From Burkholderiaceae bacterium (GTDB lineage Bacteria; Pseudomonadota; Gammaproteobacteria; Burkholderiales; Burkholderiaceae_C): a DNA stretch of 64,000 nucleotides. The notes beneath the pieces were generated by a model. The model was not told the DNA's origin. It ran no database searches and saw nothing but the letters and a program-made list of their open reading frames with translations. Positions 1 to 64,000 of this stretch are shown piece after piece (within the stretch, counting starts at the first letter, position 1; each line of letters begins with the position of its first letter). The translations under genes were made by a program, and so were the position numbers. Location: contig JAFALA010000046.1 of assembly GCA_019234815.1 (NCBI GenBank), forward strand, positions 1-64,000. The letters are read 5' to 3'.

Positions 1-51
1 CAAGCCCTGCGTGCCTGGCGCGCGCGACACCCTGAGGAACCCGCATGCTGA
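1..51 (+). CDS. C-terminal end of an upstream gene (partial)
   Basis: From the first base an open frame reads QALRAWRARHPEEPAC and stops with TGA at 49-51. It overlaps the GST start at 45 by seven bases, as co-transcribed genes often do. Most third codon positions are G or C, like the real genes nearby. The stretch is too short to name a family. Confidence 0.35.
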   Translation, partial: QALRAWRARHPEEPAC

Positions 52-710
52 CCCTGCACTACCACCCCAGCGATGCCAGCCTGATGCCGCACATCCTGTT
101 GGAGGAATTGGGCGTGCCCTTCACGCTCGCGCTGGTGGACCGCTCGCGCAATGCGCAGAAGTCGCCCGAGTACCTGAAGCTCAACCCCAATGGCCTGATT
201 CCCGTGCTGGTGGACGGCGCGCTGGTGCTCTACGAGACCGCTGCCATCCTGATGCACCTGGCCGATACCCATCCGCAGGCCCAGGTGATGCCGCCGCTGG
301 GCAGCGCGACGCGCGCCCATGCCTACAAGTGGCTGTGCTGGCTGACCAACACGCTGCAATCGCATCTGGTGGTCTATTTCTATGCCGAACGCTACGTCGA
401 ACCCGGCCACGCCAGTGCGGCGGCGGAGGTACGCGAGGCCACGCAGGCGCGCATCGCCGCCATGCTAGGCCAGCTCGACGCGCAGTTGCAAACCAGCGGC
501 GGACCCTGGCTGCTCGGCGGCAGCTACACAGCGGCCGATTGCATGGCCTTCGTGCTGTGCTGCTGGACGCGCAATTTCAAGCGGCCGGCCAGCAGTTTCC
601 CTGCCATTGCCGCCTACCTGCAACGCATGCGCGAGCGGCCGGCGGTGCAGCGCGCGTGCGCGACCGAGCAGCTGCCGGAGACATTTTTCACGCGCGAGAC
701 AGCCCGCTGA
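45..710 (+). CDS. Glutathione S-transferase family protein
   Basis: 221-residue cytosolic protein with the two-part GST layout. The N-terminal thioredoxin-like half (about residues 1-80) starts MLTLHYHPSDASLMPHILLEE and carries the cis-proline segment LNPNGLIPVLVDG followed by YETAAILMHLAD, the usual glutathione-binding region. The all-helical C-terminal half contains LLGGSYTAADCMAF, the N-capping and hydrophobic-staple motif of GSTs. Length is normal for the superfamily. A Ser occupies the position near the first helix where many bacterial GSTs have a Ser or Cys. The substrate cannot be inferred. The ATG at 45 overlaps the end of an upstream frame. Confidence 0.9.
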   Translation: MLTLHYHPSDASLMPHILLEELGVPFTLALVDRSRNAQKSPEYLKLNPNGLIPVLVDGALVLYETAAILMHLADTHPQAQVMPPLGSATRAHAYKWLCWLTNTLQSHLVVYFYAERYVEPGHASAAAEVREATQARIAAMLGQLDAQLQTSGGPWLLGGSYTAADCMAFVLCCWTRNFKRPASSFPAIAAYLQRMRERPAVQRACATEQLPETFFTRETAR

Positions 711-804
711 GATTGGCGTGGCCGAGCGCCACGACAGCGACGGCTGGACGCTGTGGAACGCCCGCAACCGCTACGAGGCGGCCGGGCTCAAGGCGCGCGA
801 CTGA
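711..804 (+). pseudogene. Remnant of a protein C-terminus (DUF4015-like ending?)
   Basis: Right after the GST stop an open frame reads VAERHDSDGWTLWNARNRYEAAGLKARD and ends with TGA at 802-804. Almost every third base is G or C, as in real genes here, yet there is no body upstream because the GST gene occupies it. The pattern GWxLWNARNxY resembles the C-terminal end of DUF4015-type putative glycosidases. That resemblance is from memory and is tentative. Best explanation is the tail of a deleted gene. A 28-residue peptide starting at GTG 718 is the alternative. Confidence 0.3.
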
Positions 805-1052
805 GGCGCAGGGCCGCCCGCCAATGCCGTGGCGGCCTCCAGGGCTTCTTTCAGCGCGGAGACTTCCGTTTTCAGGTCCGCACGTTCCTTGTCGTATTGG
901 AGCGCCAGTTGCCGCCACGTGAGCAGGCGTTGAATCTCGGATCTGAATTCCAGAAATTCCGCCTCCAGCATTGCCAGGCGGCGCATTTCCGCCGCGGCAT
1001 TGGGATGCCCGTTTCGAGCCAGCACATGCGCCATTTTCAAAGCTTCACTCAT
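771..1052 (-). CDS. Small coiled-coil hypothetical protein
   Basis: 93-residue protein of no family I recognise. It begins MSEALKMAHVLARNGHPNAAAEMRRLAMLEAEFLEF and continues with heptad-like leucines and charges through about residue 75 (EIQRLLTWRQLALQYDKERADLKTEVSALKEALEAATAL), so a coiled coil is likely. The last 15 residues are antisense to the remnant at 711-804, suggesting the C-terminus runs into unrelated DNA. There is no membrane segment or signal peptide. Expression is plausible but unproven. Confidence 0.45.
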   Translation of the reverse strand: MSEALKMAHVLARNGHPNAAAEMRRLAMLEAEFLEFRSEIQRLLTWRQLALQYDKERADLKTEVSALKEALEAATALAGGPAPQSRALSPAAS

Positions 1053-1130
1053 GGCTATTCTTTTAAAAATGTATGGTCGCGGGGCGGCATCTTACGGGGC
1101 GCATTTGACAGTTTGATTGGACTTGTGCAC

Positions 1131-2561
1131 CTAGTTTTCTAACGCCTGCGCTTCAGACGCCAACAGCTTGCCGAACAGCAGGCGCACCACGAGCAGCAAG
1201 CCACCGGCAGCAGCCACCAGCACCACATGCAGGCCCCAGAACTCCGCGCTGGGCATTTCGTCCAGCAGGCCCGCCAGCCAGCCTACAAAGGTGTTGCCGA
1301 GAAACAGATGCAGGTAATAGACACCGATCATCAAACCTTCAAAGCGCTTGGGCGCCGTGCGCGAATACAGCGCCAGCCCCACGGGCAGGACATTGGCAAA
1401 GCCGAGGTCGTTGAAGACGGTGTAGCCCAGCGTCCAGATCAGGCTGATCTTTTCATGCGTGTGCTCGATATAGCCTGACGCGATGACGAGCAAGGCGGGG
1501 CCAACGGCCGCCAGCAAGGTGCCCAGCGCCATCTTGGTGAGCTCATCGGGTTCGGTCCGGTGCCGGGCCCACCAGCGCCAGAAGCCGATGCTGGCCACCA
1601 TGGTTCCAAAGGCAAACACGGCGTCCAGCGCCTGCAACCATGTGACCGGCATCTGCCAACCGAACAGCACCAGGTCCATGTACTTCTGCGACCACAGCGG
1701 GTAGGCGTTGGTGAACTGCTGGTTGCCGACGATGGACAGCATCAGCACCGGGATCAGGCCGATCAGCAGCGCCATGCGCGCCTTCTCGGCGCCGGACAGG
1801 CGCGCCGTTCCGTTGGACGCGTCCTGGCTGTGCTCAGGCATGCGGACGGACGGCGTTTCAGGCGGCAGCCAGCGTCGGCCGCTGAGGTAGACCAGCAGCC
1901 CGAACAGCATGCCCACGCCAGCCGCGCCAAAGCCCCAGTGCCAGGCCACCTTCTCGCCCAGCGTGCCGCAGACGATGGGCGCGAAGATCACCGCGAACTG
2001 CACCGCCAGCAGGAAGATCTGGAACGCGCTCGCGCGCCGCTTATCTTTTGGCTGGTAGAGATCGCCGACCTGGGCCGAAATATTGCCCTTGAAGCAGCCC
2101 ACGCCCACCAGCAGGCAGGCCAGCGCCGGCAGGAAGCTCACCTCGAACGCCATCAAAAAATGGCCCAGCGCCATCAGGCTGGCGCCGATCGCCACGGTCT
2201 TGGTGCGGCCCAGCCAGCGGTCGGCAAGCAGGCCGCCAAACAAGGGCGTGAGGTAGACGCAGCCGGCGTACAACCCAAACACCACCGAGGCAAATTGCTG
2301 CGGCGTGCGCGGACCGGTGATGCGCTCGATGCCAGCACGCAGCGCATCGATGCCGGCCACGTGCCCGATATGCTCGGGCAGGAACAGGTAGTTGCTGAGG
2401 TACAGCACCAGCAGCGCCTGCATGCCGTAATAGGAAAAGCGCTCCCAGAACTCACAGAAAGCGAGCCAGCCCAGACCTGCGGGATGACCCAGGAAGGCGC
2501 GGTCGCTTGGGGCGCTGACGGGGGTAGATGTCGGCGCTGCGGTTGAAAATTGAACTGACAC
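1131..2561 (-). CDS. POT/PTR-family proton-dependent oligopeptide transporter
   Basis: Inner-membrane di/tripeptide-proton symporter of the PTR2/POT branch of the MFS. About 476 residues from the chosen GTG at 2561, the usual size for bacterial Dtp proteins, with 12-14 predicted helices. The N-terminus carries the family signature EFWERFSYYGMQALLVLYL, which includes the ExxER proton-coupling motif, followed by GLYAGCVYLTPLFGGLLADRWLGRT. The open frame continues upstream to 3269, but that part is not transporter-like, overlaps the small gene at 2772 and would place 236 foreign residues before the first helix. No strong ribosome binding site precedes the GTG, so the exact start is uncertain. 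Confidence 0.88.
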   Translation of the reverse strand: MSVQFSTAAPTSTPVSAPSDRAFLGHPAGLGWLAFCEFWERFSYYGMQALLVLYLSNYLFLPEHIGHVAGIDALRAGIERITGPRTPQQFASVVFGLYAGCVYLTPLFGGLLADRWLGRTKTVAIGASLMALGHFLMAFEVSFLPALACLLVGVGCFKGNISAQVGDLYQPKDKRRASAFQIFLLAVQFAVIFAPIVCGTLGEKVAWHWGFGAAGVGMLFGLLVYLSGRRWLPPETPSVRMPEHSQDASNGTARLSGAEKARMALLIGLIPVLMLSIVGNQQFTNAYPLWSQKYMDLVLFGWQMPVTWLQALDAVFAFGTMVASIGFWRWWARHRTEPDELTKMALGTLLAAVGPALLVIASGYIEHTHEKISLIWTLGYTVFNDLGFANVLPVGLALYSRTAPKRFEGLMIGVYYLHLFLGNTFVGWLAGLLDEMPSAEFWGLHVVLVAAAGGLLLVVRLLFGKLLASEAQALEN

Positions 2562-2771
2562 GGACCAGAGCTTCAAAAAAGTAAAGCCGCGACTGTCCCG
2601 GAATTTGGCGCCCGCTGCAATCGCAACAGGCGTAAATAGGCGTAAACACTGCCCCCGCGCCAAGGCATCTGCCTGCCGAACCCCCCATATGCAGGGCGAA
2701 CACGGGCTTGGCAAATCAGGCTGAAATGGCACACTGAACCTGTCCGAAAGAATAGTTTTATTGGCTTCCTC

Positions 2772-2963
2772 ATGAAGATGCAGTCCATCCCCCTGAACCG
2801 TCGATCCGGCCACGACCGCCGCAAGTTCGACATGAGCCTGGAGCCGCGCTTCGAGCGCCGTCGGGGCGTCGAACCCCGCAAACCCGAGTTGACCGAACTC
2901 GATTTGTCGCTCCATGAATGGGAACAGCTGTGCCGGGACTTGCTGCCGGCCAAGTACGGCTGA
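2772..2963 (+). CDS. Small basic hypothetical protein with paired DRR motif
   Basis: 63 residues: a basic N-terminal half (NRRSGHDRRKFD and RFERRRGVEPRK) and an acidic C-terminal half ending LHEWEQLCRDLLPAKYG. The RRSGxDRR pattern recurs in small betaproteobacterial proteins of unknown role. It sits divergently from the POT transporter gene, and its stop codon lies inside the first unit of a 10-bp tandem repeat. The ATG at 2772 has a second Met two codons on and no clear ribosome binding site. It is the most gene-like reading of this stretch, but no function can be given. Confidence 0.45.
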   Translation: MKMQSIPLNRRSGHDRRKFDMSLEPRFERRRGVEPRKPELTELDLSLHEWEQLCRDLLPAKYG

Positions 2964-3004
2964 CTTTGGCTGACTTTGGCTGAGCACGGCTGAGCACGGC
3001 TGAG
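2951..3004 (+). repeat. 10-bp tandem repeat array
   Basis: Five consecutive decamers ending in CGGC or TGGC: CAAGTACGGC, two copies of TGACTTTGGC (2961-2980), two copies of TGAGCACGGC (2981-3000), then TGAG. The period is exactly ten. Two unit types are each duplicated, which suggests stepwise slippage or duplication. The first TGA is the stop codon of the small gene at 2772, so repeat changes here alter only the 3' flank. Confidence 0.75.
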
Positions 3005-3231
3005 TTCCGAAGCCAAGCATCCCCAGTGCGCACGATTTCGTCACAGGCGGCGCACCAAATCGAGGCGATTTCTGACATCCTTCAGTCATCTCACCGGGAT
3101 AGGGTGTATGCGCGTCGTGCATCTGCACCAGATCAGGCCCTGATTCTGCGCGGGTTGGCGTTAGGCGCCTGCTTTGGCCCGGATATTGCGTTCGGTGAGT
3201 GGGTTCAAATCCTCGGAAGGAGAACGCATCC

Positions 3232-4671
3232 ATGAGAACCAGCTTCGACGAGATGTATGCCACGGACACCCAGCCGCGCAGGCATTACGAAACGTACGCC
3301 CGCTGGTTGCAGGCCCAGGCCCTGGAAGACATGCGCACCTGCCGCGCCGAGGCCGAGGTGATCTTCCGCCGCGTCGGCATCACCTTCGCGGTCTACGGCG
3401 ACAAGGACGCCGGCGAGGGCACCGAGCGCCTGATTCCCTTCGACCTGATCCCGCGCGTGATTCCGGCGCACGAATGGCGCGAAATGGAGGCCGGGCTGCG
3501 CCAGCGCGTCACGGCCCTGAACCGCTTCATCCACGACATCTACCACGAGCAGGAGATTCTCAAGGCCGGCCTGATCCCGGCCGAGCAGATCCTGCGCAAC
3601 GCCCAGTTCCGCCCCGAGATGATGGGCGTGGACGTGCCCAACAACATCTACTCGCACATCGCCGGCGTGGACATCGTACGGGCCGGCAACGCCGACGGCA
3701 GCGGCAGCTACTACGTGCTGGAAGACAACCTGCGCGTGCCCAGCGGCGTCAGCTACATGCTGGAAGACCGCAAGATGATGATGCGGCTGTTCCCCGACCT
3801 GTTCTCGCAGCACCGCATCGCCCCGGTGGCGCATTACCCCGACCTGCTGCTGGAAACCCTGCGCAGCGTCAGCCCCAAAGGCATCAACGAGCCGACCGCG
3901 GTGGTGCTGACGCCGGGCATGTACAACTCGGCCTATTTCGAGCATGCCTTCCTGGCGCAGCAGATGGGGGTCGAGCTGGTCGAGGGGCAGGACCTGTTCG
4001 TCAAGGATCGCATCGTCTACATGCGCACCACCTGCGGCCCCAGGCGCGTGGACGTGATCTACCGCCGCCTCGACGACGACTTCCTCGACCCGCTGGTGTT
4101 CCGCAAGGACTCCACGCTGGGCTGCGCGGGCCTGGTCGACGCCTACAAGGCCGGCAACGTGACGCTGGCCAACGCGATCGGCACCGGCATCGCGGACGAC
4201 AAATCCATCTACCCCTTCGTACCCAAGATGATCGAGTTCTACCTGGGCGAAAAGCCCATCCTGAACAACGTGCCCACCTACCAGTGCCGCAACCCCGACG
4301 AGCTCGCCTACGTGCTGGCCCACCTGGCCGAGCTGGTGGTCAAGGAAGTGCACGGCGCGGGCGGCTACGGCATGCTGGTCGGCCCGGCGGCCACGGCCCA
4401 GGAGGTGGAAGATTTCCGCGCCCACCTGCTGGCCCATCCGGCCAACTACATCGCCCAGCCGACCCTGAGCCTGTCGACCTGCCCGACCTATGTCGAGTCC
4501 GGCATCGCGCCGCGCCACATCGACCTGCGGCCCTTCGTGCTCTCGGGCACCGAGGTGCAGATGGTGCCCGGCGGACTGACCCGCGTCGCGCTGAAGGAGG
4601 GCTCGCTGGTGGTCAACAGCAGCCAGGGCGGCGGCACCAAGGACACCTGGGTTCTGGAAGGAGGCGCCTGA
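3232..4671 (+). CDS. Circularly permuted ATP-grasp protein (DUF404/DUF407 type)
   Basis: 479-residue predicted carbon-nitrogen ligase of the circularly permuted ATP-grasp group, cytosolic. Conserved blocks include YYVLEDNLRVPSGVSYMLEDR near residue 162, DDDFLDPLVFRKDSTLG near 285, the glycine-rich HGAGGYGMLVGP near 377 and the C-terminal MVPGGLTRVALKEGSLVVNSSQGGGTKDTWVL. The start ATG at 3232 has GGAAGGAGA about seven bases upstream. The longer reading from GTG 3199 lacks one. The stop overlaps the alpha-E start (TGATG), implying translational coupling. Comparative genomics predicts that such proteins make peptide or amide bonds with alpha-E and transglutaminase partners. The substrate is unknown. 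Confidence 0.88.
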   Translation: MRTSFDEMYATDTQPRRHYETYARWLQAQALEDMRTCRAEAEVIFRRVGITFAVYGDKDAGEGTERLIPFDLIPRVIPAHEWREMEAGLRQRVTALNRFIHDIYHEQEILKAGLIPAEQILRNAQFRPEMMGVDVPNNIYSHIAGVDIVRAGNADGSGSYYVLEDNLRVPSGVSYMLEDRKMMMRLFPDLFSQHRIAPVAHYPDLLLETLRSVSPKGINEPTAVVLTPGMYNSAYFEHAFLAQQMGVELVEGQDLFVKDRIVYMRTTCGPRRVDVIYRRLDDDFLDPLVFRKDSTLGCAGLVDAYKAGNVTLANAIGTGIADDKSIYPFVPKMIEFYLGEKPILNNVPTYQCRNPDELAYVLAHLAELVVKEVHGAGGYGMLVGPAATAQEVEDFRAHLLAHPANYIAQPTLSLSTCPTYVESGIAPRHIDLRPFVLSGTEVQMVPGGLTRVALKEGSLVVNSSQGGGTKDTWVLEGGA

Positions 4672-5648
4672 TGCTCTCGCGCACCGCCGACCACCTGTTC
4701 TGGCTGTCCCGCTACATGGAGCGGGCCGAGAACACCGCCCGCCTGCTGGACGTGAACTACCAGACCTCGCTGCTGCCGCAGTCGCACAGCACGGCCGAGC
4801 AGGGCTGGCGCAGCCTGCTGTCGATCTCGGAGCTGTCGGGGCACTACGGGACCCTGCACGACCAGGTCGACGCCAAGCGCGTGACCGACTACATCGTCCG
4901 CGACGAGCGCAACCCCTCGTCGATCGTCAGCTGCCTGCGCGCGGCGCGCGAGAACGCCCGCGCCGTGCGCGGCGCCCTGACCACCGAGGTCTGGGAGACC
5001 ACCAACCAGACCTGGCTGGAGTTCAAGCGCCTGCTGGCCGACGGCCTGCTGGCGCGCGACCCGTCCGCCGTGTTCGAATGGGTCAAGTTCCGCTCGCACC
5101 TGTCGCGCGGCGTGATGGTCGGCACCATGTACCAGGACGAAGCCTTCGACTTCATCCGCATCGGCTCCTTCCTGGAGCGCGCCGACAACACGGCACGCCT
5201 GCTGGACGTGAAGTTCCACGCCATGGACCACGAGTTCCACGGCGACGCCGACGCGCGCGACAGTGCGCGCGACTTCTACCACTGGTCCTCGGTGCTGCGC
5301 TCGGTCTCGGGCTTCGAGGTCTACCGCAAGGTCTACAGCAACGTCATCAAGCCCGAGAAGGTGGCCGAACTGCTGATCCTGCGCACGCAGATGCCGCGCT
5401 CGCTGGCCCATTGCACCGAGCGGCTGCTGAGCAACCTGCGCCGCGTCGCCAACGATCAATCCGGCGAAACGCTGCGCCAGGCCGGGCGGCTGAACGCCGA
5501 GCTGGAGTTCGGCCGCATCGACGAAATCCTGGCCACCGGACTGCACGCCTTCCTGACCCAGTTCCTGGAGCGGGTCGGCAACCTGGGCGACGGCATCAGC
5601 CGCGACTTCCTGATGCCGACCGAATCCCGTGAACCCCGAATGAACTGA
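4671..5648 (+). CDS. Alpha-E domain protein
   Basis: 325-residue all-helical protein of the alpha-E family. It opens with the signature MLSRTADHLFWLSRYMERAENTARLLDVN and repeats a related block near residue 165 (FDFIRIGSFLERADNTARLLDVKFHAMD), so the fold looks internally duplicated. It has no signal peptide or membrane helix. Its ATG overlaps the stop of the ATP-grasp gene by one base, and homologues are almost always next to or fused with such a ligase. The molecular role is not established. It probably works as the obligate partner of the ligase, perhaps presenting a substrate. Confidence 0.88.
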   Translation: MLSRTADHLFWLSRYMERAENTARLLDVNYQTSLLPQSHSTAEQGWRSLLSISELSGHYGTLHDQVDAKRVTDYIVRDERNPSSIVSCLRAARENARAVRGALTTEVWETTNQTWLEFKRLLADGLLARDPSAVFEWVKFRSHLSRGVMVGTMYQDEAFDFIRIGSFLERADNTARLLDVKFHAMDHEFHGDADARDSARDFYHWSSVLRSVSGFEVYRKVYSNVIKPEKVAELLILRTQMPRSLAHCTERLLSNLRRVANDQSGETLRQAGRLNAELEFGRIDEILATGLHAFLTQFLERVGNLGDGISRDFLMPTESREPRMN

Positions 5649-5709
5649 TCCCCGCGGCCGGGCAGGCGCCGATTCATTTTTTGCCGACGACTTTGCCAAG
5701 GAGGGCATC

Positions 5710-8700
5710 TTGTCCATCCATGTTGCGCTCAAGCATGTCACGCGCTACCGCTACGACCGGCGCGTGACCCTCTCCCCCCAGGTGGTGCGGCTGCGTCCCG
5801 CGCCGCACTGCCGAACCAAGGTGCTGTCGTACTCGCTCAGCGTCGAGCCGCGCGGCCACTTCATCAACTGGCAGCAGGATCCCTTTGCCAACTACCTGGC
5901 GCGCCTGGTCTTTCCCGAGCCGACGACCGAGTTCACAGTGACGGTCGACCTGGTGGCCGAGATGGCCGTCTACAACCCCTTCGACTTCTTCCTGGAGCCG
6001 CAGGCCCAGCAGTTCCCGTTCGCCTACGACGAGTCCCTGCGCGCCGAACTCGCCCCCTACCTACAGGCCGACCCGGCCGGGCCGCTGCTGCAGGCCTACC
6101 TCGACCGGCTGGACCGCACGCCCGCGCGCACCATCGACCACCTGGTGGCCCTGAACCAGGGCCTGCATCGCGACGTCTCCTACCTGATCCGCCTGGAACC
6201 CGGGGTACAGACGCCGGAAGAGACGCTCAGCAAGACCTCGGGCTCCTGCCGCGACACGGGCTGGCTGCTGGTGCAGCTGCTGCGCCACCTGGGCCTGGCG
6301 GCGCGTTTCGTGTCAGGCTACCTGATCCAGCTCAAGCCCGACCAGAAGGCGCTCGACGGGCCCAGCGGCGCCGAGGCCGACTTCACCGACCTGCACGCCT
6401 GGTGCGAGGTCTACCTGCCCGGTGCCGGCTGGATCGGCCTGGACCCCACCTCCGGCCTGCTGGCCGGCGAGGGCCACATCCCGCTGGCCTGCACGCCGCA
6501 GCCCTCCAGCGCAGCGCCCATCAGCGGCGCGGTCGACAAGTGCGAGGTCCGCTTCGAGCACGAGATGACGGTCAGCCGCATCTGGGAAGCACCGCGCGTC
6601 ACCCAGCCCTACAGCGAAGCGCAGTGGGACGAGATCCAGCAGCTGGGCGAACAGATCGACGCCGAGCTGGTCGCCAACGACGTACGCCTGACCATGGGCG
6701 GCGAACCCACCTTCGTGGCCCAGGCCGACCGCGATGCTGCTGAATGGAACACCGAAGCCCTGGGGCCGACCAAGCGCATCTACGCGCAAGACCTGGTCCA
6801 ACGGCTGCGCGAGGAGTACGGCCGCGGCGGCTTCCTGCATTTCGGCCAGGGCAAGTGGTACCCGGGCGAGCAGCTGCCGCGCTGGGCGCTGTCAATCTAC
6901 TGGCGCGAGGACGGCCAGCCCTGCTGGCAAGACCCGTCCCTGTTTGCTGACGAGCGCGAGCCGCATGCCTACACCACGGCCGACGCCAGGCGCTTCATCG
7001 CCGCGCTGACGCGCCGCCTGGGCCTGGACACCCAGTACCTGCAGCCCGGCTTCGAAGACACCTGGTACTACCTGTGGCGCGAGCGCCGCCTGCCCGTCAA
7101 TGTCGACCCCTTCGACGCCAGGCTGGACGACGAGCTGGAGCGCAACCGCCTGCGCCGTGTCTTCACGCAGGGCCTGGACGCGGCGGTGGGCTATGTGCTG
7201 CCGCTGCAAAAGAGCGAGGGCCCCGCGCTCAGCGACGCGCCCTGGGTCAGCGGCCCCTGGTTCTTCCGCGACGAGCGCATGTATCTGCTCCCGGGCGACT
7301 CGCCGATGGGCTACCGCCTGCCGCTCGATTCCCTGCCCTGGTCCAGCGCTGGCGATCTCAACCAGCTGATCGAGCAGGACCCCTTCGCGCCGCGCGACGC
7401 GCTGCCCAGCGCTCCCCGCCTGGTGGCGCAGCACGCACGCACCGAAGAGACGCAGCAGGCGCCGCATGCTCCGGCGCCCGTGCGTTTCGAGAGCGCGCGC
7501 GGCATCGTGCGCACCGCCTTGTGCGTCGAAGCCCGCGATCCGCGCCGCGCCAACGGCCCCAAGGCCGAGGCGCAGCCGCTGAGGGCGGGCCAGGCCAGCA
7601 GCGTGCTCTACGTCTTCATGCCGCCGCTGCAAAGGCTGGAGGACTATCTGGAGCTGCTCAGCGCCGTGGAGGCCACCTGCGCCGAGCTGCAGCTGAAGAT
7701 CGTGCTGGAGGGCTACCCGCCGCCGCGCGACCCGCGCCTCAAGCTCCTGCAGGTCACGCCCGACCCCGGCGTGATCGAGGTCAACGTCCAGCCGGCGCGG
7801 CATTGGCAGGAGCTGGTGCGGCACACCGAGTTCCTCTACGACGCCGCCTGGCAGTCGCGCCTGAGCACCGAGAAGTTCATGATGGACGGCCGCCACACCG
7901 GCACCGGCGGCGGCAACCACTTCGTGCTGGGCGGCGCCACGCCGGCCGATTCGCCCTTCCTGCGCCGGCCCGACCTGCTGGCCTCGCTGCTGGCCTACTG
8001 GCACAACCATCCGGCCTTGAGCTATCTGTTTTCGGGCCTCTTCATCGGCCCCACCAGCCAGGCGCCGCGCGTTGACGAAGCCCGCAACGACCAGCTGCGC
8101 GAGCTTGAAATTGCCCTGGGCGAAATCGAGCGTCTGTCGAATAGCGATGGCCTGAGGGCGCTCGGGCCTCCAGGCGCGCGTGGGGGTTCCATTCCACCGT
8201 GGATGGTGGACCGCGCGCTGCGCAACATCCTCATCGACGTCACCGGCAACACCCACCGCAGCGAGTTCTGCATTGACAAGCTCTACTCGCCCGACAGCAG
8301 CACCGGCCGCCTGGGCCTGCTGGAGCTGCGCGCCTTCGAGATGCCGCCGCATGCGCGCATGAGCATCGTGCAACAGCTGCTGCTGCGCGCGCTGGTGGCG
8401 CGCTTCTGGCGCCAGCCCTACCGCGTGCCGCTGGTGCGCTGGGGCACCGCGCTGCACGACCGCTACATGCTGCCGAGCTTCGTGCAGATGGACCTGGACG
8501 ACCTGCTGACCGACATGGCCCGCGCCGGCCATGCCTTCGACGCCGCCTGGTTTGCGCCGCACTTCGAGTTCCGCTTCCCACTGATCGGCGAGCTGGCCGC
8601 GCGCGGCGTGACCTTCAGCCTGCGCCAGGCGCTGGAGCCCTGGCATGTGATGGGCGAGGAAGGCTCGGCCGGCGGCACGGTCCGCTACGTGGACTCCTCG

Positions 8701-9120
8701 CTGGAACGCCTGGAGATCAAGGTCAGCGGCCTGATCGACCCCAGGCACCGCGTCACCGTCAACGGCATCGCCGTGCCGCTGCAGCCCACGGGCCGCGTCG
8801 GCGAGTTCGTGGCCGGCGTGCGCTACCGCGCCTGGCATCCGCCTTCGGCCCTGCACCCGAGCATCGCCGTGCATGCGCCGCTGACCTTCGACCTGGTCGA
8901 CACCTGGTCGCAGCGTTCGCTGGGCGGCTGCCAGTACCACGTCACCCATCCCGGCGGGCGCAGCTACGACAGCCTGCCCGTCAACGCCTTCGAAGCGCAG
9001 AGCCGGCGGCTGGCGCGCTTCGTCGCGCTGGGCCACACGCCCGGCGCCATGCAGGTGGCCGAACCCGAACGCAGCCTGGAATTCCCGTTCACGCTGGACC
9101 TGCGCCGGGCCGGGCGCTGA
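5710..9120 (+). CDS. Transglutaminase-like protein fused to DUF2126
   Basis: 1136 residues. The N-terminal transglutaminase N-domain ([29 protein letters not shown]) is followed by the catalytic core with Cys in [11 protein letters not shown] (about 179), His in [12 protein letters not shown] (about 229) and Asp in GLDPTSG (about 244). From about residue 300 to the end is DUF2126, beginning [16 protein letters not shown]. The start is TTG at 5710, supported by AAGGAGGG six bases upstream and by the transglutaminase N-domain beginning immediately after it. No signal peptide is visible. Length matches other transglutaminase-DUF2126 proteins. The triad suggests cysteine-protease or amide-transfer chemistry on the product of the neighbouring ligases. 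Confidence 0.88.
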
Positions 9121-9169
9121 AGCTGGCGTCGGCATGGAAGAGTCGCCAGCGAGCAGGCATGATGCGAGG

Positions 9170-11794
9170 ATGTCCACCAAGGCTTCACATTCCTCGCCCA
9201 CGCAGACCAGCCTGCTGTCCGACGAGCTGCCCGACCCGGTCGCGATGGCGGTCGGCGCCGCGCAGCGCGGGCGCGAAGGCCACTTCAGCGAGTTCCACGG
9301 CCAGCTGAACGCCAAGGGCGGCGCGACGGCGCCGGTCAGCCCGCTGTGGCGGCATTTCCTGCAGGCCAACGGCAGCAGCGGCTGGCTGGACCTGCCGCAC
9401 CGCGCCGCGCGCGTGCAGCGCCGCGTGCAGGAAGACGGCGCCACCTACAACGTCTACAACGACAGCGGGCAGTCCTCGCGGGTCTGGCCGCTCAAGCTGC
9501 TGCCCATGCTGGTCGACGCCGAGCAATGGCGCAGCATCGAGCACGGCGTGCAGCAGCGCGCGCGGCTGCTCAACGCCACGCTGGCCGACATCTACGGCCC
9601 GCGCACCCTGCTCGACCGCGGCCTGCTGCCCGCCAGCCTGGTGTTTGCGCATCCGCAGTACCTGCGCCCGCTGCACGGCTGCCAGCCGCTCGGCGGCGTG
9701 CACGCGCATGTCATCGCCTTCGACCTGGCCCGCTGCCCCGACGGCCTGTGGTGGGTGATAGGCCAGCGCACGCAGGCGCCCTCGGGCCTGGGCTATCTGC
9801 TGGAGAACCGGATCATCATCGGCCAGCAGTTTCCCGAGGCCTTCCGCGACATGGCCGTGCAGCGCCTGGCGGCGAGTTTCCGCGGCCTGCTGCAAGGGCT
9901 GATGCGCTTGTCCCCCCAGGGCGAGCGCTCGCGCGTGGCGCTCTTGACGCCGGGGCCGCTCAACGAGACCTATTTCGAGCATGCCTTCCTGGCGCGCTAC
10001 CTGGGCATCACGCTGGTGGAGGGCGCCGACCTGACGGTGCGCAACAACCGCGTCTATCTGAAGACCCTGCACGGCCTGGAGCGCATCCACGTGCTGCTGC
10101 GCCGCGTCGACGACGAATACCTGGACCCGCTGGAGCTGCGCGCCGATTCCAGCCTGGGCCTGCCGGGCCTGATCCAGGCCCTGCGGGCCGGCGAAATCGT
10201 GGTGGCCAACGCGCCCGGCTCGGGCTGGCTGGAAAGCCCCGGCCTGAACGCCTTCTGGCCTGGCGTGGCCCAGGCCCTGCTGGGCGAGGAACTGAGCCTG
10301 CCCGCCACCGCCAGCTGGTGGTGCGGCGAGGCCAGCGCCTGGCAACAGCACCAGGACGCGCTCGACGATTTCGTCGTCGTGCCGACCTTTCCCGGCAGCG
10401 GCGGCGCGCGCAGCTTTGCGCCGCAGTCCATGGCCCAGCTGAGCGGTCCGGCCCGGGAGGCGCTGCTGCGCCAGATCAGCGCCGACCCCGCCGCCTACAC
10501 GCTGCAGGCGCGCGTGCAGGCCTCCGAGACCCCGGTCCTGCACCAGGGCCAGCTGGATGCGCGCGCCGCAGTGCTGCGCGTCTATGCGCTGACCGACGGA
10601 CGCGGCGGCTGGCAGGTGCTGCCCGGCGGGCTGACGCGCGTGGCCGCGGCGCGCGACAAGTCCATGGACTCCTGGCTGTCCATGCAGCGCGGCAGCGCCA
10701 GCACCGACACCTGGGTGCTGACCGAAGGCGAGGTCGACACCACCAGCCTGCTGCCGGCGCCGCTCAGCGCCGCCGAGCTGTCGGCGGTGCGGCGTCCGGT
10801 CTCCAGCCGTTCGGCGGAAAACCTGTTCTGGCTGGGCCGCTACACCGAACGCGCCGAGAACAGCGTGCGCCTGGCGCGGCTGACGCTGGAATCACTGTCG
10901 GGCTTCCAGCGCGAGGGCGGCGCCGCGCAAGTCATCGCCTTCCTCGACGAACTGGCGCGCCGCCACGGCCTGGTCAGCCCCGAGGTGCCGGCCGCCGGCA
11001 GCGCCATGCGTGTGTTCGAGCGCACGCTGGTGCACGACCTGGCCGACACCCTCGGCGCCACCAGCGTGGCCTGGAACCTGCGCGCGCTGCAGAACTGCGC
11101 CCAGGTGCTGCGCGAGCGCCTCTCGACCGAGCACTGGCAGCTGATCCACGAGGTCGGCGCACAGCTGCAGCACAACTTCCGCCCGCTGCTGGCCTCGCCG
11201 GCGCCGCCGCCGATTGCCGACGTGATGAGCGTGCTGGCCCTGACGGCCACGCACCTGGCGGCCATCACCGGCGCGCAGACCGACCGCATGACCCGCGACG
11301 ACGGCTGGCGCCTGCTCAGCGTAGGCCGCCAGATCGAACGCCTCGACTTTCTCTCGCAGGTCTTGAGCGCCGGCTTCGTGCACCGCCTGAACGAGTCCGA
11401 CGAAGGTTTCAACATGCTGCTGGGCCTGTTCGACTCCGTCATCACCTACCGCTCGCAATTCCAAGCGCGCCGCGAGGTGCCGCCGCTGCTGCACCTGCTG
11501 GTGCACGACGCCGACAACCCGCGCTCGCTGACCTGGGTGGCGCGCACCATGCGCGACCGCTTCGTCAAGCTCTCGCGGCTCGAATCGGCCTGGGCCCAAG
11601 CCATTGCCATGCAGCTGCCGCGGCCCGAGGACTGGGCCCTGGAGACGCTGAGCAGCGTCGATGACAAGGGCGTGCACCAGGAGCTGATCACGCGGCTGAA
11701 CGATTGCAGCAACCGCGTGCAACACCTGTCGCTGCAGATCAGCCGGCGCCTGTTCGCCCATGTCGGGCATCTGGACCAGGTGGTGTGGCAATGA
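9170..11794 (+). CDS. Fused circularly permuted ATP-grasp and alpha-E protein
   Basis: About 874 residues. Residues near 50-520 are a second circularly permuted ATP-grasp ligase (RTQAPSGLGYLLENRIIIGQQFPE, VDDEYLDPLELRADSSLGLPGL, VLPGGLTRVAAARDKSMDSW). Residues near 545-870 are an alpha-E domain (SSRSAENLFWLGRYTERAENSVRLARL). It is a fused paralogue of the two separate genes at 3232 and 4671. Where those have LEDN and HGAGGYG, this protein reads IGQR and PGSGGAR, so its ATP or metal site may differ. ATGs at 9134 and 9170 are both possible; neither has a good ribosome binding site. Its stop overlaps the next gene (ATGA). Confidence 0.87.
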   Translation: MSTKASHSSPTQTSLLSDELPDPVAMAVGAAQRGREGHFSEFHGQLNAKGGATAPVSPLWRHFLQANGSSGWLDLPHRAARVQRRVQEDGATYNVYNDSGQSSRVWPLKLLPMLVDAEQWRSIEHGVQQRARLLNATLADIYGPRTLLDRGLLPASLVFAHPQYLRPLHGCQPLGGVHAHVIAFDLARCPDGLWWVIGQRTQAPSGLGYLLENRIIIGQQFPEAFRDMAVQRLAASFRGLLQGLMRLSPQGERSRVALLTPGPLNETYFEHAFLARYLGITLVEGADLTVRNNRVYLKTLHGLERIHVLLRRVDDEYLDPLELRADSSLGLPGLIQALRAGEIVVANAPGSGWLESPGLNAFWPGVAQALLGEELSLPATASWWCGEASAWQQHQDALDDFVVVPTFPGSGGARSFAPQSMAQLSGPAREALLRQISADPAAYTLQARVQASETPVLHQGQLDARAAVLRVYALTDGRGGWQVLPGGLTRVAAARDKSMDSWLSMQRGSASTDTWVLTEGEVDTTSLLPAPLSAAELSAVRRPVSSRSAENLFWLGRYTERAENSVRLARLTLESLSGFQREGGAAQVIAFLDELARRHGLVSPEVPAAGSAMRVFERTLVHDLADTLGATSVAWNLRALQNCAQVLRERLSTEHWQLIHEVGAQLQHNFRPLLASPAPPPIADVMSVLALTATHLAAITGAQTDRMTRDDGWRLLSVGRQIERLDFLSQVLSAGFVHRLNESDEGFNMLLGLFDSVITYRSQFQARREVPPLLHLLVHDADNPRSLTWVARTMRDRFVKLSRLESAWAQAIAMQLPRPEDWALETLSSVDDKGVHQELITRLNDCSNRVQHLSLQISRRLFAHVGHLDQVVWQ

Positions 11795-12762
11795 CGGACG
11801 CCGCGCCCTTGAACCCCGCCGCGCCGGCGCGCCGCCTGCGCGTGCGGCACGAGACACGCTACGACTACGAAGAGTCCGTCGAGCTGGCGCACCACGTGGC
11901 CTTCCTGTGTCCGCGCGAAACGCCCTGGCAGCAGGTCGGCGCCTGGCGACTGAGCATCGCGCCGCTGCCCAACGGCTGGGTCGGCGCGGGCCTGTTCGCC
12001 GAGCAGGACGCCTTCACGCGCCAGCAGCTGAGCCGCGACCCGTTCGGCAACACGCGGCTGGTGTTCAGCCACGCGCAGGTACACGACTACCTGCAGGTCG
12101 GCAGCGGCTTCGAGGCCACGCTGCAAGACCGCCCGGCGCCGCAGGCCGACCTCGGCCCGCACTGGCGGGAGGTGGCCGAATCGCTGCGCTACCACGCTGG
12201 CGCCGTGCGCACCGAGGCGGTGGAGTTCACGCTCGGCTCGCCGTTCGCGCCCACCAGCGCCGCGCTGGCCGAGTTTGCCCGCCAGGCCTTTGACGGTTCC
12301 TGCAGCGTGGCCGGTGGCGCCGTGGCGCTGATGACGCAGATCCACACCGAATTCAAATACGAGCCGCTGAGCACGCACGTCGGCACCCGCGCGCCGGAGG
12401 CGCTTGCGCAGCGGCGCGGCGTCTGCCAGGACTTTGCCCACGTGATGATCGCCGCCTGCCGCTCGATCGGCCTGGCCGCGCGCTACGTCAGCGGCTACCT
12501 GCTCACGCACCCGCGGGCCGGCCAGCCACGCCTGATCGGCGCCGACGCTTCTCACGCCTGGGTGGAGGTCTGGTGCCCGCAGCAGGGCTGGCTGGCGCTG
12601 GACCCGACCAACAAGGTCTTTGCCAACCAGGACCACGTGACCCTGGCCTGGGGCCGCGACTACGCCGACGTGGCGCCGTTGCGCGGCGTGATCCGTGGCA
12701 GCGGTGCCACGAAATTGACCGTCGCCGTGACGGTGGAACCGGTGGAGAATGCGCGGGCTTGA
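11791..12762 (+). CDS. Transglutaminase family protein
   Basis: 323-residue stand-alone transglutaminase-like cysteine hydrolase. The N-terminal beta domain starts RLRVRHETRYDYEESVELAHHVAFLCPRETP. The core has Cys in RRGVCQDFAHVMIAACRS (about 211), His in SHAWVEVWCPQQGW (about 255) and Asp in LALDPTNK (about 270). The complete triad implies an active enzyme. The ATG at 11791 shares ATGA with the stop of the fused ligase gene, the arrangement expected for coupled translation. It is the last member of the ligase block and lacks the DUF2126 module of the other transglutaminase at 5710. Confidence 0.88.
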   Translation: MTDAAPLNPAAPARRLRVRHETRYDYEESVELAHHVAFLCPRETPWQQVGAWRLSIAPLPNGWVGAGLFAEQDAFTRQQLSRDPFGNTRLVFSHAQVHDYLQVGSGFEATLQDRPAPQADLGPHWREVAESLRYHAGAVRTEAVEFTLGSPFAPTSAALAEFARQAFDGSCSVAGGAVALMTQIHTEFKYEPLSTHVGTRAPEALAQRRGVCQDFAHVMIAACRSIGLAARYVSGYLLTHPRAGQPRLIGADASHAWVEVWCPQQGWLALDPTNKVFANQDHVTLAWGRDYADVAPLRGVIRGSGATKLTVAVTVEPVENARA

Positions 12763-12787
12763 AATCATCAACCCAGGAGCGTTCCAC

Positions 12788-13777
12788 ATGAATTACGCGA
12801 CCCGTCGATTGAAGCAGGGGCTCGGTCTGGTCCTTGCCGCCGTCAGCCTCAGCGCAGGCCTAACCGCCGCCCTGCTGCCCACCGCGCACGCCGCGGCACC
12901 GCAGGTCAAGACCACCGCCCCCGGCTTCTACCGCGCCATGCTGGGCGACTTCGAGGTCACCGCGCTGTCCGACGGCACGGTGGCGCTGCCGGTCGACCAG
13001 CTGCTGATCCACACCACGCCGGCGCACATCAAGCAGGTGCTGGCGGACAACTTCGAGTCCTCGCCGCTGGAGACCTCGGTCAACGCCTTCCTGATCAACA
13101 CCGGCTCCAAGCTGGTGCTGGTGGACACGGGCACTTCGCATTATTTCGGCCCGTCCTTGGGCCGGCTGCAGGAGAGCCTCAAGGCCGCGGGCTACCAGCC
13201 CGAGCAGGTCGACGAGGTCTACATCACCCACATGCACATGGACCACATCGGCGGCCTGATGGCCGGCGAGGCGCGCGCCTTCCCCAACGCCATCGTGCGC
13301 GCCGACAAGCACGACGCCGACTTCTGGCTGAGCCAGGCCCAGATGGACAAGGCCCCCGCCGAGCGCAAGGACTCGTTCAAGAACGCCATGGCTGTCCTGG
13401 ACCCCTACGTGAAGGCCGGCAAGTTCCTGCCCTTCAACGGCGACACCGAACTCGTGCCTGGCATCAAGGCCCACGCCAGCTACGGCCACACGCCCGGCCA
13501 CACCACCTACGTGATCGAGAGCAAGGGACAACGCCTGGTGCTGTGGGGCGACCTGATGCACGTCGCGGCACTGCAATTCCCCGAACCCGGCATCAGCGTC
13601 AAGTTCGACTCCGACATCCCCGCCGCGCTGGCGCAACGCAAGGCCGCCTTCGGCGATGCCGCCGCCCATGGCGACATGGTGGGCGCCGCGCACCTGCCCT
13701 TCCCCGGCCTCGGCCATCTGCGCAAGCAGGGCGCGGGCTACAAGTTCGTGCCGCTGAACTACAGCGTGGTGAACTGA
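12788..13777 (+). CDS. Exported metallo-beta-lactamase-fold hydrolase
   Basis: 329 residues with a signal peptide of about 36 residues (RRLKQGLGLVLAAVSLSAGLTAALLPTAHAA), so the enzyme is periplasmic. The zinc motif THMHMDHIGG gives the HxHxDH pattern, with later ligands in YGHTPGHTTYV, WGDLMHVA and AAHLPFPGLGHL. AHIKQVLADNFESSPLETSVNAFLINTGSKLVLVDTG matches the lactonase-like or phosphotriesterase-like branch rather than true beta-lactamases. CAGGAG lies about nine bases before the ATG at 12788. It follows the ligase block at short spacing, but its function need not be connected. The substrate is unknown. Confidence 0.88.
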   Translation: MNYATRRLKQGLGLVLAAVSLSAGLTAALLPTAHAAAPQVKTTAPGFYRAMLGDFEVTALSDGTVALPVDQLLIHTTPAHIKQVLADNFESSPLETSVNAFLINTGSKLVLVDTGTSHYFGPSLGRLQESLKAAGYQPEQVDEVYITHMHMDHIGGLMAGEARAFPNAIVRADKHDADFWLSQAQMDKAPAERKDSFKNAMAVLDPYVKAGKFLPFNGDTELVPGIKAHASYGHTPGHTTYVIESKGQRLVLWGDLMHVAALQFPEPGISVKFDSDIPAALAQRKAAFGDAAAHGDMVGAAHLPFPGLGHLRKQGAGYKFVPLNYSVVN

Positions 13778-13791
13778 AAGCACCCCGAAAC

Positions 13792-13822
13792 GAAACAAGG
13801 CCGCGCCATGCGGCCTTGTTTC
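13792..13822. terminator. Bidirectional hairpin between convergent genes
   Basis: A perfect 13-bp stem (GAAACAAGGCCGC at 13792-13804 and its complement at 13810-13822) with a 5-base loop. The stem's own outer A/T pairs can supply a short U run on either strand. It lies between the convergent metallohydrolase and amidotransferase genes, so it can end transcription from both. Confidence 0.75.
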
Positions 13823-13825
13823 ATT

Positions 13826-14527
13826 TCAACGCTGCAGGTGCCTGGCCCAGCGCGCATAGATGCGGTCGGCCACGGCCTGGCTGGCGCGCAGGTCCCGGTC
13901 GAGCGTGGCCAGGATGGAATCGCTGCTCTGCACGCCGGGCGAGCTGCTGCCGGCCATCTCTGCGGCGTCGGCCTGCAGCCAGTACCTGATCTTCGCGGCG
14001 TCCACCTCGCAGTGGAACTGCATGCCCAGGTGCCGGTCGCCGACGACAAAGGCCTGATTCGCGCAATGGCGGCCGCGCAGCAGCTGCGTGGCGCCGGGCG
14101 GGATGCTGAACGACTCGCCGTGCCACTGGAAGATATCGAAGCGGCCCGGCCCGAACCACTCGGCCGCGTCGGCATGCACGCTCTCCATCTCGCTCCAGCC
14201 GATCTCGACGTTTTCGGAGGCCTGCACGGTGCCGCCCAGGGCGCGCGCCATCAGCTGGCCGCCCAGGCAATGCCCAATCACGGGAATGTTGCGGTCCACG
14301 CAGAGCCGGATCTGGTCGAGCAATGCCGGGTAATAGGGCAGCGCATCGTTGGCGCTCATGGCGCCGCCGAGGATGCACAGGCCCGCGTGCTGCGTGATGT
14401 CGGCCGGCAGGTGGTCGCCCTCGTGCATCTGGAAGAGCCGGAACGGAATGTCCTGCGCTTGCAGCCAGACGGCGAAGTAGGCGGCGCCGTCCGTGGCGAG
14501 GTGCTGGATGATGGCAACAGGTTTCAT
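13826..14527 (-). CDS. Class I glutamine amidotransferase-like protein
   Basis: 233 residues from MKPVAIIQHLATDGAAYF; an in-frame ATG nine codons further upstream (14554) is less family-like. The nucleophile elbow VIGHCLGGQLMARALGG holds the Cys, and GMQFHCEVD supplies the His and Glu of the triad. This resembles stand-alone GMP synthase-like amidotransferases, which often act as gamma-glutamyl hydrolases or have unknown substrates. No synthetase partner is nearby. The gene start runs into a decayed alpha/beta-hydrolase remnant. Function beyond the fold is uncertain. Confidence 0.85.
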   Translation of the reverse strand: MKPVAIIQHLATDGAAYFAVWLQAQDIPFRLFQMHEGDHLPADITQHAGLCILGGAMSANDALPYYPALLDQIRLCVDRNIPVIGHCLGGQLMARALGGTVQASENVEIGWSEMESVHADAAEWFGPGRFDIFQWHGESFSIPPGATQLLRGRHCANQAFVVGDRHLGMQFHCEVDAAKIRYWLQADAAEMAGSSSPGVQSSDSILATLDRDLRASQAVADRIYARWARHLQR

Positions 14528-14609
14528 GCGTGATCGATCGAATGACGGCGGCATTGTCCTATGCGTCCGTCATCAGCCCTGCGTCCGCATGAAGCGCCGG
14601 CCTGCGGCA

Positions 14610-14820
14610 GCACGGCGGCAATGCCGCGGATCTGCGCCAGCGTGCCGTATTCGTCATCGACGCCCTGCACGGCCAGCAGCGGGCAGGTGATCGTGCGTAT
14701 GTCCTGCTCAATCGTCCAGTTTCGGAATTCCGGATGCAGCCAGATGTCGTTCCAGCCCCAGAAGGCCGAGTCGGGGTCGTCGTGGTACTTGCGCATGGGC
14801 GGCGGGACCTGAGGTCTCAA
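14610..14820 (-). pseudogene. Alpha/beta-hydrolase remnant
   Basis: An open frame reads PPPMRKYHDDPDSAFWGWNDIWLHPEFRNWTIEQDIRTITCPLLAVQGVDDEYGTLAQIRGIAAVLPQA. This is the typical central-to-C-terminal segment of an alpha/beta hydrolase, including CPLLAVQGxDDEYG, where the catalytic Asp normally sits. The N-terminal half with the nucleophile elbow is absent, and the catalytic-His end is replaced by unrelated sequence (GASCGRRADDG). The fragment is cut at both ends, so it is a pseudogene. A duplicated 11-mer marks its 5' border. Confidence 0.7.
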
Positions 14821-14831
14821 CTGAGGTCTCA
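14809..14831 (+). repeat. Direct repeat CTGAGGTCTCA at a remnant border
   Basis: CTGAGGTCTCA occurs at 14809-14819 and again at 14821-14831, separated by one base. It sits exactly where the recognisable hydrolase sequence ends, so it may mark the deletion or duplication that truncated the gene. Confidence 0.6.
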
Positions 14832-14955
14832 GGCGAAGCCCTTTTCAAAACGCGGTTAATGCCTGGAGCTTGTGCGCTGTCCGCCACAGGCGTAGAACAT
14901 CTTCAGCGCGCCATGTGCCGCTGCTATCCCGTCCCCTGACGCAACGGAGGTTGTC

Positions 14956-15468
14956 ATGCGCAAGCGGATTTACTGGGTATTGCCTGACCACGAAAGCGCC
15001 TTGCGCACCATGCATGAACTGCTGCTGGCCCGCTTGGGCGAGCGTCAGATCCATTTCATGGCCCGCGAAGGTACCAGCATGCAGGGCCTGCATGCTGCCA
15101 ATGTCCTGCAGACCTCCGACTTGGTCAGCGCCGCGCAGAACGGCGGCATGGCGGGCTCGGCCATGGGTGCGGCGCTGGGCGTGGTGGCGGCGTTCGAATT
15201 GGCTGGATTTGTGTCGGCCCCTGCTGTGCTGGTGGTGGCAATGGCCGCGATAGGCGCGGTGATGGGCGCCTGGCTGGCCAGCATGATAGGCAGCTCGGTG
15301 CCCAGCCGGCGCTTGCAACGCTTCGAGGCCGCGATGGACGCAGGCGCCTATCTGCTGATGGTGGACGTGCCGCGGACCCGCGTGACCGAAATCGAGCTGC
15401 TGCTGGAGCGCACCCACCCCGAGGCGCATTTCGAAGGCATGGAGCCGAACGTGCCGGCCTTCCCTTGA
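14956..15468 (+). CDS. Small membrane protein, DUF1269-like
   Basis: 170 residues. A cytoplasmic alpha/beta-like N-terminus (RKRIYWVLPDHESALRTMHELLLARLGERQIHFMAREG) is followed at about residues 65-118 by a glycine/alanine-rich hairpin of two membrane helices (GGMAGSAMGAALGVVAAFELAGF, LVVAMAAIGAVMGAWLASMIG). A ferredoxin-like tail follows (AYLLMVDVPRTRVTEIELLLERTHPEA). The layout matches DUF1269-type proteins, whose function is unknown. The ATG has GGAGG eight bases upstream. It stands alone between a remnant and convergent deoC. Confidence 0.8.
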   Translation: MRKRIYWVLPDHESALRTMHELLLARLGERQIHFMAREGTSMQGLHAANVLQTSDLVSAAQNGGMAGSAMGAALGVVAAFELAGFVSAPAVLVVAMAAIGAVMGAWLASMIGSSVPSRRLQRFEAAMDAGAYLLMVDVPRTRVTEIELLLERTHPEAHFEGMEPNVPAFP

Positions 15469-15478
15469 AGGCCTGATT

Positions 15479-16252
15479 TCAGTAGCCGCCGCCCTGTGCC
15501 GTGCTGGCCTGCCCGGCGAGCACGGCCTCGATATCGTTCAGCAAGCCACTGGCGCCGAAGCGGAACCGCTCGGGCTTGAGCGCGTCCAGCCCCCACCGCT
15601 CGGCGGCCAGTGCCAGATAAAGCTTCGCATCCGGCACGCTGCGTATGCCGCCTGAGGCCTTGAAGCCGGCGTCAGCACGTCCGCTGTCGGCCAGGGCCTG
15701 CAACATCGCCCGGGCCGCTTCCGGCGTGGCCGAGACGGCCGTCTTGCCGGTGCTGGTCTTGATGAAATCGGCGCCGGCCCGCAGCGCCAGCGCGCTGGCC
15801 TTGGCGATGGCCGCCGGACTTTGCAGCTCGCCGCTTTCGATGATGACCTTCAGCGTCAGGCCGGCGCAGGCAGCGCGCACGGCGGTGAGGAAGGCCAGCA
15901 CCTCGGCGTCCTGTCCCGCCAGCAGGGCGCGATAGGGCAGCACGACGTCGACCTCCTGCGCGCCGGCGTCGCGGATCTGCGCCACGTCGGCCAGGGTGCC
16001 GGCCAGGTCCAGCGCGCCGGACGGGAAATTGGCCACCGCCGCCACGCGGATCCCGGCCGGCAGCAGGCTGCGCGCCAGGGCTGCGAAACGCGGCCAGACG
16101 CAGACGGCGGCCACAGGCCCGAAGCGGGTCTGCGCGCGCCGGCACAGCGCTTCGACATCGGCGGGCGTGTCGGCGTCGTTCAGGCTGGTCAGGTCCAGAC
16201 AGGCCAGCGACAGGCGGGCCGCATCCTGCAAGGTGAATGTCGCGTCCGTCAT
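15479..16252 (-). CDS. deoC: Deoxyribose-phosphate aldolase
   Basis: 257-residue class I aldolase that splits 2-deoxyribose 5-phosphate into acetaldehyde and glyceraldehyde 3-phosphate. The Schiff-base lysine lies in ADFIKTSTGK and the second active-site lysine in FKASGGIRS, both canonical. It is the last gene of the nucleoside operon. Its ATG shares ATGA with the stop of the phosphorylase gene upstream. Together with that phosphorylase it completes salvage of deoxyribonucleosides into central carbon, although no phosphopentomutase is in the window. Confidence 0.95.
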   Translation of the reverse strand: MTDATFTLQDAARLSLACLDLTSLNDADTPADVEALCRRAQTRFGPVAAVCVWPRFAALARSLLPAGIRVAAVANFPSGALDLAGTLADVAQIRDAGAQEVDVVLPYRALLAGQDAEVLAFLTAVRAACAGLTLKVIIESGELQSPAAIAKASALALRAGADFIKTSTGKTAVSATPEAARAMLQALADSGRADAGFKASGGIRSVPDAKLYLALAAERWGLDALKPERFRFGASGLLNDIEAVLAGQASTAQGGGY

Positions 16253-17103
16253 GATCTGATCGACTCCAGCTCGCTCATGCCCGCCACCACCTCGGCCAGG
16301 AACTGCGCCGCGCGCTGGCCCGAGGCCTTGGCCTGCTGCAGGGTCAGCGCGTGCGTCAGCGCCTCGGTGGACAGCCCGGCGGCCATGTTCGTCATCAGCG
16401 CCAGGCCCATCACGCGCAATCCGGCGTGGCGAGCAGCGATGGTTTCCGGCACCGTGCTCATGCCCACGGCGTCGGCGCCCCAGGCCGCGAACATGCGGAT
16501 CTCGGCCGGCGTCTCGAACTGCGGTCCCTGCGCCCAGACATAGACGCCCTGGCCCAGGGCCAGCTGGCTGCGCCGCGCCACCTTGACCGCATGCGCGCGA
16601 AGTTCCAGGTCATAGGCATGGGCCATGTCGACAAAGCGTTCGCTGCCCTGCTCGCCGGTCAGCGGCGAGCGCTGCGGCGCATTGATGTGGTCGGTGATCA
16701 GCATCAGGCTGCCGGCCGGCATGTGGGGACGCAAGCTGCCCGAGGCATTGGTCAGCACCAGCACCTTGACGCCCCATGCCTTGAGGCTGCGCAGCGCCAC
16801 GTTCATGCCGGCACAGTCGCCGGTCTCGTAGGTGTGGGCGCGGCCGCGCAACATGGCCACGCGCTGCACGCCCGTCGGGCCCGCCAGCCGTCCCACCAGC
16901 ACCTCGGCCACGTGGCCCTCGACCCTGGGGCGGGGAAAGCCAGGCAGTTCGGCGTAGGAGAGCGCGGTGCCGTCCTGGACCTGCAACGTGGCGTCGGACC
17001 AGCCCGAGCCCAGCACCACGGCGACTTCAGGCGCGGCGCCAAACTGGGACTGCAGGCGCTGCACGCTGGCAGCGACCTGGTGATGTGTATGCGTGCTTTC
17101 CAT
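16249..17103 (-). CDS. Purine nucleoside phosphorylase (trimeric class)
   Basis: 284 residues. Converts purine (deoxy)nucleosides and phosphate to base and pentose 1-phosphate in the cytosol. Family marks are VAVVLGSGWSD at the phosphate loop, LTNASGSLRPHMPAGSLMLITDHIN and WAQGPQFETPAEIRMFAAWGADAVGMSTVPETIAARHAGL, with an Asn-containing base pocket (LMTNMAAG). The ATG at 17103 has AGGGAG seven bases upstream. A much longer frame upstream is antisense to nothing real and is not used. It lies between the ABC permeases and deoC, consistent with uptake then phosphorolysis. Confidence 0.93.
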   Translation of the reverse strand: MESTHTHHQVAASVQRLQSQFGAAPEVAVVLGSGWSDATLQVQDGTALSYAELPGFPRPRVEGHVAEVLVGRLAGPTGVQRVAMLRGRAHTYETGDCAGMNVALRSLKAWGVKVLVLTNASGSLRPHMPAGSLMLITDHINAPQRSPLTGEQGSERFVDMAHAYDLELRAHAVKVARRSQLALGQGVYVWAQGPQFETPAEIRMFAAWGADAVGMSTVPETIAARHAGLRVMGLALMTNMAAGLSTEALTHALTLQQAKASGQRAAQFLAEVVAGMSELESIRS

Positions 17104-17114
17104 GGGGGCTCCCT

Positions 17115-18080
17115 TCAGCGTTCCTTGACATAAGGCTGGCCCAGGGCCTTGGGCGCCAGCGCCTGGCCCACGAAACCGGCCAGCAGCAGTACCGTCAGCG
17201 CATAGGGCAAGGCCTGGATCAGCTGCACCGGCACCTCGCCCACGCCGGGCAGGCTGACGCCCTGCAGGCGGATCGAGACCGCGTCCAGGAAGCCGAACAA
17301 CAAACAGGCCCACAGGGCCGGCAGCGGCTTCCATTTGCCGAAGATCAGCGCCGCCAGCGCGATGAAGCCGCGCCCGGCGCTCATATTGGGCGTGAAGGAG
17401 GCATTCTGCGCCAGCGTCAGGTAGGCGCCCGCCAAGCCGCACAGCAGGCCATTGCCGAGCAGGGCCATATAGCGCAGCCGCAGCACCGACACGCCCGCCG
17501 CATCGACCATGGCCGGGTTTTCGCCGACCGCGCGCAGGCGCAGGCCCGGCCGGGTGCGCGAGAGGAAGAACGACACGCCGCCGACCAGGGCAAAAGCCAG
17601 GTAGACCAGCGCGTTGTGGCTCAGCAGCCCATGGCCCAGCACCGAGGCCGCCCAATGGCCCGCCACCGGCTCGCTGAACTGCGGCCACAGGCCCGACAGG
17701 CGCAGGCTGTCGTCGATAGTCGGGGTGTGCCCCCCCTGTGCGAACCAGGCCGTGCCCAGCACCACCGTCAAGCCGGCCGCCACCATGTTGATGGCCACGC
17801 CCGACACCACTTGGTCGCCCTGGTGGCTGACGCAGGCAAAGCCGTGCAGCAGCGACAGCACGCACGCCACCGCGATCGCGGCCAGCAGGCCCAGCGCCGT
17901 CGAATGCGTGGCGGCCGTGGCGGCGGCTGCCGCGAACGCGGCGAACAGCATCTTGCCCTCCAGGCCGATGTCGACCACGCCCGAGCGCTCCGACAACAAG
18001 CCGGCCATGGCGCAGAACAGCAGGGGCGTGCTGACGCGCAGCGTCGATGCCAGCACCGAGGCGATCATCAGCTCATCCAT
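17115..18080 (-). CDS. ABC transporter permease, BMP/nucleoside type (second permease)
   Basis: 321 residues, about 8-10 membrane helices. The segment LSERSGVVDIGLEGKMLFAAFAAAAAT is the signature of permeases paired with BMP-family binding proteins, and RPGLRLRAVGENPAMVDAAGVSV is the cytoplasmic loop that contacts the ATPase. The ATG at 18080 overlaps the end of the first permease gene by eight bases. With the partner permease it forms the inner-membrane channel for nucleosides. Confidence 0.93.
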   Translation of the reverse strand: MDELMIASVLASTLRVSTPLLFCAMAGLLSERSGVVDIGLEGKMLFAAFAAAAATAATHSTALGLLAAIAVACVLSLLHGFACVSHQGDQVVSGVAINMVAAGLTVVLGTAWFAQGGHTPTIDDSLRLSGLWPQFSEPVAGHWAASVLGHGLLSHNALVYLAFALVGGVSFFLSRTRPGLRLRAVGENPAMVDAAGVSVLRLRYMALLGNGLLCGLAGAYLTLAQNASFTPNMSAGRGFIALAALIFGKWKPLPALWACLLFGFLDAVSIRLQGVSLPGVGEVPVQLIQALPYALTVLLLAGFVGQALAPKALGQPYVKER

Positions 18081-19181
18081 GGCGACGCTCCTGGGTCCAG
18101 GCATAGAGCCGCGCGAAGGCAGGCGCGCTGACCATGGCCATGGCGCCGGCAAACAGCACGATCAGGCCCTGCACCGTCACGACCATGTCGCGGCTGAAAC
18201 CGGGCACGTCGAAGGACACCTCGACCCCGCCTTGGTAGAGCACGCCGAACAGCAGCGAGGCCAGCACGATGCCGAGCGGATGGTTGCGCCCCATCAGCGA
18301 CACCGCGATGCCGGTGAAGCCGGCACCGGCCACGAAATCCAGCGTCAGCTTGCCCTGCACGCCCGAAATCTCGTTGACGCCCACCAGGCCGGCCAGCGCG
18401 CCCGACAGGCCCATGGCCAGCAGGATCTGCCAGCGCGGCCGGATGCCGGCGTAGTGCGCAGCCTGCGGATTGGCGCCCACGGCGCGCAGAGCGTAGCCGG
18501 CACTGCTTTTCCACAGGAACCAGTACACGGCCACACACGCCAGCAAGGCCAGCAGCAGGCTCAGGTTCAGCGGAGAGGACGGCCAGTCTTCAAAGCCCCA
18601 GGATTGCATCAGCTGGTGCAGCGCCGGCATGCGGGCCGAATCAGCGAACTCGGCGCTCTCGACCGACATCGAACCGGCCGGACGCAGCCAGTTGACCAGC
18701 AGATAGCTGTTCAAGCTGGCCGCCAGGAAGTTGAACATGATGGTGGTGATGACAACATGGCTGCCGCGCCAGGCCTGCAGGTAGCCCGGCACCACGGCCC
18801 AGGCCATGCCGAACAGCGCGGCGGCCAGCACTGCCAGCGGCAGCATCAGCACGGCCGGCAGGCTGTGGCCCAGCCACAGCGACACCAGCGCCGCGCCCAG
18901 CCCACCCAGCGAGGCCTGGCCTTCGCCGCCGATGTTGAACAGTCCGGCGTGGATGGCCACCGCCACCGCCAGGCCCGAGAAGATGAAGGTGGTGGCGTAG
19001 TACAGCGTGTAGCCCAGGCCGCGCCCGCTGCCCAGGGCGCCTTGCAGCAGCGCCCAGAACACCTGCGCGGGACTGGCGCCAATGGCCAGCACCACCAGGC
19101 CGGACACGGCGATGGCGACCAGCAGGTTCCAGGCCGGCAGCAGGCCCAGATCCATCCAGCGCGGCAGCGCCAAGGGTTGAC

Positions 19182-19185
<4 letters not shown>
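18073..19185 (-). CDS. ABC transporter permease, BMP/nucleoside type (first permease)
   Basis: 370 residues with about ten membrane helices. GLAVAVAIHAGLFNIGGEGQASLGGLGAALV matches BMP-type permease 1, and SSAGYALRAVGANPQAAHYAGI is the ATPase-coupling loop. The ATG at 19185 shares ATGA with the stop of the ATPase gene, so translation is probably coupled. It is the larger of the two permeases, as is usual in this transporter family. Confidence 0.93.
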
Positions 19186-20768
<1,583 letters not shown>

Positions 20769-20785
20769 CGCGACGTCCCCCGGCT

Positions 20786-21766
20786 TCAGTACTTGCAGGC
20801 GTTGTCGGCCATGTAGTCGGCCACCTTGATCTTGCCGGCGATGATGTCGGCCTTGAGGCCGTCGAGCCTGGCCTTGACGGCCGGGCTGATCAGCTTGGCG
20901 TTGTCCTGGTCGAGCGCGTACTCGACGCCGTCTTCCTTCAGGCCCAGCGAGCGGGCGCCGGGCGTCCAGCCCTTGAGCGCCTCGTAGACGGCCACGTCCA
21001 CGCGCTTGACCATGGAGCTCAGCATGGTGCCGGGCTGCACATGGTTCTGGTTGCTGTCGACGCCGATGGCGAACTTGCCGGCATCCTTGGCGGCCTGGTA
21101 GACGCCCACGCCGGTGCCGCCGGCGGCGGCAAACACCACGTCCACGCCTTTGGCGAACTGGGCCTTGGCGAGTTCGCTGCCGCGCGTGGGATCGGCCCAG
21201 GCGCTGGAGGTGGTGCCGGTCATGTTCTCGCTGACCTGGACCTTGGCGTTGGCGTACTTGGCGCCCTGCTCATAGCCGCACTGGAACTTGCGGATCAGCG
21301 GAATGTCCATGCCGCCGATGAAGCCAACCTTGCCGGTCTTGCTCGTCAGCGCCGCCAGCGCGCCGACCAGGAAGCTGCCCTCGTGCTCCTTGAAGGTCAG
21401 CGACTCCACATTGGGCAGGTTGACCTTGTCGTCGATGATGACGAAGTGCGTCTTCGGGAAATCCTTGGCCACCTGGGCCAGCGCCGAAGCCTGCGCGAAG
21501 CCCACCGAGATGATGGGACTGGCGCCGCGCTCGGCCATGCGGCGTATGGCCTGGGCGCGCTGGGTGTCGTTGCTGATCTCGAAGTCAAGATAAGGCTTGC
21601 CGGTCTCGGCCTTCCAGCGCTCCACGCCCCGATAGGCGGACTCGTTGAAGGACTTGTCGAACTTGCCGCCCATGTCGAAGATCACGGCCGGCGTGGTCTG
21701 GGCCTGGCTCCAGCCTGAGCAGAGGGCCAGCGTCACGCCAGCCAGCAGGGTCAACCGTTTTTTCAT
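20786..21766 (-). CDS. BMP-family nucleoside ABC transporter substrate-binding protein
   Basis: 326 residues beginning MKKRLTLLAGVTLALCSGWSQAQ, a signal peptide likely cut after AQ, with no lipobox, so a soluble periplasmic protein. Family marks are VIFDMGGKFDKSFNESAYRGVERW, GSFLVGALAALTSKTGKVGFIGGMDIPLIRKFQCGYEQGAKYA and FAAAGGTGVGVYQAAKD. BMP (PnrA/Med) proteins bind purine nucleosides. Its operon partners fit that ligand. ATG 21766 has GAGGCGAGG just upstream; a GTG two codons earlier is also possible. Confidence 0.93.
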   Translation of the reverse strand: MKKRLTLLAGVTLALCSGWSQAQTTPAVIFDMGGKFDKSFNESAYRGVERWKAETGKPYLDFEISNDTQRAQAIRRMAERGASPIISVGFAQASALAQVAKDFPKTHFVIIDDKVNLPNVESLTFKEHEGSFLVGALAALTSKTGKVGFIGGMDIPLIRKFQCGYEQGAKYANAKVQVSENMTGTTSSAWADPTRGSELAKAQFAKGVDVVFAAAGGTGVGVYQAAKDAGKFAIGVDSNQNHVQPGTMLSSMVKRVDVAVYEALKGWTPGARSLGLKEDGVEYALDQDNAKLISPAVKARLDGLKADIIAGKIKVADYMADNACKY

Positions 21767-21778
21767 TTCCACCTCGCC

Positions 21779-23731
21779 TCAAAAAACCGACAGGAATTCG
21801 GCCCGCACACGCGGCGCGTCCACACTCACGCAGACCTGCTGCGCCGGGCAATTCTCCCAGGCCGTGCCGGCAGCCGAGCGCCCATTCGACCATTGAATGG
21901 TCTGGCCGCGCGCGATGCCGTCCAGCGCCACCCGCACGGGGCCTGCGCGCAGGCCGAAGGCCTCGGGCGCCACCACGAAGGCGGCGGCGCTGGCGTCGTG
22001 CGAGTAGATCCCTTCTATGCCGTCGCGCGTATGGTAGAAATGCTCATACAGGCGCGTGATGTCCCAGATGAAGTCGCCCGCGCCGGCGCCGCGCCCTTGC
22101 AGGCTGGCCAGGTCGCTCTGGCGCATCACGACTTCCTGCGTCACGTCCAGCCCCACCAGCACCACCGGCCAGGGCGCCGTCAGCACCAGGTCGGCGGCCT
22201 CGGGGTCGTTGATGATGTTGGCCTCGGCCACCGGCGTCACATTGCCGCCATGCCCGTGCGTGCCGAAGGCGCCGCCCATGATGACCACCTGGCGGACCTT
22301 GGCGGCGATGCCGGGGTCGTGGCGCAGCGCCAGCGCGAGGTTGGTCAGCGGTCCGACCGCCACCAGGGTGATCTGGCCCGGCTCGGCATTGATCATGTCG
22401 CACATCAGCTCGTGCGCGGGCTTGGCCGCCAGCAGGCCGGCCGCTTCCGGCAGGGCGCCGGCATGGCCGCCCAGGCCGTCGTCGCCATGGATGTGGGCCG
22501 GGAAATCAAGATCCGGGCGCGGGTTCAGCGGACCGCTGGCACCCGAGGCCACGGGCACGCGCAGGCCGAACAGCTGGCTGAGCTTGAGCGCATTGCGCGT
22601 GGTGGTGCCGACGTCGGCGTTGCCGAACACGGTGCAGACGGCGCGCAGGTCGATCGCCGGATGACGCGCCAGCATCAGCAGCGCCATGGCGTCGTCGATG
22701 CCGGGATCGGTGTCGAAGATCACGGCGCGGCGCTCGGTCGAAGGCGCCTGCATCGATACCGGCGGCTCCGGCAGGGCAGGCAGAGGCGGCACGCCGGCTT
22801 GGCGACCCCACCAGTTCGCCAGTTCGGCGCGGCGCGGCATCGCATCCTGCACCCCGGCGTGGCTGACAGCATAGGTCGCGGCGGCCTGCCCCAGCTGCAC
22901 GGCGTCCTGCCCTTCCAGGCCTTGCGCCAGGGCCGCGGCCAAGCCGCCGACAAAGGTGTCGCCGGCGCCCACGGTGTCGACCACCGCGACCTTCACGCCC
23001 GGCAGATGGCAAACCTGCTGCGACGTCGCATACATCGCGCCCTCGCCGCCCAGGGTGATCACCACATGCCGCACACCGTGCATCAGCAGGGCCTGCGCGG
23101 CGCGGGCCGCGTCGACGGGCTCGGCCACGACCATGCGCAACAGCTCGGCGGCTTCGCCCTCGTTGAGCACCAGCCAGTCGGTCAGGGCCAGCAATTCCGG
23201 CGGCAAAGCCCGAATCGGCGCCGCGTTCAGCACCGTGCGGACACCCGCGGCGCGAGCCAGCGCAAAGGCCTGCTGGATTGCGGCCAGGGGCACCTCCAGC
23301 TGCGCCGCCAGCACCTGGGCCGACTGGATGCGGTCGGCGGCGGCGGCGATGTCGACGGGGCTCAGCTGCTCATTGCTGCCCGGCACGACGACGATGGCGT
23401 TCTCGCCGCCCTCGCGCGCCACCATGATCATGGCCAGGCCCGGCAACTCGGCGGCGTCCTGCACGGTGTACTGGGTGTCCACCCCTTCGGCCTGCAAGGC
23501 CTGCACCAGCGCCCGCCCATGCTCGCGCACGCCGACGCGGCCGACGAAGCTGACCGCGGCGCCCATGCGCGCCGCCGCAACCGCCTGGTTGGCGCCCTTG
23601 CCGCCGGGCGAGAGCGCGAAGGCATCGCCCATCAGGGTCTCGCCGGGCAGCGGCAGCTGCGGCGCAAAGGCCAGCATGTCCATGTTGACGCTGCCGACCA
23701 CCACCACACCCGTGGATTCTTGATTGCTCAT
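21779..23731 (-). CDS. Ribokinase fused to nucleoside hydrolase (predicted bifunctional)
   Basis: 650 residues in one uninterrupted frame. Residues 1-308 are a PfkB-type ribokinase: VVGSVNMDMLAFAPQLPLPGETLMG, GGKGANQA (43-50) and DTVGAGDTF with the catalytic Asp near 258. A proline-rich linker (about 309-334) leads to an IunH-type nucleoside hydrolase from about 335: AVIFDTDPGIDDAMALLML (Ca-binding DTDPGIDD), LVAVGPLTNLALAL and VIMGGAF. Hydrolysis of ribonucleosides gives ribose, which the first domain would phosphorylate. The ATG at 23731 shares ATGA with the regulator stop and has AAGGAAGG upstream. An internal ATG at Met327 could also yield free hydrolase. Confidence 0.9.
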   Translation of the reverse strand: MSNQESTGVVVVGSVNMDMLAFAPQLPLPGETLMGDAFALSPGGKGANQAVAAARMGAAVSFVGRVGVREHGRALVQALQAEGVDTQYTVQDAAELPGLAMIMVAREGGENAIVVVPGSNEQLSPVDIAAAADRIQSAQVLAAQLEVPLAAIQQAFALARAAGVRTVLNAAPIRALPPELLALTDWLVLNEGEAAELLRMVVAEPVDAARAAQALLMHGVRHVVITLGGEGAMYATSQQVCHLPGVKVAVVDTVGAGDTFVGGLAAALAQGLEGQDAVQLGQAAATYAVSHAGVQDAMPRRAELANWWGRQAGVPPLPALPEPPVSMQAPSTERRAVIFDTDPGIDDAMALLMLARHPAIDLRAVCTVFGNADVGTTTRNALKLSQLFGLRVPVASGASGPLNPRPDLDFPAHIHGDDGLGGHAGALPEAAGLLAAKPAHELMCDMINAEPGQITLVAVGPLTNLALALRHDPGIAAKVRQVVIMGGAFGTHGHGGNVTPVAEANIINDPEAADLVLTAPWPVVLVGLDVTQEVVMRQSDLASLQGRGAGAGDFIWDITRLYEHFYHTRDGIEGIYSHDASAAAFVVAPEAFGLRAGPVRVALDGIARGQTIQWSNGRSAAGTAWENCPAQQVCVSVDAPRVRAEFLSVF

Positions 23732-24759
23732 TGCACACCTTCCTTGCGTGTTCGTCTGGCCCGCACGACGGCGCAGCTTTCCCGCGCCACGAGCTGCGGG
23801 CTGAGTTGCACATGGCGCAGGGCCTGCGCGGGTTTCTCGATGCGGTCGATCAGCAAGCGCCCCGCCTCCCGGCCCAGCGTGCGGATCGAGCAGCCGACCG
23901 TGCTCAGGGCCGGATGGACGAAGCCGCCCAGCTCGATGTTGTCGAAGCCCATCACCGACAGCTCCGCAGGCACGAGCAGGCCCAATTCGGCGGCGGCGCG
24001 CAAGACCCCCAGGGCCATCAGGTCGTTGCAGGCGAAGATGGCGCTGGGCCGGGCCGGCACGCGCAACAACGCCATGGCCGCCTGGTAGCCGCCCGCCGTG
24101 CTGAAGTCGGACACCTGCAGCCAATGACTGCCCGGCTCGACCTGGCCGGCCTGCAAGGCTTCGCGCCAGCCCAGCACCCGCGCCTGCGACACCTCCACGG
24201 CCTCCGGCCCGCTGATGCAGGCAATGTGCCGGTGCCCCAGTTCCAGCAGATGGCGCGTCGCCAGTTCGGCGCCCGCGCGGTTGTCCAGGCTGATGCGGTC
24301 GGCCTGCTCGCCGGGCATCAGGCGGTCCATGGCCACGCAGGGCAGGCCGGACGAGACCAGCACGCGGTCGAAGGCCTCCGGCTCACCGACCGAGGCGACC
24401 AGCAGGCCGTCGATGCGCTTTTCCAGCAGGGTGCGCAGGTAATGCTGCTGGCGGCGGGCGTCGTTGTCGGAGTTGCAGAGGAACACCGAGTAGCCGGCCT
24501 GGCGGCAGACTTCTTCCGCGCCGCAGACCAGCTCGGCAAAGAAAGGGTTCTGCACCGTAGGCACGAGCACGCCGACGATGCCCGTCTCGCTCTTGCGCAG
24601 CGAGCGCGCCACGGCGCTGGGCACATAGCCCAGCTTGTCGACCGCCGCCAGCACCCGCCGGCGCGCATCGGCGCTGACCGGGCGCGTCTGGTTCAGGACA
24701 TGCGACACCGTGGTGAACGACACGCCGGCCAACAGGGCGACATCTTTGATCGTACTCAC
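23728..24759 (-). CDS. LacI-family transcriptional regulator of the nucleoside locus
   Basis: 343 residues. The N-terminal HTH reads STIKDVALLAGVSFTTVSHVLNQTRPVSADARRRVLAAVDKLGYVPSAVARSL, including the hinge, followed by a periplasmic-binding-protein-like ligand domain (IVGVLVPTVQNPFFAELVCGAEEVCRQAGY, SAIFACNDLMALGVLRAAAELGL). The GTG at 24759 places the HTH immediately at the start, as in the family. A longer reading from 24825 would run through the operator. The palindrome GCAAACGTTTGC lies 24 bp upstream, so it is probably autoregulated. The ligand is likely ribose or a nucleoside (inference from the operon). Confidence 0.92.
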   Translation of the reverse strand: MSTIKDVALLAGVSFTTVSHVLNQTRPVSADARRRVLAAVDKLGYVPSAVARSLRKSETGIVGVLVPTVQNPFFAELVCGAEEVCRQAGYSVFLCNSDNDARRQQHYLRTLLEKRIDGLLVASVGEPEAFDRVLVSSGLPCVAMDRLMPGEQADRISLDNRAGAELATRHLLELGHRHIACISGPEAVEVSQARVLGWREALQAGQVEPGSHWLQVSDFSTAGGYQAAMALLRVPARPSAIFACNDLMALGVLRAAAELGLLVPAELSVMGFDNIELGGFVHPALSTVGCSIRTLGREAGRLLIDRIEKPAQALRHVQLSPQLVARESCAVVRARRTRKEGVQ

Positions 24760-24783
24760 GGGTTCTGGCGTTAATTTGAAAAA

Positions 24784-24795
24784 GCAAACGTTTGC
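24784..24795. promoter_or_regulatory. Predicted LacI-family operator, regulator/nucleoside operon
   Basis: Perfect palindrome GCAAACGTTTGC between the receptor terminator and the regulator start. A TATAGT hexamer just upstream on the minus strand could be the -10, which would place the operator in the early transcribed region. The same 12-mer stands upstream of the TonB receptor. The core matches the PurR/RbsR-type consensus of the LacI family. Confidence 0.8.
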
Positions 24796-24825
24796 GACAG
24801 GCGAAACTATACCGCAAGGAGACAT

Positions 24826-24870
24826 GAAAAAGGGCCGGCGCCCGAGATCGGATCTCGCGTGCCGGCCCTT
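24826..24870 (-). terminator. Rho-independent terminator of the TonB receptor gene
   Basis: Outer stem AAGGGCCGGC (24830-24839) with GCCGGCCCTT (24861-24870) and an inner stem CGAGATC/GATCTCG. On the minus strand the hairpin is followed by a run of five T. It lies about 22 bp past the receptor stop, so the receptor is a separate transcript from the regulator operon. Confidence 0.85.
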
Positions 24871-24892
24871 GCGCTCATGGCGGTCCCTGGTC

Positions 24893-27247
24893 TTAGAACA
24901 GCGCCTTGAACTGCACGCCGTAGGTGCGCGGGTCGTTGATGAAGCCGGTCAGGTTGTTGAAGTCGATGGCGCCCGTCACCACGATGGTGTTGGTGATGTT
25001 GCGCACATAACCGGCCACTTCGTACTTGCCGTTGTTCCAGATGTAGCCGCCGCGCAGGCCGCCTTCGGTCAGGGCCTTGCCGGTGAACTCCACGGAGCGG
25101 TAGATGAAGAAGTTCTCGCTGCTGCGATAGGTCCAGTCGGTGTACACGTAGAACTCGTTGCCGGCCTCGGTCGGGATGCCGTAACGCAGGTTCAGGTTGC
25201 CCACCCAGCGCGGCGCGTTGGGCAGCTGGTTGCCGTTCACGAGGTACATGCCGGTGGTGCCGACTTGCGGATTCAGCATCGTGCAGCCGCCCGAGCAGCC
25301 CGGCACCGACAGGTTGGCATCGTGGATGCGCGCGTCGTTGTAGCTGCCGCTCAGGTGCACCAGCATGTTGTCGATCGGGATCAGGTCCAGATTCAACTCC
25401 GCGCCGCTGCCGATCACGTCCTTGACGCTGGTGACCGAATTGCCGTTGGCGCCGCCGCCGACCGCGGTCAGCTGCTGGTTGCTGACGTCGAAATAGTAGA
25501 CGTCGGCCGACAGCCGGGCGCGCTTGTGCCAGAAGTCGCCCTTGATGCCCAGCTCATACGACATGATGGTTTCGGGGCCGGCCTGGGTCTGCGGCGAGAA
25601 CTCGGCCAGGGGCAGGATCGTGGAAGCGCGGAAGCCCGTGCCCGTCTTGAAGTAGACGTTGGTGTTCTTGTCCAGCGCATAGACGGCGGAGGCATCCCAG
25701 GTCCACTTGGAATCGCTGCTGGTGCCGGAGTGCGGGCCGGGCGCGTTGAAGTTGAGGGTCTGGCCGTTCACTGCCGGCGCCCAGGCATTGATCTGCTTGT
25801 TGTCCAGCGAATAACGCACGCCGCCGCCCAGCTTCAGGTCGGAAGTGAGCTGGTAATTGGCCGAGCCGAAGATGGCGTAGGCCTGGTTGCCCTGGGTGGT
25901 CTCGGCCAGCAAGGGGGCCGAGGTGCCGCCATAGGTCGAGGTGCTCGAGTAGTCGATGTTTTCCCAGCGGTAATGTTCATTGAAGATGAACAGGCCGGTC
26001 TGCCAGCTCAGGGGGCCGGGCTGCTTGGATTCGAGGCGGAATTCCTGCGTCAGCTGGCGGTGGCCGTACAAGGCATCGGATGTTTCGTCTGCATACGCAC
26101 CAACGTTCATGAGCTGCGAAGAGGGCAGCAGCTTGTCCGGCGGTATCACGAAATTGTTGGTGTAGCTGCTGCCGCCGTCCACGTCGCCGCGGCTGAAGGG
26201 CTGCACGGTTTCAATCGCGGTGATCGAGTAGAGGTCGAAGTCGTTGAACTTCCACTTCAGGCGCGCATTGGCGCCGGTGGCGTGGACGCGCTGCACGTTG
26301 TCGCCGTCGATCGACATCTTGTAGGGATCGAAGCCGGCGATCAGGTCGTTGGTGCCGGGCTGGATGATGCCGGCACGGAACAGGCGCGGACTGCCGTCGA
26401 GTTCGCGGTTGTGGATGTTGAACAGCGCGCTGAAGTCGGCGTTCGGCTGGTACAGCGCCTGCACGCGCACGGCGCGGTCGTTGTAGCCTTCGGTCGAATG
26501 CGTTTCCTGCGGACCCGCAAAGGTGTTGGTCACCCAGTTGTCGCGATGCTGCTGCTGCGCGGAGATGCGCACGGCCCACTCGCCCTGCATGGGGATGTTG
26601 GCGGCCACTTCGGCATTGATCGTGCCCAGGTTGCCGAAACCGAGGTTGACGTAGCCGTCATCGGCATGCGAAGGCGCCACCGAGTCGAACTTCACGACGC
26701 CGGCCGGCGTGTTGCGGCCGAACAGCGTGCCTTGCGGGCCGGCCAGCACTTCGACGGCCTTGACGTCGAAGACCGGGAAGCCCTTCAGGATCGGGTTCTC
26801 CTGCACCACGTCGTCGTACACCAGCGACACGGGCTGCGAGGCGTTCAGGTGGAAGTCGGTGTTGCCGTAGCCGCGGATGTAGAAACGCGGGAAAGCGCGT
26901 CCGAACGACGATTCGATGTTCAGGCTGGGCACGCGGCCCGACAGGGCGCGCACGTCCTCGCCGCTGGCATTCAGGGCGTCGAGTGCGTCCCCGCTGACGG
27001 TGGCCACGGCGGTGGGCACGTCCTTGATGTTGGCCACGCGGCGCTCGGCCGTCACCACCACGGTTTCAAGTTGCGAGGCGTTGCGGCCTGCTTGGCCCGT
27101 TGAGCCGGTTTCCGCTTGCGCCTGCGCGCTATCCGGTGCGGCTTGGGCCATCACCGCTTGGAGGGGACAGGCACCCAGCGCCAGCGCAGCGGCAAGGGCG
27201 GTGGCGGTCGGCAGGGGCGAGCGAAGAGAAGAGGTGATTCGTTTCAT
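24893..27247 (-). CDS. TonB-dependent outer-membrane receptor, predicted nucleoside uptake
   Basis: 784 residues. A signal peptide (about 1-37, ending AVMAQA) is followed by a TonB-box-like LETVVVTAERR, plug domain (VPSLNIESSFGRAFPRFYIRGYG, VFDVKAVEVLAGPQGTLFGRNTPAGVVKF) and a 22-strand barrel ending in Phe (YGVQFKALF), all typical. It lies directly upstream of the nucleoside operon on the same strand with its own terminator. Its upstream region carries the same 12-bp palindrome as the regulator gene. I infer nucleosides or a related ligand as cargo; sequence alone does not prove it. ATG 27247 was chosen over a GTG four codons upstream. Confidence 0.92.
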   Translation of the reverse strand: MKRITSSLRSPLPTATALAAALALGACPLQAVMAQAAPDSAQAQAETGSTGQAGRNASQLETVVVTAERRVANIKDVPTAVATVSGDALDALNASGEDVRALSGRVPSLNIESSFGRAFPRFYIRGYGNTDFHLNASQPVSLVYDDVVQENPILKGFPVFDVKAVEVLAGPQGTLFGRNTPAGVVKFDSVAPSHADDGYVNLGFGNLGTINAEVAANIPMQGEWAVRISAQQQHRDNWVTNTFAGPQETHSTEGYNDRAVRVQALYQPNADFSALFNIHNRELDGSPRLFRAGIIQPGTNDLIAGFDPYKMSIDGDNVQRVHATGANARLKWKFNDFDLYSITAIETVQPFSRGDVDGGSSYTNNFVIPPDKLLPSSQLMNVGAYADETSDALYGHRQLTQEFRLESKQPGPLSWQTGLFIFNEHYRWENIDYSSTSTYGGTSAPLLAETTQGNQAYAIFGSANYQLTSDLKLGGGVRYSLDNKQINAWAPAVNGQTLNFNAPGPHSGTSSDSKWTWDASAVYALDKNTNVYFKTGTGFRASTILPLAEFSPQTQAGPETIMSYELGIKGDFWHKRARLSADVYYFDVSNQQLTAVGGGANGNSVTSVKDVIGSGAELNLDLIPIDNMLVHLSGSYNDARIHDANLSVPGCSGGCTMLNPQVGTTGMYLVNGNQLPNAPRWVGNLNLRYGIPTEAGNEFYVYTDWTYRSSENFFIYRSVEFTGKALTEGGLRGGYIWNNGKYEVAGYVRNITNTIVVTGAIDFNNLTGFINDPRTYGVQFKALF

Positions 27248-27290
27248 GCAGGGACTCACTTTCGGCGAAAGCGTAGGGGCCGAGGATTCG

Positions 27291-27311
27291 GCAAACGAAG
27301 CAAACGTTTGC
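27291..27311. promoter_or_regulatory. Predicted LacI-family operator of the TonB receptor
   Basis: The palindrome GCAAACGTTTGC occupies 27300-27311, with an extra half-site GCAAACG at 27291-27297 nearer the gene. It is about 53 bp upstream of the receptor ATG. The 12-mer is identical to the one before the LacI-family regulator, linking the two transcripts. Confidence 0.8.
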
Positions 27312-27519
27312 GCGCGTGGTAAGACGAGAATCTATCGCGACAGTTCTGTGAAAAACCATTTCGCACCGCTTTGGCGCGCAAAACCGGTCCAAACTGTTGG
27401 ATATTTGCGTCAACCCAAGGAGGCAGCAGAGCGGAGATTCACGGGAACGCACAAAGCTATGAATCGCACAAGGTCTTACACTGCAGCATTCATCGTTTTT
27501 AGCAATTCAAGGCGTCTTT

Positions 27520-28251
27520 ATGCCTAGCCCCAGGCCAGCCAAGCGCACGACAGACTCGAAACTCACCGCCCAACCCAAACGTCATCGCGTCAGGCGAGGC
27601 AATGCCGACGACGCCGAGCGCATGCGCAGCGATTTGCTGCAGGCCGCGATGGAGCTGTTCGCGCAGGGCGGCGTCGAAGCCGTCTCGGTACGCGGCGTCG
27701 CCACCCGCATCGGCGTGTCGGCCATGGCGCCCTACCGCTATTTCGCCAGCCGCGCCGACCTGCTGCATGGCCTGTGGCGCCAGGTGATTGGCGAACTGCA
27801 TGGGCATTTGTGCGCCGCCACGGTGCACCTGGACAATCCAATGGCCCGGCACCGCGCCCTGATCCGGGCCTATTTCAATTTCTGGGAACTACGCCGCAGC
27901 GAGTTTCAATTGGTTTACGAGACGCAGGGGCTGGAGATGCATGCCAAGGCCATCCCGCAGGTCGATTTGCTGCCCTACAACGCCATCCTCCAGCTCGGCC
28001 GGGGCATATCTGCCGATGTCGCCAAGGCGCTGGGCCAGTCCGCCACGCATGTGGCCTTGGCCACCGATTTGCGCGTCGCCCTGATGTTCGGGTTCATGCA
28101 GGCCAATATGGTGAATCGGCGCTATCCCTGGTCCGACATGGCGGCGCTCAAAGAGACCTGCATCGAACAGATCGCCTGCGCCGTCGAGCGTGTGTTGCAG
28201 GAGGGCGGCAGTCCGGTCCATTCCGCTGCCGCCATGCCGGTCAGCCCCTGA
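27520..28251 (+). CDS. TetR-family transcriptional regulator
   Basis: 243 residues, with a basic extension before the HTH (KRHRVRRGNADDAERMRSDLLQAAMELFAQGGVEAVSVRGVATRIGVSAMAPYRYFASRADLLHGLW, about residues 20-87). The C-terminal helices resemble the TetR_C_33/WHG type (FNFWELRRSEFQLVYETQGLEM). It is divergent from the nucleoside TonB receptor, sharing a 272-bp upstream region, and convergent with the sugar TonB receptor. Target and ligand are unknown. The ATG at 27520 lacks a strong ribosome binding site. Confidence 0.88.
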   Translation: MPSPRPAKRTTDSKLTAQPKRHRVRRGNADDAERMRSDLLQAAMELFAQGGVEAVSVRGVATRIGVSAMAPYRYFASRADLLHGLWRQVIGELHGHLCAATVHLDNPMARHRALIRAYFNFWELRRSEFQLVYETQGLEMHAKAIPQVDLLPYNAILQLGRGISADVAKALGQSATHVALATDLRVALMFGFMQANMVNRRYPWSDMAALKETCIEQIACAVERVLQEGGSPVHSAAAMPVSP

Positions 28252-28387
28252 GACCGGGACCCCGGCGCGTCGAGCCGCAGCTGGTCCTGTACACGCCCTG
28301 CACACGCTGCCCGGCCTCGGCCGCCTCGCGGAACATCGGCGTGGCTTGGACTTCAGGCCTTTCCTGCATGGCATTCATCCGGTCCGA

Positions 28388-31108
28388 TCAAAGGGAAATA
28401 CGCACGCCCAGGAAGTACTGGCGACCGTTCGAGTAGAAGGCCTGCGGCCGCTGCGCGTTGGAGTAGTACTTGATGATGGGATTGTTCAGGTTCAGGCCGT
28501 CGGCCGTGATGGTCCAGATGTCGTTCAGCTTGTAGTTGAACGATGCGGCGACCGTGCCCAGGCCCGCTGCGTATTGCGGCGTCACGTTGGCCAGGCCCAC
28601 CAGGAACGAGGAGCGGTAGGTGTAGGCCACGCGGGCGCTGAAGCCGTTGGCCTCGTAGTACAGCTCGGCGTTGTAGGTGGTCTTGGACGAGCCGACCAGC
28701 GACATGCCGTCGGCCGAATGCCCGTCGGAGTAGGAGTAGTTGGCCAGCGCGCCGAAGTTGTACCAGAGCGGTTGCTGCCACGCGATCTCGAAGCCCTGGT
28801 TGCGCGCTGCGAGGTTGTAGGGCGAGGTGATGATGAAATTGGTGATCTGGTCCACCGAGGTGTTCAGGTAGGGGCGCGTGTTGTAGCCGAACGCGACGTA
28901 CGAGGGCATGTCCATCAGGAACACGCCGGCCGACAGGATGGACTGCGGCGCGAAGTACCACTCCAGCGTGGCGTCGTAGTTGATCGAGCGGATCGGCTTC
29001 AGGTCGGGGTTGCCGCCGCCGCCGGTGCCGTTGATGTTGTTCAGGGTCACGGCGGGCGACAAGGCCGAGTAGTCGGCGCGCGACATGGTCTCGGACGCGG
29101 CGAAGCGCGCCACCAGGTCCTTGCTCAAGTCGAGCTTCAGATTGGCGCTGGGCAGCACATTGAAGTAGTCATGCGACGCGGTGACCGGATCGAACACATT
29201 GGTCGTCGAGTTCAACTCGTAGGCGCTGCTGAACTGCTTGGTGTCGACCAGGCGCAGGCCGATGTTGCCGCGCCAGCCCCTGCCCGACAGATTAAGCATG
29301 CCGTAGACGGCCGAGTCCTTCTCGTCGATCAGGAAGTTGCCCTGGTAGTTGGGGCCCAGATTGACGTTGTTGTACTGCTGCTCCCAGGCCGCGATGTCGC
29401 TGGGATTCAAGACCCAGAAGTGGGAGAGGAAGCCCGGTCCGGCGCCTATGCCGGCGCCGAAGTTGGACGGCGAGGTCGTGCCATGCCATGCGGGCGCCGG
29501 CAGGTTCTGGCCGGGATTGCCGTAGCAGGCGTTGCTGGGATCGGCGGAGCAGCCGTAGTTGACGCCGTAGTCGGTCCGCTTGTGCTCGGCGTAGCGGGCC
29601 CCGAACTTGACGCTCTCCAGCAGGCCCATGTCCAGGTCCAGCAGCGCGTCGACCTGCGCATAGGTTTCCTGGTCGGTGACCTTGACGGAGTCGGACCAGC
29701 TGCCGCCGTTGGTGACGTTGGCGGGGTTGTTGAAGTTCGCCGTGTTGACGCCCGGGAAGGACACATTGGCCGGGCCGTTGGTGCCGTTCATCTGGTAGAT
29801 CAGCGGCGAGTTGATCAGATAGGCCTCGTAACCATAGTCATGCGGGGTCTGGCCCAGGCCGCGCGTGTAGCCCAGCTTGCTGGTGATCTTGAGGCTGTCG
29901 TTGGGCTTGTAGTCGGCCGACAGGTCGATGTAGGACGCCATCGAACCCGCATTGGGGCGGAAGATGGAGTCGCGCACGCCCGGAAAGGCTTGATCGGCGC
30001 CGGGGGTCGGGTCTTGCGCGTTGAAGCTGGTGTTCGGGAAGGTGGCCTGCACCAGCGTGTTGTTGACGACCTGGTAGCTGGTCGGCAAGACCCCCTGCGA
30101 CAGCAGGTTGTACGGGCTGGCCATGAAATTGGTGTCGAAGGTCTGCGTGTTGAAGCGCGAGTAGAAGCCGTTGAGGTCCAGCATCAGCTCGTTGCTGGCC
30201 TTCAGCTGCAGGTCGATCAGGCCGCCTTCGCGCTTGCTGGTCTGGCTGAACGCTGCCGAGCCGATCTGGGCCGGGTAGACCACGCCGTCCAGCGCCGTGC
30301 CTGTGCCGCTGATGGTGCCTTCGCCCAGCAGGAACAGCTCCTGGCCGTCGCGGCGCTCATGGCGCGACTCGGAGAACAGCTGGAGCAGCGCGCCGAGGTT
30401 CTTCTCGTCGTTCTTCCAGTTCAGCAGCGCATTGGCCTGCGGATCGGTCTTGCCGGGCAGGTCGGCGTACATGGCCTGCACAGTGGCCTCGAAGGTCCAT
30501 TGCTTCTTGAAGTCCAGCGGCTTGCGCGTGACGATGTTGACATTGCCCGAGGTGCCGCCTTCGAGGTAGTCGGCCTGCGAGCTCTTCTGCACCTCGACCG
30601 AGCCGACAATTTCCGACGGCAGCAGGGTGAAGCTGACGCTGCGGCCCACGGTGCCGGTCTGGTCGCCGATGTACCAGTCGCCGGTGGCGATGGCGTGGCC
30701 GTTGACGGTCGTCTGCGTCAGGCTGGGATTGGTGCCGCGGATGCTGACGCGGTCGTTTTCCGAGAACCCGCCCTCGCCGCCCGAGCCTGAGCTGATGTTG
30801 ACGCCCGGCACGCGCTGCACCGCGTCGGCGACGTTCTTGTCGGGCAGCTTGCCGATGTCTTCGGCGCTGACCACGTCCATCACCGTGTCGGACGCACGCT
30901 TGGCCAGCAGCGACTTCTCATGCGAGGCGCGTATGCCCGTCACCACGACTTCGTCGAGCTTGGTGGTCTTGGCGGGCGCGGCCGGGGGCGTCGGCGCATT
31001 GCCCTCGTCAGCGGACTGCACCTGGGCCATGGCGACGATCGGACTCAGAACCAGTGCCGCGGCCAGGGCCACAGGGGTGCGGGGTGGTTTGCTCATGGGT
31101 TTGCTCAT
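28388..31108 (-). CDS. TonB-dependent receptor of the Xanthomonas/Caulobacter type, predicted carbohydrate uptake
   Basis: 906 residues, the long form common for glycan receptors. A signal peptide (VALAAALVLSPIVAMAQ) precedes the TonB box KLDEVVVTGIRAS, plug (DIGKLPDKNVADAVQRVPGVNI, RVSIRGTNPSLTQTTVNGHAIATGDWY, EGGTSGNVNIVTRKPLDF) and a barrel ending FLGVRISL. The Cys pair in GVNYGCSADPSNACYGNPG suggests an extracellular loop disulfide. ATG 31108 has AGGAG six bases upstream; MSKP is duplicated at the start. It lies 56 bp downstream of the FHS permease, probably in the same operon, which supports a sugar as cargo. Confidence 0.92.
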   Translation of the reverse strand: MSKPMSKPPRTPVALAAALVLSPIVAMAQVQSADEGNAPTPPAAPAKTTKLDEVVVTGIRASHEKSLLAKRASDTVMDVVSAEDIGKLPDKNVADAVQRVPGVNISSGSGGEGGFSENDRVSIRGTNPSLTQTTVNGHAIATGDWYIGDQTGTVGRSVSFTLLPSEIVGSVEVQKSSQADYLEGGTSGNVNIVTRKPLDFKKQWTFEATVQAMYADLPGKTDPQANALLNWKNDEKNLGALLQLFSESRHERRDGQELFLLGEGTISGTGTALDGVVYPAQIGSAAFSQTSKREGGLIDLQLKASNELMLDLNGFYSRFNTQTFDTNFMASPYNLLSQGVLPTSYQVVNNTLVQATFPNTSFNAQDPTPGADQAFPGVRDSIFRPNAGSMASYIDLSADYKPNDSLKITSKLGYTRGLGQTPHDYGYEAYLINSPLIYQMNGTNGPANVSFPGVNTANFNNPANVTNGGSWSDSVKVTDQETYAQVDALLDLDMGLLESVKFGARYAEHKRTDYGVNYGCSADPSNACYGNPGQNLPAPAWHGTTSPSNFGAGIGAGPGFLSHFWVLNPSDIAAWEQQYNNVNLGPNYQGNFLIDEKDSAVYGMLNLSGRGWRGNIGLRLVDTKQFSSAYELNSTTNVFDPVTASHDYFNVLPSANLKLDLSKDLVARFAASETMSRADYSALSPAVTLNNINGTGGGGNPDLKPIRSINYDATLEWYFAPQSILSAGVFLMDMPSYVAFGYNTRPYLNTSVDQITNFIITSPYNLAARNQGFEIAWQQPLWYNFGALANYSYSDGHSADGMSLVGSSKTTYNAELYYEANGFSARVAYTYRSSFLVGLANVTPQYAAGLGTVAASFNYKLNDIWTITADGLNLNNPIIKYYSNAQRPQAFYSNGRQYFLGVRISL

Positions 31109-31164
31109 GAATACTCCTCGAGGTTTCGGTTCTGTGGCGGCTGATGTGCCGCGCGGTGCATGCC

Positions 31165-32412
31165 TCATTCCGTGCGCTGACGCGGGACGGAACGTGTCTT
31201 GTCCAGGCCCAGCAGGGCCTTGAGCGTGGTGGTCTCGTTGTGAATCAGCGGGCGCGCCCACACGCTGACGCTCAGGATGAAGCCCAAGGTCGCGAACACC
31301 ACCGTCATCGCCATGCGCAGGCCCACCTGGTCGCCCAGCGTGCCGACCAGCAGCGGCACGACGGCGCCGCCCAGGATGCCGGTGCACAGGATGCCGGACA
31401 GCGCGCCATGGTTCTGCGGCACCGAGTTCAGACCCAGGGAGAACACGACGGAGAACATCACCGACAGGAAAAAGCCTGCCATCGGGAAGGCCATCAGCGA
31501 CACGCCCGCCGGGCCGAACAGGGCCAGCGCCACGCAGGCGATCGCCAGTACCGTGAAGCCGGCCAGCACCGCCCTGGCGTCGAACAGCTTGAGCAGCACC
31601 AGGCCGACCAGGCAGCCCACCGACATCAGGCCCCAGAACTGGCCCACGGCGCCGGCGCCTTCCTCGGTCGGCGAAAAGCGGTGGTAGGTGCTGAGGAACT
31701 CCGACATCCAGTTCGCCAGCGTCTGCTCGGTCCCGACATAGGCCACGATGCCGAGGAAGAACAGGCAGACGTCGCGCTGCTTGAGCAGGTCCAGGTAGGT
31801 TTGCAGGCCGCCGCCCTTTTCGTCTTCCTTCAACTCGACCTGGGGCAGGGGCAGCTTGCTGGTGCCCAGCACCAGGGCGATGAACATGGCGACGAACACC
31901 CAATAGAAGGCCACCCAGACCAGGGTCTGCGCGGCCGCGCCGGGGCGCTGCATCATGCGCTCGAACACCAGCGGGCTGATGAAGGACGCGAAGCCGAACA
32001 CCAGCTGGCCCATCACGGAGAAGAAGGCGAAGTGCGGCTCGCCGCCGGTCGTGCGCATCAGCGGGTTGATGACCACCTGCAGCATGGCCATGCCCAGGCC
32101 GATCACGAACAGGCCGCCGATGACGAAGCCATATTCAGGCTTGAGCGCGATGGCCGCCGACCCGAGCAGATTGAGCGTGAACGCCGCCAGCAAGGTGACG
32201 CGCGTGCCGCAGGCCTCGACCAGCGAGCCGGCCGGAATCGAGATCAGCCCATAGGCCAGGAAGAAGGAGAAGGGCAAGAAACCCGCCATCCCCAGGCTCA
32301 GGTGGAAGTCGTGGATGATGATGGGCATCAGGGGCCCGATCAGGTTGGTCACGAAGGAGATGACGAACCAGACCAGCAGGATGTAGGCAATGATGAGACT
32401 GCGGTGCTTCAT
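31165..32412 (-). CDS. MFS permease of the fucose/FHS type
   Basis: 415 residues with about 12 membrane helices. Features resembling FucP/GluP-like sugar-proton symporters include LVWFVISFVTNLIGPLMPIIIHDFHLSLGMAGFLPFSFFLAYGLISIPAG, the loop after helix 4 and GLNSVPQNHGALSGILCTGILGGAVVPLLVGTLGD near the end. The ATG shares ATGA with the stop of the sugar kinase gene. Probable role is inner-membrane uptake of the sugar that enters through the neighbouring TonB receptor. The precise sugar cannot be told. Confidence 0.88.
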   Translation of the reverse strand: MKHRSLIIAYILLVWFVISFVTNLIGPLMPIIIHDFHLSLGMAGFLPFSFFLAYGLISIPAGSLVEACGTRVTLLAAFTLNLLGSAAIALKPEYGFVIGGLFVIGLGMAMLQVVINPLMRTTGGEPHFAFFSVMGQLVFGFASFISPLVFERMMQRPGAAAQTLVWVAFYWVFVAMFIALVLGTSKLPLPQVELKEDEKGGGLQTYLDLLKQRDVCLFFLGIVAYVGTEQTLANWMSEFLSTYHRFSPTEEGAGAVGQFWGLMSVGCLVGLVLLKLFDARAVLAGFTVLAIACVALALFGPAGVSLMAFPMAGFFLSVMFSVVFSLGLNSVPQNHGALSGILCTGILGGAVVPLLVGTLGDQVGLRMAMTVVFATLGFILSVSVWARPLIHNETTTLKALLGLDKTRSVPRQRTE

Positions 32413-33377
32413 GCGATTTCACCCTCTTGCTGAATGGATTTGGCGACGCAGGCGGCCAGCTCGCCGGCCTGGATCTGGCGGCGGGGAAAGCGCACCAGGA
32501 TGGCCGCGGCCGATTCACAGCCTGCGTCCATGGCCTGGCGCAGCGATGCGCCGCGCAGGCGCGCCAGCAGATAGCCGGCATTGAAGGAGTCGCCGGCGCC
32601 TATGGTGTCGAAGATCGTCGCCTGCTGGGCCGCGCTCTCCAAGCGAACGCCCTGCTGAATGCCGAGCGCGCCGCGCGGCCCCGCCTTCACCACCAGCGAG
32701 GCGCCCGGCGGCAGCAGGCCGGCGAGGCCTTGCATGGCGGCCTCCAGATCCGGCGTCTCGGTGATGCTGGTGGCTTCCAGTTCGTTGATCAACAAGTGGT
32801 CGCACCGGGCGATCCAGCCCTCGACTTCCAGGCGGGTCGCCGCATCCCATTGATGGCCGGGCCAGCCCGTGTCGAGCGCGATCTCGTAGCCGAGCGCCTT
32901 GATGCGCGCCAGCAGGGCCGGGTAGCGGGCGCGCAGCGAGGGCAGCAGGAACACGCCGGACAGCAGCACGATAGAGCCCGGAACGGATGCGGGAGGCAGG
33001 TGCTCGAGCACATGCGCGTACGACAGATGCTCCAGATGGCCCCGCGTGGTGAAGAAGGTGCGCTCGCCGCAGCTGTGCATGATGCCCACCGACACCGTGG
33101 TCTCGACCTCGCAAACCTGCAGCGCGGTGTGCAACCCGTGGAACTGTTCGCGCAGCCAGCGGCCGAAATCGTCGTTGCCGACGGCGGAGATCAGGCGGGC
33201 CTGGAGGCCCAGGTGGCGGATGGCCAGGGCGGCGTTGCCGGCCGATCCGCCGCCGCGCAGCTCGCTGCGATCCATCAGGGTCTCGGTGCCGATCTGGGGC
33301 CAGGCGGCAATCGGCCCCATGACCAGGTCGGCGCCGATGTCGCCAATGATGACAAGTTGAGGTTGCGGGCTGTCCAT
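32409..33377 (-). CDS. PfkB-family carbohydrate kinase
   Basis: 322-residue cytosolic sugar kinase. LVIIGDIGADLVMGPIAAWPQIGTE and GGGSAGNAALAIRHLGLQARLISAVGNDDFG form the N-terminal substrate lid and GG motif. FDTIGAGDSFNAGYL is the PfkB signature with the catalytic Asp. Clear upstream promoter hexamers put the transcription start within a few bases of this ATG. The gene is first of the kinase, permease, receptor transcript. The phospho-acceptor sugar is unknown. Confidence 0.9.
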   Translation of the reverse strand: MDSPQPQLVIIGDIGADLVMGPIAAWPQIGTETLMDRSELRGGGSAGNAALAIRHLGLQARLISAVGNDDFGRWLREQFHGLHTALQVCEVETTVSVGIMHSCGERTFFTTRGHLEHLSYAHVLEHLPPASVPGSIVLLSGVFLLPSLRARYPALLARIKALGYEIALDTGWPGHQWDAATRLEVEGWIARCDHLLINELEATSITETPDLEAAMQGLAGLLPPGASLVVKAGPRGALGIQQGVRLESAAQQATIFDTIGAGDSFNAGYLLARLRGASLRQAMDAGCESAAAILVRFPRRQIQAGELAACVAKSIQQEGEIA

Positions 33378-33384
33378 GGCACCC

Positions 33385-33413
33385 AATATAGGGCGCCACA
33401 AAGGCAGTGTCAA
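33385..33413 (-). promoter_or_regulatory. Sigma70-type promoter of the sugar kinase operon
   Basis: On the minus strand TTGACA (33413-33408), a 17-bp spacer and TATATT (33390-33385). The -35 is perfect and the -10 matches five of six. Initiation 6-7 bases beyond the -10 falls at about 33378-33377, at the kinase ATG itself. Confidence 0.7.
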
Positions 33414-33439
33414 TTAATAAATCTATTGGATGTAAATAT

Positions 33440-34699
33440 CTACAAGCGGCCCACGCGACCCACTGGACGCTGGCCCATGATCTCCGCCACATTGGCGTCC
33501 GAACGGCGCTCCTGCTGCAGCACTTCCAGGCGCGGAGAGAGCATGTCGTAGAGCGGCAGCACCGCCGCGCCGAGAATGGAGCTGTCTTCCTGGCGTTCCG
33601 ACAACAGGATGCGCTCCTCGGGCGCCGCCACGCCGCCGCGCACCGAGCGGTGCAGGGGCTGGGCCAGCTCGACCAAGCGCTGCGCCAGCGCCTTGGGCGC
33701 CGAGCCGCCGATCACGATGCTGCGCGGGTCCAGCATGTTCTCGATGATGCAGACGGCGTCCCGCAGCTTGTGCGCGGCCTGCCGCATCCAGGCCTGCAGG
33801 GCTGCATCGCCGTCGTCGGCCAGGCGGGCCTCCAGCTGGCCGCCCTGCACCTGGGCATCGTCCACGCCCAGCGCTTCGGCCAGGGAATGCAGGGACAGGT
33901 AGCGCTCCAGGCAGCCGGCATTGCCGCAGTAGCAGGGGGTTCCGCCGGGCACGATGGGAATGTGGCCGATCTCGGTCGCGTTGCCGTCGGCGCCGCGGTA
34001 GGCGGACCGGTTCACGACCAGCGCGCCGCCCAAGCCCATCCCCAGGTGCAGGTAGAAGAAGTTGTCGAGCGACTTGGCCACGCCGAACAGGGTCTCGCCC
34101 AGGGCGCCGGCCACGCTGTCGACGCTGTAGAACACCGGCAGCCGGGTCGCATCGCGCAGGTCGTCCAGCACGGACAGGTCGGTCCAGCCTTCCAGCGCGG
34201 TGGGGCCCACGAAACTGATGTCGGTGGCGATCAGGGGGCCCGGCAGCGCCACGCCGATGCCCCAGGTGCGCTCGGAAACGGGACGGCGGCTCATCAGGTC
34301 CTTGACCAGGCCCACCATCGCCGCCAGCACCTGGCGCCGGTCGCGCGTGTCGACGGCCACATCGTTCTTGCGCAGCACGTCGCCCACCAGATTGACCTGC
34401 GCCGCCGAGGCGCGCCCCGGCTCCAGGCTGATGCCGATCGAACAGCCGGCATTGGGATTGAGCTCGAACGCGATGGGCGGCTGGCCACGCGATTTGTCGG
34501 CCTTGAGGCGGCGCGACATGATCAGGCCGATGGCCTCCAGATCGTTGGTGATGTTGGCCACCGTCTGGGGACTCAGCGACACCAGGTCGACGATGTCCTT
34601 GCGCGACATCGAACCCTGGCGGCGGATCAAATCCAGCACGATGCGGCGGTTGTAGGGCGCGCTGGACTGTTGCGTCGTGCCGCGGTTCATTGTTCGCAT
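33440..34699 (-). CDS. ROK-family transcriptional regulator
   Basis: 419 residues. The N-terminal winged HTH (NRRIVLDLIRRQGSMSRKDIVDLVSLSPQTVANITNDLEAIGLI) is fused to a ROK sugar-kinase-like domain with GIGVALPGPL and the zinc motif CYCGNAGCLERYLS. Such proteins (NagC/Mlc/XylR type) repress sugar genes and sense the sugar or its phosphate. ATG 34699 or 34690 is likely. It lies between the kinase operon and the divergent glycosidase-like gene, well placed to regulate both. Confidence 0.91.
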   Translation of the reverse strand: MRTMNRGTTQQSSAPYNRRIVLDLIRRQGSMSRKDIVDLVSLSPQTVANITNDLEAIGLIMSRRLKADKSRGQPPIAFELNPNAGCSIGISLEPGRASAAQVNLVGDVLRKNDVAVDTRDRRQVLAAMVGLVKDLMSRRPVSERTWGIGVALPGPLIATDISFVGPTALEGWTDLSVLDDLRDATRLPVFYSVDSVAGALGETLFGVAKSLDNFFYLHLGMGLGGALVVNRSAYRGADGNATEIGHIPIVPGGTPCYCGNAGCLERYLSLHSLAEALGVDDAQVQGGQLEARLADDGDAALQAWMRQAAHKLRDAVCIIENMLDPRSIVIGGSAPKALAQRLVELAQPLHRSVRGGVAAPEERILLSERQEDSSILGAAVLPLYDMLSPRLEVLQQERRSDANVAEIMGQRPVGRVGRL

Positions 34700-34787
34700 G
34701 CTGCAGAGATCCTGTTCGGTGGCCCCATGAAAGCCTGAAGGCCGAATGACCCGTCCGCGGTGGCTGGACGAGCTCCATATAGGTCCG

Positions 34788-34857
34788 GAAATAATACCCG
34801 AGGTCTTCGGGTAAACCCAGGGCCTGGCTCGCTTTCGCAGCGCCTCAGTATTATTTC
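34788..34857. promoter_or_regulatory. Candidate operator pair in the ROK/glycosidase intergenic region
   Basis: GAAATAATAC at 34788-34797 and its exact inverse GTATTATTTC at 34848-34857, centre to centre 60 bp apart, are A/T-rich islands in GC-rich DNA. Between them lies a second inverted repeat, ACCCGA-N5-TCGGGT at 34796-34812. Paired sites between divergent genes suit looping or dual control by the adjacent ROK regulator. Which protein binds is an inference. Confidence 0.5.
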
Positions 34858-34876
34858 TAATCATTGTTTGTTTTTA

Positions 34877-34905
34877 TTGACAAGGAGAGAGCTGCCTCGT
34901 ATCGT
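34877..34905 (+). promoter_or_regulatory. Candidate promoter of the glycosidase-like gene
   Basis: TTGACA at 34877-34882, a 17-bp spacer and TATCGT at 34900-34905 (four of six to the -10 consensus), about 59 bp before the ATG. It lies just downstream of the inverted-repeat pair. Confidence 0.45.
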
Positions 34906-34963
34906 CAAAGCTTCCGTTCACTGGGGCGCGAGCTGGCGTCTCGCCGCGCCACTTCAAGGTCCC

Positions 34964-37120
34964 ATGCCCATGCCCACGCCCATGCATCAGCACTTCAAGA
35001 CCCTGGGTCTTCTGGCCCTTGGCCTGCTCGCCATCCCCGCGGCCTGGTCGCAGACCATCACCGTCGACGCCGGCAAGGCCAGCAACTCGATACGTCCCAC
35101 CCAGGCCCTGGGGGCGTCGGTCGACCGGCTGCCCTACGGCATCTCCGACCAGGTGCTGGCGCCCGAGACGGTCAAGCAGGTGCTGGCAGCCGGCTGGCAG
35201 GCCATGACCTACCGCCAGAACACCGAGCTGCACGTCGAGGCCTGGCACTGGAACCCCTCCGGCGCCTGGAGCGATCCGGCAGGACGCGGCTATTTCGTGG
35301 GTGCTGCCACGCCGGGCGCCGAACCGGTGCAGCACAGCTACGGCTACCCGCTGCCGCGCCGCGGCGTCACGCGCGACGACGGCACCGACCTGATCGGCTA
35401 CTCGCGCTTGACCGACGGCGACCTGAACAGTTTTTGGAAGAGCAATCCCTACCTCAGCCAGCACTTCACCGGCGAGCCCGACGCCCTGCATCCCCAGTGG
35501 GTGGTGCTGGACCTGGCCAGCAAACAGCCGCTGACGGCCATCCGCATCGCCTGGGGCCAGCCCCACGCGACGCGCTACACCGTGCAGTACTGGACCGGCG
35601 ATGACCCCATCCACAAGCCCACGCAGGGCAGCTGGCAGATGTTCCCGCTAGGCGATGTCGGCGCGGGCGCGGGCGGCACCGACACGCGCCGCCTCAGCCG
35701 CGAGCCGATCGCCGCGCAATGGGTGCGGGTGCTGATGAGCGAGTCGAGCAACCGCTGCGAAGCCAGCGCATCGCATGACGTGCGCGACTGCCTGGGCTAC
35801 GCCATCCGCGAGATCTCGCTGGGCACGCTGCAGGAGAAGGACGGCCGGATCACGCAGTTCCACGACCTGGTGCGCCACACCCCGGACCAGGACCAGACCG
35901 CCACCTACTGCTCCTCGGTCGACCCCTGGCACGAGCCCTCCGACCTGGACGAGAAGGCCGGCGAGCAGGTGGGCTTCGACAAGTTCTTCCGCAGCGGCAT
36001 CACGCGCGGGCTGCCGACGATGATCTCCATTGCCATGCTCTACAACACGCCGGAAGACGCCGTGAACGAGCTGCGCTTCCTGGAGGCGCGCGGCTACCCC
36101 ATCTCCTATGTCGAGATGGGCGAGGAGGCCGACGGCCACTACACCCCGCCGGAAGATTACGCGGCGCTCTACCTCCAGTTCGCCAAGGCGCTGCACCAGT
36201 TCGACCCCCAGCTCAAGCTGGGCGGGCCGGTCTTCACCGGGCAGAACCAGGACATCGAGGTCTGGCCCGACGCCAGGGGCGATGCCTCCTGGACGCGCCG
36301 CTTCATCAACTACCTGCGCGAGCATGGGCGGCTGGACGAGCTGGCTTTCTTCTCCTTCGAGCATTACCCGGTCGATCCCGGCAAGCTGCTGTGGAGCCAC
36401 CTCTATGACGAGCCGCAGTGGGTCGGCCACATCCTGCAGGTCTGGCGCGACGACGGCGTGCCTGCGAACGTGCCGCTGTTCATCACCGAGTCCAACCTGT
36501 CCTCGCAGATGTCCGAGGCCTACATGGACATCTGGAGCGGGCTGTGGCTGGCCGACTATGCGGGCGCGTTCCTGAGCGCCGGCGGCGACGCGCTGTACTT
36601 CTTCCACGCCCTGCCCGAGGCCATGACGCGCGGCGCCCACAATTCCATGGGCACCTTCAACTTCTTCTCGGCGGACGCCAACAACCGCATCCAGCAGCCG
36701 CTGGCGCAGTTCTTCGCCAGCCAGCTGGTCAACCTGGAATGGATGCAGCCCGGCGACGGCCTGCACCGCATCTACACCGCCACGTCAGACATCCAGGACG
36801 AGGCCGGCCACCAGCTCGTGAGCGCCTACCCGGCATTCCGCCCAGACGGCAGCTGGTCGCTGCTGATCGTCAACAAGGACCAGGAAAACGCGCAATCCGT
36901 GCGCATTGACTTTCAGGCAGCGGCCGCGAACCAGCATTTCTCGGGCAAGGTCTCGGTCTCGACCTTCGGCCGGGCCCAGTACCAGTGGCACCCCACGGCC
37001 GACGGCGGACACGCCGATCCCGACGGCCCCATCGTGCACAGCACCGTCAATGCCAGGTCCGACACCCAGTTCGTGCTGCCGGCCGCGTCGATCACCGTGC
37101 TGCGCGGCCAGCTGCAATGA
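34964..37120 (+). CDS. Exported glycoside hydrolase-like protein with discoidin-type domain
   Basis: 718 residues. A signal peptide (HQHFKTLGLLALGLLAIPAAWSQ) is followed by a discoidin/F5-8-like segment (about 140-260: LTDGDLNSFWKSN, QWVVLDLASKQPLTAIRIAW, YTVQYW). A TIM-barrel-like middle (about 330-600) follows, and a C-terminal beta-sandwich ends ASITVLRGQL. The clan GH-A pattern is visible: Glu in ISYVEMGEEADG near 383 as acid/base candidate and Glu in VPLFITESNLSS near 507 as nucleophile candidate. I cannot assign a CAZy family. The neighbouring ROK regulator, kinase, permease and receptor imply it releases a sugar in the periplasm or outside. AAGGT precedes ATG 34964. Confidence 0.75.
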   Translation: MPMPTPMHQHFKTLGLLALGLLAIPAAWSQTITVDAGKASNSIRPTQALGASVDRLPYGISDQVLAPETVKQVLAAGWQAMTYRQNTELHVEAWHWNPSGAWSDPAGRGYFVGAATPGAEPVQHSYGYPLPRRGVTRDDGTDLIGYSRLTDGDLNSFWKSNPYLSQHFTGEPDALHPQWVVLDLASKQPLTAIRIAWGQPHATRYTVQYWTGDDPIHKPTQGSWQMFPLGDVGAGAGGTDTRRLSREPIAAQWVRVLMSESSNRCEASASHDVRDCLGYAIREISLGTLQEKDGRITQFHDLVRHTPDQDQTATYCSSVDPWHEPSDLDEKAGEQVGFDKFFRSGITRGLPTMISIAMLYNTPEDAVNELRFLEARGYPISYVEMGEEADGHYTPPEDYAALYLQFAKALHQFDPQLKLGGPVFTGQNQDIEVWPDARGDASWTRRFINYLREHGRLDELAFFSFEHYPVDPGKLLWSHLYDEPQWVGHILQVWRDDGVPANVPLFITESNLSSQMSEAYMDIWSGLWLADYAGAFLSAGGDALYFFHALPEAMTRGAHNSMGTFNFFSADANNRIQQPLAQFFASQLVNLEWMQPGDGLHRIYTATSDIQDEAGHQLVSAYPAFRPDGSWSLLIVNKDQENAQSVRIDFQAAAANQHFSGKVSVSTFGRAQYQWHPTADGGHADPDGPIVHSTVNARSDTQFVLPAASITVLRGQLQ

Positions 37121-37291
37121 CCAAAGCTGCTGCAGCCAACTCTGTGCCGGGCCCCGCGACGCCTGGCTTGGCCCGACAAGGCTCAGGCATCCAGAAGTCC
37201 AGGGCAACAAGACCGCACTGAACTTTCAGCACATCCGGCGTTTGCGCACGGCGTGTCTAATGGGGGCCTCGCTCAAAGAAATCCACGACCT

Positions 37292-39466
37292 ATGCGCTCC
37301 GATCTGCTTTCACGTTCCCTTCGCCTGCTGCCCGTGGCCGCAGCCCTGTCCTGCGTCTTCACCTTGGCCCATGCGGCGGCGGCACTCACGCCCGAGGCGG
37401 CCAGCCTGCACGGCAATCCGTTCGCGGCGCCCAGCACCTTGCCCTTTCAGCTGCCGCCGTTCCAGCGCATCCACGACGCCGACTACGCGCCCGCATTCAA
37501 TGCCGGCATGGCCGAACAGCTGCGCGAGGTCAACGCGATCGCCAACAACCCGCAACCGGCCACCTTTGACAACACCATCGTGGCGCTGGAGCGCAGCGGC
37601 GCGCTGCTGAACCGCGTCAACAAGGTGTTCTTCAACCTGACGGTGTCCAACACCGACGCCCGCATGAGCGAGCTGGAGGAAGAGTACGCGCCCAAGCTGG
37701 CCGCCCACAGCGATGCCATCCAGCTCAACGCCAAGCTGTTCGCCCGCGTCGACGCGCTCTACCAGCGTCGCGACACGCTGCACCTGGACCCCGAGTCGCT
37801 GCAACTGCTCAAGCGCACCCACATCGGCTTCGTGCGTGCAGGCGCACGGCTGAGCGCCACGGAACAGGCTCGCCTGCGCGAGATCAACGCCAAGCTGGCC
37901 TCGGCCACGACGCGCTTCCGCCTGAACGTGCTCAAGTCGACCGAAGAGCACGCCGTGGTGGTCGACAACGCCGCTGAACTTGACGGCATGACGCCGGCAA
38001 GCATCCAGGCCGCCGCCGCCGCAGCGCAGGCGCGCGGCCTGCAGGGCAAATACCTGATTCCGCTGCAGAACACCACCGTGCAGCCGGTGCTGGGCGTCCT
38101 GACGAACCGCGCCCTGCGCGAGCGCATCTACAAAGCCTCGGTGAGCCGCGCGACATCGGGCGCCACCGACAACCAGCCGGTCATCGCCGAGATCATCCAG
38201 TTGCGCACCGAGCGCGCCCGCCTGCTGGGCTACGCCACGCCGGCGAACTATGTGATCGAGGACTACGCCGCAGCCACGCCAGAGGCCGTCAACCGCATCC
38301 TGAGCGGCGTGGTACCGGTCGCGGTCGCGGCCGCCCAGCATGAAGCCGCCGACATCCAGCAGGCCATCGACGCCGAGGCTGCCGCCAAGCACACGGAATC
38401 CTTCAAGCTCAAGCCCTGGGACTGGGATCTGTACGCCGAGCAGGTGCGCAAGGCCCGCTACAGCTTTGACGAAGCCGCCGTCAAACCGTATTTCGAACTC
38501 AACCGCGTGCTGGTGGACGGCGCCTTTTTCACCGCCCACCAGCTGTTCGGCCTGAGCTTCAAAGAGCGCCACGACCTGCACGCCTATCGCGACGACGTGC
38601 GCATCTTCGAAGTGCGCGATGCCGACGGCTCGGTGCTGGGCCTGTTCCTGGCCGATTTCTTCGCTCGCGACAACAAGCAGGGCGGCGCCTGGATGAACAC
38701 CTACGTCGACCAGTCCGAGCTGCTGGGCAGCAAACCGGTGGTGGTGAACAACCTGAACCTGGTCAAGCCCGCCAACGCCAGCGATCCGGTGCTGTTGAGC
38801 TTCGACGAAGTCACGACGCTGTTCCACGAATTCGGCCACGGCCTGCACGGCCTGCTGTCGAAGACGAAATACGCCTCGCTGTCAGGCACCGGCGTGCCAC
38901 CCGACTTTGCCGAGTACCCCTCGCAATACAACGAGATGTGGGCGCGCGAGCCCGCCGTGCTGGCGCACTTCGCGCGCCACTACCAGACCGGCGAAGCGTT
39001 GCCCGAGGCCCTGTTCAAGAAGGTGCTGGAAGCCCAGAAGTTCAACCGCGGCTTCGAGACCACGTCCTACCTGGCTTCTGCGCTGCTCGACCAGTCCTGG
39101 CACCAGATCGGGCCCGACCAGGCGCCCAAGGCCGACCAGGTCGAGGCCTTCGAGACGGCCGCGCTGGCGCACGCCGGCATGGACCAGAACCTGGTGCCCT
39201 CGCGCTACTACTCGCCGTATTTCCTGCACGCCTTCAGCGGCGGCTACGATTCCGGCTACTACGCCTACTTCTGGAGCGAGGTGCTGGCGCGCGACACCGG
39301 CAAGTGGTTCCACACCCACGGCGGCCTGTCGCGCGCCAACGGCGACTACCTGCGCGCCAAGATCCTCTCGCGCGGCCGCACCATGGAGCCCCAGCAATTG
39401 TTCGAGGAGTTCTACGGCGCCCAGCCCGACATCGAGCCGCTGCTGGAGTACCGTGGCTTGAAATAA
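37292..39466 (+). CDS. Exported M3-family peptidase (dipeptidyl carboxypeptidase/oligopeptidase type)
   Basis: 724 residues. From ATG 37292 the N-terminus RSDLLSRSLRLLPVAAALSCVFTLAHAA is a signal peptide, so unlike cytosolic OpdA it should be periplasmic. The zinc site HEFGHGLH lies near residue 512, with the downstream Glu ligand region and the substrate-binding GYDSGYYAYFWSEVLARD characteristic of the Dcp/OpdA group. Length fits Dcp. It has no evident tie to the sugar locus upstream. The role is cleavage of short peptides. Confidence 0.9.
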   Translation: MRSDLLSRSLRLLPVAAALSCVFTLAHAAAALTPEAASLHGNPFAAPSTLPFQLPPFQRIHDADYAPAFNAGMAEQLREVNAIANNPQPATFDNTIVALERSGALLNRVNKVFFNLTVSNTDARMSELEEEYAPKLAAHSDAIQLNAKLFARVDALYQRRDTLHLDPESLQLLKRTHIGFVRAGARLSATEQARLREINAKLASATTRFRLNVLKSTEEHAVVVDNAAELDGMTPASIQAAAAAAQARGLQGKYLIPLQNTTVQPVLGVLTNRALRERIYKASVSRATSGATDNQPVIAEIIQLRTERARLLGYATPANYVIEDYAAATPEAVNRILSGVVPVAVAAAQHEAADIQQAIDAEAAAKHTESFKLKPWDWDLYAEQVRKARYSFDEAAVKPYFELNRVLVDGAFFTAHQLFGLSFKERHDLHAYRDDVRIFEVRDADGSVLGLFLADFFARDNKQGGAWMNTYVDQSELLGSKPVVVNNLNLVKPANASDPVLLSFDEVTTLFHEFGHGLHGLLSKTKYASLSGTGVPPDFAEYPSQYNEMWAREPAVLAHFARHYQTGEALPEALFKKVLEAQKFNRGFETTSYLASALLDQSWHQIGPDQAPKADQVEAFETAALAHAGMDQNLVPSRYYSPYFLHAFSGGYDSGYYAYFWSEVLARDTGKWFHTHGGLSRANGDYLRAKILSRGRTMEPQQLFEEFYGAQPDIEPLLEYRGLK

Positions 39467-39481
39467 GGCCTCGGCCGGCCC

Positions 39482-39614
39482 GGCAGCTCACAAAGCTTTA
39501 CACGCCGTCGTCCCAGCCGGCTATGCCTGGATGCCCGGCGGCTGGGTGGTGATCGGAGGCCGTTCGTACTGGCACGGCGGCCATTGGGCCGGACACGGCT
39601 GGCCCGTTGCTTGA
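39482..39614 (+). pseudogene. Remnant of a YXWGW-type repeat protein
   Basis: Just past the peptidase stop an open frame reads VVPAGYAWMPGGWVVIGGRSYWHGGHWAGHGWPVA and stops at 39614. This Tyr/Trp/Gly/His-rich pattern is that of the C-terminus of small YXWGW-type lipoproteins, such as the intact gene at 59683 (WHGGHW shared). It has no start codon or signal peptide, and a stop closes the frame a few codons upstream. It is therefore a C-terminal gene remnant. Confidence 0.6.
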
Positions 39615-39617
39615 AGC

Positions 39618-40253
39618 TTACTTGACTTCCGTCACGAACCGTTCGACAGGGCGGCGCACCTTCTTCAGGCTGACCAGCCAGTCGCCGCTTTCCTCGCGGT
39701 AGCCCAGCGGCAGGATCACGACGCTGCGCAGGCCGCGAGCCTTCAGGCCCAGAATCTCGTCCAGGGCTGCGGGGTCGAAGCCTTCCATGGGCGTGGCATC
39801 GACCTGCTCTTCGGCGGCGGCGATCAGCGCGGTGCCGAGGCCGATATAGGCCTGGCGGGCCGCATGCTGGAAGTTCACCTCGGGCGTACGCGCCGGGTAG
39901 TTGTTCAACAGCATCTGGCGGTAGTTTTCCCAGCCTTCGTTCTTGAAGCCGCGCTCGTCATTGGTCAGGTCGAACATGGTGTTGATGCGCTCGGCCGTGT
40001 AGTTATCCCAGGCCGCGAACACCAGCAGGTGCGAGCCTTCGGTCACCTGGGCCTGGTTCCAGGCAATGGCCTTGATCTTCTCGCGCACTTCCGGGTTGGT
40101 CACCACGAACAATTCATACGGCTGCAGGCCGCTGGAGCTGGCCGACAGGCGGATGGCCTCGAGGATACGGTCGAGCTTTTCTTGGGGAACCGCCTTCTCG
40201 GGGTTCATCTTCTTGGTGGCGTAGCGCCATTTGAGTTTTTGCAGCAGGGTCAT
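39618..40253 (-). CDS. Nitroreductase-family NAD(P)H-dependent oxidoreductase
   Basis: 211-residue FMN flavoprotein of the NfsB-like group. RYATKKMNPEKAVPQEKLDRILEAIRLSASSSGLQPYELFVVTNPEVREKI supplies the FMN phosphate and substrate region, and AARQAYIGLGTALIAAAEEQVDATPMEGFDPAALDEILGL is the conserved helix and loop near the flavin. Probable substrates are quinones or nitroaromatics. It stands alone, downstream of regA on the same strand but 89 bp away. Confidence 0.9.
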   Translation of the reverse strand: MTLLQKLKWRYATKKMNPEKAVPQEKLDRILEAIRLSASSSGLQPYELFVVTNPEVREKIKAIAWNQAQVTEGSHLLVFAAWDNYTAERINTMFDLTNDERGFKNEGWENYRQMLLNNYPARTPEVNFQHAARQAYIGLGTALIAAAEEQVDATPMEGFDPAALDEILGLKARGLRSVVILPLGYREESGDWLVSLKKVRRPVERFVTEVK

Positions 40254-40342
40254 GAGAGTGCGAGCGAGGTTAATTGAAAGCCGGCGGATTCTGCCACCCG
40301 CGCCCGAAACGCGCTGGGCGTCACATCAATGTCACTTCAAAC

Positions 40343-40891
40343 TCACTTCACCCGTTGCTTTTCGAGCTTGCGCGCCAAGGTGCGCCTGTGCATGCCCAGG
40401 CGCCGCGCGGTCTCGGAGATGTTGAAGCCGGTCTCGGCCAGGGTCTCGTGGATGCGCTCCCATTCCAGCGTCTTGATGGACGTAGGACGGCTGCTGAGCT
40501 CGGGCTCTTCCAGGCCCGCCACATGCTCGAACGCCGCCTCGATGTCGTCGGTGTTGGAGGGCTTGGCCAGGTAGTGGCAGGCCCCCAGCTTGATGGCTTC
40601 GACGGCGGTGGCGATGCTGGCAAAGCCGGTCAGCACGACGATCAGCATCGCCGCATGGTGCTGGTGCAGCAGCTGCACGCAGGCCAGGCCGCTGGCATCG
40701 CCCTGCAGCTTGAGGTCCACGACCGCATAGCCGGGCAGGTGCCCGGGCAGCAGCGCCTGCACCTCCACCAGGCTGGCAGCATGCAGGACGCGGTAGCCGC
40801 GCCGCTCGAACGACCGGGTCAGCGTGCGGGCAAAGGCGGCGTCGTCCTCGACGATCAGCAGCAGTTTTTCGGTGGCGGGATCAGTGGACAT
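40343..40891 (-). CDS. regA: RegA/PrrA/RoxR-type response regulator
   Basis: 182 residues. Receiver domain with acidic pair EDD near residue 16, phospho-acceptor Asp in YAVVDLKLQGDASGL, the switch Thr in VVLTGFAS and Lys in HYLAKPSNTDDI. The Fis-type HTH NISETARRLGMHRRTLARKLEKQ is at the C-terminus. This short two-domain layout is the RegA family, which controls respiration and redox genes. The ATG at 40891 overlaps the end of regB by 11 bases, so the pair is coupled. Confidence 0.9.
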   Translation of the reverse strand: MSTDPATEKLLLIVEDDAAFARTLTRSFERRGYRVLHAASLVEVQALLPGHLPGYAVVDLKLQGDASGLACVQLLHQHHAAMLIVVLTGFASIATAVEAIKLGACHYLAKPSNTDDIEAAFEHVAGLEEPELSSRPTSIKTLEWERIHETLAETGFNISETARRLGMHRRTLARKLEKQRVK

Positions 40892-42227
40892 GACCGGACT
40901 CTTGGGGCTGCAAATCAAAACGGATGACGGCCAGGGGCAACCGGATGCGCACCTGCGCGCCGCCTTCGGGCAGGTTGCGCGCCTGCACCGTCCCGCCCAG
41001 CGTGCGCGCCACATTGACCACCAGGAACAGGCCCAGCCCGCCGCCTGCGCGCCCCTTGGTGGACAGGTAGGGCTTGCCCACCTGGCCGAGTATGTCCGGC
41101 GCAAAACCCGGCCCCTCGTCGCTGACGGTCAGCAGCAGCAGCTCGCCGGCCGGCCCGGCTTCGCGCTCGACTTCCAGGCACAGGGCCTGCGGCGAGGCCT
41201 CCAGCGCGTTGTCCAGCACATTGCAGATCATCTGCTGGATGGTGGAGTCGGACACCATGGGCAGGTCCTCGCCAAAGCGGTTCTCGTAGACCAGCGACTG
41301 CACGGCGCGCGTCTCGCGCCATTTCTGCACCAGGCCGTCGAGGAACTCGCGCACCGTGGTGGCTTCGGACGACTCGCCGCGCGCTTCCCCCGCCGACAGC
41401 AGGATGCCGCTGACGATGCGCTTGCAGCGCTGCACCTGCGCCTGCATCTCGGCCAGCTCCTGGCCCAGGTCCGGATCGGCCTTGAAAGGCGCCATGTGCT
41501 GCCAGTCGCCGAGGATGACGGCCAGCGTGGACAGCGGCGTGCCCAGCTCGTGCGCCGCCCCCGAGGCCAGCAAGCCCATGCGCACGATGTGCTCGGCCTC
41601 GTTCGCATGCTGGCGCAGGTCCGCCAGCTTGGCATCGCGCTCGCGCAGATTCTTGTGGATGCGGGTCACGAACACCACCAGCAAGGTCGCGTTGAGCGCA
41701 AAACAGATCAGCAGGCCCTGGATGTAGAGCGAGGCCAGGCCCTGTTCGTGGTCCGGCGGCAAGTCCATGGGCCGCGAGAACAGGTCCAGGCCGGCCACGC
41801 AGGCGCTGGTGAGGGCCACGATGGTCCAGGTCGACCAGGGCTTGAGCAGCACGGCGCCCAGGATGACCTGCAGCAGGTAGAGGAACAAGAAGGGATTGGT
41901 CACCCCGCCGCTCAGGTAGAGCTGCGCCGTGAGCGTGGCCACGTCCACCAGCAGGGCGACGAAGATCTCGTTGTTGCTGACGCTGGGCCGCTCGTGCCAG
42001 CGCAGCTGGCTGGCGATGTTGAAGGCGGTCAGGCAGGCCAGCACCTCCAGCATCTCGGGCAGGGGCAGACGCACGCCCAGCCCCAGGCTGACGACGACGA
42101 TGGTGAAGATCTGTCCCGCCACGGCAAACCAGCGCAGCTGGATCAGCTGCAGCATGTTCTGGTGGCCGTAACGCGATTCGAAATTGGCCGGCGTGGCCGG
42201 CCAGGCCTGTGGGGATGGAGCGCTCAT
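40881..42227 (-). CDS. regB: RegB/PrrB/RoxS-type redox sensor histidine kinase
   Basis: 448 residues. Six membrane helices in the N-terminal half include the quinone-binding-type motif LSGGVTNPFLFLYLLQ. The H-box is GLLASGAAHELGTPLSTLAV. QVQRCKRIVSGIL carries a Cys at what looks like the redox-switch position of RegB. The N-box (NVLDNALEAS) and glycine boxes (DEGPGF, GGGLGLFLV) complete the kinase. It lies between SURF1 and regA downstream of cyoABCD, fitting sensing of quinone-pool redox state. ATG 42227 is preferred; TTG 42254 lacks a ribosome binding site. Confidence 0.92.
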   Translation of the reverse strand: MSAPSPQAWPATPANFESRYGHQNMLQLIQLRWFAVAGQIFTIVVVSLGLGVRLPLPEMLEVLACLTAFNIASQLRWHERPSVSNNEIFVALLVDVATLTAQLYLSGGVTNPFLFLYLLQVILGAVLLKPWSTWTIVALTSACVAGLDLFSRPMDLPPDHEQGLASLYIQGLLICFALNATLLVVFVTRIHKNLRERDAKLADLRQHANEAEHIVRMGLLASGAAHELGTPLSTLAVILGDWQHMAPFKADPDLGQELAEMQAQVQRCKRIVSGILLSAGEARGESSEATTVREFLDGLVQKWRETRAVQSLVYENRFGEDLPMVSDSTIQQMICNVLDNALEASPQALCLEVEREAGPAGELLLLTVSDEGPGFAPDILGQVGKPYLSTKGRAGGGLGLFLVVNVARTLGGTVQARNLPEGGAQVRIRLPLAVIRFDLQPQESGHVH

Positions 42228-42268
42228 GCGAGCCTGGTGCGTCACTGACTTCAAAAGAGTGCGCTAGC

Positions 42269-43051
42269 TTAGCGCCCTTCGTCGGTTTCCTGCACATCGC
42301 GTGCCAGGCCTGCCCTGCCCATCTCGCGCCACACCAGCCTGGCGCCCCACAACGTCATCAAGGCCAGGCCGTACCAGGTCAGCGCATAGACCAGGTGGCT
42401 GTTGTGGAAGCTGACGACGGTGAGTCCGCCAATGGGCTGGTCCGGCGTCTGGACGGCGGACGCGTCGGCATCGACGAAGTACGGCGCCAGCTGGGTCAGC
42501 GGCAGGCCACGCGCGGCGCCTATGGCCGGCACGTCGCGGGAATACCAGCGGTCCGCCGACGCGTCGTTGCGACGCAGGAATCCGCCGCCGGGTTCACTCA
42601 GGCGCAGCAAGCCGGTCACGACCGCAGGCGCGCTGCCAGTGTCGGGCTCCGCCGCAGGTTCAGCGGCACGTTCGGCGGCCACAAAGCCGCGATTGACCAG
42701 CACCAGGCTGCCGTCCGCGCGACGCAGCGGCGTCAGCACCCAGAAGCCGCTGCCCAGCTCGGTGACGGCCATGACGCGGGTGCTTTGGCCCGTCAGGTAT
42801 TGGCCCTGGAGACGCACGTGGCGGTATTCGTCGCTGGCGGCGCTCAGCTGCGGCCAGCGCGAGCGGGAAGGGGGCTCGACAGGCGGCGCATGGACGCGCT
42901 CGCTCACGCGCTCGATCAGGTCCAGCTTCCATTGCCGGCGCGCCAGCTGCCAGCTGCCCAGCGAGACAAAGCCTGCAAACAACAAAAAGGCACCCAGCAA
43001 CACCAGCAGTCGGACTGCCAGGCCTTGCTTGGGCGCCGTGGATGCGGACAT
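42269..43051 (-). CDS. SURF1-family oxidase assembly protein
   Basis: 260 residues with the SURF1 layout: an N-terminal membrane helix (LLVLLGAFLLFAGFVSLGSWQLARRQWKLDLIERV), a periplasmic domain (VRLQGQYL, VLVNRGFVAAE, WYSRDVPAIGAARGL) and a C-terminal helix (FHNSHLVYALTWYGLALMTLWGA). SURF1 proteins help insert haem or copper into haem-copper oxidases. It lies 14 bp after cyoD, so the presumed client is the bo-type oxidase encoded in the same transcript. Confidence 0.9.
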   Translation of the reverse strand: MSASTAPKQGLAVRLLVLLGAFLLFAGFVSLGSWQLARRQWKLDLIERVSERVHAPPVEPPSRSRWPQLSAASDEYRHVRLQGQYLTGQSTRVMAVTELGSGFWVLTPLRRADGSLVLVNRGFVAAERAAEPAAEPDTGSAPAVVTGLLRLSEPGGGFLRRNDASADRWYSRDVPAIGAARGLPLTQLAPYFVDADASAVQTPDQPIGGLTVVSFHNSHLVYALTWYGLALMTLWGARLVWREMGRAGLARDVQETDEGR

Positions 43052-43065
43052 GGCCGTCAGGACAT

Positions 43066-43449
43066 TCAGGGCATGTCGCGCATCTGCTGCACCGGGGTCG
43101 GCATCATGTTGTGGTTGAGGTGGTACATCACCCACATCGAGCCGCTCAAGGTGATCACCACCAGCACCAGCGTGAAGATCATCGCCAGCATGGACCAGCC
43201 GCCCTCGACCTTGGCGTTCATGTGCAGGAAGTACACCATGTGCACCACCATCTGCACGGCGGCGAAGGCCAGGATGACCAGGGCCGTCTGCTGCGGGTTG
43301 GCAAAGACCTTGCCCATCACCAGCCAGAACGGGATGGCGGTCAAGACGACCGACAGCAGGAAGCCGGTGGCATAGCCCTTGAGCGTGCTGTGGCTGCCTT
43401 CGTCGGCGTGGCCATGTGCGTGGTCATGATCGTGATGATGGTCCGTCAT
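43066..43449 (-). CDS. cyoD: Cytochrome bo ubiquinol oxidase subunit IV
   Basis: 127 residues: a His/Asp-rich N-terminus (DHHHDHDHAHGHADEGSHSTLKGYATGF) and three membrane helices (FLLSVVLTAIPFWLVM, ALVILAFAAVQMVVHMVYFLHM, MLAMIFTLVLVVITLSGSMWVMYHLNHNM), as in CyoD. ATG 43449 shares ATGA with the cyoC stop. Required for assembly of the oxidase. The His-rich leader is longer than in the enterobacterial protein. Confidence 0.94.
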   Translation of the reverse strand: MTDHHHDHDHAHGHADEGSHSTLKGYATGFLLSVVLTAIPFWLVMGKVFANPQQTALVILAFAAVQMVVHMVYFLHMNAKVEGGWSMLAMIFTLVLVVITLSGSMWVMYHLNHNMMPTPVQQMRDMP

Positions 43450-44069
43450 GGCAGGACTCCCATGAGATAAACGAAGGTGAAGACGCCGATCCAGACCACG
43501 TCCAGGAAGTGCCAGAACATCGACAGGCACATCAGGCGGCGGCGGTTGGCGGCGCTCAGGCCGTGCTTGCCCAGCTGGAACATCAGCGTGACCAGCCAGA
43601 CGATGCCGAAGGTGACGTGCAGGCCGTGCGTGCCGACCAGCGTGAAGAACGACGACAGGAAGGCGCTGCGCTGCGGGCCCGCGCCCTCGTGGATCAGGTG
43701 CGCGAACTCGGTCAGCTCCAGCGTGAGGAAGCCTGCGCCGAACAGGCCGGTGATGGCCAGCCAGACCAGCACCGCGCGCAGCTTCTTGCGCTGCATCTCC
43801 AGCATCGCGAAACCGTAGGTGATGGACGAGAGCAGCAGCAGCGCGGTGTTGACCGCCACCACGGGCAGGTCGAACAGGTCGGCGCCCGAGGGGCCGGCCG
43901 CGTAGCTGCGGCCCAGCACGGCATAGGCGGCGAACAGGCAGGCGAAGATGAGGCAGTCGCTCATCAGGTAGAGCCAGAAGCCGAGCAGGGTGCCGTTCTC
44001 GGGATGGTGCTCGCGCACGAAGTAGCTCGGGCCGGCGGCGGCCAGGGTGGAAGCGTGTGAGTTAGACAT
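43446..44069 (-). CDS. cyoC: Cytochrome bo ubiquinol oxidase subunit III
   Basis: 207 residues, five membrane helices. [23 protein letters not shown], the central [48 protein letters not shown] and [26 protein letters not shown] are the conserved subunit III segments. Starts within the last eight bases of cyoB. Confidence 0.96.
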
Positions 44070-46065
44070 GGGCGGCCAGCAGCTGGGTACGTTGGTCTTC
44101 CACGCGCACCACCGTTGATGCGGGGATGTAGAAGTCGCGGTTGTAGTTGAAGGTGTGGGTGATCACGGCGACCAGGCAGGCGACGAAGGCGACGCCGGCG
44201 ACCAACCACATGTGCCAGATCAGGGCGAAGCCGACCAGGGCGCTGAGCGCGGCGATCACGAAGCCGGCGGCCGTGTTCTTGGGCATGTGGATGTCCACGA
44301 AGCCCTGCAGCGGACGCTGGTAGCCGTTCTGCTTCATGTCGGCCCAGGCGTCGTTGTCAAACACCACGGGCGTGAAGGCGAAGTTGTAGTCGGGCGGCGG
44401 CGAGGCCGTCGACCATTCCAGCGTGCGACCGCCCCAGGGGTCGCCGCTGACATCGCGCAACTGCTCGCGCTTCATGAAGCTGACCAGCAGCTGGATGATG
44501 AAACTGGCGATGCCCAGCGCGATCAGCACGGCGCCGAAGGCGGCGATCTGGAACCAGATCTGCAGCGAGGGGTCCTCGAAGTGGCTGAGGCGGCGCGTCA
44601 CGCCCATCAGGCCCAGCACGTACAGGGGCATGAAAGCGAAGTAGAAGCCGATGAACCAGAACCAGAACGAGCACTTGCCCCAGAACGCGTCGAGCTTGTA
44701 GCCGAAGGCCTTGGGGAACCAGAAGTTGATCGCGGCCATCACGGCAAACACCACGCCGCCGATGATGACGTTGTGGAAGTGGGCGATCAGGAACAGGCTG
44801 TTGTGCAGCACAAAGTCAGCCGGGGGCACGGCCAGCAGCACGCCGGTCATGCCGCCGATCACGAAGGTGACCATGAAGCCGATGGTCCACAGCATCGGCA
44901 CTTCGAAGCGGATGCGGCCGCGGTACATGGTGAACAGCCAGTTGAAGATCTTCGCGCCGGTGGGGATCGAGATGATCATCGTCGTGATGCCGAAGAACGA
45001 GTTCACGCTGGCGCCCGAGCCCATGGTGAAGAAGTGGTGCAGCCACACCAGGTACGACAGGATGGTGATCACGACGGTCGCGTAGACCATGGACGTATAG
45101 CCGAACAGGCGCTTGCCGCAGAAGGTCGAGACGATTTCCGAATAGACGCCGAAGCAGGGCAGCACCAGGATGTAGACCTCGGGGTGGCCCCAGATCCAGA
45201 TCAGGTTCACGTACATCATGGCGTTGCCGCCCATGTCGTTCGAGAAGAAGTTGGTGCCCAGGTAGCGGTCCATCGACAGCAGCGCCAGCACGGCGGTCAG
45301 CACCGGGAAGGCGGCGACGATCAGCACGTTGGTGCACAGCGCGGTCCAGGTGAACACCGGCATCTTCATCATGGTCATGCCGGGCGCGCGCATCTTGATG
45401 ATGGTGGCGATCAGGTTCACGCCCGACAAGAGCGTGCCCACGCCGGCGATCTGCAGCGACCAGATGTAGTAGTCCACGCCCACGTCGGGGCTGGACAAGA
45501 TGCCCGAGAGCGGCGGATAGGCCAGCCAGCCGGTGCGCGCGAACTCGCCGACGAACAGCGAAGCCATCACCAGCACCGCGCCGAAGGTGGTCATCCAGAA
45601 GCTGAAGTTGTTCAGGAAGGGGAAGGACACGTCGCGCGCGCCGATCTGCAGCGGCACGATGTAGTTCATCAGGCCGGTGACGAAGGGCATGGCCACGAAG
45701 AAGATCATGATCACGCCGTGGGCGGTGAAGATCTGGTCGTAGTGGTGCGGCGGCAGGAAGCCGGCGGCGTCGCCGAACGAGACGGCCTGCTGCGCGCGCA
45801 TCATCAGCGCGTCGGCGAAGCCGCGCAGCAGCATCACGATGCCCAGCACCATGTACATGATGCCGATGCGCTTGTGGTCGATGCTGGTGACCCAGTTGCG
45901 CCAGAACGGGCCCCACAGGCGGAAGTAGCTCATGGCGCTCACCACCGCCGCGCCGCCCAGCACCACCATGGCGAAGGTGGCCAGCAGGATAGGCTCGTGA
46001 AACGGTATGGCGTCCCAGGTCAGGCGCCCGAAGATGAGATGGGTCAGATCAGGAGAGGCTAGCAT
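44062..46065 (-). CDS. cyoB: Cytochrome bo ubiquinol oxidase subunit I
   Basis: 667-residue catalytic subunit: reduces O2 to water with haem b, haem o and CuB while pumping protons. The binuclear centre shows in [23 protein letters not shown] (CuB His plus the D-channel Glu), [10 protein letters not shown] (CuB His pair) and [12 protein letters not shown] (haem ligands). The N-terminus [17 protein letters not shown] and the full length match CyoB rather than aa3 CoxA. Spaced 12 bp from cyoA. Confidence 0.97.
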
Positions 46066-46077
46066 GGTGCGTGAGGG

Positions 46078-47142
46078 TCAGAGTTGGGCAGCGGTGCCGG
46101 ACTTGCCGGCATTGGCGGCTTTGGCAGCCTGGGCCGCGAGTTCCTCGGGGGTGCAGTTCTGCGCGTCGACGATGCGGCGCTTGGCCAGCGCGCCCGGCTG
46201 CTCGCGCTCGCTGACGGTGCTGCTGCGGCCCATGCCGCCCTGGGCGTCGATGGCCATCATGTCGCTCATGCACATCTTGGACGCGTCGACGCAGCGGTTC
46301 ACCACCGCGTTGAACAGGCCCGGTGCGACCGCGGCATAGCGATGCACGGGTTCGCGCGAGCTCGGGTGCTCGAGCTGCAGGTAGGCCGCACGGTCCAGCG
46401 TGTCGCCTGCGGCCTTGGCGCTTTGCACCCAGCGCTCGAAATCGGCATCGTTCATGCCGTGGAACTTGAAATGCATGCCGGAGAAGCCCGCGCCGCTGTA
46501 GTTGGCCGACATGCCGTCGTACTCGCCGGCCTGGTTGATGACCGCGTGCAATTGCGTCTGCATGCCCGGCATGGCATAAATCTGGCCGGCCAGCGCCGGC
46601 ACGAAGAAGGAGTTCATCACCGTGCTGGCGGTGATCTTGAATTCGATCGGACGATCCACCGGCGCCACCAGCTCGTTGACCACGGCGATGCCCTGCTCGG
46701 GGTAGATGAACAGCCACTTCCAGTCCAGTGCGACGACCTGCACCTCCAGCGGCTTGACGCCGGCGGGAATGGCGCGCTTGTCGTCCAGGCGCTGCAGCGG
46801 GCGGAAGGGGTCCAGCGTGTGGGTGCTGATCCAGGTCAGCAGGCCCAGGGCGATGATGATCAGCAGCGGCGCGCCCCAGATCACGACTTCCAGGCGCGTC
46901 GAATGGTCCCAATCCGGCGCATAGGTGGCCGACTTGTTCGACTGGCGATACCGCCATGCGAACAGCAGGGTCAATGCAATCACGGGCACGATGATGAGCA
47001 GCATCAGCAGCGTCGAGACCACGATGAGGTGGCCCTGCTGCTGGGCGATGTCACCCGCCGGGTGCATGACGACCGTGTTGCACCCCGTTAACAGGATGGC
47101 AGGGAAAAGGAGCAGTCCGCGGAGAGGCTTGAGTGAGATCAT
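46078..47142 (-). CDS. cyoA: Cytochrome bo ubiquinol oxidase subunit II (lipoprotein)
   Basis: 354 residues. Lipobox LLTGC at about residue 21, two membrane helices, then a periplasmic cupredoxin domain. The CuA cysteines of cytochrome c oxidases are absent; the segment reads SANYSGAGFSGMHFKFHGMND, as in quinol oxidases. The C-terminal part (VHRYAAVAPGLFNAVVNRCVDASKMCMSDMMAID) is the COX-ARM-like tail. First gene of an apparent cyoABCD-SURF1-regB-regA transcript. No cyoE (haem O synthase) is nearby. Confidence 0.96.
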   Translation of the reverse strand: MISLKPLRGLLLFPAILLTGCNTVVMHPAGDIAQQQGHLIVVSTLLMLLIIVPVIALTLLFAWRYRQSNKSATYAPDWDHSTRLEVVIWGAPLLIIIALGLLTWISTHTLDPFRPLQRLDDKRAIPAGVKPLEVQVVALDWKWLFIYPEQGIAVVNELVAPVDRPIEFKITASTVMNSFFVPALAGQIYAMPGMQTQLHAVINQAGEYDGMSANYSGAGFSGMHFKFHGMNDADFERWVQSAKAAGDTLDRAAYLQLEHPSSREPVHRYAAVAPGLFNAVVNRCVDASKMCMSDMMAIDAQGGMGRSSTVSEREQPGALAKRRIVDAQNCTPEELAAQAAKAANAGKSGTAAQL

Positions 47143-47226
47143 TCCAGTGAAGAGCCGTGTGTGCTAACGACCGAGAAAGAGGCCGCTAGGGAATCTACTA
47201 GGTGTGGAAAGTACTGACGATTGGAC

Positions 47227-47287
47227 GTTTTGTCCTATGTCAAAACTACGCCACGCCGTCCGCTCATGGCGGGCGGCGCGACAAAAC
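47227..47287. promoter_or_regulatory. Three GNCAAAAC motifs in the cyoA/transporter intergenic region
   Basis: GGACAAAAC on the minus strand (47227-47235), TGTCAAAAC (47238-47246) and GCGACAAAAC (47278-47287). The first two form an almost back-to-back pair. GCGNC-type half-sites are known for RegA/RegR-family regulators, and regBA is in the cyo transcript. Recognition here is only an inference. Confidence 0.35.
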
Positions 47288-47306
47288 AGATACGAGAGGC
47301 AAAACC

Positions 47307-48665
47307 ATGAGCAGCTTCACCCCTTCCGTCGCCGGCCATTCCAGTTCGCTGTCCCAGGGCACGCCCCCGTCTCCCGGCAGGCAGACCCAGGGCACGGGCC
47401 ACGGCCCCGAGCGCATCGCACCAGGAGAAATCGCGGTCGGCGTGGTCATCGGCCGGGCGTCCGAGTATTTCGACTTCTTCGTCTACGGCATCGCCTCGGT
47501 GCTGGTGTTCCCCTCGGTGTTCTTTCCGATGGCGGCCAAGCTGGACGGCACCCTGCTGGCTTTCGTGGTGTTCTCGTTCGCCTTCATCGCGCGCCCCATA
47601 GGCTCGGCGGCCTTCATGCACATCCAGCGGCGCTTTGGCCGCGAGACCAAGCTCACGGCAGCCCTGTTCCTGCTGGGCATCTCGACCGCCGGCATCGCCT
47701 TCCTGCCCACCTACGCCAGCCTCGGCATGGTGTCGGTGGTGCTGCTGTCGCTGCTGCGCGTCGGCCAGGGCCTGGCGCTGGGCGGCGCCTGGGACGGCTT
47801 GCCCTCGCTGCTGGCGCTGAATGCGCCCCCCAACAAGCGCGGCTGGTACGCGATGATGGGCCAGCTCGGCGCCCCGATCGGCTTTGCGCTGGCCGCCGGG
47901 CTGTTCTCGTACCTGCTGGCCAATGTGTCGGAAGAGGATTTCCTGGTCTGGGGCTGGCGCTATCCGTTCTACGTGGCGTTTGCGATCAATGTCGTGGCCT
48001 TGTTCGCGCGGCTGCGCCTGGTGACCACCGATGAGTACGCCCACCTGCTCGACGAGCGCGAGCTGGAACCCGTCAGCGTCGGCGAGCTGGTGAGCACGCA
48101 AGGCCGCAACCTGATCATCGGCGCCCTGGCGGCGCTGGCCAGCTATGCGCTGTTCCATCTGGTGACGGTGTTCCCCTTGTCCTGGATCAGCCTGTACTCG
48201 CAGCGCTCGATCAGCGAATTCCTGCATGTGCAGATCGCAGGCGCGGCGCTGGCGACTGTCGGTATCGTGCTGTCCGGGCTGATCGCCGACCGCTTCGGCC
48301 GCCGCAACACCCTGGGCGCGCTGGCCGCGCTGATCGCCGTGTTCAGCGCCTTCGCACCGCATCTGCTCGACGGCGGCGATTGGGGCCAGAACATCTTCAT
48401 CCTGCTCGGCTTTGCGCTGCTGGGCCTGTCCTACGGCCAGGCCGCGGGTGCGGTGACGGCCAATTTCTCGGCCCGGTACCGCTACTCGGGCGCGGCGCTG
48501 ACCTCCGACCTGGCCTGGCTGGTCGGCGCCGGCTTTGCGCCGCTGGTGGCCCTAGGCCTGTCGGCCCACTTCGGCCTGGCCTATGTGAGCGTGTACCTGT
48601 TGTCGGGCGCCGCAGGTACGCTGGCGGCGCTGAGCGTCAACCGTGCGCTGGAGATTCGCGACTGA
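47307..48665 (+). CDS. MHS-type MFS transporter with eroded signature motifs
   Basis: 452 residues, 12 membrane helices, MHS (ProP/KgtP/ShiA) group: ASEYFDFFVYGIASVLVFPSVFFP at helix 1 and NAPPNKRGWYAMMGQLGAPIGFALAAG after helix 4. Compared with the paralogue at 52504, the helix 2-3 loop has lost GDRxGR (HIQRRFGRETKLTAALF), and GGEWGG reads GGAWDG. The second loop, ADRFGRRNTL, is kept. The start ATG 47307 has GAGAGG upstream. A cytoplasmic Ser/Gly/Pro-rich leader of about 40 residues is unusual. The substrate is unknown. Divergent from cyoA. Confidence 0.87.
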   Translation: MSSFTPSVAGHSSSLSQGTPPSPGRQTQGTGHGPERIAPGEIAVGVVIGRASEYFDFFVYGIASVLVFPSVFFPMAAKLDGTLLAFVVFSFAFIARPIGSAAFMHIQRRFGRETKLTAALFLLGISTAGIAFLPTYASLGMVSVVLLSLLRVGQGLALGGAWDGLPSLLALNAPPNKRGWYAMMGQLGAPIGFALAAGLFSYLLANVSEEDFLVWGWRYPFYVAFAINVVALFARLRLVTTDEYAHLLDERELEPVSVGELVSTQGRNLIIGALAALASYALFHLVTVFPLSWISLYSQRSISEFLHVQIAGAALATVGIVLSGLIADRFGRRNTLGALAALIAVFSAFAPHLLDGGDWGQNIFILLGFALLGLSYGQAAGAVTANFSARYRYSGAALTSDLAWLVGAGFAPLVALGLSAHFGLAYVSVYLLSGAAGTLAALSVNRALEIRD

Positions 48666-48710
48666 GACCGGCCGCCCCGGGCCGGCACTGGCCCGCGGGG
48701 ATGCCTTTCT

Positions 48711-49751
48711 TCAGCCGGGCTCGACGGCCGCGGCAAAGCTGCGGTCCAACCATTGATAGGACGGCATGAGGCGCAGGTCCTGCAGGAGCGCCTCGGGTTC
48801 GGCCTGGCCCCCCGGCAGGAGCTGCAGCTTGCTGACCTGATCGGCTTCGCGCAATGCGGCGCCCAGCGTGCTGTCGGTGGCCGGCGAGGCCGGCATCGAC
48901 AGGCTCGCGATCGCCTGCGCGACCTCGGCGGGAAACTCCCAGTCGCGCGCCAGCTGCGCGGCAATCTTCAGGCCGACCTCGGACAGGCCGTCGTGAAAGG
49001 CCTGCGATTGCGGTGCCGGGCCGGTGGCAAAACTCTGATCGAGAATCCTCAGCGTCGGCAGCAGGCCGCAGCCCAGCAGGGTGCCGGCCAGGTAGGCGTT
49101 GAACTCCTGGCCCTGGCCCTTCATCAGGAAGCTGCAGGCCGCCGCGCAGCGCGCCGACAGGTCCCAGAGCAGCGCCGTCGCCGTACGGCTGAAGCGGCCC
49201 TGCTGCGCATTGAAGACCGGCCGCATCGCCGCCTGCACGATCACTTTTTCCAGGCCCATCTGGCCCAGCGTCATCACGGCGTCCTGCAGGTCGGCAATCT
49301 CCTTGCCGCGCCGGTAGTAGGAGGAGTTGGCCAGGCGGATCACTTCACCCATCAGCGCCGGGTCGCGCGCCACCTGCTCGGTGATCTCGCGGGCCGACAC
49401 GTTGTCGCGCCGCACCAGGCCCATCAGGCGCGGCAGCACGGCCGGCATGCGCGGCAGGAAGTCCTGGCTCTTGCGCTGCACCAGCGCCTCGCCCAGCCGG
49501 CGCAGGACTTGCTGCTCGGCCTCGGTCATCTCCAGCGTCGCCAGCACCGGCACGCCCAGCATGAGGGCGCTGAAACGCCGGTTCAGCACGGGCGCCAGAT
49601 CGACGGCAGGCAGCACCGGCTCCGCCACGACATCCATGGTGATCTGCTCAGTAGCAGGCCATTCCGTGAGCGCGACCGCAGGAGCCGCGGCCTGATGCTC
49701 GACTTTTGCTTCCGACTTGACGCCGGTGCGCGCTTTCAGCCATTTCCACAT
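48711..49751 (-). CDS. HDOD-domain signalling protein
   Basis: 346 residues. The HDOD core (about 85-285) starts FLPRMPAVLPRLMGLVRRDNVSAREITEQVARDPALMGEVIRLANSSYYRRGKEIADLQDAVMTLGQMGLEKVI, the usual pattern. The HD metal residues are not all present, as is normal for HDOD. The N-terminus has a variable leader without signal peptide. HDOD proteins act in signalling and stress regulation by protein contacts. Stand-alone gene, convergent with the MHS transporter. Confidence 0.88.
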   Translation of the reverse strand: MWKWLKARTGVKSEAKVEHQAAAPAVALTEWPATEQITMDVVAEPVLPAVDLAPVLNRRFSALMLGVPVLATLEMTEAEQQVLRRLGEALVQRKSQDFLPRMPAVLPRLMGLVRRDNVSAREITEQVARDPALMGEVIRLANSSYYRRGKEIADLQDAVMTLGQMGLEKVIVQAAMRPVFNAQQGRFSRTATALLWDLSARCAAACSFLMKGQGQEFNAYLAGTLLGCGLLPTLRILDQSFATGPAPQSQAFHDGLSEVGLKIAAQLARDWEFPAEVAQAIASLSMPASPATDSTLGAALREADQVSKLQLLPGGQAEPEALLQDLRLMPSYQWLDRSFAAAVEPG

Positions 49752-49838
49752 GAGAAAGAACCACCGATTGCAAAGCGTCGGAGGTTAGCAGAGCCGGGCA
49801 GCACTGCATGGCAAGAATCGCCCTGATCAAAGAAGCCC

Positions 49839-49866
49839 GAAAAAAAAAGCCCGCATCAGCGGGCTT
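49839..49866 (-). terminator. Rho-independent terminator of the S53 peptidase gene
   Basis: Stem AAGCCCGC (49847-49854), loop ATCA, stem GCGGGCTT (49859-49866). On the minus strand it is followed by a run of nine or so T. It sits about 23 bp after the peptidase stop. Confidence 0.9.
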
Positions 49867-49889
49867 CGGTGGCGGGCCGGGTCGGCGGC

Positions 49890-51947
49890 TCAATGCGCGC
49901 TGATCTTGACCGTGTAGGTGCCCTGGCCGGTGGCGCCGGTGACCGTGTCCTTGGCGTTGATCACCACCGCATAGCTGCCGGCGACGGCCTTGGACCACAC
50001 CACATTGCTGCCGGACAGGCTCATGCCCGAGGGCGCGCCGCTCAAGCTCAGGCTGACGGCATTGCCGGCGGCGTTGCTGACCATGACCGGCACCGAAATC
50101 GCCATGCCGGCGGTCGCCGTCACTGTGCCGGTAGCGACCACGGGATTGGCGACCGCAACGGTCAGAACATAGACGCCCTTGGCACTGACGCCCGCGCTGT
50201 TGGTGGCTGTCACGGTGATGCTGTAGCTGCCCTTGACCGGCGCCGCCCAGTTCAGCACGCCGCCGCTGCTGACGCTCATGCCTGAGGGTGCGCCCGACAG
50301 GGTGTAGTTCAAGGTCGACGAGACGCCCGTCGCCGCCGGCTGCGTGACGCCCAGCGACACGGACAGGCTCTTGCCGGCGTAGACCGTGAGGCTGCCTCCG
50401 GGCACGACGGGCGCAGGCACCACCGCAGCGGCGGCCTTGCTGCCCGCGAGCGCGGACAACAAGGTTCCGGCGTTCGGCGTGCCCAGGCCGGTCGGCGCGT
50501 CGTAGCCCGCCTTGGCGGCGCACCAGGCGCAGGCGCCGTCGTTGCCGCTGACGATGTCATCGAAGGCGCTGGCATACAGCGAGGCATTGGCCGCCACCGT
50601 TTGATAGAGCGCGGTCTGCGGCGTCACCAGCGTCGATTGGCTGGCGGCCACACGCATGGCATTGGCCACGGCGGTGAGCGCCGCCCATTGCGGCGTGGCC
50701 AAGCTGGTGCCGCCGCATGCATACCAGGTGGTGCTGCCGCCAGGCGCGGTCACTGCCACGTACTGGCCGGTGTTGGGGTCGGCGTTGAAGGCCACGTCGG
50801 CCGCCACGCGCATCAGCGGCGTGGTCTGTCCGCTCACGGACACACCGCCCTGGTAGCTCGGACGCGCCTCGAAGGCGCTGATGCCGCCGCCCGTCTTGGA
50901 CCACGTCACTTCCGAGCGCGTGCCGCTGCCGCTGTAGCTCAGGGAGGTGCCGCCCACGGCCACCACGTTGGGCGAGGACGAAGGCCAGCCGACACCGCTG
51001 CCGCTGTCGCCGGTGGCGGCGAAATAGCTCATGCCGTTGCCGGTGAAAAGGCTGTCATAGCTGGTTTCCCAGGACCCCTCGGGCGAGGCGAAACTCATCG
51101 ACACCACGCCAGGGCCCATGGCATTGATCAGCTTCAGCGCGCCGCCGATGGCGACATTGGAAGGCGTCGCCACCTCGACGAGCACGATGCGAGCCAGGGG
51201 CGCGATGGCATGGCTCCATTGCACGTCCAGCGCGATTTCCGTCGCCCAGCCCGAATCGTAGGCCGGTGCGCTGCTCGCGGCCGCGCCGCTGCTGCTGACA
51301 TAGACCAGCGAAAACGTGCAGCCCGACTTGGATGCCGGCGCGCTCGCCGCTTGCAACGTGCAGGCGGGCAGGCCGAAGCGGCTGCTGAAGGTGTTCAGGT
51401 CCGCCAGCGCATTGGGGTTGTCGTTCGAATCGAGGATGTAGATGGTTTGTCCGGCACCCAGCGCCGCCGCCGCGGAGGCCGACAAACCGCTGTAGCTGGT
51501 CGGCAGCGTCGAGAATCCGTAGGCCGCGCGAATCTGCGCCGGCGTATAGACCGTGGCGGCCGTGCCGCTGCTGCCCTGCGCCGACACGCCTTGCGTGGGG
51601 CGGCGGGACAGGAAGGACTGCACCTTGTCCTCGGTCAGTCGGGCGGTATCGATGCCCTCGAATTGGGCCGGCACGATTTCGGCGTGCGGCGGCTGCGCGG
51701 CCGAGCTGCTGCTGCCGTCGGCATCCAGAGCGCCCGGTTCGGCCAAGGCCATGGGCAGACGGTGGAAGGTCGGCTGCACCGCCACCACGGGCACCGACTC
51801 GACCTGGGCGCCGGCAGTCGGCGCGGCCGTGGAAGCGGTGGCCGTGGCAGACGACGCAGCCGGCGCGTCACCCCCGCCGCATCCGCTCAACAGCGCGGCC
51901 GCAGCCACGCCAAGCGCCAGAACCTCAAGACTTGCGGGGTACTTCAA
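49890..51947 (-). CDS. S53 (sedolisin/pseudomonalisin-like) peptidase lipoprotein with Ig-like repeats
   Basis: 685 residues from TTG 51947, supported by AGGGAGAG five bases upstream. The lipobox LLSGC near residue 23 is followed by an Ala/Ser-rich stretch, then the catalytic domain (about 130-490). Visible residues are Glu and Asp in WATEIALDVQWSHA, oxyanion Asp in AATGDSGSG and Ser in GGTSLATPQWA. The carboxy end of that domain has the usual Ca-site region (DIVSGNDGACAWC, GYDAPTGLGTPN). Two Ig-like repeats follow, each with LSGAPSGMS. A recognisable activation pro-domain is not evident before YTPAQIRAAYGF. Likely surface or periplasmic acid endopeptidase. Confidence 0.88.
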   Translation of the reverse strand: MKYPASLEVLALGVAAAALLSGCGGGDAPAASSATATASTAAPTAGAQVESVPVVAVQPTFHRLPMALAEPGALDADGSSSSAAQPPHAEIVPAQFEGIDTARLTEDKVQSFLSRRPTQGVSAQGSSGTAATVYTPAQIRAAYGFSTLPTSYSGLSASAAAALGAGQTIYILDSNDNPNALADLNTFSSRFGLPACTLQAASAPASKSGCTFSLVYVSSSGAAASSAPAYDSGWATEIALDVQWSHAIAPLARIVLVEVATPSNVAIGGALKLINAMGPGVVSMSFASPEGSWETSYDSLFTGNGMSYFAATGDSGSGVGWPSSSPNVVAVGGTSLSYSGSGTRSEVTWSKTGGGISAFEARPSYQGGVSVSGQTTPLMRVAADVAFNADPNTGQYVAVTAPGGSTTWYACGGTSLATPQWAALTAVANAMRVAASQSTLVTPQTALYQTVAANASLYASAFDDIVSGNDGACAWCAAKAGYDAPTGLGTPNAGTLLSALAGSKAAAAVVPAPVVPGGSLTVYAGKSLSVSLGVTQPAATGVSSTLNYTLSGAPSGMSVSSGGVLNWAAPVKGSYSITVTATNSAGVSAKGVYVLTVAVANPVVATGTVTATAGMAISVPVMVSNAAGNAVSLSLSGAPSGMSLSGSNVVWSKAVAGSYAVVINAKDTVTGATGQGTYTVKISAH

Positions 51948-52239
51948 AAAACTCTCCCTGTACGACCACGGCGCCGGCAAGCTCGGGGCGGCTGCATGCC
52001 GCCTGCCATGCGCCCCGTGCGAACCCGCTGGTTCGCGACTTCAAAGGCGCGGCAATCCCGATACCCTGCAGTACCGCGACTGGCACGCCATCACGCCGGC
52101 CAAGCCGGGTGTGGACAGGCTCGACCCGTGCCCATGCAGGCATCCGGCTCCGCCAGGCGCTGTTGCCACGGCTGGCCTGCAGGCACAAGGCCTGAGTGGC
52201 GAGCAGCAGCAGAGCAGCGAGTGCAGTCAAGTCAGACAT
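51925..52239 (-). CDS. Small exported or membrane-anchored hypothetical protein
   Basis: 104 residues. MSDLTALAALLLLATQALCLQASRG is a signal-anchor-like segment, preceded by GGAG eight bases before the ATG at 52239. The rest (ARVEPVHTRLGRRDGVPVAVLQGIGIAAPLKSRTSGFARGAWQAACSRP) matches no family I know. It ends 23 bases inside the S53 peptidase gene, which could couple translation of that TTG-started gene. It may be only a spurious frame in the peptidase leader. Confidence 0.35.
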   Translation of the reverse strand: MSDLTALAALLLLATQALCLQASRGNSAWRSRMPAWARVEPVHTRLGRRDGVPVAVLQGIGIAAPLKSRTSGFARGAWQAACSRPELAGAVVVQGEFFEVPRKS

Positions 52240-52503
52240 GGAGAAACTCCAGACCCATCCGTCGAACAGCGGGAAAAAACGCCCGCTTCTTTTCGACAGC
52301 GCCAGTGTGCAGGCAAACCGGGCGCTCCACACAAACCCGGCTGACGGGCGGCGTGCCGTAAATCACGTCATCCGCCACTCCAAACCGACACAGTCGTAAC
52401 AAGCTGCAAGCCAGCCCCATGCAAACACGAAGACTGCCCGCTGGCCGCGTCAAGTATTCTGCGAGCCCACGCCCCTACACTCTCGATACCGAGCGCCAAG
52501 CCC

Positions 52504-53793
52504 ATGAGTCCAGATCCGTCCCTGTCAGCCCCGGCCAACTCCACGCGGCGCGTGCTGTTTGCCAGCCTGATTGGCACCACCATCGAGTTCTTCGATTTCT
52601 ACATCTACGCCACGGCTGCCGTGCTGGTGTTTCCCAAGCTGTTCTTCCCGGCCAGCGACCCCACCTCGGCCACCTTGCAATCGCTGGCGACCTTCGCGCT
52701 GGCCTTCTTTGCCCGGCCGGTGGGTTCGGCCCTGTTCGGCCATTTCGGCGATCGCGTCGGCCGCAAGGCCACGCTGGTGGCGGCCTTGCTGACCATGGGG
52801 CTGTCGACGGTGGTCATCGGCCTGCTGCCGGTCTATGCCTCCATCGGCGTGACGGCGCCCCTGCTGCTGGCGCTGTGCCGCTTCGGGCAGGGGCTGGGGC
52901 TGGGCGGCGAGTGGGGCGGCGCCGTGCTGTTGGCGACCGAAAATGCCCCGGCGCACCGGCGTGCCTGGTACGGCATGTTTCCGCAGCTGGGCGCCCCCAT
53001 CGGCTTCCTGCTCAGCAGCGGCATCTTCCTGCTGCTGAGCAACATCCTCAGCGACGCGCAATTCTTTGCCTACGGCTGGCGCATTCCCTTTCTGGCCAGC
53101 GCCCTGCTGGTCTGGGTCGGCCTGTACGTGCGGCTGCGACTGCAGGAAACACCGGCATTCCTGAAGGCCATTGAGGGCAAGCAGCGCGTCAAGCTGCCCA
53201 TCCTCAGCGTCGTGACGCGGCACCCCTTGATGCTGGTGCTGGGCACCTTTGCCGCCATCGCGACCTTCGTACTGTTCTACCTGATGACGGTCTTTGCGCT
53301 CAGCTGGGGCACCTCGGCGCTACATTACCCGCGCACGCAGTTCCTGGTCTGGCAGATGATCGCCGTGCTGTTCTTCGGCGCCGGCATCCCGCTTTCGGCC
53401 GTGCTGGCCGACCGCATCGGCCGCCAGAGCACGCTGGTGCTGGCCAGCCTGTGCATCCTGGTGTTCGGCCTGGTGTTCGAGCCGCTGTTTTCTGCCGGCG
53501 ACCCATTGGGCTGCGTGGCCTTCCTGTCGACCGGACTTTTCCTGATGGGCCTGACCTACGGGCCGCTGGGCACGGCGCTGGCCGAGCTGTTCCCGACCGC
53601 CGTGCGCTACACCGGCGCGTCCCTGACCTTCAACCTGGCCGGCATCCTGGGCGCCTCGCTGGCGCCCTACGCCGCCACCTGGCTGGCCAGCCATTTCGGC
53701 CTGGCCTATGTGGGCTACTACCTGTCGGCAGCGGCGGGCATCACCCTGGTCGCGCTGCTGGGCATACGCCAGCGGCACGTGCACGCCATCTGA
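52504..53793 (+). CDS. MHS-type MFS transporter (ProP/KgtP/ShiA-like)
   Basis: 429 residues, 12 membrane helices. Canonical MHS motifs are present: GTTIEFFDFYIYATAAVLVFPKLFFP, GHFGDRVGRKATLVAAL, RFGQGLGLGGEWGGAVLLATENAPAHRRAWYGMFPQLGAPIGF and LADRIGRQSTLVLASL. Probable proton-coupled uptake of a carboxylate, compatible osmolyte or aromatic acid; the motif does not specify which. It is a clear paralogue of the transporter at 47307. Divergent from the peptidase genes across 264 bp in which I see no firm promoter. Confidence 0.9.
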   Translation: MSPDPSLSAPANSTRRVLFASLIGTTIEFFDFYIYATAAVLVFPKLFFPASDPTSATLQSLATFALAFFARPVGSALFGHFGDRVGRKATLVAALLTMGLSTVVIGLLPVYASIGVTAPLLLALCRFGQGLGLGGEWGGAVLLATENAPAHRRAWYGMFPQLGAPIGFLLSSGIFLLLSNILSDAQFFAYGWRIPFLASALLVWVGLYVRLRLQETPAFLKAIEGKQRVKLPILSVVTRHPLMLVLGTFAAIATFVLFYLMTVFALSWGTSALHYPRTQFLVWQMIAVLFFGAGIPLSAVLADRIGRQSTLVLASLCILVFGLVFEPLFSAGDPLGCVAFLSTGLFLMGLTYGPLGTALAELFPTAVRYTGASLTFNLAGILGASLAPYAATWLASHFGLAYVGYYLSAAAGITLVALLGIRQRHVHAI

Positions 53794-53817
53794 AGAACGG
53801 CTTCAGCGCGAGACAAG

Positions 53818-55287
53818 CTAGCCCGCTTCCACACAGAAGTCGATGAAGCCGCGCTCGACCTGGGTGTCCAGCAGCCTGACCCGCAGCTTGCGGCCCACGT
53901 CCAGTGCCGGCACGTGCCCGACCAGCATGCCCTCGACCGGCGGCGTGAAGATGCGCACCCAGGTGCCATGCGCGGTGACGCCCGTGACGATGGCCGGGTA
54001 CACCTGGCCAATGCAGGGTTCCAGGTACAGCGCCGCTTCCGACTTGCGCAGCCTGCGCTCGACCTTGCGGGTCGCGTCTTCCTGGGCCGTGCAATGCGCG
54101 GCCAGGGCCTTGAGTTCCGACGCGTCGTAAGGCGGCGGCTCGTGCATCAGCAGCGCCTTGACGATGCGCTGCGTGACCAGGTCGGGAAAGCGCCGGTTCG
54201 GCGCCGTCGAATGCGTGTAATCGCGCTCGGCCAGACCGAAGTGCCCGATGGGCTCGGCGCCTGCGCGCTCCACCACGTACTCGCCCGCGCCCATCAGCTT
54301 GACGACCACCAGGGACAGGTCCGGGAACCGCTCCGGGTCCGCCCGGCGCCGCTGCGCCAGAAACAGCTCCAGCGCGCGGTTGTCCGGCGTCCTGGGCAGC
54401 ACGCTGCCGTACTGCGCCGCGAGCGCCACGATGCGTGCCCAGCGCTCGGGCGAGCGCACCACACGCCGCAGGGAGCTGCCGCCGTGCCGTGCAAGGAAAT
54501 GCGCCGTGCAGACGTTGGCCGCAATCATCAGCTCCTCGATCAGCTGGCGGGCGCGGTTCTGCACCTGCTGCCGGATGTCGACGACCCGGCTGTCCTCGAA
54601 CACGGCTCGCGGTTGAAAGGTCTCGAATTCCAGCGCGCCCTCGGCATGGCGCCGCTGGCGCAAGCGCTGCGCCACCTCGTCCTGCGTGCGCAATTGCTCG
54701 GCCATGCCGGGCACGCGCGCCGCCGCGTCGGGCAGGGCGCCTTGCCCGTCGATCCAGGCCGATACCGCGTCGTAGGCGAGCTTGGCCTTGTTGCGCACGA
54801 TGGCCTGGTAGACCTTGGACGGGCCGATGGCGGCATCGCGCTCGATCACCATCTCCGTCACCAGGGCCATGCGGTCCTGGTCCTGGTTCAGCGAGCTGAG
54901 GTCGGTGCTGAGCCGCTCGGGCAGCATCGGGAACACCTGGGCCGAGGTGTAGACCGAGGTCGTGTTGATGTGGGCGTGCCGGTCAATGGCCGAATCCTTC
55001 TTGACCAGGGCGTCGACGTCCGCCACGGCCACCAGGACGCGGACCCGGCCGTGCCCCAAGTCTTCGCTGACAGTCAGCTGGTCCAGGTCCAGCGAATCGT
55101 CGTTGTCGATCGAGCACCAGTCGAGCGCGCGCAAATCGTGGATCTGCGGTCCCGACTCCAGCGCCGCCCCCTGGATGCCGGCGAGCTGCTGCTGCACGGC
55201 ATTGGAAAACCGCGGCTCCAGGCCGCGCTCCTGCATCGCCGCAAAAGCAATGCGAACCAGGTCTGCACGGTGGTGGGGCGCATGCAT
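53818..55287 (-). CDS. RNB-domain ribonuclease (RNase II-like)
   Basis: 489 residues. The RNB catalytic block SIDNDDSLDLDQLTVSEDLGHGRVRVLVAVADVDALVKKDS (about 59-99) holds the metal-binding aspartates, and DYTHSTAPNRRFPDLVTQRIV is the second family motif. IGQVYPAIVTGVTAHGTWVRI near the end resembles an S1 fold. The usual N-terminal cold-shock domains of RNase II are missing, so this is the short betaproteobacterial form. Its ATG directly abuts the stop of the H-NS-like gene. Confidence 0.88.
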   Translation of the reverse strand: MHAPHHRADLVRIAFAAMQERGLEPRFSNAVQQQLAGIQGAALESGPQIHDLRALDWCSIDNDDSLDLDQLTVSEDLGHGRVRVLVAVADVDALVKKDSAIDRHAHINTTSVYTSAQVFPMLPERLSTDLSSLNQDQDRMALVTEMVIERDAAIGPSKVYQAIVRNKAKLAYDAVSAWIDGQGALPDAAARVPGMAEQLRTQDEVAQRLRQRRHAEGALEFETFQPRAVFEDSRVVDIRQQVQNRARQLIEELMIAANVCTAHFLARHGGSSLRRVVRSPERWARIVALAAQYGSVLPRTPDNRALELFLAQRRRADPERFPDLSLVVVKLMGAGEYVVERAGAEPIGHFGLAERDYTHSTAPNRRFPDLVTQRIVKALLMHEPPPYDASELKALAAHCTAQEDATRKVERRLRKSEAALYLEPCIGQVYPAIVTGVTAHGTWVRIFTPPVEGMLVGHVPALDVGRKLRVRLLDTQVERGFIDFCVEAG

Positions 55288-55563
55288 TTACTCGCCGACC
55301 CGCAGCTCGACCACCCGGTAACCTTCCTGCACCAGCGCGCGCTTGAGCCAATCCGGCTGCAGGCCTTCGCCATCCCAGGTCAAACCAGACACCGGATGGC
55401 GGTACTTGACGACCGCGGCGCTCGCCACCGGTTCGACGGCCGCCTCATTGGGCATCTCGCAGGTCAGTTCCTCGTAGGTGATGCCCCAGAACTGGACAAT
55501 GCTGCGCAGGCTGGCAACCGCAGCCTGCTGTTCCGGCGTCAGATTTTTTTGGTCAGTGCTCAC
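55288..55563 (-). CDS. H-NS-family nucleoid protein
   Basis: 91 residues from GTG 55563. The C-terminal DNA-binding motif reads VKYRHPVSGLTWDGEGLQPDWLKRAL, a close fit to the H-NS consensus YRxPxTGxTWxGxGxxPxW. The short N-terminal helix (LTPEQQAAVASLRSIVQFWGITYEEL) resembles the BpH3-type betaproteobacterial oligomerisation part, though shorter. A reading from ATG 55614 adds 17 atypical residues. It lies immediately before the RNB gene with no spacing, so the two are probably co-transcribed. Confidence 0.7.
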   Translation of the reverse strand: MSTDQKNLTPEQQAAVASLRSIVQFWGITYEELTCEMPNEAAVEPVASAAVVKYRHPVSGLTWDGEGLQPDWLKRALVQEGYRVVELRVGE

Positions 55564-55646
55564 AAATCTTGTCGGGATTCGCACCCCTCGATGCCCAGGA
55601 TTCCAGATTATCAAGCAAGCCTGTGACAGCGGCGCCCGTGCGGGAT

Positions 55647-55880
55647 TCAGCAGCAGCGGCCGATGCGGCCCTTGCCGCCATAGCGGGCGTCCATGCGGTT
55701 GCGAAAGAAATCCTCGTAGCTGAGGGGCTCCTGGTCCGGATGGGTGGCCGCCATGTGGCGCAGGTAGGCGCCATAGTCGGGCACGCCCACCATCAGGCGC
55801 AGGCTCTGCACCAGGTACTGGCCGGCGCGGCCCAGGTCCGCAGCCATTCCGGCAGTCCGTTTACGGCCCGCTGCTGACAT
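55647..55880 (-). CDS. YbdD/YjiX-family small protein
   Basis: 77 residues with VGVPDYGAYLRHMAATHPDQEPLSYEDFFRNRMDARYGGKG, the hallmark of the short YbdD/YjiX (DUF466) proteins encoded after cstA-type genes. GGGAGG precedes the ATG at 55880, and one base separates it from the cstA stop. These proteins are needed with, or modulate, the CstA-type transporter. It ends RCC. Confidence 0.9.
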   Translation of the reverse strand: MSAAGRKRTAGMAADLGRAGQYLVQSLRLMVGVPDYGAYLRHMAATHPDQEPLSYEDFFRNRMDARYGGKGRIGRCC

Positions 55881-55881
55881 C

Positions 55882-57963
55882 TCAGCCTCCCCGAGCACCC
55901 GCAGGTGCAAGCTCGAAGACCGCCTCGCGCGCCGTCGGCTCGCGCGAGCCCCGCGCCGCCATGACGCCGCGCACGCTGTACAGCAGCACGCTGACCACGA
56001 CGAAGATGAACAGGCCGCACAGCGCGGCATCCAGACGGTCGTTGAAGACGATGCGCTCCATGGCCAGCGGCGTCTTGGCCGGCGCCAGCAGCTTGCCTTG
56101 CGCCAGCGCGTCGCTGAACTTGCTGGCGTGGGCCAGGAAGCCGACCTTGGCGTCCGACGAGAACATCTTCAGGTATCCGGCGGTCAGGGTGCAGGCCAAC
56201 AGCCAGATCGAGGGCAGGATGGTGACCCAGGCGTAGCGGTCCTTTTTCATCTTGAACAGCACGACCGTGCCCAGCATCAGCGCCACGGCCGCCAGCATCT
56301 GGTTGGAAATGCCGAACAGCGGCCACAAGGTGTTGATGCCGCCCAGCGGGTCGACCACCCCCTGGTAGAGGAAATAGCCCCAGGTGGCGACGCACAGGCC
56401 CGTGGCCAGCAGATTGGCCGGCAGCGACTCGGTGCGCTTGAGCGCCGGCACGAAGGCGCCCAGCAGATCCTGCAGCATGAAGCGGCCCGCACGCGTGCCG
56501 GCGTCGACCGCCGTCAGGATGAACAGCGCCTCGAACAGGATGGCGAAGTGATACCAGAACGCCATCATGGCCTTGCCGCCCACCACCTGGTGCAGGATGT
56601 AGGCCATGCCCACGGCCAGCGTGGGCGCGCCGCCGGCGCGCGCCAGCACGGTCTTTTCGCCGACGTCGCTGGCGGTCTGCGTCAGCATCTCGGGCGTGAC
56701 GACAAAGCCCCAGCTCGACAGGGTCTGCGCCACGGCGTCGGCGCTGCTGCCCACCAGCGCGGCGGGGCTGTTCATGGCGAAGTAGACGCCCGGATCGATG
56801 CAGGACGCCGCCGCCAGCGCCATCACCGCCACAAAGGACTCCGCCAGCATGCCGCCGTAGCCGATGAAGCGCGCGTGGGTCTCGTTCTCCAGCATCTTGG
56901 GCGTGGTGCCCGACGAGATCAGCGCATGGAAGCCCGACACCGCGCCGCAGGCGATGGTGATGAAGAGGAAGGGGAACAGCGAACCGGCCCAGACCGGACC
57001 GTTGCCTTGCGCAAACTGCGTCAGGGCCGGCATCTTCAGCTCGGGCGACACGATCACGATGCCGATCGCCAGGGCGATGATGGTGCCGATCTTCAGGAAG
57101 GTCGATAGGTAGTCGCGCGGCGCCAGCAGCAGCCAGACCGGAATGGAGGCGGCGACGAAGCCGTAGCCGATCAGCAGCCAGGTCAGCGTCTTGCCGTCCA
57201 GGCTGAACAAGGGGCTCCAGGTCGGGCTCTCGTGCACCCATTGGCCACCCATGATGGCCAGCATCAGCAACACGAATCCGATCACCGACACCTCGCCGAT
57301 GCGGCCCGGGCGCAGGAAGCGCAGGTACACGCCCATGAACAGCGCCACCGGAATGGTGGCCGCGACGGTGAAGGTGCCCCAGGGCGAGTCGGTCAGCGCC
57401 TTGACCACGATCAGCGCCAGCACGGCCAGGATGATGATCATGATCATGAAGGCGCCGAACAGCGCGATCACGCCCGGTATGGGTCCCATCTCCTGCTTGA
57501 TCAGGTCGCCCAGCGAGCGGCCGTCGCGGCGCGTGGAGATGAAGAGCACGATGAAGTCCTGCACCGCGCCGGCAAACACCACGCCGGCCAGGATCCACAA
57601 GAGCCCAGGCAGGTAGCCCATCTGGGCCGCCAGCACCGGGCCCACCAACGGTCCGGCGCCGGCGATCGCGGCGAAGTGGTGACCGAACAGCACGGACTTG
57701 TGCGTGGGCACGAAATCCAGGCCGTCGTTGTATTTGTAGGCCGGCGTCATGCGGCGCGCATCGAGGCCCAGCACCCGGTTCGCAATGAACAGGCTGTAGT
57801 ACCGGTAGGAGATCAGGTAGACGCACACGGAAGCGACCACCACCCACAAGGCGCTGACCGATTCGCCCCGGGCCAGCGCGACCGTGGCCAAGGCGAAAGC
57901 CCCCAAAATACCCACGCCCGCCCAGGCCAGATGCCTGCTGAAACTGGATTGACCACCTGACAT
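55882..57963 (-). CDS. cstA: CstA-type carbon-starvation transporter
   Basis: 693 residues with about 16-18 membrane helices. Family blocks: RVLGLDARRMTPAYKYNDGLDFVPTHKSVLFGHHFAAIAGAGPLVGPVLAAQMGYLPGLLWILAGVVFAGAVQDFIVLFISTRRDGRSLG near the N-terminus and SGFHALISSGTTPKMLENETHARFIGYGGMLAESFVAVMALAAA. CstA and BtsT proteins take up pyruvate or peptides in carbon-limited cells. GAGGAG precedes the ATG at 57963. Followed by its YbdD-like partner. Confidence 0.95.
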   Translation of the reverse strand: MSGGQSSFSRHLAWAGVGILGAFALATVALARGESVSALWVVVASVCVYLISYRYYSLFIANRVLGLDARRMTPAYKYNDGLDFVPTHKSVLFGHHFAAIAGAGPLVGPVLAAQMGYLPGLLWILAGVVFAGAVQDFIVLFISTRRDGRSLGDLIKQEMGPIPGVIALFGAFMIMIIILAVLALIVVKALTDSPWGTFTVAATIPVALFMGVYLRFLRPGRIGEVSVIGFVLLMLAIMGGQWVHESPTWSPLFSLDGKTLTWLLIGYGFVAASIPVWLLLAPRDYLSTFLKIGTIIALAIGIVIVSPELKMPALTQFAQGNGPVWAGSLFPFLFITIACGAVSGFHALISSGTTPKMLENETHARFIGYGGMLAESFVAVMALAAASCIDPGVYFAMNSPAALVGSSADAVAQTLSSWGFVVTPEMLTQTASDVGEKTVLARAGGAPTLAVGMAYILHQVVGGKAMMAFWYHFAILFEALFILTAVDAGTRAGRFMLQDLLGAFVPALKRTESLPANLLATGLCVATWGYFLYQGVVDPLGGINTLWPLFGISNQMLAAVALMLGTVVLFKMKKDRYAWVTILPSIWLLACTLTAGYLKMFSSDAKVGFLAHASKFSDALAQGKLLAPAKTPLAMERIVFNDRLDAALCGLFIFVVVSVLLYSVRGVMAARGSREPTAREAVFELAPAGARGG

Positions 57964-58133
57964 ATGCTTCTCCTCGTCTGGCGAACCGGCCAAGCCTGAA
58001 CGCCCTGTTGGTATGTCCTGGAGTTTCACACAGTCGCAAAGGCCTGGAACTAGGTACACGCCTCATGTCACACTGCATGGCATGCTCAAGGCTCATCGCC
58101 GGGCTGCTCCCGGGACCCTCTCACCTTGACGCC

Positions 58134-58496
58134 ATGACCTCCAACGCGCCGCATTCCCGTCTTGTCTACTCCACCGACAGCGGCCGCGTCTGTCCCAACT
58201 GTAGACAAGCCCTCGCCCAATGCACGTGCAAGCGTGCGCAAACCCCTGGCGGCGGCGATGGTACGGCCAGGGTCTGGCGCGAAAGCAAGGGCAGGGGCGG
58301 CAAGACCGTGACGCTCGTCAAGGGCCTGTTGATCGATGCCGAGGCCCTGCAGGCCCTGGGCAAACGCTTGCGCAGCGCCTGCGGCAGCGGCGGCACGGTC
58401 AAGGACGGGGTGATCGAGATCCAGGGCGACCACGCCGAACGCGTGACCGCCTTGCTGCTGGAAGCCGGCTTGAAAGCCAAGCGTGCCGGCGGCTGA
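58134..58496 (+). CDS. SUI1/eIF1-like translation factor (YciH type)
   Basis: 120 residues. A short N-terminal zinc-knuckle-like CPNCRQALAQCTCKR is followed by the SUI1 fold (GGKTVTLVKGLLIDAEALQALGKRLRSACGSGGTVKDGVIEIQGDHAERVTALLLEAGLKAKRAGG) with the GSGGTVKDG loop. Homologues of E. coli YciH influence initiation fidelity in stress. ATG 58134 was chosen because the family starts just before the Cys region. No strong ribosome binding site is visible. Confidence 0.9.
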   Translation: MTSNAPHSRLVYSTDSGRVCPNCRQALAQCTCKRAQTPGGGDGTARVWRESKGRGGKTVTLVKGLLIDAEALQALGKRLRSACGSGGTVKDGVIEIQGDHAERVTALLLEAGLKAKRAGG

Positions 58497-58517
58497 TCAG
58501 ATGCCGCCTTGGGTGCA

Positions 58518-59576
58518 ATGTCTACGCTGAAAGCCGGCCGGTGGGCCGCGCCGGTCTGGTGGAGCATCTGCCTGGCTGGCCTGCTATGGCACTGCGACAA
58601 GACATGGGCCTTTGGACCGCAAGGGCATCAGCTGACGGCCGACGTCGCCACCCAGCTGATCCAGAGCAGCCGGGCCGAGCGCGAAACGGCAAAGCTGCTC
58701 GGCCCGATCACATTGCGCGACATCGCGGTCTGGGCCGATTGCGCCAAAGGCGTGGGACCGCCTCCCAAATTCAGCTACACGGCAAGCCAACGCCGCCCGG
58801 AATGCGCCGTGTTCGAAACGCCTGCCGAAATAGCCTTGATGCGCGACTACGTGAGGCGCAACCTGGACAACTGCCAGCCCCTGGATGGCAACGAGCCCTG
58901 CCACAAGCAGTACCACTATGCCGACCTGGCCCTCCAGCGCCAGCGCTATCGGCGCGGGCTGACCGGCACCAGCGACCACGACGTGGTCGCCGCCTTGCAG
59001 GCCGCGATCCAGGTGCTGCGAGGCCAGCCGTCCCCGGCGCCCTTCAAGCTGAACTCCCGCCGCGAGGCGCTGGCCTTGATGGCTCATCTGGCGGGTGACA
59101 TCCACCAGCCGCTGCATGTGGCCGCCATCTATCTGGACGCCCAAGGGCAAAGGCTGGACCCCGACGCCCTGGGTCTGCGCGGGCAGGCGCTGGCCGCCGT
59201 GTCCAACCGGGGCGGCAATGCCATCACGCTGCCGGACGGCAATCTACATGCCTATTGGGATCTGGCCCCGCGTCTGCTGACCCTGCAAGATCTGGCCGCG
59301 CTGCCCGCCCTGGCCCGCCAGATCCCGGCTGACACGGGCCCGATGTCGCAATGGCCGCCGCACTGGGCCGACGAATCCGTGCATGTCGCCGGCGAAATTT
59401 TCAGCGGCCTGCATTTTTCCGCCCGAAGCATGGGCCCCAAGGGTCCGCAATGGGCCGGCAAGCTGCCCGACGACGATGCGCAGCGCAGCCATGAACTCAC
59501 GCGCCTGCAACTCGCGCGGGCCGGTGCACGGCTGGCCGAGCTTTTGCTTGCCTTATGGCCCGATGACTCGCCTTGA
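58518..59576 (+). CDS. S1/P1-type zinc nuclease, exported
   Basis: 352 residues with a signal peptide (PVWWSICLAGLLWHCDKTWA). The trinuclear zinc site residues are visible: GHQLTADVA, IAVWADC, QYHYADL, HLAGDIHQPLHVA and NLHAYWDLAP. In most family members the mature protein starts with Trp, whose amino group is a metal ligand. Here the predicted mature start reads FGPQGH (or WAFGPQGH if cleaved earlier), which is unusual. Extra insertions give 352 residues against about 270-300 for fungal S1/P1. Periplasmic degradation of single-stranded nucleic acid. Confidence 0.88.
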   Translation: MSTLKAGRWAAPVWWSICLAGLLWHCDKTWAFGPQGHQLTADVATQLIQSSRAERETAKLLGPITLRDIAVWADCAKGVGPPPKFSYTASQRRPECAVFETPAEIALMRDYVRRNLDNCQPLDGNEPCHKQYHYADLALQRQRYRRGLTGTSDHDVVAALQAAIQVLRGQPSPAPFKLNSRREALALMAHLAGDIHQPLHVAAIYLDAQGQRLDPDALGLRGQALAAVSNRGGNAITLPDGNLHAYWDLAPRLLTLQDLAALPALARQIPADTGPMSQWPPHWADESVHVAGEIFSGLHFSARSMGPKGPQWAGKLPDDDAQRSHELTRLQLARAGARLAELLLALWPDDSP

Positions 59577-59682
59577 GCCTGTTTGTTTCGCACTGTAAAA
59601 ATGCCGCGCCTGGCCGCATCGATGTCGGCGCAATGGAATGCAGATGCGTTGAATCACTACGTGAAATGATTGAAGGGTTGAT

Positions 59683-60021
59683 ATGAAACCAGTTTTTCAA
59701 AATGCCAGTGCCCTGGCCGCTGCCGCCCTGGTGGCCTTGAGCCTGAGCGCCTGCGTGGTGGTGCCGGCACAACCGGCCTACTACAGCACCGGTCCCGTAG
59801 TGGCCGTGGCCCCGCCCGCGCCGCAAGTGGAGGTGGTGGGCGTACCTCCGATCGTCGGCCAGATCTGGATTGGCGGTTTCTGGGGCTGGGAGAGCGGCCG
59901 CCATGTCTGGCACGGCGGCCATTGGGACAATCCGCGCCCCGGCTATCACTGGGTGCCGCACAACTGGGTGCACGAAGGCAACGGTTGGCGCCTGCATGAA
60001 GGGCATTGGGATCGTCACTGA
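59683..60021 (+). CDS. Small YXWGW-type lipoprotein
   Basis: 112 residues. The lipobox LSLSAC at about residue 24 predicts a lipoprotein. After a Pro-rich spacer comes a Trp/His/Gly-rich repeat: IGGFWGWESGRHVWHGGHWDNPRPGYHWVPHNWVHEGNGWRLHEGHWDRH, four W-x-x-GHW-like units. Such proteins are common in proteobacteria and have no firm function. A related gene remnant lies at 39482-39614. A terminator follows. Confidence 0.85.
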   Translation: MKPVFQNASALAAAALVALSLSACVVVPAQPAYYSTGPVVAVAPPAPQVEVVGVPPIVGQIWIGGFWGWESGRHVWHGGHWDNPRPGYHWVPHNWVHEGNGWRLHEGHWDRH

Positions 60022-60040
60022 CCCTGGTCCAAGCCTTGCA

Positions 60041-60077
60041 AGCCCCGTCGAATCATCATTTCGACGGGGCTTTTTTT
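60041..60077 (+). terminator. Rho-independent terminator of the YXWGW lipoprotein gene
   Basis: Perfect 12-bp stem AGCCCCGTCGAA (60041-60052) and TTCGACGGGGCT (60060-60071), 7-base loop, then TTTTTTC. It lies 20 bp past the stop codon. Confidence 0.92.
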
Positions 60078-60132
60078 CATATGGCCTCGAGCATCCGGCC
60101 TGAACATGTCAAACTTTCGGCCCTTGCCTCAC

Positions 60133-60164
60133 GCTTGCGGACCCCCTAATTTCCGCCCGCAAGC
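60133..60164 (+). promoter_or_regulatory. Hairpin at the start of the QueD-like gene
   Basis: GCTTGCGG (60133-60140) pairs perfectly with CCGCAAGC (60157-60164), which ends one base before the ATG at 60165. The stem would hide the initiation region. The loop contains ACCCCCTAA. It lacks the A-rich tail expected of a class I preQ1 riboswitch, so I only call it a possible translational control hairpin. Confidence 0.4.
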
Positions 60165-61283
60165 ATGCTCGACACCATGAACACTTCGACCTTGCACACC
60201 GCGTCCTGCGGATTTGAATCGGCCTGCCAGATCAGCGCCCTGCCCATCGCGCACCGCAGCCATGGCTTGCATGGCCACAGCTATTTTGCGACGGTGCGGG
60301 CCGATCTGCCGCCCGATTGGGTGCCATTTCCCGGCGCCGAGGTTGAAACGCTCAAGGAACGCCTGGCGGCCTGCGTGGCGCCGCTGGATCACGCGCTGTT
60401 GAACCGGCATATCCACGAGCCCACCGACGAAAACATCGCGCGCTGGATACGCCAGCGCCTGGAAACCGAGTTCGATGTACCCGGCATCCAGCAGATCGGC
60501 ATCCAGAGCACGGCGCATTCCGGCGTCGACCTGGACGTGCACGGCCAGGCCCATGTCTGGCGCCGCTACCGTTTCCAGGCCGCGCACCAGTTGCCCAACG
60601 TCCCCCCGGGCCACAAGTGCGGGCGCATGCACGGCCACGGTTTCGAGGTCATTGTGCATGCCAACCAGGACCTGGGTGCACGCGACCTCAGCATCGACTA
60701 CGACCACCTCGACGCGCTTTGGGCGCCGTTTCACGCCCAGCTCAATTACCGCTGCCTGAACGAACTGGAGGGTTTGAGCAACCCGACCAGCGAAGTGATC
60801 TCTTCCTGGCTGTGGGCGCGCCTCAAGCCGCAGCTGCCCGAGCTGTCATGGATCACCGTCTATGAAACCGGCTCCTGCGGCGCCAATTTCGACGGCCGGC
60901 ACTACCGCATCTGGAAGGAAATGACACTGGACAGCGCCATCCGCCTGCATCGCGCGCCAACAGGCAGTCCCTTGAACGGCATCCATGGCCATACCTACAC
61001 CCTGCGGCTGCATCTGAGCGCCGAGCTCGATGCCCTGATGGGCTGGACCGTGGACTTTGGCGAAGTGAAAACCTTGTTCGATCCTATTTTCAAGTCGATT
61101 GACCACCGGCCCCTGTACGAAATCGCCGACCTGCCCGACGGCGACACGGCCTCGCTGAGCGCCTGGGTGCTGGCCAAGGGCCGCGCCGTGCTGCCGCCGC
61201 TGGATCGCGTCGACATGTACGAAACCCGCGGATCGGGCGCCATCGTCAGCGCGTCCGGCACCGACGACTTGATTCCCGTCTGA
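60165..61283 (+). CDS. Triple-domain 6-pyruvoyl/6-carboxy-tetrahydropterin synthase-like protein (QueD family)
   Basis: 372 residues made of three tandem PTPS-fold domains (about 14-124, 133-249 and 252-362). Normal QueD is one such domain of about 120. Domain 2 has a full zinc site (His141, His156, His158) and the catalytic Cys152 in HKCGRMHGH. Domains 1 and 3 keep only the HGH pair (36-38, 274-276) and have Ser32 or Leu270 at the Cys site. Conversely the Asp-His pair is present in domains 1 (75-76) and 3 (313-314) but is Asn-Tyr in 2. Lies 19 bp before queE, so the queuosine (7-deazaguanine) pathway is likely. ATG 60177 is an alternative start. Confidence 0.88.
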   Translation: MLDTMNTSTLHTASCGFESACQISALPIAHRSHGLHGHSYFATVRADLPPDWVPFPGAEVETLKERLAACVAPLDHALLNRHIHEPTDENIARWIRQRLETEFDVPGIQQIGIQSTAHSGVDLDVHGQAHVWRRYRFQAAHQLPNVPPGHKCGRMHGHGFEVIVHANQDLGARDLSIDYDHLDALWAPFHAQLNYRCLNELEGLSNPTSEVISSWLWARLKPQLPELSWITVYETGSCGANFDGRHYRIWKEMTLDSAIRLHRAPTGSPLNGIHGHTYTLRLHLSAELDALMGWTVDFGEVKTLFDPIFKSIDHRPLYEIADLPDGDTASLSAWVLAKGRAVLPPLDRVDMYETRGSGAIVSASGTDDLIPV

Positions 61284-61302
61284 CCCACTGTCCGACCCCG
61301 CC

Positions 61303-61950
61303 ATGAGCTACGCCGTCAAAGAAATCTTCTACACCTTGCAGGGCGAGGGTGCGCAAGCCGGCCGCGCGGCCGTGTTCTGCCGATTTGCGGGCTGCAATCT
61401 CTGGAGCGGCCGCGAAGAAGACCGCGCCCAGGCCGTCTGCAATTTCTGCGACACCGATTTCGTCGGCACCGACGGGCAGGGCGGCGGCAAGTTCAAGACC
61501 GCCGAAGATCTGGCCAACGCCATCGCGGCAAAGTGGCCGTCGCCGGCCGGCACGCAAGCGTCTGGCAGGCCCTACGTCGTTTGCACAGGCGGTGAGCCGC
61601 TGCTGCAAGTCGACGAAGCCTTGATCACCGCGCTGCACGCCAGGGACTTCGAGATCGCTGTGGAAACCAATGGCACGCAAGCTGCGCCCGAGGGGCTGGA
61701 CTGGATCTGCGTCAGCCCCAAGGCCGATGCCGAAGTCGTGCTGACCCGCGGCCATGAGCTCAAGCTGGTGTACCCGCAGCCGCTTGCCCAGCCCGAGCGC
61801 TTTGCCGGCCTGGACTTCCAGCACTTCTTCCTCCAGCCCATGGACTCGGTGCTGAAAGCCGAACATACGCGTGCTGCCATCCACTACTGCATGACGCATC
61901 CGCAATGGCGTCTGTCCGTGCAGATGCACAAGGTGGTCGGCATCGAGTGA
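61303..61950 (+). CDS. queE: 7-carboxy-7-deazaguanine synthase (radical SAM)
   Basis: 215 residues. Converts 6-carboxytetrahydropterin to 7-carboxy-7-deazaguanine. The iron-sulfur Cys motif in AGCNLWSGREEDRAQAVCNFC has CX14CX2C spacing, the variant known from Burkholderia QueE instead of CX3CX2C. The substrate-binding start YTLQGEGAQAGRAAVFCRF and the SAM motif VVCTGGEPLLQ are both clear. Follows the QueD-like gene closely, so they are probably one operon. Confidence 0.95.
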   Translation: MSYAVKEIFYTLQGEGAQAGRAAVFCRFAGCNLWSGREEDRAQAVCNFCDTDFVGTDGQGGGKFKTAEDLANAIAAKWPSPAGTQASGRPYVVCTGGEPLLQVDEALITALHARDFEIAVETNGTQAAPEGLDWICVSPKADAEVVLTRGHELKLVYPQPLAQPERFAGLDFQHFFLQPMDSVLKAEHTRAAIHYCMTHPQWRLSVQMHKVVGIE

Positions 61951-61954
61951 GGCG

Positions 61955-63211
61955 TCAAGCCTTGTCGAACGCGGCCTGCAGCTGGTCCATGTCGAGGTCG
62001 CCGGTCCATTTGGCGACCACCAGAGTGGCCACGCCATTGCCGATCAGATTGGTCAGGGCGCGCGCTTCGCTCATGAACCGGTCAATGCCCAGAATCAAGG
62101 CCAGGCCCTCGACCGGCACATGGCCGACCGCGCTCAATGAGGCGGCCAGCACGATGAAGCCGCTGCCCGTGACGCCTGCCGCGCCCTTGGACGTCAAGAG
62201 CAGCACCGCCAGCAGCGTCAGCTGCTGCGTCAGGGACATCGGCGTGTTGGTGGCCTGCGCGATGAACACGGCAGCAATCGTCAGGTAAATGGACGTGCCG
62301 TCCAGGTTGAAGGAATAGCCGGTTGGAATCACCAGGCCGACCGTGGACTTGCGGGCGCCGGCCAATTCCAGCTTGCTCATGATGCGCGGCAGCACCGACT
62401 CGGACGACGAGGTGCCCAGCACGATCAGCAGCTCTTCGCGGATGTACTTGAGGTACTTCAGGATAGAAAAGCCATGCAGGCGTGCAATCGAACCCAGCAC
62501 GACGAGAATGAAAATCAGACAGGTCAGGTAGAAGCAGAACATCACCGAACCGAGCTGCACCAGCGAACCCAGCCCGAACTTCCCGATCGTGAAGGCCATG
62601 GCGCCAAAGGCGCCCAAGGGCGCCAGCTTCATGATGTAGCCCACGATCACGAACAAGACCTGTGAGAGCTTTTCGATCAGATCGAAGACCAGGGTGCCCC
62701 GGCCGCCAAAACGGTGCAAGGCAAAACCGAACAGGGTCGCAATCAACAGCACCTGCAGCATCTCGCCCTTGGCAAAGGCGTCGACCAGGGTGTTGGGAAT
62801 GATGGCCATCAGGAAATCAAGTGTGCCCTGCATCTTCCCCGGACCCACATAGGCATCCAGGCCCTTTGTGTTCAGGGCTGCCGGATCGACATTCATGCCC
62901 ACGCCAGGTCGCATCAGATTGACGACCACCAGGCCAATCACCAGCGCAAGCGAGGAGACGATTTCAAAATACAGCAGGGCAAGACCGCCGGTCTTGCCGA
63001 CCTTCTTCATGTCTTCCATGCCGGCGATGCCCACCACCACGGTGCAGAAGATGATGGGCGCAATCATCATTTTGATCAGCTTGATGAAGGCATCGCCCAG
63101 CGGCTTCATGGCCGCACCGGTATCGGGATGGAAATGCCCCAGCAGCACGCCAATCACGATGGCCGTGATCACCTGCACATAAAGGGACTTGAACAAGGTT
63201 CTGATTGCCAT
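61955..63211 (-). CDS. dctA: C4-dicarboxylate transporter (DctA type)
   Basis: 418 residues, DAACS family symporter of succinate, fumarate and malate. [28 protein letters not shown] at the start, the serine-rich loop [14 protein letters not shown], the binding motif [25 protein letters not shown] and [17 protein letters not shown] are family hallmarks. ATG 63211 (MAIRT) or 63223 (MIRDMAIRT) is the start; longer readings extend into the AT-rich upstream DNA. Convergent with queE. Confidence 0.94.
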
Positions 63212-63309
63212 GTCTCGAATCATTTCTACGAAAAAGGGCCCAGCGGCCCGACAGCCGACATGGTGCCTTGTTAAGGACAAAAAAGCAGTACGTGTTAGTG
63301 CAGATGGAG

Positions 63310-63335
63310 ACAGATTTGTCCAAGCACAAATCTGT
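63310..63335. promoter_or_regulatory. Operator-like palindrome upstream of dctA
   Basis: ACAGATTTGT (63310-63319) and ACAAATCTGT (63326-63335) form a perfect 10-bp inverted repeat with a 6-base spacer. The size and symmetry suit a dimeric regulator. It lies about 100 bp upstream of the dctA start, partly overlapping the first DnaA box. Confidence 0.55.
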
Positions 63336-63370
63336 GGATAAATTTGGAACAACAAAGCACTTATCCACAG
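63332..63370. promoter_or_regulatory. Pair of inverted DnaA-box sequences
   Basis: TGTGGATAA at 63333-63341 and TTATCCACA at 63361-63369 are both perfect matches to the DnaA box on opposite strands. Together they form a 10-bp inverted repeat (CTGTGGATAA and TTATCCACAG) with a 19-bp spacer. No dnaA, dnaN or parAB is present, so this is not obviously oriC. Confidence 0.6.
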
Positions 63371-63577
63371 AGCATTGCGCTTCGACCAAGTTGTTGTCAT
63401 CCAGGCAGCATGCAATCCAAGTGCTGACTCACATGGTTTTTTGAACTGCAAGTTCTTGTCATCATTCAATAAAATAGACTTGTTCACAAAATGGAAGCCA
63501 CTCTACTAAGACTACCAATCTGAAAGATTGAATTCATTGAATTTAAAGAACAAGCAACTCAGGCACACTCGCGCACC

Positions 63578-63922
63578 ATGGACATTGCAGATCTTCAATT
63601 TCGATTGCGCCAATTTGCCCGGGCGCGCCAATGGGAGCCCTATCAAACACCCAAGAACCTGGCCATGGCCATGATGGTGGAAGCGGCCGAGCTGTTGGAG
63701 ATCTTTCAATGGATGACGCCCGAGGCGTCCATGCAAGTCGCCTCCGAACCCGCTGTGCACCAGCACCTGGGCGAAGAAATCGCCGATGTCATGCTCTATT
63801 TGGTGCAAATTGCCGATCACAGCGGCATTGACCTGCAGGCGGCCGTGGAGCGCAAGCTGCAGCTCAATGCGCTCAAATATCCGGTGACAGCAAAACCTGG
63901 CACCACGGGTGAAGTTGCTTGA
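63578..63922 (+). CDS. MazG-like nucleotide pyrophosphohydrolase
   Basis: 114 residues, all-alpha NTP-PPase of the RS21-C6/MazG-like type. LQFRLRQFARARQWEPYQTPKNLAMAMMVEAAELLEIFQWM gives the first EEXXE-like helix (EAAELLE), and HLGEEIADVMLYLVQIADHSGIDL gives the second acidic motif (EEIAD). Such enzymes hydrolyse non-canonical dNTPs such as modified dCTP. The ATG at 63578 has no strong ribosome binding site. The next gene overlaps its stop. Confidence 0.9.
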   Translation: MDIADLQFRLRQFARARQWEPYQTPKNLAMAMMVEAAELLEIFQWMTPEASMQVASEPAVHQHLGEEIADVMLYLVQIADHSGIDLQAAVERKLQLNALKYPVTAKPGTTGEVA

Positions 63923-64000
63923 TCTTGGAAACCATTGCCGTCATTGACTTTGAAACCAGTGGGCTGGCGCCACAGGGTGGCGGGCGGGCCACGGAGATCG
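63919..64000 (+). CDS. DEDD-type 3'-5' exonuclease, N-terminus only (partial)
   Basis: The frame opened by TTG 63919 (or TTG 63925) reads LETIAVIDFETSGLAPQGGGRATEI to the window edge. VIDFETSGL with downstream RATEI is the Exo I motif of DNA polymerase III epsilon-like exonucleases, supplying Asp and Glu metal ligands. It overlaps the MazG-like stop by four bases, so the two are probably coupled. The rest lies outside the window. Confidence 0.75.
   Translation, partial: MILETIAVIDFETSGLAPQGGGRATEI

Follow-up and report, generated by a model that had tools for sequence, protein, structure and literature searches.

QueD is the 6-carboxytetrahydropterin synthase of the queuosine pathway and forms its product from dihydroneopterin triphosphate. 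In an ordinary QueD site the zinc, the cysteine and the anchoring glutamate are provided by one subunit and an Asp-His pair by another. The triad of PTPS is termed intersubunit in the title of a 1995 paper by Burgisser, which is cited in PMC7546909 and PMC2229834. The window analysed here, a stretch of 64,000 nucleotides from a Burkholderiaceae bacterium (assembly GCA_019234815.1, contig JAFALA010000046.1), contains a queD gene with three tandem PTPS domains in a single chain, none of which carries all of these residues. This raises the question whether the chain may nevertheless assemble an active site, and from which of its domains.

The queD gene and its genomic context

The open reading frame at 60165..61283 on the forward strand yielded a translation of 372 amino acids with the first stop only at its end. 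Pfam PF01242 matched it in three PTPS stretches with an E-value of 1.3e-51, and the QueD equivalog profile of NCBIfam, TIGR03367, scored the three-domain protein with 146 bits, above the cut-off of 89.25. The three stretches and a residue check of the translation confirmed the original prediction of three tandem PTPS/QueD domains with unevenly shared catalytic residues. The true start of queD is possibly at 60177 (Met5), because this column carried a Met in 11 of 20 homologue rows.

The next gene is queE (61303..61950, same strand), which lies directly downstream of queD and scored 367.2 bits with TIGR04508, 7-carboxy-7-deazaguanine synthase, at a cut-off of 240. A PF01242 search of the window's genome, an assembly of 125 contigs with 94.94% completeness and 5.04% contamination, gave three matches, all inside 60165-61283. 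A second PTPS or QueD gene was not detected in this search, a missed gene being possible at the given completeness. Because the frame holds the sole PTPS matches of the genome, passes the QueD cut-off and adjoins queE, it appears to be the only QueD of the organism. One TGT above its cut-off was found in the same genome. The QueC frame is located on another contig and runs to the end of its locus. Because only part of it is present on that contig, the fragment remained below both cut-offs (138.4 versus 150.3 bits and 155.4 versus 378 bits).

Upstream of queD a hairpin followed by a T run was noted at 60041-60083, which by its sequence is probably the terminator of the small open reading frame at 59683-60021. 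A preQ1 riboswitch in front of queD was dismissed, as the only match of a cmscan of 59700-62100 with E-values up to 1 scored below the gathering score and fell on this hairpin. A mobile origin was rejected as well: tblastn matched 181 plasmid and 4 phage records, and in no record was 80% or more of the query covered at a single site.

Division of the catalytic residues among the domains

Predicted secondary structure, domain alignment and conservation placed domain 1 at about residues 7-125 (60183..60539), domain 2 at about 129-245 (60549..60899) and domain 3 at about 247-363 (60903..61253), all on the forward strand. Residues were compared with those of E. coli QueD, in which Cys27, Asp70, His71 and Glu110 are the catalytic and anchoring residues. 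Domain 2 possesses His141 at the first zinc ligand position (60585..60587), Cys152 at the catalytic Cys position (60618..60620), the zinc ligand positions of His156-Gly157-His158 (60630..60638), Pro207-Thr208-Ser209-Glu210 (60783..60794) and Glu234 at the position of the anchoring Glu (60864..60866). Where QueD has Asp-His it carries Asn194-Tyr195 (60744..60749). Thus the claim that domain 2 combines the zinc triad and Cys152 with a loss of the Asp-His pair could be read directly in the translation and the domain alignment. Domains 1 and 3 have retained the pair as Asp75-His76 (60387..60392) and Asp313-His314 (61101..61106), as had been predicted, and lack the Cys, which is replaced by Ser32 and Leu270, respectively; the first zinc position is occupied by Cys21 and Ile259. 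Present are also His36 and His38 in domain 1 and, in domain 3, His274, His276 and Trp294 to Asp297 (61044..61055). The anchoring Glu was correctly assigned to domain 2 (Glu234) and domain 3 (Glu353), while the Gln proposed for domain 1 did not hold up: in the domain alignment Gln114 is equivalent to Lys109 of E. coli QueD, so the anchoring position is that of Ser115.

Conservation was analysed in 172 distinct three-domain proteins, down to 34% identity, which are related to one another and do not represent 172 independent trials. The sources were 60 relatives (9 genomes besides the bacterium's own), named genomes (the best 80 of 336) and an order survey. They provided 154 open reading frames, which came down to 144 distinct proteins once identical sequences were counted singly; class and phylum surveys added 28. 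Counted frames were open across about 300 profile positions in the set of 144 and about 290 in the set of 172; broken copies were excluded. Of the 64 match rows of the order survey, those of G317, of G415 (two pieces) and of G353 (partial) were left out. The single domain of L113 was set aside as partial and a domain 3 remnant (L016) was not counted.

Invariant in 172 of 172 proteins were His36 and His38 of domain 1, His141, Cys152, His156, His158, Thr208, Glu210, Glu234 and Thr235 of domain 2, and Trp294, Asp297, Lys302, Asp313 and His314 of domain 3. A complete Asp-His pair was found in domain 1 of 57, in domain 2 of 18 and in domain 3 of all 172 proteins, Asp313-His314 being the only invariant pair. 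The Cys position of domain 1 (32) was a Cys in 2 of 172; Asp75 was kept in 149, and position 76 was His in 58 and Tyr in 108. Domain 2 had Asp at 194 in 26 and His at 195 in 57 proteins. Domain 3 had a His at the first zinc position in none and Glu353 in 142. The three losses of the window protein, namely of the Cys at 32, of the Asp-His pair in domain 2 and of any His or Cys at the first zinc position of domain 3, were shared by 153 of the 172, and the trio Cys21-His36-His38 of domain 1 occurred in 78 (the window protein and 77 others). The search for homologues of the same pattern thus found the division of residues between domains in every one of the 172 proteins. Because the residues of domains 2 and 3 are universal in this set and the same three losses recur in 153 members, the division is more than chance.

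A position test was carried out with 48 invariant positions common to 8 single-domain QueDs (E. coli and 7 others). These were 8 of the 14 single-domain rows of the tree described below; the six omitted were L239, which nearly duplicates L238, and five rows in which Arg occupies the first zinc position. The test was scored on 58 triple representatives below 70% identity, and a position was considered kept at 95% or more. Seventeen positions were kept only in domain 2, seven only in domain 3 and none only in domain 1; five were kept in all three domains, one in domains 1 and 2, and 18 in none. The seven positions specific to domain 3 are Lys8, Trp51, Asp54, Pro64, Asp70, His71 and Pro101 (E. 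coli numbers). Domains 2 and 3 divide the canonical QueD set into complementary halves, as a putative single composite site would predict. In a quick tree of 149 domains, in which 65 of 146 inner branches were open, domains 1, 2 and 3 and the single-domain rows each fell on one side of a branch with SH-aLRT values of 100, 85, 99 and 88. This topology fits one presumed triplication.

The triple profile matched 62 of 399 genomes in the order survey at E <= 1e-50, distributed over 15 family labels (among them G353 and G415, partial or split). Of the 369 genomes sampled from the class, 19 matched at E <= 1e-40, and 17 of these do not belong to the order. The phylum sample had 18 matches in 398 genomes; 11 were outside the class (two family labels), 3 had already been counted and 4 were single-domain (G967, G999, G1007 and G1100). 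Thus the triple form of QueD extends beyond the order and the class. Named carriers among the matches listed include Roseateles, Paucibacter, Pelomonas, Sphaerotilus, Rhizobacter and Ideonella. With full-length three-domain homologues being this widespread, decay or an assembly artefact was ruled out.

QueE was matched in 139 of the 172 homologue loci. In 138 of these it followed queD on the same strand, the median gap between the queD end and the beginning of the QueE match being 4.5 bases. A QueC match was present in 59 loci, 58 times upstream on the same strand. Neither gene was matched in 19 loci, seven of which are 6.5 kb or longer; hence the queC-queD-queE operon is common, not universal, among triple-QueD loci. 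Genome G137 contained two triple QueDs (L148/L196 and L197), one locus with a QueE match and one with a QueC match. Genome G050 contained a triple QueD together with a single-domain PTPS with CxxxHGH (L198, L012), and there was no QueE or QueC match in either locus.

Relatives without a full-length triple QueD (L017-L022, L024-L030) had a single-domain PTPS homologue with an SRRIHGH-type motif and without the catalytic Cys; a QueE match was present in 12 of these 13 loci. Two of these proteins that were scanned scored 74.9 and 83.9 bits, below the QueD cut-off of 89.25. The single-domain QueDs of L121, L124, L132, L133 and L137 (family label f44) carried an Arg at the position of the first zinc His and kept CxxxHGH, and that of L132 scored 94.6 bits, above the cut-off. 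L016:1501-1767 was a remnant that matched domain 3 only (residues 284-372, 49% identity); domains 1 and 2 had no convincing match in this locus. The genome concerned (G032) also had a Cys-less PTPS that adjoined a QueE match (L030).

The proposed composite site

The three-domain protein was modelled by AlphaFold2 on a 21-row alignment with a mean pLDDT of 87.7 and a pTM of 0.88. The model showed three consecutive strand-strand-helix-helix-strand-strand units. Its domain 2 was superimposed on E. coli QueD (4ntk_E) with Z 11.9 and an rmsd of 1.3 over 119 residues. Two-domain uricases aligned to model residues 7-245, i.e. domains 1-2 (5ayj_D; Z 11.6, rmsd 4.5, 217 residues), and to 126-372 (7f2v_A; Z 11.1, rmsd 4.6, 214 residues). 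Coupling analysis yielded 1.79, 1.13 and 0.77 for the cyclic strand pairs b4(Dn)-b1(Dn+1) and 0.58, 0.54 and 0.33 for the other three pairs. With an effective number of 75, no null distribution and the strongest single pairs looking phylogenetic, these values are at most a hint that the ring may be closed by domain 3 on domain 1.

We consider it highly probable that the QueD of this organism is an old triple T-fold fusion with one complete site per chain, composed of the zinc and Cys152 of domain 2 and Asp313-His314 of domain 3. Three T-fold copies would have been fused head to tail long ago, and one chain would make up a ring of three subunits. The copies would then have become unequal: domain 2 would have kept the zinc-Cys-PTSE-Glu half of the site and domain 3 the half with Trp-Asp and Asp-His, and domain 1, having lost most of both halves, would mainly be a scaffold. 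The zinc and Cys152 of domain 2 would meet Asp313-His314 of domain 3 within a chain or between two chains. From this we infer an active enzyme with a closed ring, in which one chain stands for a trimer and two chains pair up in place of the hexamer, with two sites instead of six. A covalent pseudo-trimer with one composite site, as put forward in the original prediction, is the best reading of the data, with the complementary residues of domains 2 and 3 each in 172 of 172 homologues.

Which pair serves Cys152 was left open by the wording of the original prediction, which allowed the domain 2 site to be completed from domain 1. Asp75-His76 is indeed present in the window protein, and Asp75 is frequently kept. 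Yet only 57 of 172 proteins have both residues of the domain 1 pair, while in domain 2 the zinc ligands and Cys152 are invariant. We therefore judged domain 1 an unlikely partner and give this pairing very little credence. Because Asp-His is found in domain 3 of all 172 proteins versus domain 1 of 57, conservation supports the domain 3 pair, not that of domain 1, as the putative partner of Cys152. In a sub-case of the composite site the Asp-His pair of domain 3 in one chain would complete the domain 2 site of another; a pair of chains would then have two sites, and a chain on its own would have none. We regard this arrangement as rather unlikely, with no result of this study counting against it, and the residue conservation would be explained equally well. 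It would also be in line with an excerpt of PMC7546909, in which PTPS enzymes are described as a head-to-head pair of trimers whose sites lie between three monomers.

The view that domain 2 alone is the enzyme, with domains 1 and 3 as dead passengers and a catalysis that dispenses with the Asp-His pair, could invoke the 17 of 48 canonical positions kept only there and its best alignment to solved QueDs. The invariance of Trp294, Asp297, Lys302, Asp313 and His314 down to 34% identity is, however, unlike a dead domain 3 and makes this view highly improbable. A further alternative is a protein that makes another pterin product instead of 6-carboxytetrahydropterin or only binds pterin. PTPS relatives with altered motifs do catalyse other reactions, as stated in an excerpt of PMC5041015, but domain 2 carries the CxxxHGH given there for PTPS-I, the QueD score is above cut-off, queE directly follows queD in 138 of 172 loci and the genome gave no other PTPS match. 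We thus consider a different product most unlikely.

Some points count against the composite site of domains 2 and 3 as explained above. Glu353 would not be expected to be kept in 142 of 172 homologues in a domain without the Cys and the first zinc ligand. The loss of Asp-His is incomplete, the pair being retained in domain 2 of 18 and domain 1 of 57 homologues. The 19 loci without a queE or queC match, the co-occurrence of a triple form and a single-domain PTPS in G050 and the sub-threshold score of the QueC fragment likewise count against it. Furthermore, His36 and His38 of domain 1 are invariant although a scaffold would have no obvious use for them, which would speak against a mere scaffold role. 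Cys21-His36-His38 could form a second metal site, so one metal per chain is not certain. Because domain 1 has lost the catalytic set yet kept His36 and His38 in all homologues, it is conceivable, albeit improbable, that the fusion gave it a new job, i.e. binding of a second, non-catalytic metal or a docking face for QueE or QueC, resulting in an asymmetric QueD that passes its product on.

Comparison with known systems

An excerpt of PMC5041015 lists the motifs CxxxHGH for PTPS-I, CxxxxxHGH for PTPS-II and ExxHGH for PTPS-III. Domain 2 reads CGRMHGH and has CxxxHGH and the three-His zinc site of QueD in one domain, with the named Cys and His residues in 172 of 172 homologues. It matches neither the biopterin-type motif of PTPS-II nor the folate-type motif of PTPS-III, having Gly153 at the position of the Glu. 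The Asp-His pair of QueD is present in domain 3 and absent from the Cys-bearing domain 2 of the window protein. Nor does the protein belong to the two-domain tandem T-fold class (uricase, QueF, FolE2), as it has three domains, each matching PF01242. QueD has one domain per chain; hence the three-domain QueD with a divided site is a variant of the known enzyme, not a plain member.

The matches listed from the open-licence literature included no paper on a three-domain QueD, by which its absence from print is not established. Taken together, the triple QueD provides a natural example of a symmetric homotrimer that would have been converted into a single chain, with the active site then divided between its copies, and this form is fixed in at least two bacterial classes. 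Because each half of the site can be mutated alone, it lends itself directly to experiments on the subunit origin of individual residues in PTPS-type enzymes. For annotation it carries a warning: a plain QueD label hides the three-domain architecture, and if only domain 1 or domain 3 were checked for motifs, the gene would be taken for an inactive one.

With the single-domain homohexamers of QueD/PTPS-I (E. coli 4NTK, P. aeruginosa 2OBA) the protein shares the T-fold and, over the whole chain, the zinc triad, CxxxHGH, PTSE, the anchoring Glu and Asp-His; queE likewise is a neighbour in most loci. It differs in its three unequal domains with the residues split over domains 2 and 3, which leaves one complete set per chain versus three per trimer. 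Urate oxidase, QueF of the two-domain type and GTP cyclohydrolase IB also have T-fold repeats in one chain. However, those enzymes have two domains and another chemistry, so the resemblance is one of fold. The monomeric herpesvirus dUTPases are thought to be derived from trimeric ones by fusion of a homotrimer into one polypeptide, in which only one site was left. The triple QueD would be the result of the same kind of fusion from a homotrimer to one chain with a single site, in an enzyme of unrelated fold and reaction.
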